Positions 1-64,000 of a DNA stretch of 64,000 nucleotides are shown here, piece by piece. This stretch comes from Antedon mediterranea (taxonomy: Eukaryota > Echinodermata > Crinoidea > Comatulida > Antedonidae). The position numbers and the translations under genes are program-made. Numbering within the stretch: the stretch's first letter is position 1; every line of letters begins with the position of its first letter. The notes under the pieces were generated by a model that searched no databases, had not been told where the DNA came from, and was given only the letters and a program-made list of their open reading frames with translations. The stretch lies in assembly GCF_964355755.1 (NCBI RefSeq), contig NC_092670.1:11283201-11347200 (forward strand), read 5' to 3'.

Positions 1-286
1 GCATTAAAATATGTCGAAAATGGCTAAAAATACCCAAGGCAACACTGGAGGGCCACTAAGGGTTCCTAAAACAGGGGCCTTAGGCCTCAGCGTTACGCCA
101 CTGCTAACATTAGAAGTATAATTGGGAAAACGTGGGTACTGAGGAGTCGGGGCTTGCTGTTGGATGGATTGCATATGAAATCAAAATACAAAATAATCTA
201 TTTGTTGCCTGACAGCCATACTCAGAGTCACGTGAGAGATCACGATGCATCGCAAACTGTAAAATCAGTTTCTGTTTATTTATTTG

Positions 287-480
287 TTGACCCATTCACC
301 TTTGGATCGGTGGCACTCACAACATGCGGTGCAGCGGTCCAAAAACAAAACAATAATTTGAAAAGGAAACAAACAGAAGGAAAACATAATGAGAGAAAAA
401 AAGAAAAAACTAAAAGAAAATTAAATTAAATTAAATTAAAATAAACTATATACAAGCAACAATACAACAAAAACAGTCAT
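287..480. repeat. Dispersed repeat, first copy
   Basis: The stretch containing CATTCACCTTTGGATCGG and GGCACTC, followed by an A-rich tract with TTAAA iterations, is recognisably repeated at 36738-36870 (CATTCACCTTTGAATTG, then GGCACTC and an A-rich tract). Both look like the same A-rich-ended dispersed element. I cannot name the family. The rest of 1-894 is AT-rich and shows nothing else I can support; it is presumably intron of the gene at 895-3093. Confidence 0.45.
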
Positions 481-894
481 TGTATTACTGTAACCTTTTA
501 TTAAAAATTTGTATTTTGTATATTGATATTGTTTTTGTGTTTCCCTGTCTACTTTGGGATTTTGATATGTCATTAAAAAACCAAATGAAACAAATGAATC
601 ACCAGGGAATAATTTCGCCAGTGTAGCATAGCAAAAAGCTATACAAAACAACCATTTTGCTACAGATTTTTAAATTTGTGTAGCAAAAAATACAATACAA
701 AACTATGTTTCTTGACTAAAAAATCAGTTTGATTAGCAATATTGCTAAACAAAATTTAAAAATGAAATTTTCCCCTGATCACTACATACATTTTCAACTT
801 TAATAAAACCCTTTAGGTAATAAATGATCCTGTACACTTGTGATAATCGAATGTTACATGTTTATCTTCATTAATGAAAACTAAAGTACTGTAC

Positions 895-3093
895 CTTTGG
901 GAACATGCTTGCAATTATGCTTTCAAGTTCCAAATCTTCAAACCGATGTTTTTGATTTTGTAAATGGAAACCGATTCTATCTATATAGTGCTTAATCTGA
1001 AGGGAAAAAAACAGTAAAAAACAGTAATTCACCAGTGTCTATTTACAGTTAGGTGAAAAGGCCAGTAAAAGCTAAAACCTCCAAGTAACTGGTCCATTAT
1101 GGCTATCAAATTGTTCACAGAAAATGTCATGATCATTCAAGATTATGAGATTAATTTTTAAAACAAGGTACAAGCTTGGTTGGTTGTACCATGAGGTACC
1201 TCCATGGTTGTACATGATTGTGTATAAATACATTTCAACAATACAGAGACAAGATTATACATATCATTAATACCATTATTATTATTTTGTTGTTAATTGC
1301 CCTGAAGTTGATTTGTTTTCTGATTAAATACACTGCTTTGTTTCCTGTTAACTTGTGGGTGGTGGGTGTTTTAAATCTTTTCAGTATATACATATATATT
1401 TTATCTTTTTATATAACATCACCTGTAAGTGGGAACATTGTTTCTGTTGAAATGTTTTTGAATAAAAAAAAAATAAATAAAATACACACATGATTACTGT
1501 TTAAAGATGTATTGTCCCTTTGACTAAATTCCAAAAAAATAAAAAAAAAAGATTTCGGAAAAAAAAGTGTGGGTCATTTTGAAGTATCATAATAGTTATA
1601 AACTTTCACCAAAAATTAGTCAAAAAAAAAAACATTTCAATGAAATACAGACGTTTTTTTGTTCAAAACATATCTCATAATGCAACGCGCTTGTTTGGCT
1701 ACTCTGTATGCATAATCATAAAACTTCCTCGCGATCTGTGTAAGAACACCTTCTCAACCGTGACAAGTTGTAAATAATCCTAATTAGCATCATGCATAAT
1801 GCATACACATGGTTTGAAATCTTTGTTTACTTTCTCTCGCGACTACTTTCCAGATGAAATGTAATCAAATTAATTTACCTGTTAATTACGTAAACTTGTT
1901 TTTGCCTTGAATTCTCGACTTAAAGTGAATAACTTTAATATTACTTTGATATGGCCAATTTAAATATAGAATATTTTGACTTTCATTTTTTGTGTTTCAA
2001 AGGACAATCTTTAACTGATTAAAGTTATCTATTTAGTCGCATGTTCAAGTCTGGTATAGATAACATACTGTACACAAAAGTTTATTTAAAAAGAATCTGA
2101 ACCTTGTAATGTTGGTTTTAAAACCATGGTGTAATGACTAGGCCATCATAGAGGCAAGCTAGAGTACAAGCATCAACCACCAACCACAGTGCTGGAGTTG
2201 ATTTTGACACTTACCTGAGGGTTTGATTGTAAGTATTTTGAATATGGCTTGCAGATGCCAAGCACTTCTTTTAGGTACATCCATTGGTAATAGCTAAAAA
2301 AAAGTTTCATTTCAGTTTTTTACCATTTTTTAACATTATTTTTATACTGAAGAAAAAGAAATTAATCACTTTGGTATAACTTAGCTTTAAATGTATAGTA
2401 TATTGTCACACAAAACATGACAAAATAAATCAAACTTTGGATAGGCCATTTTGTAGTTTTATTTAGAGTAAATACATTTGTTTCGACACAATAAACTTTA
2501 GAATTAAATATGAGAGTGATAGGCCATACAATATATGTGGATCTCAACTGAATTGAGATGGTTTATCGTGGGTTAAAATATTTGTTGAAAAGGTGAGTTT
2601 TTAGAAGCTGTTTAAATGTGGTGGTTGTGTTAGCTTGTGGTATGTTGATAGGTAGACTATTCTGAAGGGTAGCTGCTGCCCATATAAATGAACATTTCAT
2701 TTAAAATTGTGTTGATGGTTGGCTATGGTATGAAAGGAGAGAAGCTGAGGAAGACCGCAGAGTTCTCCTGGGTGAGTATTTAAAAAAGATGCGACAAGAA
2801 AATATGATGCGTGCAAAGACAAGATACTTTATTTTCGAAAATTACCTATCTTGTTGAAGTGTGGAGATGAAAACATTGATGATTTCTTGAGTGAGATTTG
2901 CGATAAGATTTTCTGACGGCTGTTTGTTTGTGAAATTGTCTAGATGACGACGTGTCTCTAAACACCATGCCAGAGCCTTATCTCCAGGAGTCATCACATA
3001 CTGTTCTGGAGTTGACGCAAGATTTGCTTCTTCATGTTGTAGTTCCAAGCTGGGAACTACCAATACTTTTACATGATTGCTTTTTGCAGTCAT
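895..3093 (-). CDS. Unrecognised protein, first three coding exons (partial, runs off left edge)
   Basis: I join three minus-strand exons: 3093-2846 (ATG at 3093-3091; ends AG before GTAATT), 2293-2215 (after TTTTTTTAG; ends CAG before GTAAGT) and 996-895 (after CCCTTCAG; ends AAG before GTACAG). Phases match: the split serine codon AG|C closes, then phase 0. This gives about 143 residues. Exon 1 begins MTAKSNHVKVLVVPSLELQ; later stretches include LAWCLETRRHLDNF, YYQWMYLKEVLGICKPYSKY and IKHYIDRIGFHLQNQKHRFE. The product looks soluble and mainly helical, with no signal peptide or membrane segment. I do not recognise a family. Remaining exons must lie left of the window. It is divergent to the asparagine synthetase gene starting at 4854. 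What supports a real gene is three good splice sites and protein-like composition; a homology search is needed to name it. Confidence 0.6.
1501..2014. mobile_element. MITE with TTAA target duplication (family A)
   Basis: The element begins AGATGTATTGTCCC after TTAA (1501-1504) and ends GGACAATCT before TTAA (2011-2014). The same terminus with TTAA on both sides occurs at 55246-55460, and a diverged copy at 53361-53746. A 4-bp TTAA duplication is typical of piggyBac-type transposition; assigning it to that superfamily is inference. The interior is non-coding and AT-rich. It lies in an intron of the gene at 895-3093. Confidence 0.5.
2570..2800. repeat. Possible dispersed repeat
   Basis: Includes GGTGAGTTTTTAGAAGCTG, TATTCTGAAGGGTAGCTGC and GAGAAGCTGAGGAAGACCGC. 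Its style resembles widespread non-coding repeats of invertebrate deuterostome genomes rather than unique intron. There is no second copy in this window, so the call rests on impression. Confidence 0.2.
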
Positions 3094-3164
3094 TTTTTCC
3101 TATTTAAGGTCCCTGAAAATAAACGAGATCAAAAAGGTATCAAAACATACCTAGAAATTAGAAT

Positions 3165-3535
3165 AGAAAGGCCTAGGCCCTAGCCTAGCTAGCCTAGTAG
3201 TAGTAGTAGTATAGTAGTGGGGTCTAGTCTAGCCTCTAGACTAGGCCTATAAATATCATTCTGTCTCGGTTCATTTATATTATTAATTATAATAAGCCCC
3301 TACCTTATTAGAGGCCTTTCTCTACTACTAGGCCTAGCCTGCAACAACACGGTTCAGGCAGTCTAGCTAGGCTAGAGGCCCGGTCTCTATATCTAGGCCT
3401 AGCTAGCCTAGCAAGACGCCTGGCCCTGGGCCTACTAGCCTAGTACTAGGCCTAGGCTAGGCCTAGCTAGCCTATAGGCCTAGTAGTTAGGGCCTACTAG
3501 CCTAGCCTACTAGACTCTAGATAGAGGCCTGCATG
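3165..3535. repeat. TAGGCCTA/CTAGGC-rich cluster
   Basis: Dense iteration of overlapping AGGCCTA, CTAGCCTAG and TAGTAG words, nearly all self-complementary. Similar clusters lie at 32750-32900 and 35270-35460, and single TAGGCCTA words are scattered through the window. It sits just upstream of the ATG of the minus-strand gene at 3093, so it may overlap its 5' region. From 3536 to 4600 I see only unique AT-rich sequence. Confidence 0.6.
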
Positions 3536-4602
3536 ATTAACAGTAGTAGCCAAATAATAGAATATCATTAAATTATTACTACCAATTTAAGACAACATAC
3601 CCGTAACATATCTACATCATTTTGTATCTGCTTTAAAGGTTTTTATTGCAGTTTAACCACCAATTTGCTGTAATTATCAACACGTACTGGAGGACGTGTG
3701 TGTGATTTGTTGTCTGTTGTCATGTAGTATGCTGATGATATCGATGATGAAGGAAGGCTATTGACTAAATTCAGCAATGAAAAGGGTTCTAAAAACAAGT
3801 GTATTTTATTGGCATTTTGGGATGTTACTCTTTTCTCGTCTTCGCGCGCATTATTACTATTTTTTTATTTCTCGTGTTAAAAAAGAATTTCTTAGGGATT
3901 AATTTATTAATACTGACCGTCGTACTCAATTTCATATTTATGTCTTTTTTTTGCCGCGACTCAGTATCAGGACAAAATCGGACAACGGAAAATGTTTAGT
4001 ATTTTTATAGTGTTTGTGAATAATATCAAAATAGCCTAATGCAATTTGTTTATATTTAAATATATTATATTCTATATCATAAAGCCCCACCACTCCTCGA
4101 CCACCAGGGTGGTATATTATTAAATCCTATTGTGATGATTGATGTATTGACCATCCACCATAAATGATAACAAACGGATGATTCCGAACAAACCGGACTT
4201 CAACCCGTGTAGAACAATTGACCAACGCACAATGTTTGACCAATGCACAATGTTCCAATAGAAACACTCGACCATTTTTATGTTAATGATAGCTTGTATT
4301 CGTGAGTTAACAAATACCATCGGCATCAGTCCATGGAGGTCATCCATGATCAGTGTATCCCAGTCTATCCACCTGGCGAATTGCTGTTAATCGTGTTATC
4401 ACGTAGGTATAGGCCTAGTAGTTTCTTAGATAAATGTGTTATTATTACTTCATTCAAATCATCTACTATTCTTATACTTCTCTAGGCGCCGAGGAATTCT
4501 CTTATTTCAAAACCTGGATCTTGAGAACTGAGAAGGTTTCGAATTCGTATGCCACCAAGAGGCCTAAGTGTGGCGAGAGTTCTTTTGTAGACGCATTTCT
4601 TA

Positions 4603-4757
4603 CGCTTGGTTCCCACTAGAGTGTCGCAGGCATAGACGCAAGGAATTGCCACCAATCACAAGCGACAATTCAAATAATTCATCTTTGATTGGTCAAATCA
4701 TTTACGTTGCGTAATGTACAGTACTTGCGTTGCGTATGTAGTGGCGGGAACCAAACA
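4603..4757. mobile_element. MITE with TTA duplication, just upstream of first asparagine synthetase gene (family B)
   Basis: Termini CGCTTGGTTCCCACTAGA and GGCGGGAACCAAACA are inverted repeats, flanked by TTA at 4600-4602 and 4758-4760. The interior carries the ACGCAAGG and TTGCGTTGCG words shared with copies at 19392-19740, 20303-20447 and 51868-52046. A 3-bp TWA duplication and AGC-type ends fit PIF/Harbinger-like MITEs (inference). It ends 96 bp before the ATG at 4854. Confidence 0.75.
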
Positions 4758-4815
4758 TTAGAGTTACTGTGCAATAGCATTGTGTACTAATTACGGATTC
4801 ATTGCTAAAACTATT

Positions 4816-4853
4816 GACTGTTTTGTTTGTATCTTTAATGAAGTTACGTCATA
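4816..4853 (+). promoter_or_regulatory. Conserved pre-ATG segment with CRE/ATF-like TTACGTCAT
   Basis: These 38 bases, from ACTGTTTTGTTTGTATC to TTACGTCATA directly before the ATG, are almost identical to 20475-20512 before the second gene copy, although flanking DNA does not align. TTACGTCAT (4844-4852) reads ATGACGTAA on the other strand, a bZIP (CREB/ATF)-type site. In vertebrates the asparagine synthetase promoter is ATF4-driven; a similar role here is inference. The segment could instead be 5'UTR kept for translation. Confidence 0.4.
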
Positions 4854-7800
4854 ATGTGTGGAATTTGGGGAATATTCGGAAGTGATGTGGATCTGCAGAC
4901 GTATTTCCAGAAAGCGTACTCATTACGTCATCGAGGTCCTGATTCATTTTCTCTGAAAAATATTGAGCAATTCACCAATTGTTTACTGTGCTTCCATCGG
5001 TTGGCGATTACTGACAAAAGTGGACTTGGAAATCAACCAATGATGATCAAGGATTTTCCGCACATTATTATAATGTGCAATGGTGAAATTTACAATTTTA
5101 AAAAGGTATGTTATAAATTGTTATACCTAAACACATCCTACATGCGATCCTTTTTGATGCTGAACATTTTTAAATTGTGTCGTCGATAATTACGTATATT
5201 ATTCATTAGATGAATGAAATATCTTATAATTCTTTCTAACAACTCCATGATAAAACAAATAATTAATAATTACTAATACGGGTTTTTCTCGGGGTTTTTT
5301 TCAGTTACGTTACCAGTATAATTTCAACTTTACTAGCGATTGTGATTGTGAAATCCTTATTCACTTGTATGCCCATGGCGGAATAGATTTTATGGTCAAA
5401 ATGCTCGATGGAGTGTATGCATTCTGTGTCATTGATACTAAAGCTAAGAAGGTAAAGCCACTAACACTCTACTACTCCTTCCACTTCAACTATTAGGACT
5501 TCCACTCTACAGTAGGTCTATTCTACTAATACTTCCACTACTACAGCCACTCCAAGTAACACCATGTACTAGTTCTCAAGTCAATCATAATCTTCAAGGT
5601 AAAAATGTACTATTCCAAATGTTGGTTTTCTTTGTTTATAGATGTACATCGGACGTGACACTATTGGAGTCCGCCCAATGTTTCGTTTGTATCAAGAACA
5701 GCAAGGTTTCCTTGCCTTCTCATCGGAAGGGAAAGGAATAATAGGCCTAGATCTTAATAGTATTGATAAAGCAACAGAAATCACACCTCTTCTACCTGGA
5801 ATATACGAAGAGTATGATCTGGGAGTTAATGGAAAAGCTTCATTTGTAACGGAAGAGAAATTCCATGCAATTGAGAAAATCCCAAAATGGGTATTCGACA
5901 CTTCATGCCCAATGCCTACAGGTAAGCTCTTTTAAATTGATTATTGATATATTAATTAATTTAAGTAATTTATTATGAATTGAAATTTAATGTTAATGTA
6001 ACGATATAATTATATCAATTAACTATTTTTAGGAGACGATCATGCTGCTAACGTTCGACTTCTGTTTACCGAGGCTGTAAGAAAGAGATTTATGGCAAAG
6101 AGGAGGATAGGTTGCTTTTTATCAGGTGAAAGTCTAATTTTCTATAGGCCTACTTTACTTTAGATCTACTATATTTTTGTTATTTTCAGTGCTTATATCA
6201 ATATTAACTACACTAAGTACTACAATAAGTACTATTGATAAGCACTGAAAATATTCATAACAAATGCAATACAATTCGAAAATGCATTCCTCTTTTTTTC
6301 ATACCATCCATCTTATCTTGGTGAAAAGGGAGGATACTACATTTTCCTCCCCTGAGTTTATAGCCTCTCTACTCGAACACAAACTCGAACACAAATAAGA
6401 TCACAAATAAGATAGTTTAACAAGACAATTTTAATCATGTATTTTACCGCCATTTTTCATTTCTACATTTTAATTAACATCGTATCTAAAATTTTAAATG
6501 AGAAAATATATGGTTAATATAATGAATTCTGGCATCTTATTATGTAAATATACCGGTATTTTAACTACTCTAAACACTTACTTTTAATTGTCACAAATGT
6601 ACTTATATGTATATAATATATTCATCAATGAGAATTTAAATAAACGTGAGAAGAACTCACACAAGACAAAAAAACAATTCGAAAATGATAGTGTAATGTA
6701 AATATGTTAACGTTGTTCTTCTTAATGTCAGGTGGTTTGGATTCAAGCTTGGTATCTGCGTTAGCAGCAAAATTCGCCAAAGAAAATGGAGTAGAGTATG
6801 CGTTGCAGACGTTTTCGGTTGGCTTGGAAGGAAGTACAGACATTGCGGCTGCCCGCAAAGTGGCAATACATATTGGCAGTGAACATCATGAGATTGTCTT
6901 TACTTCAGAAGAAGGCATCGGAATTATTGAAGACGTGATATATTCCTTGGAATCTTATGATATTATTACTATACGTGCATCTATTGGTAAACATTTTTAT
7001 AATCTGTATGGAAACAAGGGCCGTCGACACTTTAATTAGGCCTATATCCCCTGCTTAGACTAAACTTGTTGTGGTTGATGCTCTTGGCTGGGAACTCCTT
7101 GCTGAAAGGGGAGCCGTCAGGGGCTGGCGGGTCGTGCATGGTTCGTGTGCCTGGGTCTAATCAAACGATAAATACCATTAGCATTCATTTAGATGTATTA
7201 TAATAATATATCCTTCTTCTGAAACTATTTATTGATGGAATTAATAGGAACATCAATTTAGTATTAAATGTTCTGTAAATTGCATTCAGGTTGAAACCTT
7301 TTTTCTTACTGGACGTCTGAGGCAGAAATCGTGAATAGGCTAATTCATATCAATGCTTATGGCATATTCTCCCACACAAATTATTATTTCTCTTTATGAA
7401 TCTTTTTTCTTAAAGACCCACACAGAAAATGACGGTGAGATGGTCAGATTAAATGCAATTTTTACTGCAGTAGGCCTACAATATTCTAAAAATTGATAAA
7501 GCAAAAAATGGGAAGTGAAAGAACCCTTCGGAAATGCAAATATAAAAAGTTTTCTTGAGTAAACTTCGGTAGTAGACCCGGCAGTATTTTTTTTTTCGTA
7601 CATAAGTTGGGGACCCCTCATGAAACGTCACAAAATAAACATGAATAATTCATCAGCGGAGATAGGCCTAGAATCGTATCTCAGTTGTGTAATCACCTTC
7701 TTGTTGCTATACGCTTGGGTGCACACGGAGTAAGACAATTTAACTGATGAATTATTCATGTTTATTTTGTGACGTTTCATGAGGGGTCCCCAACTTATGT

Positions 7801-10800
7801 ACGAAAAAAAAAATCGCGACCCGGCAACCCCTAAAAAGTTCTGTAAAAAGATTCATGTCAATTATTCATTGTGTTTATATTATTTTAGCAATGTACTTAG
7901 TTGCAAAGTACATCAAAGAGAAGACAGACACAGTTGTAGTATACGCTGGTGAAGGTGCTGACGAACTTTTCCAAGGATATCTTAATTTTCATATCGCTCC
8001 AAGCCCAGAAGAAGCAGACCAAGAGAGCCGTCGCCTACTTAACGATTTGTACTTGTATGATGTTCTAAGAAGTGACCGAATAACAGCAGCTCACGGGTTA
8101 GAATGGTTTAAGATTGAAATATTTACAATGTCTGCAAAATTAAAACTTAATTACTTCCAATATGGTTTTGTTAAAAGTTGTTAGCATTAATAATAATAGA
8201 TAATATTCATTCATCCATTTCCAGATACAAATAATATAATATGACAGAGATCTACGATTGAAAAACAAACAAAACAAGCACGAATGTGCAATACTCGGGG
8301 TACAGCGAAAGTAGCTGTAATGACGTCATAAGACCGGATGTAACGTCACATACACATCAATAACCGCGCTACCAAATACGGCTATACGGTACCATCTTCG
8401 AGACGTGATATGGCTGCATCCGGTTTGAAATTAAAAATCCGGCTCTATAGCTTTGAGGACATGTCCCTGTAGTATATTCATGCTAAATCTGAGCTCAATA
8501 CTACCACGAATAAGGGAGGAGTAGTACTTTATAAATCGCACTTTTTGCTCAATAGTGTCCAGATGGAAGAAGAAGAGGAAAAGATTAGAGAGTCCTAGAC
8601 TCAGGTACCCCGAGTAATAAAATGAGATATATATACTCTATATCATATTACGTATACAGTATATTTCACCATAAAGTTTAAGCAAAATGGTCTCGCCATG
8701 AGGGCTCGAACCGGGGACCTTCTGCGCGTTAAGCAGACTTGATAACCACTACACTACGAAACCTCTTACACCAAAAATGTGGGTTACACAAAGTTTTTTA
8801 ATCCATTTAAATTACAAATAAATTATTATGGTAATAAGCACAAAGCAAGATAAACATGTGTAAAAGTGATAATTACCGATTACACAAAATAAATATTTTA
8901 AACAAGCACGAATGTGCAATACTCGGGGTACAGCGAAAGAAGCTGTATACAGACGTATAAAGTTAGAAAGTTAAAGAAAAATAGGTTTCGCCAGGGCTCG
9001 AACCGGGACCTTCTGCGTGTTAAGCAGACTTGACAACCACTACACTACGAAACCTCTTACATTGAAATTGTGGGTTACAGAAAGTTTTTTAATCCATTTA
9101 AATTACAAATAAATGGTAATAAGCACAAAGCAAAATAAACATGTGTAAAAGTGATAATTACCGATTACACAAAATAAGTATTTAAAAAAAAAATAATAAG
9201 ATATACTGTGTATAATTATCATATTGCGTATACAGTACTTTTCACCATAAAGTTTAAAAAAAAAGGTTTAGGCCGGGCTCGAACCAGGTACCTTCTGCGT
9301 ATTGAGCAAACGTGATAACCACTACGCCAAGAAGCCGCATATAACCATATAACTACATAACGCTGTGGTGTGTGTCACACATTGTGGATTCTTAATTAAA
9401 CAAATTAATTAACAAAAAATAATAAAAATAAAATATACTCTGTATAATTATCATATTGCGTATACAGTACTTTTCACCATAAAGTTAAAAAAAAAGGTTT
9501 CGTCCGGGCTCGAATCAGGTACCTTCTGCGTGTTAAGCAAACGTGATAACCACTACGCCAAGAATCCGCATATAACCATATAACTACATAACGCTGTGGT
9601 GTGTGTCACACATTGTGGCTTCTTAATTAAACAAATTAATTAACAAAAAATTAAAAATCCGGCTCTATAGCTTTGAGGACATGTCCCTGTAGTATGTTCA
9701 TGCCAAATCCCAGCTCAATACTATAACGAATAAGGGAGGAGTAGTACTTTAAAAATCGCACTTTTTACTCAATAGTGTCCAGATGGAGGAAGAGAAGGAG
9801 AAAATGAGTAAGTACTAGACTCGGGTACCCCGAGTAAAAATGTAATAAACTCTCACATTATCGCATGAATCATAATGCAATGTTTGTAATTTGTGATCAC
9901 ATTGACGATAGGTGGTGGAAATCATTAAGCATTTTTAGTCGCGTGGAAGCGACTCTATAGTTCACTATGTCGGTCGGTCGGTCTGTCTGTCTGTCTGTCT
10001 GTCGGTCTGTCTGTCGGTCTGTCTGTCTGTCGGTCCGGTATCACTATGCGTTTTATCGCTTTATGACCTTATCTTGATATCAGTTTAATCTAGCTAAGTC
10101 AATTTTTCACAGAATATTCCTTATGGCCAGGAATCGATGTGGTTATGTTTTCACGTGCGCAATAAAAAATTACGCGGTCTACGCACGATTTAACGAAATC
10201 ACGTTTGTAATCATATCTTAACAACCATGAATCACAATTAAATAAAATTTGGTACTCATAAATTTCAGGGCATAAATCATCATATGGCAATACAATTACG
10301 TGCGTAGCGCATTTAACGCATGCGTAAATAAAATTTGGTACTCATAAATTTCAGGGCATAAATCATCATATGGCAATACAATTACGTGCGTAGCGCATTT
10401 AACGCATGCGTAAGCGCGCTTAAAATTTTCAAAATTTATTTTCGATGAAATAAGTGTACGTTTCAGGCAATTTTAAGCGTTTACAAAATTGCCATGAGTG
10501 CGCAGAATTTTGCGCGCGCACTGCGCGTTAAATGTTATTGCGCATTCTTCTTGCCCCATTTCTGTTTTCTTGACTTACTTTTCAACTCGAAATTACGTTA
10601 TACGAGCACGTCAAAAGTGACAGGCTACGCACGTGTAAATTAAAAAATATAAATGTTTTTAAACATTTCAACATTTTTAAACATGTTCAGTAATTTCGGT
10701 CAGTATAGTTCACTATGTCGGTCGGTCCGTCTGTCTGTCGGTCTGTCTGTCTGTCGGTCTGTTTGTCTGTCGGTCCGGTATCACTATGCATTGTAGCACG

Positions 10801-12352
10801 CGACTTAATGGCTGTTGGCCTTGTTTTTCGCGCAAATTGATAATGTTGAAGCATGCGTACTTCATCTTCATCTACTTTTTGTGACCGGAAAAAAGGCCAA
10901 TCAGAACGAATCTTGCGAATATATTCGCTAATGACAACCGTAATTATAATACACAAATAGATGTTGTAGCCTAAGCGCTAACTCAATTATAGAGGATATC
11001 TTAGCCAAGGATTTTTCTTTAACGTATAATTTTTAATTTTTAAGTGAAATTTTTATTGTTGGTTCCGATTTTGTTTCGAATTGTGCAAATGCTTTATTGT
11101 TTTATTATGTACAACAATTTCTTGTTAATTCTGGAAGATTTGATTGATGTTTCTGTTTTTTGTTTTTTTTTGTTTTAAAATGTTGTATTTGTTAATCTGA
11201 GGCGCCATAAAGCTATAGGTGGTTCCACGTTGTAAGGCGCATCTGTGTAATATACTGAATAAAAAAAATAACAATCATTTTTTCAATTCCATATTTACAA
11301 ATTGAAAGAACGCTTTAATTAGAGAATTATTTACATATTTTTCAGGCTTGAAATGCGTGTTCCATTTTTGGACCATCACCTTATATCCTACGTTCTATCC
11401 ATTCCTCAACAAGAACGCGGAATTCGCTTCGGTATAGAGAAGTATCTTCTTCGCAAAGCATTTGAAAAGACTGGAATGATTCCTGATGAGATCCTATGGA
11501 GACCCAAAGAAGGATTCAGTGACGGGGTTTCTTCCACTGAAAAATCCTGGAACGTCGCGTTGAAAGAGTTTGTAGAGGATAAGGTAGGTTAAATTGTAAT
11601 GAGTGAATATAAGATGATTGCGTAAGCGCACTTAGAGAAACGAAGGATCGGAATGTTTTGATTTCGACATTTCATTGTCAGAATAAACAGTATTTTCTCC
11701 ATACTATTAGGCCTAATATTCCGCGTGGCGATTATTTAGTCAGAATGATATTTTCCAATTTTACCATAAGCATAAAGTTATTTTTATTATTTATTTATTT
11801 TTTTTTTCTTCTCTTAATTTAAATATTTTGTAAAGGCAATCCCGTCACAAGATTGTAATCTTTTTGGGATTTGCCTTCGTCCATTTTCTTGTTTTATCAC
11901 TTGCCATTTTGTTTTTGTTACTTTTGTCTTTTGGACGTGAATATTAATGTTCCTTGAATTGAATTGAATTGAATTTATTTTTACGCGTACAAGACAAATA
12001 ATACTTCTGTTTTGTGCAGTCAGAAAATTGTATAAGTAAGCATACATGATACAGTAGCTTTATAGGTAGGCCTACACAGTAGGCACTCGATAAATTATCA
12101 TTTCACATAAATTAAATTCTGTAGGTTACTGAAATCATGATGAAAGAGGCACCGATACTGTACCCATTCAATACTCCGACAACAAAAGAAGCCTTCTATT
12201 ACAGACAAATATTTGAACGTCGATTTGGGAACCGATCTTCGTGGATTCCTTATACTTGGTTGCCCAAGTGGACAAATATGCAAGACCCATCTGCCCGTGG
12301 GATGAAGCACTATGAAAGTGTTCAAAGCCGTGAAGACACTAATCCTCGATAG
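4854..12352 (+). CDS. ASNS: Asparagine synthetase (glutamine-hydrolysing), copy 1, 8 exons, 566 aa
   Basis: Makes asparagine from aspartate, glutamine and ATP in the cytosol. Exons: 4854-5105, 5305-5451, 5642-5921, 6033-6125, 6732-6986, 7889-8096, 11346-11583, 12125-12352. All junctions are GT-AG and the 1701 coding bases close in frame; the human enzyme is about 560 aa. The class-II glutaminase domain starts with the nucleophile Cys2 (MCGIWG), then RHRGPD (25-30) and NGEIYN (76-81). The synthetase domain carries the ATP pyrophosphatase loop SGGLDSS (257-263), VPFLDHH and [10 protein letters not shown]. Oddities: the usual SGEGSDE is AGEGADE (362-368) and the usual TTxR is ITIR (336-339). The exon 6 donor, GG|GTTAGA, is weak but matches copy 2. 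Intron 6 is 3.2 kb and full of repeats. It forms a head-to-tail pair with 20513-25654. Confidence 0.95.
6181..6254. repeat. Imperfect hairpin in intron 4
   Basis: TTTTCAGTGCTTATATCAAT (left) and ATTGATAAGCACTGAAAA (right) are inverted around a centre that itself contains AGTACTACAATAAGTACT. It may be the core of a small foldback element. No target duplication is evident. Confidence 0.5.
7587..7813. mobile_element. Foldback element in intron 5 of copy 1 (about 70-bp inverted arms)
   Basis: Left arm 7587-7656 (T-run, CGTACATAAGTTGGGGACCC, then GAATAATTCATCAG) and right arm 7744-7813 are near-perfect inverted repeats about 87 bp apart. GACCCGGCA occurs directly repeated just outside both arms (about 7576-7584 and 7818-7826), possibly a target duplication. 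No coding capacity. The folded transcript would be a long hairpin inside the pre-mRNA. Confidence 0.75.
8292..8616. mobile_element. Short TIR element, complete copy (ends TACTCGGGGTAC)
   Basis: Begins TACTCGGGGTAC and ends GTACCCCGAGTA, so the termini are perfect 12-bp inverted repeats. The 178 bases from 8439 to 8616 recur at 9659-9836, the right end of a second, larger copy. Non-coding; superfamily unknown. Confidence 0.7.
8689..8763 (-). repeat. tRNA-Val-like sequence A (decayed)
   Basis: The reverse complement starts GGTTTCGTAGTGTAGTGG, has an AAC anticodon context (GCTTAACGC) and box B GGTTCGAGCCC. The T stem no longer pairs, so this is a tRNA-derived retroposon or pseudogene rather than a working gene. 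It lies just outside the two TIR elements, between 8616 and 8920. Confidence 0.7.
8984..9054 (-). repeat. tRNA-Val-like sequence B (best preserved of four)
   Basis: 71 nt. The acceptor stem GGTTTCG/CGAAACC pairs at all 7 positions; anticodon context CTTAACA (AAC, Val); box B GGTTCGAGCC; T stem with one mismatch. It is slightly short in the variable region. It could still be transcribed by RNA polymerase III, but its place in a repeat favours a tRNA-derived element. Confidence 0.6.
9265..9336 (-). repeat. tRNA-like sequence C
   Basis: The reverse complement starts GGCTTCTTGGCGTAGTGG and keeps box B GGTTCGAGCCC. The anticodon loop reads CTCAATA, and the acceptor stem is partly mismatched. Decayed member of the same cluster. 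Confidence 0.65.
9496..9567 (-). repeat. tRNA-like sequence D
   Basis: The reverse complement starts GGATTCTTGGCGTAGTGG, with anticodon context CTTAACA and a mutated box B (GATTCGAGCCC). Its surrounding unit is nearly identical to that of C. Confidence 0.65.
9937..10805. mobile_element. Non-autonomous element with AGTCGCGTG ends and GTCTGTCGGTC microsatellite ends
   Basis: Starts AGTCGCGTG and ends CACGCGACT (inverted). Just inside each end lies the same direct motif, TAGTTCACTATGTCGGTCGG followed by a GTCT/GTCG run and CGGTCCGGTATCACTATG (about 9957-10050 and 10705-10790). Part of the family recurs in reverse orientation near 13620-13690. It lies in intron 6 of copy 1. Confidence 0.5.
10241..10412. 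repeat. Apparently perfect 86-bp tandem duplication
   Basis: Unit 10241-10326 is repeated without visible change at 10327-10412 (begins AATAAAATTTGGTACTCATA). The identity points to a very recent duplication or an assembly artefact. Confidence 0.85.
11822..11977 (+). mobile_element. LINE 3' tail with (TTGAA)n end in intron 7 of copy 1
   Basis: The segment includes CACAAGATTGTAATC and GGGATTTGCCTTCG and ends in about four TTGAA units (near 11955-11977). Short-repeat tails of this kind are typical of CR1/L2-like non-LTR retrotransposons. Only the 3' end is present. Confidence 0.4.
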
Positions 12353-12469
12353 GTATTAGGCCTAAGCTATCATATGCAGATTGAAAAAAGGACCGGTAAA
12401 CTCGATATAGGAGCAAACTAGGTTTTGAAAACGTTAGCTGGGTTTATATTTACGGGCAGCTAGTTTAGT

Positions 12470-12605
12470 GGTTAATGACAACGCAAGGACGTAAGCGCAA
12501 CGCAAGGAATTTGACCAATTACAAAGCGATGGATCATCCGAACTTTCGCTTGCAATTGGTCAACTTGCGTTGCGTATTTGCGTCTAAGTTAACCAACTTT
12601 AAGGA
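12470..12605. mobile_element. Degenerate family-B MITE
   Basis: Contains GCAAGGACGTAAGCGCAACG, CCAATTACAAAGCGATGGAT and, inverted, CAATTGGTCAACTTGCGTTG, as in the intact copies at 19392 and 51868. The TIR ends are eroded. It lies just past the stop of copy 1. Beyond it, to 14088, I see only AT-rich sequence and one microsatellite. Confidence 0.55.
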
Positions 12606-12894
12606 GACAATGAGTAATATTACTTATAGGCTGTCAGTTCTCGGTTTTATGTGTGAGTTGTTCTTTTGAAATGAAGTTGAGTGAAACTACTGCAAAGGTA
12701 AAGAATTCCATGTTGTAATGATGCAAATGTAAAACAAAGACTCTACTAAAGGTATTAACGCTCAGGTACAGATATGGATTTTATATGCAATATCTGGTTA
12801 AATATAAATAAAACAAATATTGAACTGAAATAACGACGAAAAACACAAAAGTTTGCAAAATCCTGCAACATATAAAAGCCAGACAGACTTTTTC

Positions 12895-12960
<66 letters not shown>
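12895..12960. repeat. (AGT)22 microsatellite
   Basis: A pure 66-bp AGT run in the intergenic DNA after the first asparagine synthetase copy. The threonine-rich ORF across it on the minus strand is an artefact. Confidence 0.95.
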
Positions 12961-12961
<1 letters not shown>

Positions 12962-14089
12962 TCCGGTGACTCTAGAAAATACAAAAAAAAGAGTTACTGA
13001 GTAGGCCTATAGGCCTACAGTGGATAATTTTGGTATAGCACGAAAATAAAAATCTAGTTGAATAAAATAACCAGAAATGTAAAATTCAAGTTATATGCCT
13101 ATTACCTATTTCATCTGATAATATTTGTTACTACCGTTTATTTTTCCTAATTTTTTTAAAATGTCTCCCTATTTACAACATTTCTATACAAAAGAATAGG
13201 GATTTTACTGTGTAATTTGAACTATCTCCCACTTAAATAAGAAAATGCTTACAAAATCGTGTAGCACATGTTAAAACTCTTAAAAAAGTATGAAACATAG
13301 GGGAAATTAGGAGGCCTATATCGATAATAACGACATAATGATAATGACATTTTTCAAAACCATGGCTAATCGTGTCATTCTTTTGCTGTGCTAATCTTCA
13401 ATAGAAGAAATTGACAATTTAATGACGTGTTCCCATACAAAACCATCCTTTAAAATATTGAATAAATATCTGACAATACAATTTGAGTCACCCTGCTAAC
13501 AAATATAGAAAGACAGAAGCAGTGCACAAACACATGCGATCAACCACATGCCTCTCGCCATCCAGGCGGAGGTAATACTGTAATAACATATACATGGCTG
13601 CAGTTGCGTGCTCAAATTTGAGTTAGTGTTTACCGACCGACCAACATAGTGAGCAGCTGTAGAGTCGCGTTTGCACGACGCCACTAAAAAAGACCACATG
13701 TAACAATTTCCCAAACGGCGGCGCCCCGTACAACGTTAAGTTGATTTCACCACGATACACATTCCACTGGAAAACAGGTTATCGTGGCAGAGAGAGAGTC
13801 GTATGTGTCTGTCCACACCGAATTGGTTTAATTTCACCGAAAGTAAAAACTGATCATGTAAGTATGGCATGGAAATTGTCTCTGATGGTCTCAGTATAAG
13901 TAGAAATATAAAAAAAAAATGCAATGCCTAAATTACACAAATAAGAGTAGGCACTTCTTTAAGGAAAATGCCAAAATAACCGTAAGTTATTTCGTTTACT
14001 TAAAGGTGGTAACTCTTTTCACAGGAAAAACATACACATTTAAATTCTCTAAATGATGAAGGGTTATTACAATAAGTCTTTGTAAATGG

Positions 14090-14160
14090 GTTGAGTGCTG
14101 AACAAGATTGAACCCAGGACCTTGGGACCAATAGGTGATCATAGCCACCAACCAATAAAT
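14090..14160 (-). repeat. Possible tRNA-derived SINE head
   Basis: The reverse complement has a box B-like GGGTTCAATC preceded by GGTTGGTGGCTATGATCACC, in tRNA-like spacing. Weak call; no cloverleaf was established. Confidence 0.25.
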
Positions 14161-14513
14161 CAACTCCTACTTTATACTATAAAGTTTTGTTTTTTTTACC
14201 AGACCTAACCAAACATTCCAACATTTAAAAAAACCAATTTAAAAAGCATGTATATAGCATTTTCAGTTACCAGTTTTTGTTACGCTAATCTAAAAATAAT
14301 TTCATGGCGATTCATTAAATATTAACTAACTTAGAGTAAATCATCAATTTGATCAAAACCTACTCAATATTCTATTTAAACTATTATATACACAAGTGGC
14401 TTTACTACCCGTTTGCTGTCTCAAATAACATCAATATTAGTTTTTTTATGGTTATTGTTTATATTGAACTTAACAGTACATACATTATTTATCTGAATTT
14501 AAATTTCTCTTTA

Positions 14514-14887
14514 AGCCGATTTTCCACTAGGCGAATTTGTTCGCGCGAATCGAAAGCGTCATGCTATGCACATGCGTATTCGCGTTTCTGTCTGTCATAC
14601 TGCCTTCTTCGACGAATTCTAGTTCCTTTGATTTTTCGCTTCAGCGAAATTTACTCGTTCGAATTGTTTCTACTTTTTGCGAAGCGAAATTTTGCGCTAC
14701 CAATCAGAGCTCAGGAAATGAGCTATGACGCTTTCATGAGCACTCATGCGAATCGAAATGCTCATCAACCACGCGAGGAACATGAACGTCGCAGCTATTC
14801 GCTATGTAGTGGAAAGAGAGTAGGCGATTTTTTTCTCTTCGAAACGTTGGATTCGCGCGAACAAATTCGCCTAGTGGAAAATCAGCT
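14514..14887. mobile_element. MITE with TTA duplication and about 36-bp terminal inverted repeats (family C)
   Basis: Starts AGCCGATTTTCCACTAGGCG and ends with its near-exact inverse; TTA lies at 14511-14513 and 14888-14890. The ends (AGC...CCACTAG) resemble family B, but the interior (TTCGCGCGAATCG, GCGAAGCGAAAT) differs. The 192-codon frame across it is not a gene. Confidence 0.8.
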
Positions 14888-15081
14888 TTATTCAGGAAAT
14901 CATATCCGTAGGGAATGTCATTATTAATCATCTTAAAACCCAAATCGCAGATTGTAAGAGTTAAATTTATTTAAGCGACAAAAAAAAGTTTTTTTTTCAT
15001 TTTTAAAGAAGCTTCGATTCTACAATACAATTCTCGTTTACAGAAACGCACTATTACAGTAAGTTACTAAAATTAAAAAAG

Positions 15082-16857
15082 TTAAAAATAAAAAAATAAT
15101 TTCCATGCTTTCCAAGCACTCTTCTTACTCTTACCGAAAAATGAGGATGTAGTGTCACAACCTGAAAAAGCATGGAAAAGTGGAAGGGCGCATGCCATGC
15201 TTTCACCTAGATGTCTACACATGTTGTTGATGTTATAGTAACAGAAGTGATTACCAGTGCCGAATGCAACCCACAGTTTCAGTTCAGGAAATCGATGGCA
15301 AAGATTGAAAAATTGACCAATTAGAATGATGATAATGTCAGTATCCACAGTTCGCACCATGATTTGTCTTGCACCATGCTCCAACGAGTGCACCAAATGA
15401 ATTACAATCCTGGTATCTGCTTCTTCTTGTGTTGAGTTACTCATGTTGTTTCCTTTAAATATGACTGATGTACCCTTTGTTATGTACACATTCTTGTTGT
15501 CTGTAAATGATTGTTGTTCAACTAACTCAGACAAATATAGGAATAGTTCCTCTTTGTTTTTGGAATTAAGAAGGAAGTCTTTCCACTTGACAGGTGTCTT
15601 GGTTTTTGGTTCTACTTTTAAGCGTACACCTTTACCTCTCTTCTCTCTAGTAGATTCTTTAATGCTTGATGAAATATATCTATCCCACACAACATCTATG
15701 CGGCTGGTTGTCAATAATTCACGCTTAATAAAACCTAAAAATACTTGCTGGCCAAATTCAAGAAAGGTAGGCGCAGTGGGCAAAGTGTGTATAAGAGTTC
15801 CTCCGTCAAATATTTTTGCATCAAAGCGGTTTGGTGGTTCTTCTTTTTGACCGTCACAGTTAAGACATTTCAGTAACTCTGACTTTGTCCCAAAGCGAAG
15901 CTTACCATCGTCTGAGAGAGCAGGTGGATAAAATTGGTTCTCATGTGAGAAAAAAACAGCAAGGTCGCCGTCTCTTTGCTGGTTTGCAATGTATAATCGA
16001 GCAAACAGACTAATCTCATCGCGAGCAGCACTTAACTTATTATTTTTCTGTTTGCATTTAGGCTTTCTTGATTTCAGTAGTGCCAGTGAATTTTTCTTTA
16101 TGGAATCGTGGATTGACTTGCTTTTGTCTTCAAGTACTTCTTTCTTAAACGTATTGTAACGTGATTTTCCTATTTTCTCTACCGTTCGAACGGTGGTAAT
16201 AACCGACTTTTCTGCACAATATCTGGTGTTCAAAATCAGCAGCTCTGGACAGTCATCTTGAAACGGATTTCCAAATCCTCTGATTACTTCAATCAAACTC
16301 TTGCTTTGTTTTTGAAAGGTTAGCTGCGTTGAAAGGCCCTCTTCATGGTGATTGAAATTTACTTCAGGATCTTCTGGTCGCGTGTAACCCTCTTCAAACT
16401 CTGTTAAAAGCCGTGCCTGTTCTGGTCCACTAATCATCCATCTTTTGAATGCAGTAGGATTTTCAGTAAGGCCCACAGGTCCTCCTTTACCCTTAACCTT
16501 TGCATTATCCTGCTCATGTGCCTGATCTCTGGGGATACAGGAGAATCTGTTGTTATTCTTGTTAACAACCCAATTTTTGTAGATATCTTCCTTGATAGCA
16601 GATGGTAGTGCTTTCATGTCACGGATGTGAACACTTACCCAACGACTGTAATTCTGATGGTCAAATGCGAAAAACAGGTAGATAAGTGCTTCAAGGGCTT
16701 CTACAAAAAGTGGGAAGTTTCTTTCACGATGCGCTCGGATAAAAATAAGTATGAGGACTTCGGAATTTAGGACAATGTCCCAAAATTGAAAAGTAGGACT
16801 TTTATCAATCATGTCGAGTCGCCATCCTTCGAAGCTTGTATTCTCGTTACTGAACAT
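15082..16857 (-). CDS. Transposon-associated multicopy protein with FEN1/XPG-like nuclease signature (591 codons, truncated)
   Basis: An uninterrupted frame in a single exon. It resembles a highly repeated uncharacterised family of marine invertebrates and fish, with hallmarks FAFDHQNYSRW (63-73), DQAHEQDNAKVKG (111-123), VGLTENP, HAFSGCDTTSSFFGK (562-576). I also see the acid spacing of a PIN/FEN nuclease: DGG (351), WDRY (D392), EEADTR (E479, D481), VDTDI (D505, D507) and GCD (D568), like the FEN1 GCDY turn. The nuclease reading is inference. The frame stays open about 26 codons upstream (to near 16935) without an ATG, and the 3' end runs into AT-rich DNA straight after the GCD motif, so it seems cut at both ends. 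Host domestication is possible but unsupported. Confidence 0.75.
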   Translation of the reverse strand: MFSNENTSFEGWRLDMIDKSPTFQFWDIVLNSEVLILIFIRAHRERNFPLFVEALEALIYLFFAFDHQNYSRWVSVHIRDMKALPSAIKEDIYKNWVVNKNNNRFSCIPRDQAHEQDNAKVKGKGGPVGLTENPTAFKRWMISGPEQARLLTEFEEGYTRPEDPEVNFNHHEEGLSTQLTFQKQSKSLIEVIRGFGNPFQDDCPELLILNTRYCAEKSVITTVRTVEKIGKSRYNTFKKEVLEDKSKSIHDSIKKNSLALLKSRKPKCKQKNNKLSAARDEISLFARLYIANQQRDGDLAVFFSHENQFYPPALSDDGKLRFGTKSELLKCLNCDGQKEEPPNRFDAKIFDGGTLIHTLPTAPTFLEFGQQVFLGFIKRELLTTSRIDVVWDRYISSSIKESTREKRGKGVRLKVEPKTKTPVKWKDFLLNSKNKEELFLYLSELVEQQSFTDNKNVYITKGTSVIFKGNNMSNSTQEEADTRIVIHLVHSLEHGARQIMVRTVDTDIIIILIGQFFNLCHRFPELKLWVAFGTGNHFCYYNINNMCRHLGESMACALPLFHAFSGCDTTSSFFGKSKKSAWKAWKLFFYF

Positions 16858-16935
16858 TTCACTTTTCTCGTAAGCCTCACGCTGTAGCTTATGTAGTACA
16901 AGAGATGTTACTTGGTGGGCATGACTTCATAAACT

Positions 16936-19388
16936 TTTAGCCAATCAGAATGCCGGATTTTATGAATACTCATTTTGGAGGGAAATCTTTGTCTAGGTAA
17001 TACTATAGTAATTGATTGTATATAAAAGAGGTTCTATGGACCTTAAATAATGAAATCATTGTTATTATTAGTATTTATTATTCTCAAATAGAAACTATTA
17101 TAACAAATATTGTGATTTATTTTAACTGGTCTTTGGAACGTTAAAAAATAGATTATGTCGAAAAGGCACTGCTTCTCTATAACACTGAAGTTAGTTGTAG
17201 TGATATAAAACAAAATTTAAGTCAAAAGTTAATATAATTACTTCTGGTCAATTGACAAATTCAGTCATTACCTTAATTAATACAAAAATATATATTTTTG
17301 ACAATTTAAGCCCAATATTTTGATGTTATGCGCATTCGGTAACGAAATTTGAGGTTATCGGGTCAAAGGTCAATATTATGATTTCCAGTCACTTTTGGGA
17401 AAAATAGTTCGTTAGACCAAATACTAACATGTATATTGTGAATATTTTAAGACCAACCTCATGTTTCTACTGTCAGTAGTTATCGAGATATGACCATACT
17501 AGGGTCAAAGGTCACAATTCCGGAAATGATGATTCATGATGTTGTATTAGAGTGAATAGAAACATATGTGTTCTAAGCAATTTAACACTAAAATGAACTC
17601 TGTACCCCTACCGGTTACTAAGATATGGACCATCATTTTGTTTTGGCGGCCATTTTGAAAATACTCCAAATATGGTCATAAAATACATTTTTTTTCTTGG
17701 CTACAGTGATTTTTTTAATCTGTATGTCCAAGTGAACATATGTGCAAAATTTGAAAACTTTGTCATCCGTGTAACGTTTTTGACCATTTTTTCCCTTAAG
17801 GCACCCCACTATACAGATTACACACTTTTTCATCCTTCACAGGAAATTTACAAATGGCCGCAGTTCAATAATGAAGATATTGAAAATTTAACTAATAATT
17901 CATATTATAAAGGGGTTTAAGATTAGTCCTTTGTAGGATATAGACAAGTTTCTTCGTAAATTCTTGAAATGACAGGTAATTGTTATTGTTATACTCGCAA
18001 TACAATTATACTTGACATAAAAATTGTTTCAGACAAAGTTTTATCTTTCTCACCGTGCGCCTCATACCCAGTGAATCCCATCTAAAAACATGTTACTGCG
18101 CCGTCGAGTTTTCGTATAGGCCTATTTATACAATGTAAGCCTATATATTCATAGAAGAGAATAATAAAATATCGGTAACGACGATACAATACCTTTTATA
18201 TTATTATTGTATTTCAAAAGTTTTCAAGTGATGGTAAAATAGAAATATTCAATAGGCTTCCTAAAGTGAAATGGATGGATGAATGCGTTCATTCATTGCG
18301 CTATTCGTTAAGCATTAACAATCTAAAAGCTCAATAAGTCCAAGGTAGTATGCCTATTTCAATAGCAGACAGAGTGCCTATAATAATAGGTCAATGATTT
18401 TATCAAACGCATTCAATTGTGGACGACCTACAACGGTAAGTAATCAACAAAATAATTTAACCAAGTAAGTGATTAAGTAAGTTTTAGGTTGTTTTAATAT
18501 TGCCATCCTAGATTATTAGATAATCCCTGTTTTGATACGAATTTCAGTAAAGTCGTTTCTTCTGAAAATGCAGATGCATGCACGGAGCGACTTTGAAAAT
18601 GGTGGTTTGATAGATATTTTAATACTTTTTTCCGAATGGCAATTAGAACTCATTGGGGAGACCGTACCCACAAAGAACCCTCAGTGGCCAACTAATGTGC
18701 CATGGCACAATACAATCGACTATAGAATGTCATGCTGCTGACCGGATAGTTGAAACATTGAGAGTTATATCCAAACAGGTTTATAAATTATGATTTTGAT
18801 AATTGGGCTAATATGAATTGACACTTAATCCAACCAACTGTATGGATGTCGCCTTTCAAAGCCCCACCTTTCCATAACATGATTTTATGTGGACAAGAAG
18901 TGACACACAGTCAACATACTGAAGAGTCTGTGGTCAATCAATTTAATTATTGAGTTCACCAATCATAATCGATGGATTAATCGTTTATTCAATTCAATAT
19001 TTCTCCACACATACCGTATATTCAATTAAATTTCTTTTTATTTCGGAAATATCATCCAGATTAATAAACAGTAAAAAAAACTTGAAACTTAAGTATAGAA
19101 TGCTTCTCCATCTACAATACATTATGGAGCATATGTTTGCAAATTTTAAATTGATTATTCGAATTGTCGCTTGTCATTGGTGAACACGTTTGCGTTGCGT
19201 TGTGTCCTAGTAATGGGAACCAAGCTTGACAGCGATGCAGCAGAAAATAAATGTAACGGACTTCAATAAACCTATGTCTATTTAAATTAAGTCAATTGAA
19301 CAAAACTGACTATAGAGTTCACCTATCCATAACCTACTGAACAGTGAAAGCATACCACAGGTCAGTAATTCGAGTAATGATTTATATA
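16936..19388. other. Gene-free stretch, probably part old repeat
   Basis: 17330-17640 repeats the themes GGTCAAAGGTCA, TACTAAGATATGGACCATCA and GGCGGCCATTTTG, a style common in old transposon flanks, and may belong to the element carrying the 591-codon frame. No exon, RNA gene or clear repeat boundary seen; 17930-19388 looks unique. Confidence 0.35.
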
Positions 19389-19391
19389 TTA

Positions 19392-19740
19392 TGCTTGGTT
19401 TCCACTAGAGACGCAACACAAGGACGTAACGCAACGCAAGTGAATTGACAAGCGATGGATTATTCGAACGGTCGTTTGTCATTATAGTTAAGCGTGGTTC
19501 CCACTAGCGACGCAATGTAACGCAATCTACGCAACGTAAGAAAATGCCCTTACAATCATTGTGTTTTCCCCCGACTGCGTGAAATCAAACCTACGATGTT
19601 TGCAGCACTGTTGCGTCGTCGGTTGATTACGCAATACAGCACTTTGCGTCAATACACCGTTGCGTCCTAGTGGAAACCACGCTTCAACACGCTTGCGTTG
19701 CGTTTACGTCCTTGCGTTACGTTCCAGTGGAAACCAAGCT
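19392..19740. mobile_element. Family-B MITE split by a second MITE
   Basis: Outer ends TGCTTGGTTTCCACTAGAG and GGAAACCAAGCT are flanked by TTA at 19389-19391 and 19741-19743. The interior shows GGACGTAACGCAACGCAAG and its inverse. It is interrupted at 19491-19683 by another element with similar ends, so insertion order is readable: the outer element is older. Confidence 0.85.
19491..19683. mobile_element. MITE nested inside the previous MITE
   Basis: Ends AGCGTGGTTCCCACTAGCG and CCTAGTGGAAACCACGCT; flanks TTA (19488-19490) and TCA (19684-19686), one mismatch. The interior (TGCAGCACTGTTGCGTCGTC) differs from the host element, so this is a related but distinct subfamily. Confidence 0.8.
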
Positions 19741-20302
19741 TTATTAAGCGGCACGAATAGGTATCATAGCCATTAGTCATCAAAGCTGGTTTTCCCTGCT
19801 GATTACTACGGTACGGTACCGATGCTACAAATGTCCTCCACTTTTTGTGCAACCGATTTTTTGATCAAATTTATCATTTTTTTCAACATTTATATATTCA
19901 GCTTCTTGCGACAGCACCTTTATGATATAATGTTCTAAAAAATCAAATGACCCTTTTTATTGCAGCCTCCTTTCCTCCATTTCGATACGATTTCCAACGG
20001 CCTTTTGCAATTCCAGTTACTTAAATTCCGCGCGCATTCACGTTGTATTGTTAACCTTGCTCTGCTACCATTTTAAAATATAATAGTTAATTATATCTTA
20101 ACCGTAATATAGTAATATTAAATAACGATTATTTATTTACCTAACGTTTTGCCAACTATCAGTTGGCTTTCTCAAAGTGTAGTGACACGTATGTCACCGT
20201 TGACATCTAGATGACGGGTCAACACATTGGTCCACACTTGACTGAGTTTGTAACCGCCCTAATCTCAATGAACAAATGAACTATTCTTCTGAACAATCAC
20301 TA

Positions 20303-20447
20303 TGCTTGGTTCCCATTAGACGCAACGTAAGTGAGTTGACCAATCACAAACGATGGATTATTCGAACTGACGTTTGTCATTGGTCAACAACCTTAGGCCC
20401 TACATTGCGTTTACGTCCCTGCGTTGCGTCCTAGTGGGAACCAAGCT
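20303..20447. mobile_element. Family-B MITE just upstream of second asparagine synthetase gene
   Basis: Ends TGCTTGGTTCCCATTAGACG and CCTAGTGGGAACCAAGCT; the flanks CTA/TGA are one base off TTA each. It ends 65 bp before the ATG at 20513, mirroring the element at 4603-4757 before copy 1. Confidence 0.75.
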
Positions 20448-20474
20448 TGATTATTTTACAACTATTATTTAAGG

Positions 20475-20512
20475 TACTGTTTTGTTTGTATCTTTAAAGA
20501 AGTTACGTCATA
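20475..20512 (+). promoter_or_regulatory. Conserved pre-ATG segment of copy 2 with TTACGTCAT
   Basis: Matches 4816-4853 at all but one or two bases. The bZIP-like TTACGTCAT lies at 20503-20511, two bases before the ATG. See the copy 1 entry for interpretation and the alternative. Confidence 0.4.
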
Positions 20513-23500
20513 ATGTGTGGAATTTGGGGAATATTCGGAAGTGATGAGGATCTGCAGACGTATTTCCAGAAAGCGTATTCAATACGTCACAGAGGTCCTG
20601 ATGCTTTTACTCTGACAAATATTGAGAAATTCACTAATTGTTTACTGTGCTTCCATCGGTTGGCGATTACTGACAGCAGTGGACTCGGAAATCAACCAAT
20701 GATGATCAAGGATTTTCCACATATTATTACAATGTGCAACGGTGAACTTTATAATTATAAAAAGGTATGAAATGTACAGCAGACCTATTGTTTAAAAAGT
20801 TAGCGAGTTGGCAAATAAAAAATGTTGTAAATTTGCTAGGCTACACTAGCAAACTTTTATTTGCAAAATTTAAGTTTATCAAGAAAAGTTTTTCAAGGTT
20901 TACTCAGTAGATCAGTTGACAAACCTTGGCAAACTGCAAAGAAAACAAATGTGCAGAATTTTAAATTGTGATTTATTATTTGTAATAACATAGGCCTACA
21001 TGTCTGTCTATTATTAGTCGAATAGTTTCTACTTTTTGCAAAGCGAAAATTGTGGAACAAAGACACGCGTTAGAAATGGAAATCGTAGCTATTCGTTTCA
21101 GTAGTGAAACATAATAAAATAATATTTATTTGTTTGCAATATTGAATTGCACTGGTTTTAAACACGATATGTAATGTATCACTGAATTACAGTACTATTA
21201 AACATCGTATTACGTATTTAGTTTAGTTAATTGTTTCAAATGTAGAGGACAAGTTTGAAAATGAATTCAATTCACTGTGAACTGTTGTTATTCTTTCTAA
21301 AAATTCAGTTATAAAACAAATAAATTCGGTGTTTTTCAGTTACGTGACCAGTATAATTTCAACTTTACTAGCGACTGTGATTGTGAAATTCTTATCCACT
21401 TGTATGCTTATGGCGGAATAGATTTTATGGTCAAAATGCTTGATGGAGTGTATGCATTCTGTGTCGTTGATACACAGGCTAAAAAGGTATAAACCACTTT
21501 TACAGTGTACTAATTCCCACTTCCACTTCTAATACCACCACCTCAACTACGACTACCACTTCCATTTCTAACACCACTTCTACCTCCACTACTACTATAA
21601 TATAACTTCCACTTCTAATACCACCACCTCAACTACGACTACCACTTCCATTTCTAACAACACTTCTACCTCCACTACTACTATAATATAACTTCCACTT
21701 CTAATACCACTTCCACTACTACCCACTTCCACTTCATTAATTTCCTGCTACTACAACTTTTACTACGAATACTGCTTACTTCCACTACCACTAATAGTAG
21801 AATTACTACTACCACTTTTAATAACACTACACTTCCATTTGTACTATCACTTCGAATACGTACTACCACTATCACTACTACTTCCATTTGTACTATCACT
21901 TCGAATACGTATACTACCACTATCACTACTACTTCCACTTGTACTATCACTTCGAATACGTACTACCACTATCACTACTACTTCCACTTGTACTATCACT
22001 TCGAATACGTATACTACCACTATCACTACTACTTCCACTTGTACTATCACTTCGAATACGTACTATCACTATCACTACTTCTATCACTTCTACTAACTGT
22101 AGTCACGTTACTTCTACTTCCATTTCTACTATCATTACTACTCCCACTTTTATTCTACTAATAAATGTCTATTCCACTTTTACTACTAATGTCTATTCCC
22201 CTTTTCCTGCTGCTGCTACTGCTGCTGCTACTCTGCTACTGCTCGTAGGACTACTACTACTGTAATACATACTGCTCAAATTGTTTTACCGTTATTCCAC
22301 AACCACTAATGTAATATAACGATATACTTTTATATTTAAGAAATCGACCTTTGTATCAGAATTCAAATAAGTTCACAAACTTGACCCAGAAAGTCCAGAG
22401 GAGAGTTTGTCCAGATGTTTTAAAAGTCCATTTAGCTCATAATTAAATCCCAAAAGTAAACAGTTTATTTGACCTCTCTAACTGTTCCCATTGTAAAACA
22501 ATTAGATATTGACAGTTTTAAGCAAAGATTCGACAGGGCCAATTCATCATTGTAACCTCCCCAGATAAGATCAATCACTCCCACCTAAACACCCCTGGAT
22601 CAACTTAGGACCAATCGTTACCCTCACAGATTACGTAGTGACATATGCAAATGAACCAAAGCCAATATACCCCCAAGTTTCAGAAGAGCCCAGACACACC
22701 TTACAGCCACCTCACGGAGCACACATCTTACAGCCACCTCACGGAGCACACACCTTACAGCCACCTCACGGAGCACACACCTTACAGCCACTTCTTCAGA
22801 AGCAGACCTACACACTTCACACCTCACCGACAGCATCACTGATCCTCCGTTCCTTATCTATACTTATAGTTTTATATTGTACTGAAGTATTATACTGAAT
22901 AAACAATATGTGTTACGACAGTTAAGCGAGTAAGAGTCTTCATTAGTACCTCAAAACAACACTATATTACACTAATACTTCCAAATAATATACTACCTTA
23001 TAAACTATACCCACTAAAATTACTACTTTGAGTTATACTATCTCTAACACCTACTAATCATAATACTTCTACTACTACCTACCACTACTACTTCCAATAT
23101 AACTGTTTTCTTTGTTTACAGGTGTACATTGGACGTGACACTATTGGAGTTCGCCCAATGTATCGTTCGTATCAAGAACAACGAGGTTTTCTTGCCTTCT
23201 CATCTGAAGCGAAAGGGATAGTTGATCTTAACTGCTTAAAAACAGAAATTACACCTCTACTACCTGGACTATACGAAGAGTATGATGTGGGACTTGATGG
23301 AAAAGCTTCATTTGTAGAGAGAAAAAGGTTTCATTCAATCGAAAAACTACCTAAATGGGCAGACACCTCATGCCCAATGCCTACAGGTAAGCTTCTTTAA
23401 TTTATCTTTTTATAAAAAAATTAAATCAGCTTAAACATGTGTTTCTTGTCTTAAAAATGTCTGACATTGTACGATTATGCATAGTGTTAATTAACTAATT

Positions 23501-25654
23501 CATTATAGGAGACGATCACGCTGCTAACATTCGACTCTTGTTTACCGAGGCTGTAAGAAAGAGATTTATGTCAAAGAGAAGAATCGGTTGCTTTCTATCA
23601 GGTAAAATCTTCTAATTGTCTATACATTTTTTTTGATAAGAATTAGACATAGACATAACAGAAAGATATCATTAGCAAAGATTTTGTGACAGAAAGTATT
23701 TTACCGAATGATGACCATTGTTTACGAAACAAATTTGCATTTTTTCTCTTTTAATGTTAGGTGGTTTGGATTCAAGCTTGGTATCTGCGTTAGCAGCAAA
23801 ATTCGCCAAAGAAAATGGAGTAAAGTATGCGTTGCAGACGTTTTCAGTTGGCTTGGAAGGAAGTACAGACGTTGCTGCTGCCCGCAAAGTTGCAGCACAT
23901 ATTGGCAGTGAACATCATGAGATTGTGATTACTCCAGAAGAAGGCACTGGAATTATTGAAGACGTGATATATTCTTTGGAATCTTATGATATTATTACTC
24001 TACGTGGATCTATTGGTAATCTTTTTTATTCAACCGTAAAATTCAATTCAACGTTTCTATTAAAAGGCCAAATCATTGTAAACAATTTGATAATGTGTCC
24101 TTTGTTGCACGTAATAGGCTGATGAATAAATAAATTCAACTATTTGCTTGACGTAGTGTTCTATTATGCTCTCAATGTATTTTGATCCCATTTTTACTGT
24201 CACTAATTGTTTACATTTAGCAATGTACCTAGTTGCAAAGTACATCAAAGAGAAGACTGACACAGTTGTAGTATACTCTGGTGAAGGCTCTGACGAACTT
24301 TTTCAAGGATACATTAACTTTCATCTTGCTTCAAGCCCAGAAGAAGCAGACGAAGAGAGCCGTCGCCTACTTAACGATTTGTACTTGTTTGATGTTCAAA
24401 GGAGTGATAAAATACCGGCAGCTCACGGGTTAGGAGAATTTAACATTTAGAATACCATTGAAATGAATAATGAACAAATAATTATTGATAATTCTCTATT
24501 CTACATTTTACAATTTAAAGAACACTTTTTCTAACTAATTCAAAGATTATCTTTGCATATTTCAGACTTGAAATACGTGTTCCATTTTTGGACCATCATC
24601 TTATATCCTACGTTCTATCCATTCCTCAACAAGAACGTGGACCTCGTTTTGGCATAGAGAAGTATCTTCTTCGCAAAGCTTTTGATGGAACTAGACTGCT
24701 TCCTGATGAGATCCTATGGAGACCTAAAGAAGGATTTAGTGAAGGCGTTTCTTCCACTAAAAAATCCTGGAACGTCGTGTTGAAAGAGTTTGTAGAGGAT
24801 AAGGTAAGTTTTAACCAATTAAGAACATATTGAAAACTATCGTTCCTACACTATAGGGTTCAAGCATTGGCGTACAACTCTCATTTACTGATGTTGTGGC
24901 ACTCTTCACGATTGCCAGCAGAACCGTACAGGGAAAATATTTTCATTCATTAGAATGTTTGAATATTATATGACTCGTTATTTTATTTTACACCTATCTA
25001 AAATCACAATAGCACTAAAATAGTTATATTTTATTCGTTTGTTAACCATTCTCTTTTGAATCGGTGGCAATCAAACGAAATGCCATATTCGGTTGGTTTG
25101 AGTGATTTAAACATCAAAGGTTGCATTATTTTCCCCCACCGTGTTAAGACAGGAACTCAATAAAGGGTCTTTCACACCGGTTTCGGTCTGGCACCGTCAA
25201 ATCAAGTCGCCGACGCCAATGTTTCGTTTTCCACGCGGCTACGCTCATATCAATTTGCGCATAGCCGCGTGGAGCGTCGTGAAAACGAAACATTGGCGTT
25301 CGACTTGATTTGCCGGTGCCGGACAGGAACCGTCCAGGAATAGGTGTGAAAGACCCTTAATGCATGAACATAATTATTACTTTATTAGAGTATTATAATC
25401 ATTAATGTTTGTATTTCTTTTAGGTTACTGAAAGCATGATGAAAGAGGCACCGTCACTGTTCCCATTCAATACTCCGACAACAAAAGAAGCCTTCTATTA
25501 CAGACAGATATTTGAACGTCGATTTGGGAACCACTCTTCGTGGATTCCCTACATGTGGTGGCCCAAATGGACGAACATGGTAGACCCATCTGCTCGTGGA
25601 ATGAAGCACTATAAAAAAAGTGTTCATAACTGTGATGACGCTAATTCTTCATAG
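20513..25654 (+). CDS. ASNS: Asparagine synthetase (glutamine-hydrolysing), copy 2, 8 exons, 562 aa
   Basis: Second head-to-tail copy with the same eight-exon plan: 20513-20764, 21340-21486, 23122-23386, 23509-23601, 23761-24015, 24221-24428, 24566-24803, 25424-25654; 1689 coding bases in frame. Splice positions and phases equal those of copy 1. Exon 3 is 15 bp shorter and exon 8 is 3 bp longer. Cys2 nucleophile, RHRGPD, NGELYN, SGGLDSS (252-258) and the canonical SGEGSDE (357-363) are present, so this copy looks the more orthodox at the pyrophosphatase site. The usual TTxRAS segment reads ITLRGS (331-336), with Ile for the first Thr and Gly for Ala. By eye exon 1 is about 90% identical to copy 1, while introns hardly align. 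Intron 2 is swollen to 1.6 kb by satellite. A different product is unlikely; whether both copies are active is open. Confidence 0.95.
21532..22262. repeat. CCACTA/ACTTCC satellite in intron 2 of copy 2
   Basis: Two long units about 80 bp each (21532-21700), then a 51-54-bp minisatellite (about 21840-22080; unit includes TATCACTTCGAATACGTA and CTACCACTATCACTACTACT), then TACTGCTGC runs. The 190-bp intron 2 of copy 1 has only a short version (CTACTACTCCTTCCACTTC), so the array expanded after duplication. Repetitive ORFs over it are artefacts. Confidence 0.9.
22552..22965 (+). mobile_element. Possible solo LTR
   Basis: Starts TGTAACCTCCCC, has a TATA-like area (near 22865) and AATAAA near 22900, and ends with GTACCTCAAAACA. 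That layout fits a long terminal repeat, but I could not find matching target duplications or a partner LTR. It lies in intron 2 of copy 2. Confidence 0.25.
22700..22795. repeat. 27-bp tandem repeat, three full units plus a part
   Basis: The unit begins CTTACAGCCACCTCACGGAG, at 22700, 22727, 22754 and 22781 (partial). 27 is a multiple of 3, so it reads as repeated nonapeptides in open frames on both strands. Nothing suggests it is translated. Confidence 0.9.
25164..25357. mobile_element. MITE with TAA duplication in intron 7 of copy 2 (family D)
   Basis: Ends AGGGTCTTTCACACC and GGTGTGAAAGACCCT are perfect inverted repeats, flanked by TAA at 25161-25163 and 25358-25360. The interior is also mostly palindromic (ACGCCAATGTTTCGTTTTCC and inverse). 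Intact and probably young. Confidence 0.9.
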
Positions 25655-25710
25655 TTATATTTATTCGTAACGAAAACATGTGACAATGAAAATAATAATA
25701 ATTTCTCTAA

Positions 25711-25748
25711 CTAGAGGGTGAGCTCGCTTCGCTCGCTCCCCCTCTAGG
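25711..25748. repeat. Hairpin CTAGAGGG...CCCTCTAG with CGCTTCGCTCGC core
   Basis: Followed by AGATGGTTCTCGAA, as is the similar hairpin at 32891-32923. Two hairpins with a shared downstream word suggest one element family, possibly a transposon terminus. From 25776 to 27847 I see no gene; GGGCCGCTTCGGCCC near 26300 is another short hairpin. Confidence 0.4.
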
Positions 25749-28045
25749 AAGTGTAGAAGATGGTTCTCGAAATGATAATGTTCTTCTTGTACGTTTTCTG
25801 TCGGTTACCATTATTGAAAATGCTTGACATTCGTAAAATTAAACTATTCTGTTTCACAGTGTCTTAGATGATTAATAACATTTTAAAGTATAGTCTTTAT
25901 TGTTTGGTACGGCCCTTATAGGGCGGAGGTGGGGAGGCGGAGTTTTTGACGGAGGTGCTTATTCGAGGGATATATGTAAATTTTTTTAGTTTTAATATGG
26001 TAACATTTATAATCAAATGAAATCCTCTAATAGATATGAAAAGTGGTAAAAAAGAATAACAAATGCTTGGTAAATTGTAGATAACAGTGCGATGAATTCT
26101 ACTACAAATAGTATAATTGTGTTATTATAAATGTGGATGGGATGGACGTTTATTAGATAGTTGGGTTGGGTGGCGGGGGGATTATTATTCAAAGTGATGT
26201 TTTATTGGAGAGGCGTTTATTCAAATAAATATCATCCTAATAAGTATTAATACATTATTTAATTTAAACATCTTTTGAAAGTAACTGCCGTGACAGAGTG
26301 GGCCGCTTCGGCCCAAGAAAGAAGACATTACGCCTTGCAACATGGGCAGACATCTCGGTCCTAACGGGACACAGATAGCCTACAGTTATTCCTGCCAGCT
26401 TACTTAATAAAACTCAGCTATCGGGATTTCGCTCGATTAATGTCTTATCATCAAATCTCCCTATGTAATTTTATAATACTATTCCCCACAATATATTCCG
26501 ATTCTTTATGGCGTATATTTAATTTGATCTTTATTAATTTGCAGTATAATTTTTATTTTTTAACTACTGTACCTTTCACACGCGCGATCCGTTCCTAAAA
26601 TAAACAAAAAACTAAAATGGCTATGACTAATGGCCAACTTAAGCTCCAGTCCTATACTATCTGTTTTTTTCTTCCGTCTTCCAAAGGGACACTGTATTGA
26701 TTGATGGAAAGTGCCAGTTTCCAGTCACCTTTAGGGTCAAATCTATTATTTTAACTGCTCCCTTGTGTATAAAAGAGAAAAAATAGTTGAAACCATGTTG
26801 CTGCAAGATAAACTTATCGTAAACCCGGAAATTACTTGACCGCGAAGAATTGAAATTGAGTAGAAAATCTACTGTTGAAATCATAAAATAATGTTGTTAA
26901 AAAACTCTTTATAATATCTTCCTAAGATAGAAATATGGAAAAATAGCGTCGAACTGAACACTAATGTTATCAAATCTACGTTTCGCGGTTCATCTGAGAT
27001 AGATAAGGTAGGTATCCAAGGCGGAGATTTGTACCGAAGTTTTTGCATTGTGCTCGCCTATGTCAGAATTAACCATAATTTATATATAGAAGCGCTACGT
27101 TCACAAGGCTCGAACTAGATAGAAATTACGTAATTTCATATGCTATACAAAAGAGATGGGATTCCAGATATTGTTTGAAAATATGTCAATAAAGTTGGCA
27201 TTCTTGATTATACTGCATGGTAACTAGAAGACCACGTCAATTGACTGCGTTTTCAAAACTAGTAGGCTTACAACAGTTTGTTGGAACGCCTCAAAATCAT
27301 ACACTGTCAATGGTCTATTGTGACATTCTTATAATTCACCGAAGCATCTTATACACGCAAAATAAGAATATACTATCCGTAATATAAAATAATATTAATT
27401 GTAATAAAGCAAAAATGTATGATTAAATTCTCTCTCGGAGTGTTTATTTAAATTCCACCACGGAATATATAGTTGTATTTGTTAATCATGGGTAATAAGG
27501 TGGACCTGTACAGAAAATGTCAAAGAAAATTTCGATTGAAGTTCGATTGAAATCAATCCCAAGCACCTAAACATTTCCTAACTTGTAATTAATTACGTAT
27601 ATATAGCGCACTAAAAAAACGACAATTACCTATGAGCCAAAACCCATGAACATCCTATAAACATAAAAGTACATCAGAATGTTTATTTTGTTTGGTAATA
27701 CTGTAGCTAAAAACACGATCTCGCGATGTACGAGTCCTTGTATTGACTAGAAATAAATAATTTATTTATTTCGCTTAACTGACTGGGTATCACCTAATAA
27801 TATAAATCTGTCCAGACCGGCGCCCCGTATGTAAAATAGAAAAATACAGCTGGCGGAGGTATATTCAGAGCGTCTTTCTGACGACTGGAGCACTCTCTAC
27901 TTCTCTACGGAGCGCCATTTATGCCTTTATTAACTTCAATAATAGAAATAGTACTACGGTAACTGCGCTCAAGTGGACCCAATTTAGCACCAGGGTAGCA
28001 CAGTGATATAAAATAAAAATAAAAGTCACTACTTTTAATATCGTT

Positions 28046-29100
28046 TCGTATATACCCATATCACAAACTGACAAACAGAAACATCTTGGCATTTACATTG
28101 ATTCGAATTTATCTTTTTCTTTTCATGAAATAAACTCCGTTCCAAACTGGGCTTGTCCCTCTCCATCTTATCGCGTGCTCGGTCATTTCATTAATAAACA
28201 CACATCCATACTCCTCTATAACAATATAATCCTCCCACACATTGAGTATTGATGTAGTGTTTGGGGAATCAGATCGAATATTGACTGAATACAGACTATT
28301 CAAAATAGAGCACTTCGCATTATCTTTAAAGCTCATCCTCTCACACCACGAACTAACATTTAGTAACTAACTAACACCTTAAATCTTCATGCAGTCCAAG
28401 ATAGCATGCATCTACAACTGGGCTGCCTTGCCTACAGGTCTGCAAATGGTCTTGCTCCTTTCACTCATTGTAGTTTTGATTTTTAGTCTTTTCGGTACCC
28501 TGAATCTAAAAGTCTTCATTTCTGTTTTTGTCCTGTTTCCGGTTCCCGTGTTGTCCTGTTTTTTTTTTTCAGTTTCTATGGGCTGCCTTATACAAGCTTT
28601 GCTTTTTAGGAATGTTGCCCCTCTTATTTTAATAATTTTTACTGTTAATTTTTATTTTCTTTGAAAGACAAGAGAAATAAATGTTACTTTGATTGATTGA
28701 TTGATACCTTGCCCTGCGTCTTGCCAGAATTCCAAATCATCGATGTACCCGAAGTGTCAGTGAGAGGAAATCATGTCGCCCCTTTCCCTAAAACTGAAAC
28801 TTTTAAGAACAGCTTCATCTATAGAGCACCAACATACCTGGATTTGCTACCCACCAAACTAAGAAATGCGGTAACAATAAATAATTTTAAAGTCTGCTCT
28901 AAAAAAATATTTAATCCCAAAGAAAAAACTCAACGTTTTGTATAGTATTGTAGGCTATATTTTTGTATTTAAGTACATATATATTATATATTTTTATATT
29001 TTTTTAACATAGTTCATCCGTTTTTTCATATATGTTTTTGACTGTCTGCATATGCTGTTTAGGGTCACCCTCACAAAATAAGGTTTAATAAAAAAATAAA
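28046..29100 (+). pseudogene. Decayed LINE ORF2, reverse transcriptase 3' part
   Basis: 28060-28360 translates in shifting frames to the end of a non-LTR reverse transcriptase: KHLGIYIDSNLSFSFHEI, then LLYNNIILPHIEY and VWGIRSNID, then QNRALRIIFKAHPL. 28715-28945 matches the usual C-terminal tail (KNSFIYRAPTYLDLLP followed by a NNFKVCSKKIF-type end). Stops and frame changes make it dead. It inserted into the left array of the inverted-repeat element and is itself interrupted at 28433-28706. CR1/Jockey-like by impression. Confidence 0.75.
28433..28706 (+). mobile_element. Second LINE 3' end nested in the decayed LINE
   Basis: Ends GAAATAAATGTTACTTTGAT with a GATT/TTGA tail (28689-28706). CCTTGCC is directly repeated at 28426-28432 and 28707-28713, fitting a 7-bp target duplication; removing the insert brings the older LINE sequence together. 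Confidence 0.6.
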
Positions 29101-29639
29101 ATAGAAATAAAGTCACTAAATTTTAATATCTTTTCGTATGTTAATACAATGTGCTCAAGTGGACCCAATTTGGCCCCAGTGGAGCACAGTGATATAAAAT
29201 AGAAATAAAGTCACTAAATTTTAATATTTTTCTTTTCGTATAAAACACTGTGCTCAAGTGGACACAATTTGGTACCAGGGGAGCAATGATATAAAATAGA
29301 AATAAAGTCACTCAAGTTTCAATCTTTTCGTATGTTAATACACTGTGCTCAAGTGGACCCAGTGGATTTTTTTTTTAATGGAAAATAATGAATATTGTTT
29401 TTCTTTTATTTTGAAAGAGAGATATTTTGAGGATTGTAAATGTCAAGTGGAACTTTTTTTAAATCAGAAACAAAGTTGCAAGGCATTATTTTCCATTTTC
29501 CAGACTGCATAAAACCTCGAAAAGAAGCCCATGTGCTCCTTCATTTTTAGTACTCTTGGGTGGGCTTCTTTTCCACATGGAGTTTTCGAGATTACTTTTG
29601 CAAACTAAACGAGGGGAACTGCTAGCTTCCCGCCCGGAA

Positions 29640-31445
29640 AATATTGTATTTGGCGTGTGTGGCGTGTTGACCGCGAATGACTAACATACCATCTTTACCA
29701 TAATACACCTGCACAGACTCATTTGCATAACAACGCACGCACATACCAAACTGTTTAAAATACCCGAACATGACATCTATTATGTTTTCAAACAACATGC
29801 ATAAGAATCTTCAGTACCCCACCATGCTTGGGGCTGAGCAAAGACAATTTTGAAAAAAAAAGAGCTGTATACAGTAGGTTCCCGCCCGAAAAAATGGCGT
29901 TACATGATTTGAATGAAACAAACTATATAAGACTCACCAGGACAATATATGAGCTTGTCCCCGGAAAGTGCACCTATTCATTGAAATATAAAATTAAAGT
30001 CTATCTCCAGTACTAGCCCATCCATAGTTGAGAGGCAGAGCAATGAAAATAGAGCCCAGAAATGCACTTACTTATACTTATTACTATACATAGTCAGCTA
30101 TGATAATTATGATAATGTTAAAATTTCAATATCCAGATGCGACTTCAACATTTTAGGTGGGGTTTTATACTTTAAAAACTCGACTTCGTATATGCCTATG
30201 GCCTAGCCCGGCGGCAGAATTATTCTAAGCTTCGAAATTGGTCTGGAAATCGGCATCTTTGCAAATGTTCAATTCTATATTTGATCTTATTTCACTCTCC
30301 ATTAACCTCTTGCAAAAACCATCGGAGACTATCTGTTTAAAACATGTTTATTCTGGGACGGCGCGGCCATACACTCCAACTACTATATAATATGAAGAAT
30401 CGGACATTTCGCTACCAATGTTGCAACATTGATTAACAAAATCAAAATTTAACGGTGGGGCGCGTTGACCGCGAATGACTAACAATACCATCTTTCTTAC
30501 TACACCTGCACAAACTCATTTGTATAACAACGAACGGCATACCAAACTATGATGAGAGATACATTCTCTTCTCAACACGTAACGCGTAACGAAGATAATT
30601 AATTCCTTTTTTACATTAAAATTGAGGCCGCTAAACATAAAATTTACGAGATCAAATACATGTAGCGAAAGCCAAAAAAAAAAGAGTAAAAATTCAAAAA
30701 CTCATTTGCATAACAACGCAGGGCTTACCAAACTGTTTAAAATAGCTACAAGGTCCCCAGAAATGACCTATAGTATTTTGAAACATGATGTATAAGAGTC
30801 TTCACTACCCCACCATGATTGGGGCTGAGCAGCAAAGACAATTTTGAAAAAAATATTTATTGAAATATGAAATTAAAATATTAAGTCTCCAGTTAAGCTC
30901 ACCATGGTTGGGGCAGAGCTAAGAATGAAAGCTTAGTCCTCGGAAATTATGAAACGAAATATAAAAGTTTTCAAGACCAGCCATACAATGGTGATTGTTT
31001 CCCAAGTGTGAGACATGCAATACAAACAGAGCTAGCACACAAAAGCCTACTTACTAATTTTAATATTTCTATAATTTAGAAAACAATTAGAATTATCATA
31101 TCACCTTTGATAATTATAATGTTAAATTTCAACTATCCAGATGCGAATTTTAGGTTGGGTTTTAAAAAACTCGACTTCATAATTATGCTTCAATTTCAAA
31201 GATCTGCTTAAAACATATCTATTTATTCTACCATAAACTTTTATTCACAACATATTAGTAGGCCTACAATACAATATCTTGCATGAAACACTATAATGTG
31301 TAACGGTAGAATTACAAAATAAAAATTGAACAGTGTTGTGTGTTGATCGCGAATGACTAACAATACCATCTTTCCCACAGCACATGTGGACACTCATTTG
31401 CATAACAAACGCACGGCATACCAAACTACGATGAGATAAAATTAA
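29640..31445. repeat. Direct repeats of about 0.8-0.9 kb inside the inverted-repeat element
   Basis: GTTGACCGCGAATGACTAAC, ACTCATTTGCATAACAACG and ATACCAAACT recur in order starting near 29660, 30460 and 31345. ATATCCAGATGCGA with AAAACTCGACTTC recurs near 30132 and 31135. So the interior is about two and a half diverged tandem units. No coding frame. Confidence 0.7.
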
Positions 31446-31732
31446 TTCTCTTCTAAGGAAGAGAATTATTTCCATTTTTTTACATTAAAATAAATTGAGG
31501 GCGCTAAACATAAATTTAAACCACCAAAGCAGTTTGCGAGAGCCAAAAAAAAAAGTTGGTAAATGTGCTCTCCCTGCCTCAGCACTAAGGCCCTGCCACA
31601 GCCTTTTGGGGTCGTTTCCACCACATCACCAGATGCATTGATGTTGTCGCCTCATGATGTGTGGTGGAAAGGGGGACGTATGATCTGTGAACCCCAAACA
31701 CAGTGGCTCGCATAGCCTTAACTCTATTCCAC

Positions 31733-31806
31733 CGACCAGCGTGGGAATCGAACCCACCACGTACGTGTTGTTAACACGACGCTCAGACGACTGAGCTAAC
31801 TGATCA
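31733..31806 (-). repeat. tRNA-like SINE head with nearly intact cloverleaf (AAC anticodon)
   Basis: On the minus strand: GATCAGT acceptor pairing with GCTGGTC (two G-U), D stem GCTC/GAGC, anticodon loop TTAACAA with four stem pairs, and perfect T stem GTGGG/CCCAC around TTCGATT. There is no T-run terminator, and SINE-like sequence continues to about 31560, so I read it as a tRNA-derived SINE rather than a tRNA gene. Confidence 0.5.
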
Positions 31807-31900
31807 TTTTGGTTTTAGCAAGGTTAATAGGATATTTATGACGTAATGATCAATTACGTAATACACGTATAAATAGACTATTATCAGCTTTTCAGTCATG

Positions 31901-31966
31901 TACTTGGTGGCGTAACGGGTAATGCTCAGTTTTGCGTGCCATCGGCTGGGGTTCGAACCTCGACGG
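31901..31966 (+). repeat. tRNA-like sequence, plus strand
   Basis: GGTGGCGTAACGGGTAATGC resembles an A box and GGGGTTCGAACCTC a B box, with a T-run from about 31974 that could terminate RNA polymerase III. Cloverleaf not convincing. Confidence 0.35.
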
Positions 31967-32890
31967 ATATATATTTTTTTTATTATTGTTTTTTTTTTAA
32001 ATAGAGATATGTGACACTGTATTGTCGAACATGTATGGTACCATACCGGTAGGTATTCAAATATGCTTAATACGAAAAGATATTAAAATTCAGTGACTTA
32101 TTTGTATTTTATATCACTGTGCTCTACTGGCTCCAAGTTGGGTCCACTTGAGCACAGTGTATTAACATACGAAAAGATATTACAATTCAGTGACTTATTT
32201 CTATTTTATATCACTGTGCTCCACTGACGCCAAATTGGGTCCACTTGAGCACAGTGTAATAAAATACGAAAAGATATTAACATTCAGTGACTTATTTCTA
32301 TTTTATATCAATGTGCTTCCCTGGTACCAAATTGGGTCCACTTGAGCACAGTGTATTAAAATACGAAAAGATATTAAAATTCAGTGACTTATTTCTATTT
32401 TATATCACTATGCTCCCCTGGCTCCAAATTGTGTCCACTTGACAACAGTTACCGTAGTACTATTTCTATTTCGGAAGTAAATAAAGGCATAAATGGCGCT
32501 CCGTAGAAGTAGAGAATGCTCGATCGTCGAAATGACGCTCTGAATATACCTCGCGCTGGCGGCAGCAGCTCTAGGCCTAGGTTTTTTCTGTGCTGGCCTA
32601 GGTTTTTTCTGTGCTGCCCCCTGTGCGCTGTTTTTGCTGCTGTTCTTCTCGAGCCGAGCCAGACTCTTGCTGCTGCTGAGGCGGCCGGTGGAATGTAAAA
32701 CTTCGTCCAAGGAAAAAAACGAATCATGTAAGTTAAGGCTGGGCCTAGCTAGTGATATATATATTTATTGGTAGACAATTATACGAAATATTAAATTACG
32801 TCGCGTGTGTAGAACTAGGCCTAGGCCTAGCCTAGGCCTAGCTGTAGAGTGTAGGTATAATTAATACTAACTAGGCCTAGGCCTAGGCCT

Positions 32891-32923
32891 AGATGGTACG
32901 CTCGCTTCGCTGGCGTACCATCT
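32891..32923. repeat. Hairpin AGATGGTACG...CGTACCATCT
   Basis: Has the CGCTCGCTTCGCTGGCG core and downstream AGATGGTTCTCGAA of the hairpin at 25711. It sits next to a TAGGCCTA cluster (32750-32900). Confidence 0.45.
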
Positions 32924-33043
32924 AGGTCGTGCCCACAGATGGTTCTCGAATATACAGTAATTTCAGCGTAACAAAACTGGCGATTTCAAATGTACGTACC
33001 GCAGGACTATAATACATTGTCGTTTACAGAAACGAATATATAG

Positions 33044-33787
33044 ATGTTATGCGCGATTTGAACGATTTGCGCAATTTGAAATTGCGCAAAAAAATCCTTG
33101 CGCAATTTGAAATTGCGCAAAGAATTCTTGCGCAATTTAAAATTGCGCAAGTTGATTGCGCAATTTGAAATTGCGCAAGAAAATCTTTGCGCAATTTTAA
33201 ATTGCGCTGCACAATTTGTAAATTGCGCAAGATAGTTCTTGCGCAATATGACACCTTTGCGCAATTTGAAAACGAACTGTAAATTTTCCCATACATGGCT
33301 AGGCTAGGCCTAGGCAGAGGAGTTTAAAATGTAGTATTTTATTATATAAATAAGACCATTTCAATGAAGATAATGTTTAATACTCACTTTTTAAGTTTTT
33401 AATATTAGTTTAAGCTAGGCCATGTAACCTAGTCAGTATCAGTAGTCCAGACCCTAGCTAGGCTAGAGTAGTAGGCTATAGCCGGCCGCCCGCGCCGCGC
33501 CCGCCTGGTGGAACACCACCGCTTCATTTTCCTTCGTCGGTTCTTCGACGGTATGACGAAATGCGATATTTATCTTTAATTTTGAATCATTCTTAGAAAT
33601 TACTATAAAAATATGGGTGTGCATGATTTCACAATCTGTCGAAAAACCTTGCGCAATTTGCAGATTACTTGCGCAATTTAATACGTTGCTTGCGCAATTT
33701 GAAACACATGTTTCAATTCAAATTGCGCAAGGATTTTTTTTGCGCAATTTCAAATTGCGCAAATCGTTCAAATCGCGCATAACATAG
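33044..33787. mobile_element. Inverted-repeat element built of TTGCGCAA palindromes
   Basis: Both ends carry GTTATGCGCGATTTGAACGA in opposite orientation, with about 70-bp arms. Inside, hairpins TTGCGCAATTT-G-AAATTGCGCAA recur with 10-15-bp spacers; I count about 12 TGCGCA cores in 33060-33270 and 6 in 33650-33775. TTGCGCAA fits the C/EBP consensus. The region between (33300-33640) is unique and contains a GC-rich patch. Confidence 0.7.
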
Positions 33788-34241
33788 ACACGATGATTTA
33801 TGTAGTCAACTAAAATTAGCACCCTGGGAATTACTTCCGAAGGAGAAACTTATCACAAAATGAGTCCAAATTTTTGATTTTGACTCATTTAAAGAAACCC
33901 AATTTGTGTTTTGTATGTAACATTAGGGTTGAGGGATGGGAAAGCGGATAGCCTAGGCCTAGGTACAAAGAGGAACAATTTTTAAATATATTCTTTATCC
34001 ACTCAGTAACGAAATATTTTGTTCATGTTTTATAAGCCTATACATACATAATATACCTCTAAATACAGTAAAACATTTGCGATTTAATACTTTGTTAAAA
34101 CTGTCACTGTCATAATCGATTGAAATATTAAAGTAGGCCTACATGTCACGATACACCATTACGACGTTTATATTTTTGGTAATTATTAATTAATACAAAC
34201 GTTGAGAAGGAACTGTCAGTATAAAGTTTATTTGTATATAA

Positions 34242-35262
34242 TAATGTGTTTATATATCTAACAGTAGAGCCTATCCACAATGTCAGTAATACAGTTTATT
34301 ATTATCTAACAGGACGAACATTCACAGTAAGAAATGTTCGATTCAAATGAGGACCAAAAATAGTTAATAAATAGGTATTTACAGTATTGTCAAAGTATTG
34401 CAAGTTTATTCTCAAAGGGCCCATATATTTACCTACCGTATGTGTTAAACCAAGGGCTCATAAATTTACCGACTTGTGTTAAACCAAACTCTGGCAGACT
34501 GAGAGATTGGGATGTTCCATTCATCACAAATCAATACATTTGTATAATCGTATATTAAATCTATCAAAATAGTATTTTTTTAAGAAAATCGGCCTGTCTT
34601 CAACATTATGATGGTGTACTCTAGCTGTTCAACCGGTTTTCAGCTATTAAAAACAATTATCGTAGGAGGAGATAGGAAAATGCGAAGCCTCCTCGCATTT
34701 TTGTGGCGGGTATTTTTCAAGATGGACATCCATTCGACAGTGTATACCACGATCGGAAAACACCCCTATTTGGGGCAAATCGTTGAACCTAAATTCGTTT
34801 AAATCGTCAATAACTAATTATCTAACTTAATTTAATTAGTAAACAGGGTTACATCAGGTGGTTAAAATCAGTACCGAAAGTACGAACCAACTTTACATAC
34901 CATCGAGAAAAAATTCTAGAAGTAAGGCGCGATTTACCGAATTTTGCCCTTACGTAAATGTGTTTATATATCTAACAGTAGACCCTATCCACAATCTCAG
35001 TAATAAAGTTTATTTGTATATATTTTTATATCAAATCTAACAGTACGAACATTCACAGTAAGAAATGTTCGATTCAAATGAGGACCAACAATAGTTAATA
35101 GGTATTTACAGTATTGTCAAAGTATAGCAAGTTTATTCTCAAAGGGCCCATATATTTACCTACCGTATGTGCTAAACCAAGGGCTCATAAATTTACCTAC
35201 TTGTGTTACAAATTCTAAAAGTAAGGCGCGATTTACCGAATTTTGCCCTTACGTAAATTTAT
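34242..35262. repeat. Direct duplications upstream of the dsRNA-binding gene
   Basis: 34242-34480 and 34958-35207 share TGTTTATATATCTAACAGTA, TTCACAGTAAGAAATGTTCG, TATTCTCAAAGGGCCCATAT in order. 34908-34962 and 35208-35262 share AAGTAAGGCGCGATTTACCG. So a unit of about 300 bp was duplicated in tandem, with a third partial copy. A TAGGCCTA cluster follows (35270-35460); 35461-36030 shows nothing else. Confidence 0.8.
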
Positions 35263-36031
35263 ATAGATAAATAGGCTAGGCCTAGGCGGCTAGGCTAGGC
35301 CTAGCTAGCCCATAGGCTATACCTAGGCCAACGTTATTATCTAGTAGCCCCCTAGACTAGTAGGCCTGGACTATAGGCCTAGGCCTAGCTTCATAGAAAT
35401 CAACGGCAGGTCAACTTGTCGGCGGCCCAACCAGTCATCCAATAGCCTAGGCCCTATATTATAGGCTAAATAGTCTTGGCGGTCCTACTAAAACCCGGCC
35501 CGAGCCGAGCAAGGTACTGCAAAAAGTGCCCGAGACCGTCTCTAGACTAGACTCTGATTTATTTGACTATTCTATTATAACTTTTAGATGATTCGATCGT
35601 CACCGTGCATATATTTGTTCTAATTAGATTAAATTTATTGTCGGTTTAAAAATAATTACAAACATATAGGCTATCATAATTATGTATTTGTTAAAGAAAA
35701 AGGATACAATGAAACGCCTAAAACTGGGACTGCCTGATCCAATTAAATTATCTGAAAAAGGATGTAGGCCTATCATGCCTCGCAGTTTAACAAAAACTTA
35801 ATCTGTATTTGGGCGTTTAAACTATGCATGCGGCTAATCCTAACTTAGTAATCCTAGTCATTTATTCCATTCAAAATTTGTGCGGTTGAATTTGTTGGTA
35901 CAGTCATATATGCCTAAATTAAATGATAACTATAAATCTAGGGACCTACCTTAATAATATACTGTACCTACTCCTAGCTTCATTTAAACACCCATAAATA
36001 GAAAATAACATACTGTATATTATTTTATAGG

Positions 36032-39000
36032 ATGAATTGCAAGACTGCTGTTAGTGTTCTACAGGAGTTATGTGCCAAGAAGGCAATAACGCCAGTTTAC
36101 GAGACGATTGGTCAAGAGGGTGCCTCGCACCAACCGACATTCACCATTCGGTGTACTGTAGGTGATGTTACCGGTACAGGTGAGGGCCATAGTAAGAAAT
36201 CCTCAAAACAAGCCGCTGCAGAGGTGGTCCTCAGACAGTTGGACGTAGCGATTCCTGTTTCAGTAAAGAGTGACAGTACCGAGACGTCCACAGATGGATC
36301 TGTGTAAGGGAAAATAAAACTTTTTCTACTGCAGTTACTGCAGAAATTAAATTGTGTCTACACTTTAACCTGTTCAAAGGCAACTAGTTTGGAGAATGAC
36401 ACGGTTTATTGCTGCAGTAAAATGTAATGTGTAGTTACTGCAGTAATAACTGCACTAAAATAATTTTAATCATGAGAAATAAACAGGTTTATATAGTTTC
36501 TTCAGCTGGTGTAAAATTAGGTTGTGTATCAAAACAGTTCATCTGTCATATGTTTTATTATATTGTATTTTTCATACATACTGTATTATATTTTTATTTC
36601 CTAAATCACTGTAAATGTAAATCTGAAAGTATAGACTTAACTGGGTCTAGGCCTAGCTTGGTTGGGAGAGAGAGAGAGAAAGATAGCATTGCCCACATTC
36701 TATCCATCCATCTTTCCAACAACAATTTATATATTCATTGACCATTCACCTTTGAATTGTTGGCACTCGCACTAATATGCAGTCGAAACAGAACATAATG
36801 GAAAACATGAATAATAACTAAACTAAAAAAACACCAACAAAAACTATTTACAAACAAAAATACAATATATCAATCATTGGTACTGGTACTGGTCCTTCTA
36901 ACCATGATACTAGATCACATATGGTGGCTATTGACTGTATTATACAGTTAGTGCTTACGAACACTACATGTTGATGCTCAAAATAATAGCACTCCTGCAT
37001 CCCACTAGACCACTATTGTGTATATATATATGGATGGAGTATAAAAAAACAACATTTTAAATTTTTCAAATCAGATTTCCTTTCTATTTCCACTAGGAAT
37101 CAAGATGCATCAAATCCTGTCGGGGAGCTTCAAGAGTTGGTGACATACCTGGGTTGGAGGAAACCAGACTATGAAGAATGTGAAGAGAAAGGGCCACCAC
37201 ATGCCAAGGAGTTTACAATGAGGATTCAAATTGGTAGCTTTGAGGAGAAGGGTAAGTAAAGCTTGGAATTGACCAATCACAAGCGATGAATTATTCAAAC
37301 TATTGCTTGTGATTGGTCAATTCAGTAAATCAAGCTTTACATACAGTCTACTGACTATGTCTTTTACAGTACCAAGTCCATTACACAGCTATAAAGCTAT
37401 GTCTACACTATCAAACTAGTTTGAAAAAAAAAGTGTGATGTGCCCAAATATGCTTGTGATATGCCCAAATATGACATCATCATGTCTATATATGGGCTTT
37501 TTTTTTTCTGGCAGCCAATTTTACTTTTTTTGCTTTAAATTAATTGTTTTCAGTTAAAAATTAAAATGTCATATTTAACAAAAAAAGTGGAAAAAAAAAA
37601 CCAAATTTGTCAGGGGGACAATATGTCTTTTAAGGATACGTTTAAATAACGTTTTGTCTGCTTTAAACATAGGTATAGCCAAAAGTAAACGACTTGCCAA
37701 ACGCTTGGCAGCATCCCAAATGCTGTTACGAATCAAGTCTTTGCCGCCAGACACAGACCCTGGTTCACCCCTCAAGGCTGCTCAAGACATCAGAAAACTA
37801 GTGGACATGAAGGTAAGAATAGAATCCAATATTCCTGGTAATAAATCTTTGAAATGAATAAATAATTTTCAGAAGACCAGATATACTCTTTGTGTGGAAG
37901 CTTGGTTGTCTTGAAAGAGGAACTATAGATTGTTTAAAGTGCACACATTTTCTAATACTGGATATGCCATTATTTTGGCGGTGTTTTAATTTTTGCGATG
38001 AGGAACAGGACAGCAAACTTTTTGAATAATTTCAAATTATTTTTTTACTTTGTAATACAAAAAAAATCGTAATTTAATCTACATTAGGCCTAGGTTAGAA
38101 TGGCTCTTTTATATAAAATGGCGTCCGCAAAAATATCAACACCCTAAAATGTTGATATTGGTATTAAATTGCGAAGATTCTATACGCAAAAAATAATAAC
38201 ATAAACAGTACCTACTTGCAAAAACTTGTTATACCACAAAAATAAAGTGATCCTAGCGAACCACCCAATTATATATTTGCGTCATAATCCTTGAAAATAG
38301 CATTAAAATTATTTTAATCTATCTGAAATTATGTTTGCCTTGCCCTACAGCAGAAGAAAGGAAGCCCGTCTTCATCAACACAACTTAAAGTTAATCAGTT
38401 GAACCTACTGCAAACCTCATCTGGAGAAAAGATAGATGTTCTACGAAGCCAGGATTTAACGTCACACCATGGTAAAAGAAATGTTTTGTACAAATAAACT
38501 TCTAAAATTAAAAATATATTGGCCCCCTGTTTTTTTGTTGTTGAATATGCCATTTTAATGCCATATAATAATTGTTCACTTTGACCAAAAATTAGATTAA
38601 AAATGTATCAAAAAAAAAATTCAACTAGAAGCCCATTGGAAGACAACAGAATTCTGGCAAATGTACCGTTTATTCATGACATGACAAACTGGTCTACTTT
38701 TGGCCCAAGTTTGATTTTGTTCATCTTTATTTTTGTTTTGGGGACACTAAATCTTTAAATGCCTCAACAGATGGAGTTTGACAATAATTACAAGTTTAAC
38801 TTTTTACAGACTCCAACTACTGTTCAATGCTTCAAGACTTAGCTGAAGAGCAGAACTTTGAAATACGTTATATTCCTATTGAGGAGACTAGTATCAGTGG
38901 TCGTAGACAGTGTCTTGTACAACTAACCATGTCCCCAGGAAGTAACGCACCTCTGGCCGTCTGCATGGGCACAGCGGATACACTCGACCAGTCGAAGGCG

Positions 39001-39072
39001 GAGGCTGCCCTCAATGCTCTAAACTTCCTGAAAGTGCTGTCGACGAAGGGAATGCCAAGCGCAAATCAGTGA
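36032..39072 (+). CDS. TARBP2/PRKRA-type protein with three dsRNA-binding domains, 316 aa
   Basis: Dicer-partner type dsRNA-binding protein (TRBP/PACT/Loquacious family), expected in cytoplasm in small-RNA loading. Exons: 36032-36303, 37097-37251, 37673-37812, 38351-38471, 38810-39072; 951 bases in frame, all GT-AG. dsRBD1 about 3-72 (HQPTFTIRCTVGD, SKKSSKQAAAE), dsRBD2 about 97-165 (NPVGELQELVTYLGWRKPDY, then KRLAKRLAASQMLL), a linker with SSGEKIDVL as in PRKRA, and dsRBD3 about 231-306 (MLQDLAEEQNF, QCLVQLTMSP), the degenerate type used for Dicer/protein contacts. PRKRA is 313 aa. The ATG lies one base after an acceptor (TTTTATAG|G), so a 5' exon exists and could add N-terminal residues; here the N-terminus is unusually short. 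Invertebrates often have one gene for both paralogues, so I give no symbol. Confidence 0.9.
36738..36870. repeat. Dispersed repeat, second copy
   Basis: In intron 1 of the coding region of the dsRNA-binding gene; same order of words as 287-480 (CATTCACCTTTGAATTG, GGCACTC, then an A-rich tract). Confidence 0.45.
37260..37336. mobile_element. Short deleted family-B MITE eight bases after a splice donor
   Basis: Begins AGCTTGGAATTGACCAATCA and ends TCAAGCT; flanks TAA/TTA. The interior ACCAATCACAAGCGATGAAT and its inverse match 51868-52046. The exon ends at 37251 and its donor GTAAGT is 37252-37257, so insertion just spared the splice site. Confidence 0.65.
37395..37512. mobile_element. Family-E MITE, truncated
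   Basis: Starts AGCTATGTCTACACTATCAA after TAA; the interior has GTGATGTGCCCAAATATG and ATGACATCATCATGTC. Other copies: 47294-47430, 59455-59556, 60286-60412. Confidence 0.65.
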
Positions 39073-42000
39073 GAAATCGTTACAAAAGGTTACCCTCCCA
39101 AACTGATGTTGGCTGATGTCAACAGATTTGCCTACTGCCTAACAGGTGGTTGACAATATGTAGAAAATATCACAGCTACAAACCATGCCTTAGGGACAAG
39201 CTAGAGTAAAGAGCAAGATAAAATTAACCATTATTATTAAATTATTTCAGCTATTCAATATTGAATGTATTTATGTAAATGTGGAGATAAGAAAGTTTTA
39301 GTAACTTCAGATCATCAAAAAAGATGGAACTTTAAACAAAAATTTTGGGGGGAGACCATTGATTTGAAAGAAGGATTTAAAATCTTAATTATTCGGCCGA
39401 AATATTAATTAGCGCAACCCCTCTTTAATAATCTCCGCAATTTGTTTGTTGTTGAGTGCTTTCTTTATTGAATTTGTATATTTTTACTATAATGATTGAA
39501 TTTTCTTGTCCTTTACTCTATTGTCTAAAAAAAGCTGTGGCTAAATCATAGGTGTCATTTAGACAGCTACATAATACACAATATCAAATTTAAATATTTT
39601 ATTATGAATTCTAATTTCAGCTAATCGACGTTCCATCTGAGAATGAATGTTACATTTTAAGGATGGATGCTCAAGTCATTACTGTCAAATTTGTTTTCTG
39701 TGTTTATTGGATATTAAAATATAGCTTATTCAAATTTCAGCAAATCATTGACATCTATGAATGGATGTTTTATTTTTATGATGGATATACCACCTTGAAG
39801 TTGGTGAATCCAATAATTATTAGTGAGCTAACAAAATAAGCAATATTTCTTAACTATTTTTATGGCAAACATTAAATATGGCAATATATTGTGTACTATG
39901 GAGCTCTTTAAATGGTGAATAGGGATTATTGTATTTATAAGATTACACTGTTCATTGGAAAATAAGAACATAAAGGTGGGTAGCAAAGGTCAAAGTTCAT
40001 TGAATATTTTAAAATTACAAAACATTTTCCCTAATGTTCCCATTAAAGAAAAGTTAAAATACAATATAAATATTAAAAAGAAAAAATTAAATGATCATGG
40101 AAAACGTTATCATTGAGAAAAAAAAAAACTTTTGGAAATAGATGATGAATTTTGGTCCGTGGTACCTTTAGTAGCGGTAGACCTTTCCAAATAAAAAACA
40201 ATGATAATAATTTGAAAGTTGAAATGCCCAAGAAGAAGCAAAGGGTATTATGGGCAAGTGCCAGATGAATACTGGTAGAACGTTCATTTATAAACGTTGT
40301 CGTTAGCAAAACGTGTGCATATGTGTTTTTAATTACAGATATTTTAAATATAAATGTTTTTATGGGCACTTGCAAAGAAGAAAAGGAAATTTTAAGATAA
40401 TTCAGTTTTCAAAGAAAAATGTGTTGAACATACTAAAGTAGTTTTATTATCCAAATTTTAAGTGTTTTATAGAAATTTGTCATTATGAATAGACACTTAT
40501 TAAAAGCAGAAATTTGAAATTTTTTTTTTACTACATAAGTAGCAAAAATTATTAAAACAATGTTGATTTAATTGTGTTGAATCAATTAAATTGTTCTAAA
40601 GAAATATAATTAGATTAATTCGGTTAATTAATTCATGCATATAAAATGCACAAAACTTTTTTGATTTATAATGACTAAATTTTAAAAAGATATTGTTTTT
40701 TTGTTTTGTATTCATTGGTGTTTCTTCATCAACCAAATCATGTCATCTAAGAAATTAAGTATACTACTGTGATTATGTTTTAAAACTGGATTTTAATAAT
40801 AAATAATGCTAAAGTTTTTAGAAAAAAAACCTGTTATTGTAATAGGTAAACAAGAATCAGTGTCTTTAGAATAGGCCCTATTATATGTAAAAGTTGAAAT
40901 GTAATTTAGTTAGTTTGATAAAGGTTTAGTCTAGCTTCATTTCAACTTATGGTAAAAAGATAAACATTTATGGCACACATGTAATACTTTTTTTTTTAAC
41001 TATTACAAGACTTGGGGGAACTCTAGGTAAGGTTTAATATGTTGATACATAATATTTTAATTATATTAACATCACATTGTTTCACATAATATTCAAAAAT
41101 TAATTTTAAACCACAATGGAATGTAAATGTACATTAATGTGGGTGGGGTATAACTGGACTGAATTGCGCACAGGTGTGAAAAGACACATCCAACAACATT
41201 CTTCTCCCCTAAGGATCCCTTTATGTCGTACAACTGTTATTGCATCGTCTACAGGTTGAAATGAACCGGTATACTGAATTGTGCATATACTGTACAAATA
41301 TTATTTAAAACAGAAGTATGGAAGCTTAAAGTGACCTTCTGATTTACTAAACAAATTATCTTGGTATAACATGCAATCCCCTTCCAAATACTGTTGCATT
41401 ATTGATCATTCTCGCTAAGACTAAAAGGAATAATACCACTAAATATTTATTGACTTTGAAACATTTTTGTATTGGGAAATATCTCATTGATTAACATCTA
41501 ATTAAAAAAAATGTCAAATATTCAAAAGAAACAACCCTGTATTTATGTAACTTAAGTGAAATACTTTGTATTTAAGTGAAATTTCTTGCTTAAGTGCAAT
41601 TTTGACTACACTTACAAACTCCAAACATCAGAATGTTCTTCCCAGTTGAAATTATAATAATAATAATAAAGTTGGACGAGGGTGTCTGGTTTGGGAGAGT
41701 TGACTGCGCCAAAATATACAAGGAAATGAAAACAGAAAAAAAACTTTGCCAATTTTATGTTTAAAGAGTATTTCACAATTGTTTTGATTTAGACTGATGT
41801 GTTGGGAGATATTAACATGAAACAGGATCATTAACATCTTAAGATAAAAATGTTCTATTCAGTATGCATGCATTATGTAGTTAGTAGTACATTGTAGTAA
41901 CTAGTGTATACTGTACCACTTAAAGTGACAAATTGAGTGTTGTAGTTACAATAAAATGAATAAAATGTTTTATTGTAGGACAAGAAGATGATCCAATAAT

Positions 42001-43528
42001 GTGTTTGTTTTTTTTTTTTTTTATTTTATTTCCGCCAAAAAATGTCACCTTTGCTGTTTGCATGTTAAAACTAAGTTAAAATCAATAAACAGCAGTGGAA
42101 TTTTTATTTTGTTTTTCTGTACTCGTATAGTCCAGGTTGTAGACGGCAAATCGGCTTAACATTTTGGCACACAGGGGCCCCCAATGCAGCTACCCAGTGT
42201 TGGAGGACCTCTTAGGAGTGCCAAATTGTGCTAAACATTTTCGCTGTTTGCTAAAACTTAGTGTGTAATTTAATTTGTTTTTCTGTACTTGTTTTGTCTA
42301 TGTTGTTGACGATTCTGTATAACATTTTGGCACATATAGCGTATCATAACTATGCAAAAGTGCTATAAAACAACTATTGAGCGCTTACTGGCTAAACACA
42401 GGGGCCTCCCAATGCAGTTACCCAGTGTTGGAGGGCCCTTAGGAGTGCTAAATTGGGGTACTTTTCCCATTGTTCTACGTGAAAAAAACCAATAATGAGT
42501 CTAGTACTTGTAGAACTTGTTAAACCAGCCGCATAAAACAAAACAAAAATATACAGTAGTTTATATTGAGTTTATTAATTCATTGAAGTTCACATGCAAA
42601 TATTGACAGGCTTGATAAAATTATATTTACAAAATCTGTAATTTTAATTTTATTTATTTATTGCATAAATTTTACATGAAAAATATTGAAAGAAAAAAAG
42701 TTGTATGTACAAAATATGCACAATTTTATTGACTTCATTTTTACATTAAAACAAATATTACATTTCAGAAGTGACAGATTGTATACAGATTGTAGAAAAC
42801 ATGCATGACAAAATAATAAGAAAAATGAATGAATGTATTGGACTGATTGGGATAGGAATTTGGAAAAAAATAATAATTTAAAAAAAAATTCATTTTAGTC
42901 ATTTATGCATTTATTTTTTCTTTATTTGTTGCATTATCCATCCACTATTCATTCATTCTCTATCAGTCTCATTTTTTCATCCATCCATCCATCGAATACT
43001 TCACTGATTATTGTTTATTCTTTAACGTATACATGGTATACAAACATATTGGGTGTGTATGTACAGTATAATATGTTTTGTTGCCTCCTTTTACATATAT
43101 TTGCAGGTACAAGCATACAAGAAAGTTATATATTGATTTCCCATCACAAGCTTTCATTTTGGGACGATAGCCAGGTAGAAGGTAATTTAACCATGACAAG
43201 TGGAATGTTTATTACATCTACATTCCATAACTGTCACAGTCTTATTAAACTACTTATGTTTACCTTCCCAAAGTTAAAGCCACACAAAACAGATTTTCAC
43301 TGGCTTACAATAGGAAAACGTATTTGTGACGAATTCATTCGTTATCACTTTTGTAAGAAACCTCCCTACGACTTAGACCGCTTTTATTTGACCTTTCTTG
43401 TATAATACAGATACAATAGGCCTATCATCTGTCATAACATCCAGTAGGCCTAATCATTTAATGTCTCACTTATTTTCAATAGCACACATTCTTTGTTTTA
43501 AAATTTGCTGATATTATGAAACTGACTT
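39073..43528. other. Convergent 3' region between the dsRNA-binding gene and the SH3BP5-like gene
   Basis: AT-rich, with many AATAAA and TTTATT words on both strands (for example near 40798, 41957, 42565). It probably holds both 3'UTRs, but I cannot pick polyadenylation sites. 42150-42250 and 42390-42460 share GGGGCC.CCCAATGCAG and TACCCAGTGTTGGAGG, a local duplication. The 166-codon plus frame at 42905-43405 has low-complexity content and no family features, so I do not call it. Confidence 0.5.
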
Positions 43529-46500
43529 TCATATATCTTCCTGAAACAACTTCTTACAATCAGCGCCCTCTGCGGTTGACCTTTCCGATATATCTTCCGT
43601 CCCATCAGCCTCCAATCTTTTAACATTCATTTCTGTATTGCCACTAGTTTTCTCACCTTCATTCGATTCACAATTTTCACTAATAGCCAATTTCTGTAAA
43701 GAGTTTCTTACATAGACATCAAGGCTATTATCAGTAGACGATCGTTTTAAAGGCTTGCGTTTTTCAAATTCTTCTAGTACGTCCAATTCCGGCAGACTTC
43801 TCAATATAGATAGGGATCCGGAATCGCTGCAAGGAGATGTTGGTGCGGAAGAAAAGTAGTCCGAATCACATGAAGCAGAATCACTTATAGAATCATTGTC
43901 TAAAAAGAAAAAAGTATTACGCATTAAATAAATATTATTCAATAAACATTCTAAAACAACTAGGCTACATGTAACATAAAGCATTTTTAATTGAGATATA
44001 TTGTAATGGCAATGGACTTCATTGTATAGAAATGGGTAGACGAAATTATTTTATATTGTAGTCACGGAAAACCATGACAACACTATCAACAAAAAGTCAA
44101 ACAATCATCTATAATTAAAAGACAATCACTTGAATAAGCATAGATAATCACTTCAAAGCTCCCTACCAATAGGAAAGAAAAAAACAACTAAACCTCAACT
44201 AATAGTGGAACAATTATTGTACTTAACACTTAATTGTTATGCGGTAGGATTTATTAATGAACTTGAATTCCCTTTAGTGATGTACTAGACAAATGTAGGC
44301 TCTATTGTTTTAAACCAATACAATTTAAAAGCATTTTGGCAACAGATTAAGACTCTGTTTTACTGCATTTTTTAAATTTGCAGAATAATGTATTGTTTGT
44401 GTTTTACTAGTGATGTACTGAGACACATTTCTATATTGTTGTTTTAAACCAATACTAAATTTAAAAGCAATTTGGCATCAGATTGATCATGGAGGAATTA
44501 AGGCTCTGTTTTATTGCATGTTTTAAACTTGCAGAACAATGTATTGTTTGTGGTTTAGTAGGCCTAGTCAGTTTCTTTAAATTGCTTTATTGTTTTCCCT
44601 ACCTTTATTACAGTATTACCAGAACAATTTGTGGTATCATTTGTTTTTTAAACTGCTAAACCCCCAGCAAACTATTTTATCTCAGTATCCTGAAAATTGA
44701 TTCTAATATTTGTATTTCATTTTGAAAATTGTATTTTTTTATCAGTAAATATTATCATTGTTTTGTTTAAAATATGGGAAATCTTAAAAATGTTGAAAAG
44801 ATTCTAGGAAAATTTACAAATATTGGTTAATCAAATTATCTAACAAAATGTATTAGTAAATTTGCATTTATTAAGTATAAATTAATTTAAAGGACAATTA
44901 GCTTAGGGAGGTCCAGTAATAGGAAAAACATATACTTTAGCCCCCCACTTATGTATACATTATTTTTCATATTCTCTACGCCATGTGAATTAGCCACGTT
45001 TATGATTATGGTTGACCATTGCTTATAAGAGGCAAATTTCCACTGACAACCGTAACTGATTTCATCCAAAAAAGAAAAATAATTTCATTTATTATTCTTT
45101 TTGGTGGTACAAGCTTAACTTTCAGAAAGCATATGGTGGAATTGAACCATTGAAGCATTGGTAGCCGAGTATCTTAACCGCCAAAAAGTATTAAAATCTT
45201 CACGAATAAAACGGCAAGTTTTAACAGAAGAAAGACCTTTTGGTATACTACTCATTGTTAGTCTCTGAAAAGGTTAAGCTATCATACAGATTTGTTTTGG
45301 TCTTTTGATGACATATAAATACCAGATTAATTTAAAATAACCTGAAACCCACACAGCTCAAGAAGTTGATGAGTTTACCATGAACACTCACAACCTTAAC
45401 CTATATAATAAACTAAAGGGCTTCTTGAAACTTGTTTATAATCATATTGAATTTTATAAAAAATTATAACAGCATTTTACTGTAGGCCTAGATATCAAGG
45501 GAGATTTTACAATTGCTCAATAGATAAGCGATGAAATCAATGCAGTCTACAGTATAGTGGAAGAACAAATTTGTTCAGAATTATGAAGATATGCGGATCG
45601 CAGATCGTACACTTACTGAATCTGAGATACAACCATTACTATTAACAATTGATCCAATTATTGCATCACAACCAACTTAAACTACATGGATCTTGATAAA
45701 CTTTGTTTAATTTGCCACAGATTAATTTGCCTATAGACTGATTTTTATTTAAATTTTCTTTCTTATAAATCAGTAGTCCCTAGGTTTTAAGGACTGGTTT
45801 CTTGTTTGTAGACCATTGCTTAATCATATAAAAAATCTATTTTCTGGCTGTATTGAATATAATTTTACTTTAATTTGTGAAATTTTTAGTTTTTCTTTTT
45901 GTAACTTACCATCATTGAATTTAATTTCTAAGCTGTCTGCCTCGCTTCCAAATGAGCCTTCTAGACTGTCTTCCCCAACACCTGCTTCGCGAGGTCCCAA
46001 TGGAAGGCTAAACTGCCTCTTTTCATGGATTTCTTCTGAAATTTGTTCTAATCTGACCAAGGCGTTCCTGTACGCTTGCTTCCTGTCCACCAGTAGCTTC
46101 TGTATATCGATCACCTCTTGTTTAATTTTTAGAAGTTGCGTTTCAAATTGATACTTCTGCTCGTAATAAATTCTGAAAATGAATGTATTTAAAGTGTTAG
46201 TTATATCCATAATAATGGTTTCTAAACCTTTGCATAACAGATGTTATTACATAATGGATGGATCTCTGTATAGAATATGTTTAAAGTGTCATTTCTATCC
46301 ATATAAAGGATTCTGAGCCTCAGATATCGCTTTAATAATAATGTCATGGATGGATCTTATTATGGATTCTCAGCCATTAAAGTGTGATTTTGCAATACTT
46401 TTAAAAACATTTGATTAAATTACCTTGACTTGGCAATTGATTTGCTATACTTTTTCTTCAGTTGTTCACTTCTTCTCTGTGCTATGTTGTAAGTTGCTGC

Positions 46501-49500
46501 TTTCTCAAGGTGTGTTTTTTCACTTTCTTTACGTTCTTTCTCAGCAGCATTTAACTGTGAATCAAACATATTATTTTAGCATTAAGAAATATGATTTTAA
46601 AATAATATAACCATTGTTCAATTCAATTAAATTGTATACGCTACTGATGCCATCAAGGGCAAATCCGCATAACCAGACAAAACAATATTATATAAATACA
46701 TAATAAAAAAAAAACAATTGAAAAATGACATTATATGGGAGGACAGAAGTCAATAGGTCTCATAGGCAAGAGAGAGGGATTCGACCACATCCCCTTCAAC
46801 AAAAAGTTTTGCAGGGGGGTGAATATTGAGTACCAAAATATTGATTGATTACAAAGATGATGGTGATATATTATGGCAGTACCTGGTGTTTAGGGGCAAT
46901 TGAACTATGACCTTGTTTACTGTAACACTTTACAGTACAAAGCTCTATAGATTTGATAAGTTATCTTGTTTATTCTGCATGTCGATTATTGATTGAAGTT
47001 ATACTACTTGTACATCTTGTGTACATTATACAGTTCTTTTATTATATTGTGTGTGATGGTTTCATTCTATTGCGAACTGTGTTTAAATAAAATGAGAACA
47101 TATGACAAAAGATCTGTGTGGTTGTAACTATATTAATGTCAGCTACTTCAATGCTGGAGTATTTATTTTATACAAACACAAACCTAAGGCCTACTGTAGA
47201 CACACATTTTAGTGCATGGGCATGTACTGTCAGAAAGGCAAGAAAAAATGGAATTTTAAAGTTTGTTTTACTGTAACTGTAATAAAATAGACTTGATGTG
47301 ACAAAAAATGTGATGTGCCAATATACAGACATGATGATGTCATATCACTATAATATTTGGGCATCACTACCATATTCGGGCATATCAAAATATTTTTGTC
47401 AAACTATAGTTTGATAGTGTAGACAGAGCTTTATGGTTAACTATCCAGTCTATTATTTTATTAAGGATGCATGAGGTTTAAGTAACGAGGTCAAGTATTA
47501 AAGTGTGAAATATACACATATTGATAATGTGGTAACTTCACTTCCTATTGTTTCCTGATGAATTCTGAGAATATAGTTAAATATTAAAACTAGGTGTGAA
47601 AAGTATAATTCAGTTGACCGGGCTTGACTGTGAAAAACCGTCTTTAACATTTAAAAAAAACATGACTTGCCATGTGTAAGTGCATGGCCTATAAACAGCT
47701 AGCACTTAGTTATGGTACGCCACTACATACTTTATGCGAACTGTCAATGTAACGCAAAATCCTGGTTTGTAGGCCTACATGTTTTTACCAAGAACCGGAA
47801 ATCTGCTTTAATGTAAACTGTAACTGATAATATGTAATATCACTATATAGAATCCTATACTGGACATTACTTACCTTTCCAGTAGCGTGATTTAGCATTT
47901 CTTGCAGAGCACTATCAAATTCTCTGGTCTTGTTCCCTGTCACTGATGCTTCCTCTGCAAGTGCTATAGTCTCCTTTGCCAGTTGACAAACGCCAACTGC
48001 TTTTTGATATTTGCTAACCGATTCCTGCACTGCTCTTTGGGCCTGAAATATGGAAAGAAAAATCTATTATTGAATTAAATAAAGTAAAGGCCTGATAACA
48101 TTTTAATAAAATGAGGAAATTAAACAGAAGGTATACATGTAAAATTCCAAAACCAAAGTTGCTTATTAATTGTAATTAAAGGTCTTTTTAAGTAAAATCA
48201 ATTTTTTAGAATTTGAACACCCCAAGGGTACAGTTTTGGGGCAGGTTGACCGTTCTGTAACGGAAACCTCAACCTGGCAGATTACAAACCCACAAAATTG
48301 ATTGGGAGTCAGGGTTACAAATGGCTGAACCAATCCAAACCTTCAAATACAATTTTATATACCTACCGTACATGTTTCTCCTCTCGCTTGATAATAGAGT
48401 AATGCTCTATTTACAGTTTTCCCACAATACTTTGCAGTTAATTGTAAACTTGTTTTACAATCCGCCAATGTTGTTCGGAAAAAATTTCTTTGATCCTGGA
48501 AAAGATCATTTTTTTCAAAATTTTTATCAATAAAATATAAATATCATTTTATGAAAATTAGAGGTCAACACTGGATAACAAAGATAGCAGAGACAAAAAT
48601 ACAAATTACAACATGTTGCGATAAACTTGACAATACCTATTTACTTTTTATCAGTTCTAGACAATATTTGCGATAACAATATTATTAATATTGTACCCTG
48701 GTACAAATTAAACAAACAGAAAAGATAAGAATTGCAATTAGTTTTGCAAGTATATGTTAATTAGTACATTTGTATTTTTTAATGTTGATCTATGATCCGT
48801 TAAGAAAAATACTAAAGGCTAAGATCCTAACTTGTCTTAAATAAAATCATTGAAAATTCCTATCTTTATAACATTATGTATGAAAATTCCTGAGCTAGCA
48901 CCATTTTAGGAAGGGGCTTATTTATGCTCATTCTGCTTTATCACTACCAAAAATAAGTGGGGATATGATCAATGTTGTGGCAAAGGTTTACTTTTTATAA
49001 TAAACAATATAAATGTTATACCCTGAGTTACCCTTTAAGCTAATAATTTAGGGAAATAAATTATAGTGTTACCAGTGGAAGGGAGGAAATGTCAGTTGGC
49101 CACTAATGGACACCAACACGGAAGTTTAAAACCAAGGTTGGTAATAATAAAGTGTACTATCAAAACATTACAGCGGAGATGAGACTATGGCTATTCAATT
49201 CAGGAAGCACTGGGATTTACATGGAAAGTACATTCCCAGTGGAAGAGGAGTTACAATTATTATAACAATATTAATAAAAGATAGGATCTTTTATTATACT
49301 GCGAAGAAAAAAATGGAATATAAACATATAGAGTCTTGTGCTGCGACTGTTGGGTGGTCTATAACCGAAAATCGGAGCACTGCCCTTTTTAATGGCCTAA
49401 AATTTGAATCAATATGGAAACAATGGATTAATTATAAAACAACAAATGTTTTGTATTGCATTTGATATATAGGACATTCCATCTTTTTACTCTTAAAATA

Positions 49501-52247
49501 TTTCCTCCATTTACCTCATGAATATTAGTTAAATTAAATACAATAACATGTAACCAGTATCATATGTTCAAAGACAGTTTTACGTTCAAAGACAGTATCA
49601 TACGTTCAAAGAGAGTTTTACGTTTAAAGACAGTATAATACATTCAAATACGTTCATAGACAGTATCATACGTTCAAAGACAGTATCATACGTTCAAACA
49701 CAGTTTTACGTTGAAAGACAGTATAATACATTCAAAGACAGTATCATACGTTCCAAGACAGTTCTACGTTTAAAGACAGTATAATACATTCAAAGACAGT
49801 ATAATACGTTCAAAGACAGTATCATACGTTCAAAGACAGTATCATACGTTCAAAGACAGTATCATACGTTCAAAGACAGTATCATACGTTCAAAGACAGT
49901 TTTACGTTTAAAGACAGTATAATACATTCAAAGACAGTATCATACGTTCAAAGACAGTATCATACGTTCAAAGACAGTTTTACATTCAAAGACAGTATCA
50001 TAAGTTCAAAGACAGTTTTACGTTAAAAGACAGTATAATACATTCAAAGACAGTATCATACGTTCTAAGACAGTATCATACTTTCAAAGACAGTATAATA
50101 TGTTCAAAGACAGTATCATACGTTCAAAGACAGTTTTACGTTTAAAGACAGTATAATACATTCAAAGACAGTATCATACGTTAAAAGACAGTATCATACG
50201 TTCAAAGACAGTTTTACGTTTAAAGACAGTATAATACATTCAAAGACAGTGTCATACTTTCAAAGACAGTATCATACTTTCAAAGACAGTATCATACTTT
50301 CAAAGACAGTATCATACTTTCAAAGACAGTATCATACTTTCAAAGACAGTATATATGTTCAAAGACAGTATATATGTTCAAAGACAGTATCATACTTTCA
50401 AAGACAGTATCATACTTTCAAAGACAGTATATATGTTTAAAGACAGGATGTTCAAAGACAGTATAACATGTTCAAAGACAGTATCAAACGTTGAAAGTTT
50501 GTAAACAATCCAACCATGGACCTATAAATTATGATCCGACACAAAATGTAAATTTGTTCTGTTTAATGGTTTCATGGTATGTTGTAATGAAATGGAAAAC
50601 TCATCATAACTAATACGTCATCCACAATTATGTGTTTTTCAGATTTCCTATTTTATGAATTCTAAAGAAATTTAAACCATTAGGATATGGTTTCTATTAA
50701 TAATCTAAAATACATTCAAATATTTTCATTGATTTAAATTTTCGACACTAATTACTTTTCAATTAAATTGGTGGTTTCATAAAAACGTTTAATGATTTTG
50801 GCAAATAAAACAAAAATATCAAACGACACAAAAAGAAATGTTTGCGTGGCCTCTATAAAGGCTTACTTTTGTGAAAGAAAAGAAAAGAAAGAGGAAGGGG
50901 AAGTTAAAATTACAAGATTCACTTCTTTAACAAAACATTAAACATAAAGAGTAAATTTTAGTGTCAATGCAATGAACATTAAACATTAAGAGTTAATTTT
51001 AGTGTAAAAAATACACTGAACAATTAAACATAAAGAGTGAATTTTAGTGTAAAATACACTGAACATTAAACATAAAGAGTGAATTATAGTGTAAAATGCA
51101 CTGAACATTAAAATGCTGTTTAAACACACTCAGAGTAGATGCAATTATACTTTTTAAACTTCAGTGTGATTTTGTTAACTACAGTATATTGACATAAGAG
51201 TACTGTATTTTCGATCAAGAATTTAAGGGAATACTCCAACATTGACAAATTTACAAGTTAAAAGGACCTTCCTCTACCGATCATCAAAACTCTAGAATAA
51301 CCTCCTTATTTATGCCAAAATTACCAATTAATGAATTTAGAAGTATTTATAAGCAATTTTTAGTATTTAAAGTAACTTGATTGATTGAGTATCACATATT
51401 AGAAGCTGACATAGAAATGAAATAACCTTGGCTTTGAATTACAGTATTAACACTTACCTCCAATTTCTTTTCATATACATTAATGTCTTCTGAAGATGTA
51501 TTAAGAACCTCTAACTCCTCCTGGAATTTAAATAAAAACTCATTTACGATCAAGAATTTATGGGAATTATATACAAATGTTTTATGTAACAAAGCAGTTG
51601 ATATATTGTATAATAAACGAATATCAAAATATGTAAATAAAATTAACTTACAGTAAAACACTATTCTACAGTAATAACAAATAAACTGAACAATTAGGCA
51701 TAGGCCTACTACATATATTATAGACACAAAGGAGATGAGATGTTTTTGGATGGACATTTACTATATTTATTTGTTTTTTTTAAATACTTATTACGGTACA
51801 GAGAATTAGTTGGCTATTATAACAGATTATAAAACGTTGTCTGAATAAAACTCTAGCTGGCCTCTAAAGCTTGGTTCCCACTAGAACGTAACGCAAGGAC
51901 GTAAACGCAACGCAAGCGTTTTAACCAATGACAAGCGAAGTTATAGACAGTTAGCAATCACAAGCGAATAAGCCATCGCTTGTGATTGGTCAATTCACTT
52001 GCGTTGCGTTACGTCCTTGTGTTGCGTCGCTAGTGGGAACCACGCTTAAAGTAAAGCACCAACAATGCCCATCACAAAACCAAAGTCCACTAAAATATGC
52101 AAAACAGTCTCATTGACATTATACACAGCTGCCCTGGTGATGGCTAACAGGGCTAAAAACATACTTAAGTTTTAGCCTACGACTATATGTTAAAACACAT
52201 ACCTGAATTCTTGGGTCCAGTTCTTCGCAGTCCATTTCGGTGGTCAT
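43529..52247 (-). CDS. SH3BP5: SH3BP5-like protein (Rab11 GEF family), six exons found, expected third exon missing
   Basis: SH3-binding protein 5 (Sab/REI-1) family: coiled-coil guanine exchange factors for Rab11, also known from JNK docking at mitochondria. Exons, 5' to 3': 52247-52203 (MTTEMDCEELDPRIQ), 51520-51458, 48042-47875, 46554-46424, 46172-45910, 43899-43529; 1041 bases in frame, 346 aa, all GT-AG. Family hallmarks: DPRIQ, ETIALAEE, EFDSALQEMLNHAT, KSRIYYEQK, RLEQISEEIHEKR, LPLGPREAGVG, and an acidic, Ser-rich tail. The roughly 47 residues that in human SH3BP5 link the second exon to AQKAT (a helix with KKIG and KPYWEAR) are not found between 48042 and 51458. The flanking junction is phase 0, so skipping keeps frame. 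The first intron carries a MITE and the second a 20-bp minisatellite. SH3BP5L is the alternative vertebrate name. Confidence 0.9.
47294..47430. mobile_element. Family-E MITE in SH3BP5-like intron
   Basis: Ends with TTGATAGTGTAGACAGAGCT followed by TTA; the interior has GACATGATGATGTCATATCA. The left end (TAGACTTGATGTGACAAAA) is diverged. Confidence 0.65.
49565..50493. repeat. 20-bp minisatellite, about 45 units, in SH3BP5-like intron 2
   Basis: The unit is close to TCAAAGACAGTATCATACGT, with variants TTTTACGT, ATAATACAT and ATATATGT in blocks. The variants recur in an ordered higher pattern (roughly every 100-120 bp at first), which suggests duplication of multi-unit blocks. No spacers, so not a CRISPR array. 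Open frames over it (FKDSIILSK-type) are artefacts. Confidence 0.95.
50935..51112. repeat. Tandem repeat, about 45-50-bp units, four copies
   Basis: AACATTAAACATAAAGAGT, GAATTTTAGTGTAAAA and a CACTG word recur four times in order. Same intron as the 20-bp minisatellite. Confidence 0.75.
51868..52046. mobile_element. Intact family-B MITE in SH3BP5-like intron 1
   Basis: Ends AGCTTGGTTCCCACTAGAAC and CTAGTGGGAACCACGCT; TAA at 51865-51867 and 52047-52049. The best complete copy of the family here (179 bp), nearly a full palindrome. Confidence 0.9.
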
Positions 52248-53360
52248 TTCAGGGATTTGATTAGTCCTAGGCCCACTAAACCCGGAGCTACTACCTGTCT
52301 CGAACAGAAGTAAACAAATGCTTCGCTGGTGGTACGGTACCAGTAGCGCGTATCACTCACTATGATCAGTGGGTTAATCTTGGTTAATCGGAAAACAAGT
52401 GTCCAATCACATTCGCGTATAAGATATGACGTAAGAGTTCTAACAATGATGAAAACCTCTCTGAAAAGTTTATTATGATTCCTCATAGAAGGTCAGTCAA
52501 TGAACTTTAAAACTTTTCAGTAGGCCTACTTGATACCAATATTAAAAAAAGGAAAGGGGGTGGGGTGCCTGGAATTAGCCCACAAAAGCTTGAGAGGGCA
52601 CTCATTAAAACAATTTACAAAAGGCAGGCAAAAACAGAAATCGCGAAACAATGTTTGGCAATAGATTTATTTTATTTTCGATTGGAACAAATTACCAGAA
52701 CATTTCATTTCTGCAAAAACTGTGGAATCCTTCAAAGAAAAATTGAGGGCCCCTCCTCTACCAAGTAACCAATATCAAAATATCTTGTTGTATAAGTTTC
52801 TTTAAAAATGTATCGTAGGCATAATTAAATTAAAAATAAAACACGTTTTGCTTTGTTTCCCATTGTATCATATCAAGGAACATTAAATATATTAAATACA
52901 AATTGTAATTACCCCCTCTACCACCTAGCCTTTCTACTAACAGGGTAGACCAGAAATTGAAGAAGAATTTTCTATACGGTTCTACTCTTGCAGCTCTACT
53001 AATTCTTCTGTCAACTGTTCCATTGCAGATTGTTTTCACAAATTACTGCCGGTTATTAGAAACGCAAACACCTAATCTTATGACTTCATCATTTACGATT
53101 TAATATATACAAATTAAGAAATATAGCACATACACGAAGATACTGCCCCTTATTTATATGGAAAACAAAGTTAAAACGTGAATTTCCGAAGACGTAATTC
53201 TAAAAATTCTCTTAAACGTAATACAACAAACGCATTTTCGGAATGAATCTAGCAACGAATAAAAAATAAAATTCCTATTAATATTATTATAGAAATACGA
53301 AAAAACGTATAGCGCCTCCAATTTAGTCTGAAAGACTAACCTTTGTTTTACAAATGATAA

Positions 53361-53746
53361 GAGATGTATTGTCTCCCAAAAACATGAAAAATGAAGATTA
53401 TTAAATCAGACTTTGATAGGTTATTTTTTTTTTTTTTTAATCAAGTTAATCACTTTATAGAAAAAAACCGAAACAAATTATGTCACATTTACATTTTAAG
53501 GCAATTTGCCTTTTTATTAAATGCCTGATCGTTATAGTCATCCTAACTCGCAAGTTTGGTGGTATTATTCATGAAATAATGTTTCACTTTTAAAATGAAT
53601 GAATGGTTAAATTTAACCAAAAATCCCGTTAGCTTTCAGCCAATTTGACTATTTTTTATATTAAATTACAGATAAACACACTTTTTTTCGATTCATTTCA
53701 ACCAACATTTTTTTAAGAATTATTTTTTCGGGGGAACAATACATCT
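53361..53746. mobile_element. Family-A MITE, diverged copy
   Basis: Begins GAGATGTATTGTCTCCC and ends GGGGGAACAATACATCT; the flanks ATAA/GTAA are one base off TTAA. Shares AACATGAAAAATGAAG and ATTAAATCAGACTTTGATAG with 55246-55460 (inverted there). Confidence 0.55.
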
Positions 53747-54457
53747 GTAAGTTTGGTCTCTACGGTCATCTATCCGATGTTAGTGTTTCAATGTTTTGTC
53801 TCACTTTCATAAAGTCTTCTAAAATGTTACTCCTCCAATTTGGATTCTCTGAAAGCAGTGTCTAATTTTATCATATTTCCTAGAATTAATAAGCCACGAG
53901 CTTGTTTTTTATATTTGTTAAAAAAGTGTAATCTAGATAACATGGAGTAGGCCTACGTTATTTAAACGATTTATGCATTCGATAGGCTACTTCATAAGAA
54001 CATTACAGCCTGTTGTCCACTAGACGAATCTAGGCATCCGGTGGGAAGATGAATACATTGTCCATCAAAACATGAAAAATAAAGATGATAATAATAGTTT
54101 GAAAGGTCATTTTATATTTTTGTATGTCGGTCAATAAACTTTACAAAAAAAACACCAGAAAATACAAAATTACGGCAATCAGATAAATTTATTCATAAAT
54201 TTACACATCTTGTTATATCATGGAGTTTTCCCTTCATGGCAATCAAGGCAATCTAACCAGCATGACGCATTAGACTTCCATATTCGTAATGAATAACGTC
54301 ATTCATAAATTACTCACCCATAACGGAGTGTAACTAGCGCCATCAGTAAATTTAAAACAATAGTGATTTGCTTATTAAAATTTATAAGATTTAACCAGAA
54401 ACCAGATAATGGGCTTCCGGTTGACCTGTTACTTTTTTTTTAGTCAAAGTCAGTAAA

Positions 54458-54773
54458 TAATAATAATACCACATTTATATAGTGCCCTTTTCATGAGTAA
54501 TCATGCTCAAAGGCGCTTTACAAGCATTATTACCCCAGTATTTTTTGAGATCAAACACGTATATGGAAACATACTCCCATAATGCAGCCGGTAACCAGCG
54601 CAAAGTTGCGTCTAGATCTAACTGGGTACCCATTTATACACCTGGGTGGAGAGAGGCAACGTAAGTAAAGTATCTTGCCTACGGATACAAACAATGCGGC
54701 GAGAGTTGGATTCGAACCTAGGTCTGACGATCGGTAGTCCAACGTCCAACACACTGCGCCACACGCCCTTACT
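54458..54773 (-). mobile_element. tRNA-derived SINE, full length
   Basis: On the minus strand, the head GGGCGTGTGGCGCAGTGTG plus box B AGGTTCGAATCC, a body with CTGGGTACCC.. and CCGGCTGCATTATGGGAG, and a tail with AAAGCGCCTTTGAGCATG, GGGCACTATATAAATG and ATT repeats. The AAAGCGCCTT...CTATATAAAT tail is common to several animal SINE families; precise name uncertain. Confidence 0.8.
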
Positions 54774-55245
54774 AATACATTTAAATAGTCCAACACGATA
54801 TTCGCTCTAAGGGAGCAATACTGAATACATCTTGAAAAGTGTACTAATATAGAACACTTTATAATTGATTCATAAAATATATTAATAACACACTAACTAA
54901 TCAGTTATAAAAACGATGGCATATTGTACGAAAGATGCCTATAATATATAGGGATATACATTATTATTAGCGATTAAAATCTATTTCACTTTCGGCCTTT
55001 TACTACGGTTTACTTTATGTTGTCAGATTGGTTTTTATTCGCAAACTGTAAAGTAGGCCTATGCCAAACTAATGTTCACAAATCACACAGTTGTATCAAA
55101 GCCAACACTGAAAACATTGAATTTACTCTCTATGTGGGCACATAATACTTAGATGAACCTTTAAATCAAAGAAATAGAAAAGAAAATGTCCGGGGAATAG
55201 TTCGAATATAACAGCAATACAATGCCACTTAATACGAGTATTTAA

Positions 55246-55460
55246 TGATGTATTGTCCCTCTGAAAAAATAATTCTAAACCAAATTGTTGTTGAATAGGA
55301 TACCATTTTAATGTAACGTATAGTTCTACTTTCATCAAAAATTGGATTGGAAAAAAATGTATGAAAACCTACGTGATTAACTTTATTAAATCTACAAAAT
55401 AAGATATTGAAAGTCTGATTTAATAATCTTTATTATTCATGTTTGTTGGGGAATACATCT
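55246..55460. mobile_element. Family-A MITE with perfect TTAA duplication
   Basis: Starts TGATGTATTGTCCCTCTG and ends GGGGAATACATCT; TTAA at 55242-55245 and 55461-55464. Best copy of the family. Confidence 0.75.
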
Positions 55461-56584
55461 TTAACATTATCACACAACTTGTAGAGAGCTCGGAACTCCC
55501 GGGAGTAATCTCTAAGTTTTATAATAATACCTCTTTTTAGTCCATGCTTACACAGCCTGAAAATACAATAATGTGGTGTAGGCCTACTTATCATTAGTCA
55601 GCGTTGGCCATAAAAAAGCAATACAAAAGCTGTGACAACTATATTAAATTGTTGTCTCAGACAAAAGGCAATTCAAACTGTTATTGAAGTGTGAATCTGA
55701 ACACTGTGTTTATATCGTTTGATCTGGGATGTTGATTTCATTTTCAATATATTGCGAAATTCGAAATGTCCTAAACAATAGCCTAGTTACAGAATAGGTT
55801 ATACTTTCTATTTTATGACGTTGTACCACTGTACCAGGTATATGGTAGGTTGCAGTGTAAACTATATGGTGGCATAATCAAATACAATGCTATGTTTTCT
55901 CATGTATAAACATAAACATAATTTGTGGTCTATAAATTAACCATTAATTGTTTTTATCGTGGGAAATACACGCATGCCCAAATTAGTACAGTTAGGCCCC
56001 ATGTAGCGTTTTTATATTTAGCAGCAATTCGTCGATTGCGTACATAGGTCATAAACACCTGTATTACAATGCAATATTGAATAAACAACAAACAGCTAAA
56101 TATACAAAGAAAACAATTGAAAGGTAAGTCACTGTTGAGAGAGCATGTATAATTGGGGAATTCCCAGTCCTTGGAATTTCTAGTTTCTATTGCTTCTTAC
56201 ATAAAACTTTAGAAATCTGTACATACGGGTAATTCTTATTATCCAGGATATTATAACTAGGAAATACTGCAACGGGTAGCCCCTGAAACTCTAGTGAAGT
56301 ATTAATAGCTGAGGTTTCGTCAAACTCATCTATAATTATAATGGTACGTCACACTCTGGTTTTGATATGTTTTATTTGACAGTAATTACTATACGGGTTC
56401 ATTCAGTGATTTAAAAGCAACTATAAACAGTTTAGTTACGGTACAAGCGAGTATTCACTTTGAAACTAATTGTGTACAAGAATTTAGAGTAAAGTTAAAT
56501 ACTTTAAAATCAGAGCGATTTTAAAAATAGAAAAAACCATTTGAAGAAAACAGGTGGAGTGGCGATATTTTTACGGCTTTCAAA

Positions 56585-57964
56585 ATGATTTTGTTTATAG
56601 ATATTTCGCAAAAACAATTAGTACACATACTGATGTTGTTTTTATATCATTACTCAACCAATTATTCGTCGGTCAGTGCTGTGTCCTGTTCAAGTAAGGA
56701 CTCGCACACCAACTCTATAACGTGTACCGCTAGTGGAATCAACATAGAATGCAGACAGTGCGCACACACGGATGGCCAGCACCATACAGTAGATTGTATA
56801 AATCGACAATTTTCTGAAATTCCACGATGTAACACAGAAGGTGTAGAAAATTTAAATCTAAGAAAAAATAGGATCGAGCAATTAAATGATGATTTCGAGG
56901 AATATGTTAATTTGGAAACACTTTACCTTGAAGAAAACGAGTTGACTGAAATCAAACCGGCGGCGTTCCATAAACTGACTGTTCTGAACGATTTGAGGTT
57001 AAATAAAAACGTCATAGAAATTCTGCACGAAGAAGCGTTCGAAGGTTTAAACGAATTAGAAATCATGTATCTATCGTCCAATAAGTTAAAATCCATTCCG
57101 GCTTCAACGTTCCACAATCTTCCAAAGTTAAAAAAACTGTTTATTGGTAACAACCTGTTGTCGTCTTTACCAAACGATGTATTTCACGGTTCAATGATTA
57201 CTCACCTGGATTTATCACATAATTTCCTTACAGGTGTTCATAGTGAAATGTTTAAAGACCTTTCAGATTTGGAAAGTCTTGTTTTAAGAAACAATAACTT
57301 GACAGAATTTCCTGAAATCGCGCTTGAGTTCATGCCTAAAATGACTAGGTTTAATTTAGCGGAAAATCAATTTGATTGTAACTGCCAAAGTGATGTTATA
57401 AACTTGTCAAGAAAGATGAAACAGCATTCTAGATGGACTCCACCAACTTGTCTAAATGGAATGAACTTTTTAGAATTGGAGCAAGACTGCCCAAGAGAAA
57501 ACGCACGTACAAAACAGTACACAACATCCCACGTAACAGACGCTATAAACGCAAAAAGTAGGCCTATTGATAGAGCAAATGAAATGGCTAATTATGAACT
57601 TTATATCGTTATTCTCCTTTGTTTTATTGTATTATTTTGCGCCGTGTGGGCTACGCATTTATTAGTTAAGCGTTACAACCGGGGCAATATTAATTCATCC
57701 ACACAGAACACCAGTAGGCCTAACGCACAAAACCATGACATAGACACCATCTCTTCACGGGTGTCATCGCCCGACAGTCAACAGAACAGTGCAGATGCCA
57801 GGCCCGTTGATGCCAATCAAAATAATATAGTTTTGTCTTGTCAGGTGAGTGATGGAGTTGGCATGGCAAGTGTAACTGTACAAAGAAACTTCAACATATC
57901 ATTGACAGACATTGAAGAGGGTAGGTCAAGACTTTCCCCGCATAATATCAAGACGTATGTGTAA
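56585..57964 (+). CDS. Intronless leucine-rich-repeat single-pass membrane protein, 459 aa
   Basis: Probable cell-surface adhesion or signalling receptor. Order: hydrophobic N-terminus (about 10-35, signal peptide or anchor, with HILMLFLYHY), Cys-rich LRRNT (Cys 47, 56, 59, 71, 82), about seven 24-residue LRRs (86-262; for example LETLYLEENELTEI, LEIMYLSSNKLKSI, MTHLDLSHNFLTG with I for M), an LRRCT cap with CNC at 265-267 and Cys 289 and 302, a stalk, one membrane helix (about 339-361), then a cytoplasmic tail of about 97 residues rich in Ser/Asn. The last residues KTYV fit a class I PDZ ligand (T at -2, V at 0). No TIR, Ig or kinase domain. Plan resembles AMIGO/LRRTM-like or orphan LRR receptors; no specific orthologue is claimed. 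The first ATG is used; there is another Met at 17. Confidence 0.85.
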   Translation: MILFIDISQKQLVHILMLFLYHYSTNYSSVSAVSCSSKDSHTNSITCTASGINIECRQCAHTDGQHHTVDCINRQFSEIPRCNTEGVENLNLRKNRIEQLNDDFEEYVNLETLYLEENELTEIKPAAFHKLTVLNDLRLNKNVIEILHEEAFEGLNELEIMYLSSNKLKSIPASTFHNLPKLKKLFIGNNLLSSLPNDVFHGSMITHLDLSHNFLTGVHSEMFKDLSDLESLVLRNNNLTEFPEIALEFMPKMTRFNLAENQFDCNCQSDVINLSRKMKQHSRWTPPTCLNGMNFLELEQDCPRENARTKQYTTSHVTDAINAKSRPIDRANEMANYELYIVILLCFIVLFCAVWATHLLVKRYNRGNINSSTQNTSRPNAQNHDIDTISSRVSSPDSQQNSADARPVDANQNNIVLSCQVSDGVGMASVTVQRNFNISLTDIEEGRSRLSPHNIKTYV

Positions 57965-59454
57965 ATAAACAGCCGTACCTACTGTATGACGACGGTACCA
58001 TGTCTAGTGACGAACATCGTATATACCCCATATGGAATGAAGGTTGCTGACAAAGACGCATGTTGTTTATATCATCGCTAGGCTTAATACCGGGTAGATT
58101 ACATTGACTGAGCTGCTCAGTAAAGACTTGTTCAAACATTTCGTATCATTATTAACACGGATTGAAAAACCTGCGCATGAGCTTAGACCTAGACTGTAAA
58201 AAATGTAATGGAGTCGAAACGAAAACGTACAATTTAAATGTTGGAGTAGGCCTATAGAAAAAAAGTTTTTAACTGTTAGACGAACACCTAATACCTCGAC
58301 AGTACGCCGCTGTATCGACAACATTCCATCCAGAATAAAGACCAGTGCAATTACTTCAGAGATTTGATGTGAATTTGATTTAATTTATAAGAGAAGACAG
58401 AAATACGCCATAAATAGTAGATTGAGACGCAATATATCGAACCATTAAATACTTACCTTGCTGTTGTATTATAATTAAGACACTTGTATATAACTTATTA
58501 AACAATCATTTTTTATTTTACCATTTAAAATAATACTATATCTTAATAAAAAAAATAATTATAACTAATATTTATAACATTCCGATTTATTTTAAATAGA
58601 TTATTATGGTAAAAGTTGAATAGTTTTGTGCGTTAGTTTTTAAACTTTAGTACCCTAATGTTTTCATAACTTATGTATTCGCATAGTTCCAATAATCTGT
58701 GATTCAAGAGGCTACTGGTTATAGCCTACCATGAAGACTAACCAAGGCAATTTAACAACAGGACACTGAAGATAATAACTCGTAACAGTTCATTGATATT
58801 AATGTCTGGTTGCGACAAATACTAACAGTACTGCACTATGTTCTCCGGGGCGCGCGGTGTCTGTTTTGTGAGAACTGATCATGTCGCAGCCGCAGATAAA
58901 CCCTTTGATCTCCGGAGCTCAGCATGCTGTTGTTAGTTTGCTTTGGGCCAACATAGGAATGAATATGACTGTGTAATGTTCACTAATTAAACTCAAACTT
59001 TTTAAGAATCTGTCAAAACACGAACACAGTTTAGTTGACAGAATCGACAGAACAAGGACATGTTTGCATATTATAATATGTCCTCCTTGTTTGAACGATT
59101 TCCTAGAAGTAGGCTATTCCATTATATAAGTTCAGGTTTCTATAAAATTATACATGGATTGTATGTAGACATCATTAAAACTAAACTAAAAGCCTGCATG
59201 GCTAAAAATAGAATAAATGCACTAATACTGTTTTTTTAAAAACAAGATAGCGTGCTGCAACACTGTTTATCCAAATGTCACCATGTCTAAACCATGAACC
59301 TAATTACGTCCATGTCTAAACTCGGGACGCCCCTTGGAAAAATGGTTTTGGGAGTTTTCAGAAAGTTTTCTTCTCTTCAGGCCAGTAGTGGAAGAGTTGA
59401 TTTTGCAACGCTTTGGGCAAAATTGTCTGTAGTGTACAATAACAAACTATATGT

Positions 59455-59556
59455 GAAAAAAAATGTGCCCATGGACATGATGATGTCATATCACTACCAT
59501 ATTTGGGTAAATCACACTTTTTTTTGTCAAACTAGTTTGATAGTGTAGACAGAGCT
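59455..59556. mobile_element. Family-E MITE, left-truncated
   Basis: Ends AGTTTGATAGTGTAGACAGAGCT; the interior has GACATGATGATGTCATATCA and CTACCATATTTGGG, as at 60286-60412. Confidence 0.65.
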
Positions 59557-59928
59557 AAACAATGTCACACATGCAGTTCAGTGCATCTCCACGTACGAAT
59601 GCTCATATAAATGAAACGCCATTGTTCATCTTCAAATTGTATATTCTATATAGATGTTTGTTAGCATTTAAAAAAGGTGTTATGTACAGTTTTTATATCG
59701 ATAGTCAACTGAGAGATGTGAAGTATACCTAATTACTTTTGTCAAATAAATATTTATATTTCTTAAAAACTCAGTTGTGTTTCTATTACAAATTAAATTA
59801 TTTTATGACTTAATTGTAGTGATAAAATAAATTCTTTATTATATAAAATATTTGAGACCGGCTTTTTGTTTCACGCGATAGGACAATAAACAAAGCTCGA
59901 CCACGAAAACCAACCTGTGAGAGTATAC

Positions 59929-60115
59929 AGGCCAATTTGCAGCGGTAACGGTAAGCGGTAAACCGCGTAGCTTTCCACACCCACATATAATTTGTATCTA
60001 TCTTGAACGGAAACCGCCAGAGTTCGATTCGCGTTGTGTGTAAATGGTCATAAGTAAAAACAGAGATTATATTTGTACTACTGTACCGTTACCGCTTGTC
60101 TGTGTAAATTGGCCT
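59929..60115. mobile_element. MITE with AGGCCAATTTGCA ends (family F)
   Basis: Starts AGGCCAATTTGCAGCGGTAA and ends ACAGACAAGCGG-type inverse, TGTGTAAATTGGCCT. Subterminal GGTAACGGTAAGCGG is also inverted at the right (CCGTTACCGCTTG). Target duplication unclear. Confidence 0.65.
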
Positions 60116-60285
60116 AAATAAGCCGTCTGATTGTTCTGCTACGCGCCAACTACCTATATTTGCCGTAGCCTTGCTTTTCGATTTGAAGATCGGAATGCGG
60201 GTTTCAAATCAAGTTGATTAAAATAACAATTTACTTTAGGATAGTATAGGTGCCATTTACAAAACGAATAATTTTATTATTTTAA

Positions 60286-60412
60286 AGCTCTGTCTACACT
60301 ATCTAATCAAGCTTTAAAAAAAATGTAATGTGCCCATATTTGGACATGTTGATGTCATATCACTACCATATTTGGGCATATCACTACCATATTTGGGAAC
60401 ATCACACTTTCT
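60286..60412. mobile_element. Family-E MITE, right end eroded
   Basis: Starts AGCTCTGTCTACACTATCTA after TAA (60283-60285); the motif CATATCACTACCATATTTGG is duplicated internally. Confidence 0.65.
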
Positions 60413-61821
60413 TTATTTTATTATAGTGATCAGGTGAAATGAAAACCATAAAAGGAAATGAATAAGTTTTTGTTTATATTTCATATTTAGCTTTAGTCGG
60501 ATATCCTGTATAGGCCTCATACATTTAATGTGGCGATATTAAACAACCTATGATGTAACAAAACTTATAACAAAACACATTATTATTGTTTTATCTGGAA
60601 ATGCATTGATTGAGCAGTTCAAATTAATTCCAGTTAATTGACAAAATGATATCTGTGATGCCGATTCTCGTAATTTAGAAATAGTATGTAGGAATGCATG
60701 GAGATATTAATACGTTTACAAGATATAGTCCAGTGGCATTGCATGGTACCATTGGATCAAGCCACCATTGTTCTGAAAGAAAACACACTTTACAGATTAC
60801 TTTCGTCTCGACTTTGTCCATTCAATGAATGTGTTTAATTATTTTATAAAACAGCTAATTTACATACAGGTGATTTATGTGTTGTGTATATGCCCAAAGT
60901 TTCAGTGTGACGGCAGAGTATGAAGCTAGTATAAGGGTTACAGTGTATTACCACATTTGATGGTACAACGGCGACAAAGTGATTACCTCGAGATACCTTA
61001 TAGGTACAAAAATAGATTTCTTATCTTTTGTTTTTCGTTTATTTTCTTAATAGATTAATAATATCATTCATTCGAAATTCATATTTATAAATTACATATT
61101 TCAAAGGTCAACATATTTCTATTATGGTCCTTAATGAGATACTTATTCCTAATCTTGTATAATTTGTATTCTTACTTAGTCTAAGTGCAGTCAAGCTATC
61201 GAGTACTATTTCGAGCATGGAGTACTTTTCTAAAACGTAAAAATGTCCTCCATAACATTACCAACGACAACCCTGTTTGCTCAGGGATACAGCACATAAC
61301 AAAAACGTAAAAAAGGAGAAAATTCATCATATTACAAACAAAACAAATTTTACAGATTTCCTTAGGCCAACACAGCATGGCATTTGGAAGAAACTATATT
61401 TTTCTCAATTTCATTAAAAATATAGGCTACACATGTAGTAGGCCTACTACAGATTTTTTCCATGGCTTTATCTTTTTCTATAATATACTGGAAATTGTGT
61501 ATTAAACATTCGGTAGCCTGGCGATATCATTTCCATTCATACTACTGTATTAGTATTAAATATCATTTTGTGTTTATGCTTAACTAAGGAGAAAGTACGT
61601 AAATCTGCATGATCTTAACAACTTTCTATTTACAGTTTATTTTAATCATCAAGAGGTATAAAATGTATAACACTCTAAAAATAGTAACATTTATGCAACA
61701 TAACTATGCTTTGTTTTGTTATGCCAATCTCCAATTTACGAATCATAATTATGTATATTCAGTCTCCTTTACGGACAAGTATCTCCTTCTAAAACAGTCC
61801 GTATGATAACATAGTATGTAT

Positions 61822-63794
61822 CTATAGATCTGCATCTCCGAGATAGGTGCCGTAACTGTGCGTCCTATCCTGCGGCGAAGAGCTGGACTTCTCTCTTCCA
61901 TCTTCACTGCCCTTCAGCCATGTTAGAAAGCTACATAGTAAAAAGCAAACGTTTTGACAACGTTACAAAAAAAAACCCCAAAAGCACAGCGATGAATTCG
62001 ACGATGATGTAATGCTGCAGAATTTGAAAAAGCGCTGGGAGAGGCACCCTCTATCAAAATTATAATACCGTATTTATTCAAATAAACGTCCAGGGTGCTG
62101 TTATAAGTCTAGATGTTGGATGTAAATTGTTATAACTGTAAAGTGCGGCTTATTAAAAAATGCGAGTCACTGAAAGACGCAATTTTCTTTTTTACACAAA
62201 AATAAGGACACTAACAGTGGTTTTAAAAACAAGCAAACAAGTTATGATGACTAATGATAAAAATATGACAAAATAGCGACATTTTAGTTGCTGTTTTGTA
62301 AAAATCCGTACAAAGCCACAAAAGCGTGTATATTTATTTAAAGAAACGTGCCAGACTTAAGCGAATTCTAATCCTAAAAAATAAAAGAAAACTACAATGG
62401 AAAAGAAGTAATAAAAACACGTATCCGGTAACAAAGTTGAAATGATTGGCAACCTTCACAATGCATGAAACCAAGCACTATTTATATAATACATTGCACT
62501 AGTAGTAACAAGTATCAGTTCGAAGCAGGCATGCAATAATACGTGTAGGCGTCAAGCTGGTAGATTCAAAAGGGTTTTTTTTAGAAAGTCGACGTCACCC
62601 TTTTAGTACCCTTCCTATTTTCCCCAATAAATATCTATTATTTTATTGTAGTTTACTTCAAGAATGTTACGGTTTACTTTACTTTTAATATAAATTTGTT
62701 ATCATACCACAAATCTTTAAATGTGCATCCGCCATTGTGATTGGAAAAAAAGGACCAATTAACTATTTTAACTTTTTCGCCTGCCCGCCGCCACTTGCAC
62801 CTACTCAGTCGGCTGGTAGCGATGTAGTAAGTCACCTAAAAATAGGTTTCGTATAAAATTCTTTTAATAACAGTTTTTAGGGGAAGCGGGTGATGTAGTG
62901 GTGGATTTAGGACGACCGTCCCGATTGTATCCTTATATGCCTTTCAGAGTTTATTTTCAAAACATATAGTTCTATATTATTATGTACTTTATAATTGCAC
63001 ACAGTTGATATCCAGTTGAAGAAACTTTGAGAAACAAAACCATTGTATATTAAAAGTACGCTAGATGACTGAATTGATTATATTTATTGGATTTTTAGGG
63101 TAGTTCAGTTTGTATAACGTACACGTGTACAAAAGCCGGTCTTATACACAGAGAACACTAGTATATATTCGCACATATTTAACAATAACAACAATGGCAT
63201 GCAAACAATTATTGGCTTAGAGGCATTTCATTCCATTAGAATAGATAACAATATTCAAAGAGAAAAAAACCTTAGAAGAGGTAGGCCTACGCATACAGTC
63301 AGTATCCACATTTTAAATAGGCCTACAGTAGTTGCGGTGAAAATGGTATGATATTCAGAAAATTGCTTAATTTCAAAGCCGTAATTTAAAAGTTTACACG
63401 ATGCTATAGTTTGGAGTGGAATGGAATAAATCAGAGATGGTCTTGTATGTTTTCAGATAATATTAAACATTTCTAATCCATCCCACTCTTCTTAACTATC
63501 GTCACTTTTAATTCGAGGAAATAATGATATTGTGCACATTGTTGAAAAAACATGCACGATGAAAGGAAGATGAAGATAATATTGTGAATTTGCCAGACTA
63601 GACAGTAAAAATGATTTGAAAACTGCAAATGCAGCACATAGCACATGTGATGACGACACTGATTTAAAATCTGCACATGCAAGTAGTAATAGGAAAATGA
63701 TGATGATGACGACACTCAATCAAGGAAATGAAACATCTCCCATCAAACTTACAGATTGGAGTCTTGCTCTGCTTCCTGTGCTATGACCTGTGAC
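61822..63794 (-). CDS. Unrecognised protein, last two coding exons (partial, enters from right edge)
   Basis: Exon 63794-63753 follows CCTTAG and ends before GTAAGTTTG; exon 61930-61822 follows TTTTACTATGTAG and ends at the TAG stop. In the frame that is open in both, the split codon CT|C closes exactly, giving about 49 residues: SQVIAQEAEQDSNL, then FLTWLKGSEDGREKSSSS, PQDRTHSYGTYLGDADL and stop. The composition (acidic, Ser-rich, no membrane segment) suits a cytoplasmic C-terminal tail. I cannot identify the family. Support is two good acceptors, one strong donor and matching phase; the frame upstream of 63794 is outside the window. Confidence 0.5.
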
Positions 63795-64000
63795 CTAAGG
63801 AAAGAAGAATACGTATTATACTACATATTTCACTTTAATACGCGCGCGTGCAAACAGATGTACTACAAATCATCAGAAACTCAACGCGCGCGTCGGTTTT
63901 TGTTCTCTTTCTGATGGAGCCTCCAATCAGAATATTTTAGGATATTAAGATTTTCATAGAGCTATAAAATTATAGGTCCCTGGTACTTTCTTTTATCCAA

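Follow-up and report, generated by a model that had tools for sequence, protein, structure and literature searches.

The locus and the truncated copy

The window, a stretch of 64,000 nucleotides of Antedon mediterranea DNA, carries on its minus strand an open frame whose Met-started part runs from 16857 to 15085 and encodes 591 amino acids. The frame stays open upstream to 16926 (ORF 15082–16926). The earlier note had described this frame without naming its strand; the frame is present, as a fragment that lacks both ends. Some of the related frames in the genome are open for 1,250–1,555 amino acids, and the window ORF covers only part of a transposon protein that is far larger. One relative, L031, is 98% identical to the window copy, lies on another chromosome-size contig and spans about 6.1 kb. 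Compared with L031, the window copy lacks 1.8 kb (5058–6841 of L031) at the internal deletion junction. The counterparts of both putative transposase aspartates, D341 and D552 in the numbering of the relative L048, fall in this deleted segment. The window copy is a fossil that cannot transpose, because one inverted repeat, the 3' end of the gene and the 1.8 kb with the two putative aspartates are lost. That its frame is still open presumably reflects the young age of the copy, which is suggested by 99.5% identity to L031 over 1.8 kb. All features are listed in Table 1.

Table 1. Features of the transposon copy in the window. Residue numbers refer to the 591-residue window protein.
Feature	Position	Strand	Basis or remark
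Open frame of 591 aa, remnant of an AcademX-type transposase-nuclease (very probable)	15085..16857	-	ORF and genome matches
C-terminal part of DUF6589-like transposase domain	16258..16809	-	residues about 17-200
FEN/XPG-like nuclease core	15103..15831	-	residues 343-585
D351 (FEN1 D34 position)	15805..15807	-	order and spacing only; profile alignment begins after D351
D392 (FEN1 D86)	15682..15684	-	alignment
K400 (FEN1 K93 position)	15658..15660	-	conservation, spacing
R407 (FEN1 R100 position)	15637..15639	-	conservation, spacing
E479-A-D481 (FEN1 E158/E160, EXO1 E150/D152)	15415..15423	-	alignment
D505-T-D507 (FEN1 D179/D181)	15337..15345	-	alignment
G566-C567-D568 (FEN1 D233, EXO1 SGCD225), then TTSSFFGKSKKSAW	15154..15162	-	alignment
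3' truncation point	15094		gene 3' end and second inverted repeat lost beyond
Internal deletion junction	16922..16926		comparison with L031
5'-side terminal inverted repeat	17194..17811	-	outer end 5'-TAGTGGGGTGCC at 17811; sole remaining repeat
TAC, remaining half of presumed 3-bp target-site duplication	17812..17814	+	inferred from other copies; partner lost

Several other features are found in the window. A MITE-like element at 14512–14888, whose inverted repeats measure 42 bp (95%) and whose flanks are apparently a 3-bp TTA, adjoins the truncation point of the transposon, and repeats related to it with AGTGGGAACCAAGCTT ends occupy 19200–20450. Two tRNA-Val(AAC) genes lie on the minus strand (8983–9054 and 31733–31805). 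On the plus strand, a frame of 477 amino acids at 56531–57964 contains leucine-rich repeats along with a likely transmembrane segment; it is probably an LRR receptor-type gene. A minisatellite at 49555–50497 consists of about 49 copies of the 20-bp unit CAGTATCATACGTTCAAAGA.

Inverted repeats, target sites and family size

The intact relatives carry long terminal inverted repeats (TIRs, 607–870 bp) around one long protein, in elements of 6 to 7 kb. In L031 the TIRs are 607 bp long at 99.5% identity, in L032 and L033 they reach about 770 bp and in L036 and L038 about 870 bp. The TIRs of these last four copies hold internal repeated blocks, hence their lengths vary between copies. In three families, the outer ends read TAGTG or TAGTC. 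Two forms of the repeat end occur in the window's own family (L031, L070–L085), one of them about 10 bp shorter (TAGTGGGGTGCCTTAGGGTCAAAAACG), and they are often found at opposite ends of one element.

An 80-bp probe from the window copy's own repeat end finds 34 genomic places. For eight further copies of the window family both ends were cut out, and every one of them shows a 3-bp target duplication (TAA, CAA, TAT, TAA, TAC, TGG, ATA and TAG) and none a 4-bp duplication. Inspection by eye gives 3-bp duplications for L031 (ATT), L032 (CTA), L036 (TTT) and L035 (CTA), and no clear duplication was seen by eye in L034, L037 and L040. Including L031, the window's own family thus has a 3-bp duplication in nine out of nine copies.

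The protein had been called multicopy from its sequence, and the genome bears this out with about a hundred matches: in 354 Mb there are 97 to the whole window protein and 101 to the nuclease part of a relative. Leaving aside the window copy itself, the matches share 25–98% identity with the query that found them. Between subfamilies, dN amounts to 0.42–0.62 with saturated dS, from which it follows that the protein was kept under long-term purifying selection. For near-identical copies dN/dS lies at 0.4–0.7, a value resting on few changes and uninformative. No relatives were found in IMG/VR or in the phage and plasmid collections. Two relatives, L048 and L049, reside in GTDB contigs, one assigned to a planctomycete MAG and the other to a mussel gill symbiont; they are probably animal-type Academ proteins that entered GTDB prokaryote genomes as eukaryotic contamination.

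The predicted nuclease domain

The earlier note had proposed a FEN1/XPG-type nuclease from a series of acidic residues (D351, D392, E479/D481, D505/D507 and a GCD turn at 566–568), all of which are numbered correctly. For comparison, FEN1 residues D34, D86, K93, R100, E158, E160, D179, D181 and D233 were taken from sequences checked against PDB entries. Among 25 diverse members of the family, D351 is present in 17 of 17 sequences that cover the column, D392 in 21 of 21, D568 in 21 of 22, and E479, D481, D505 and D507 in 24 of 24 each. All seven acids are thus at least 95% conserved, and they are the only acidic columns to reach this level. K400 (21/21) and R407 (20/21 of the members covering the column) are similarly constant and follow the second aspartate at +8 and +15, compared with +7 and +14 in FEN1. 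The claim of a usual order and spacing could be put in numbers: the FEN-type spacing signature occurs in 16 of the 16 members covering the whole stretch versus 13 of 38,000 shuffled sequences.

These counts bear on the reading that the frame is a host gene, or a degenerate domain without enzymatic activity in which the acids are placed by chance or composition. The window copy is indeed truncated and dead. However, copies flanked by TIRs and target-site duplications already contradict a host gene, and an accidental set of acids is at odds both with their invariance at 21–50% identity to the window copy and with the rarity of the signature in shuffled sequences. We regard this reading as extremely unlikely.

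Used as a single query against PDB and Pfam, the window protein returned nothing usable, and Pfam XPG_N and XPG_I are matched by no family member. With profiles, Exonuclease 1 becomes the top match among 177,635 PDB sequences, and its E-value improves from 0.083 with 10 members to 0.0092 with 25. Such a gain with profile depth is the pattern expected for true homology. The match sets EXO1 SGCDYLSSLRGIG on window SGCDTTSSFFGKS and is collinear with the FEN1 active site. Alignment with hhalign against a FEN1/EXO1 set gives P of 0.00095 and 0.0016 at a probability of 16–22%, and it pairs, unprompted, D392, E479/D481, D505/D507 and D568 with FEN1 D86, E158/E160, D179/D181 and D233, six of the seven acids. 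The seventh, D351, precedes the aligned stretch. The real hhalign score of 34.9 exceeds the maximum of column-shuffled decoys (26.3), whereas permuting the columns in blocks of 15 gives decoys that score up to 37.3. The score alone is therefore no proof, and much of it comes from local motifs; support for their order comes from the alignments and the spacing test.

Structure prediction with AlphaFold yielded models of low confidence, with a mean pLDDT of 39.5 for L048 plus three rows and of 46.2 for the window core plus two rows. Foldseek and VIA-align matches on the low-confidence window-core model (Z no higher than 5.3; among them carbonic anhydrase and gyrase) were uninformative and were left unused; no FEN chain is among the matches listed for this model.

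PIN-like domains have the first aspartate and the D-x-D pair in common. These two features would also suit another PIN-like or carboxylate-based nuclease outside the FEN/XPG branch, of NYN, XRN or RNase H type, and a viral fold search on a low-confidence model lists one NYN and two 5'-3' exonuclease proteins amid noise. The E-x-D pair, in contrast, is a feature of FEN/XPG, the lysine and arginine after the second aspartate keep the 7-residue spacing of FEN1 K93/R100, GCD is followed by SSxxGKxK as in EXO1, and EXO1 ranks first in the PDB search. A nuclease from outside the branch is therefore unlikely. With the DNA-repair 5' nucleases FEN1, EXO1 and XPG (RAD2) the family shares the order and rough spacing of the seven metal-binding acids, the equivalents of K93 and R100, and the GCD with its glycine-lysine turn. 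It differs in that the similarity is barely detectable (E 0.009), the N-terminal MGIxGL motif is not recognisable, the interval from D392 to E479 is longer and the nuclease is fused to a transposase. The proposal of a FEN1/XPG-type nuclease is supported at the level of sequence, through the invariant acids, lysine and arginine and the collinear EXO1/FEN1 profile match, which argue well for a predicted metal-dependent nuclease of the FEN/XPG branch.

The putative transposase core and the C-terminal tail

Upstream of the nuclease, the full-length alignment contains a set of residues in the DUF6589 region that are invariant or nearly so: D341 (in DNxD), D552, H581, D795, E799 and N803 in L048 numbering. 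D341, D552 and E799 may form the DDE triad of a transposase core, and H581 is a further candidate catalytic residue. In the window copy, the putative third acid is retained as E115 in DQAHEQ (codon 16515–16513). Pfam DUF6589, which carries the annotation "unknown function", spans the transposase core in the family proteins, and its model leaves out the nuclease part; it passes the curated cut-off in one member, L039 (28.3 versus 27 bits). Many members end in a tail with eight cysteines, and the tail profile matches the CXC domain of LIN54 with an E-value of 0.013. The intact protein of about 1,500 amino acids would accordingly be built from N-terminal Cys motifs, a DUF6589-like core, a FEN1/EXO1/XPG-type two-metal nuclease and, often, a putative DNA-binding Cys8 CXC tail of tesmin/LIN54 type.

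Probable assignment to AcademX

AcademX transposons are described as encoding a nuclease and producing target-site duplications of 3 or 4 bp, whereas AcademH transposons encode a helicase and their duplications measure 9 or 10 bp (PMC10045372). The mean length of Academ elements is 5,565 bp (PMC10294476). In the six long frames scanned with Pfam, and likewise in L048, no helicase domain was detected. With AcademX the family has in common the TIRs, the 3-bp duplication (3–4 bp in AcademX), the single long transposase-nuclease protein without helicase and the size of 6–7 kb. No difference is known beyond the truncation of the window copy, the comparison being one of described anatomy. AcademH belongs to the same superfamily according to the literature, while its helicase and its 9–10 bp duplication are not seen in this family.

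The likeness to AcademX by description, together with a Pfam scan without any Academ-named match, would also allow an undescribed superfamily of DNA transposons, distinct from Academ, that likewise carries a FEN/XPG-like domain. The nuclease, the 3-bp duplication, the length and the lack of a helicase agree with AcademX, and we judge a new superfamily to be very unlikely. Very probably, the feature is the defective remnant of an AcademX DNA transposon whose protein joins a DUF6589-like transposase core to a FEN1/EXO1/XPG-type nuclease.

In the work of Kapitonov and Jurka in 2010 and of Kojima in 2020, the AcademX nuclease was reportedly named XPG. The earlier note had expected the nuclease to offer a function for an orphan family. 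This is not supported, as the anatomy is that of AcademX, for which a nuclease was already reported (PMC10045372). The FEN-type reading is correct in its general form, and in that form it was in the literature before. The mapping of individual residues and the connection with DUF6589 may be new; in the literature searched we found no mention of DUF6589.

Implications for transposition

In transposition, the transposase core would cut and join DNA. The second nuclease might process a branched or flapped intermediate, by a second-strand cut or by removal of a 5' flap, at the ends of the element or at the staggered target gap. It might also be tied to the length of the target-site duplication, a link suggested as well in PMC10045372. 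We put forward tentatively, as possible and still somewhat doubtful, that AcademX transposition uses a single chain uniting a DDE core with a FEN-type flap nuclease, that the flap nuclease contributes to setting the 3-bp stagger, and that DUF6589 is the DDE core of Academ transposases.

Through this assignment, a large number of animal proteins that usually lack annotation become connected with an established transposon superfamily. Residues for mutation in a nuclease assay are now named, and Pfam DUF6589 gains a testable function.
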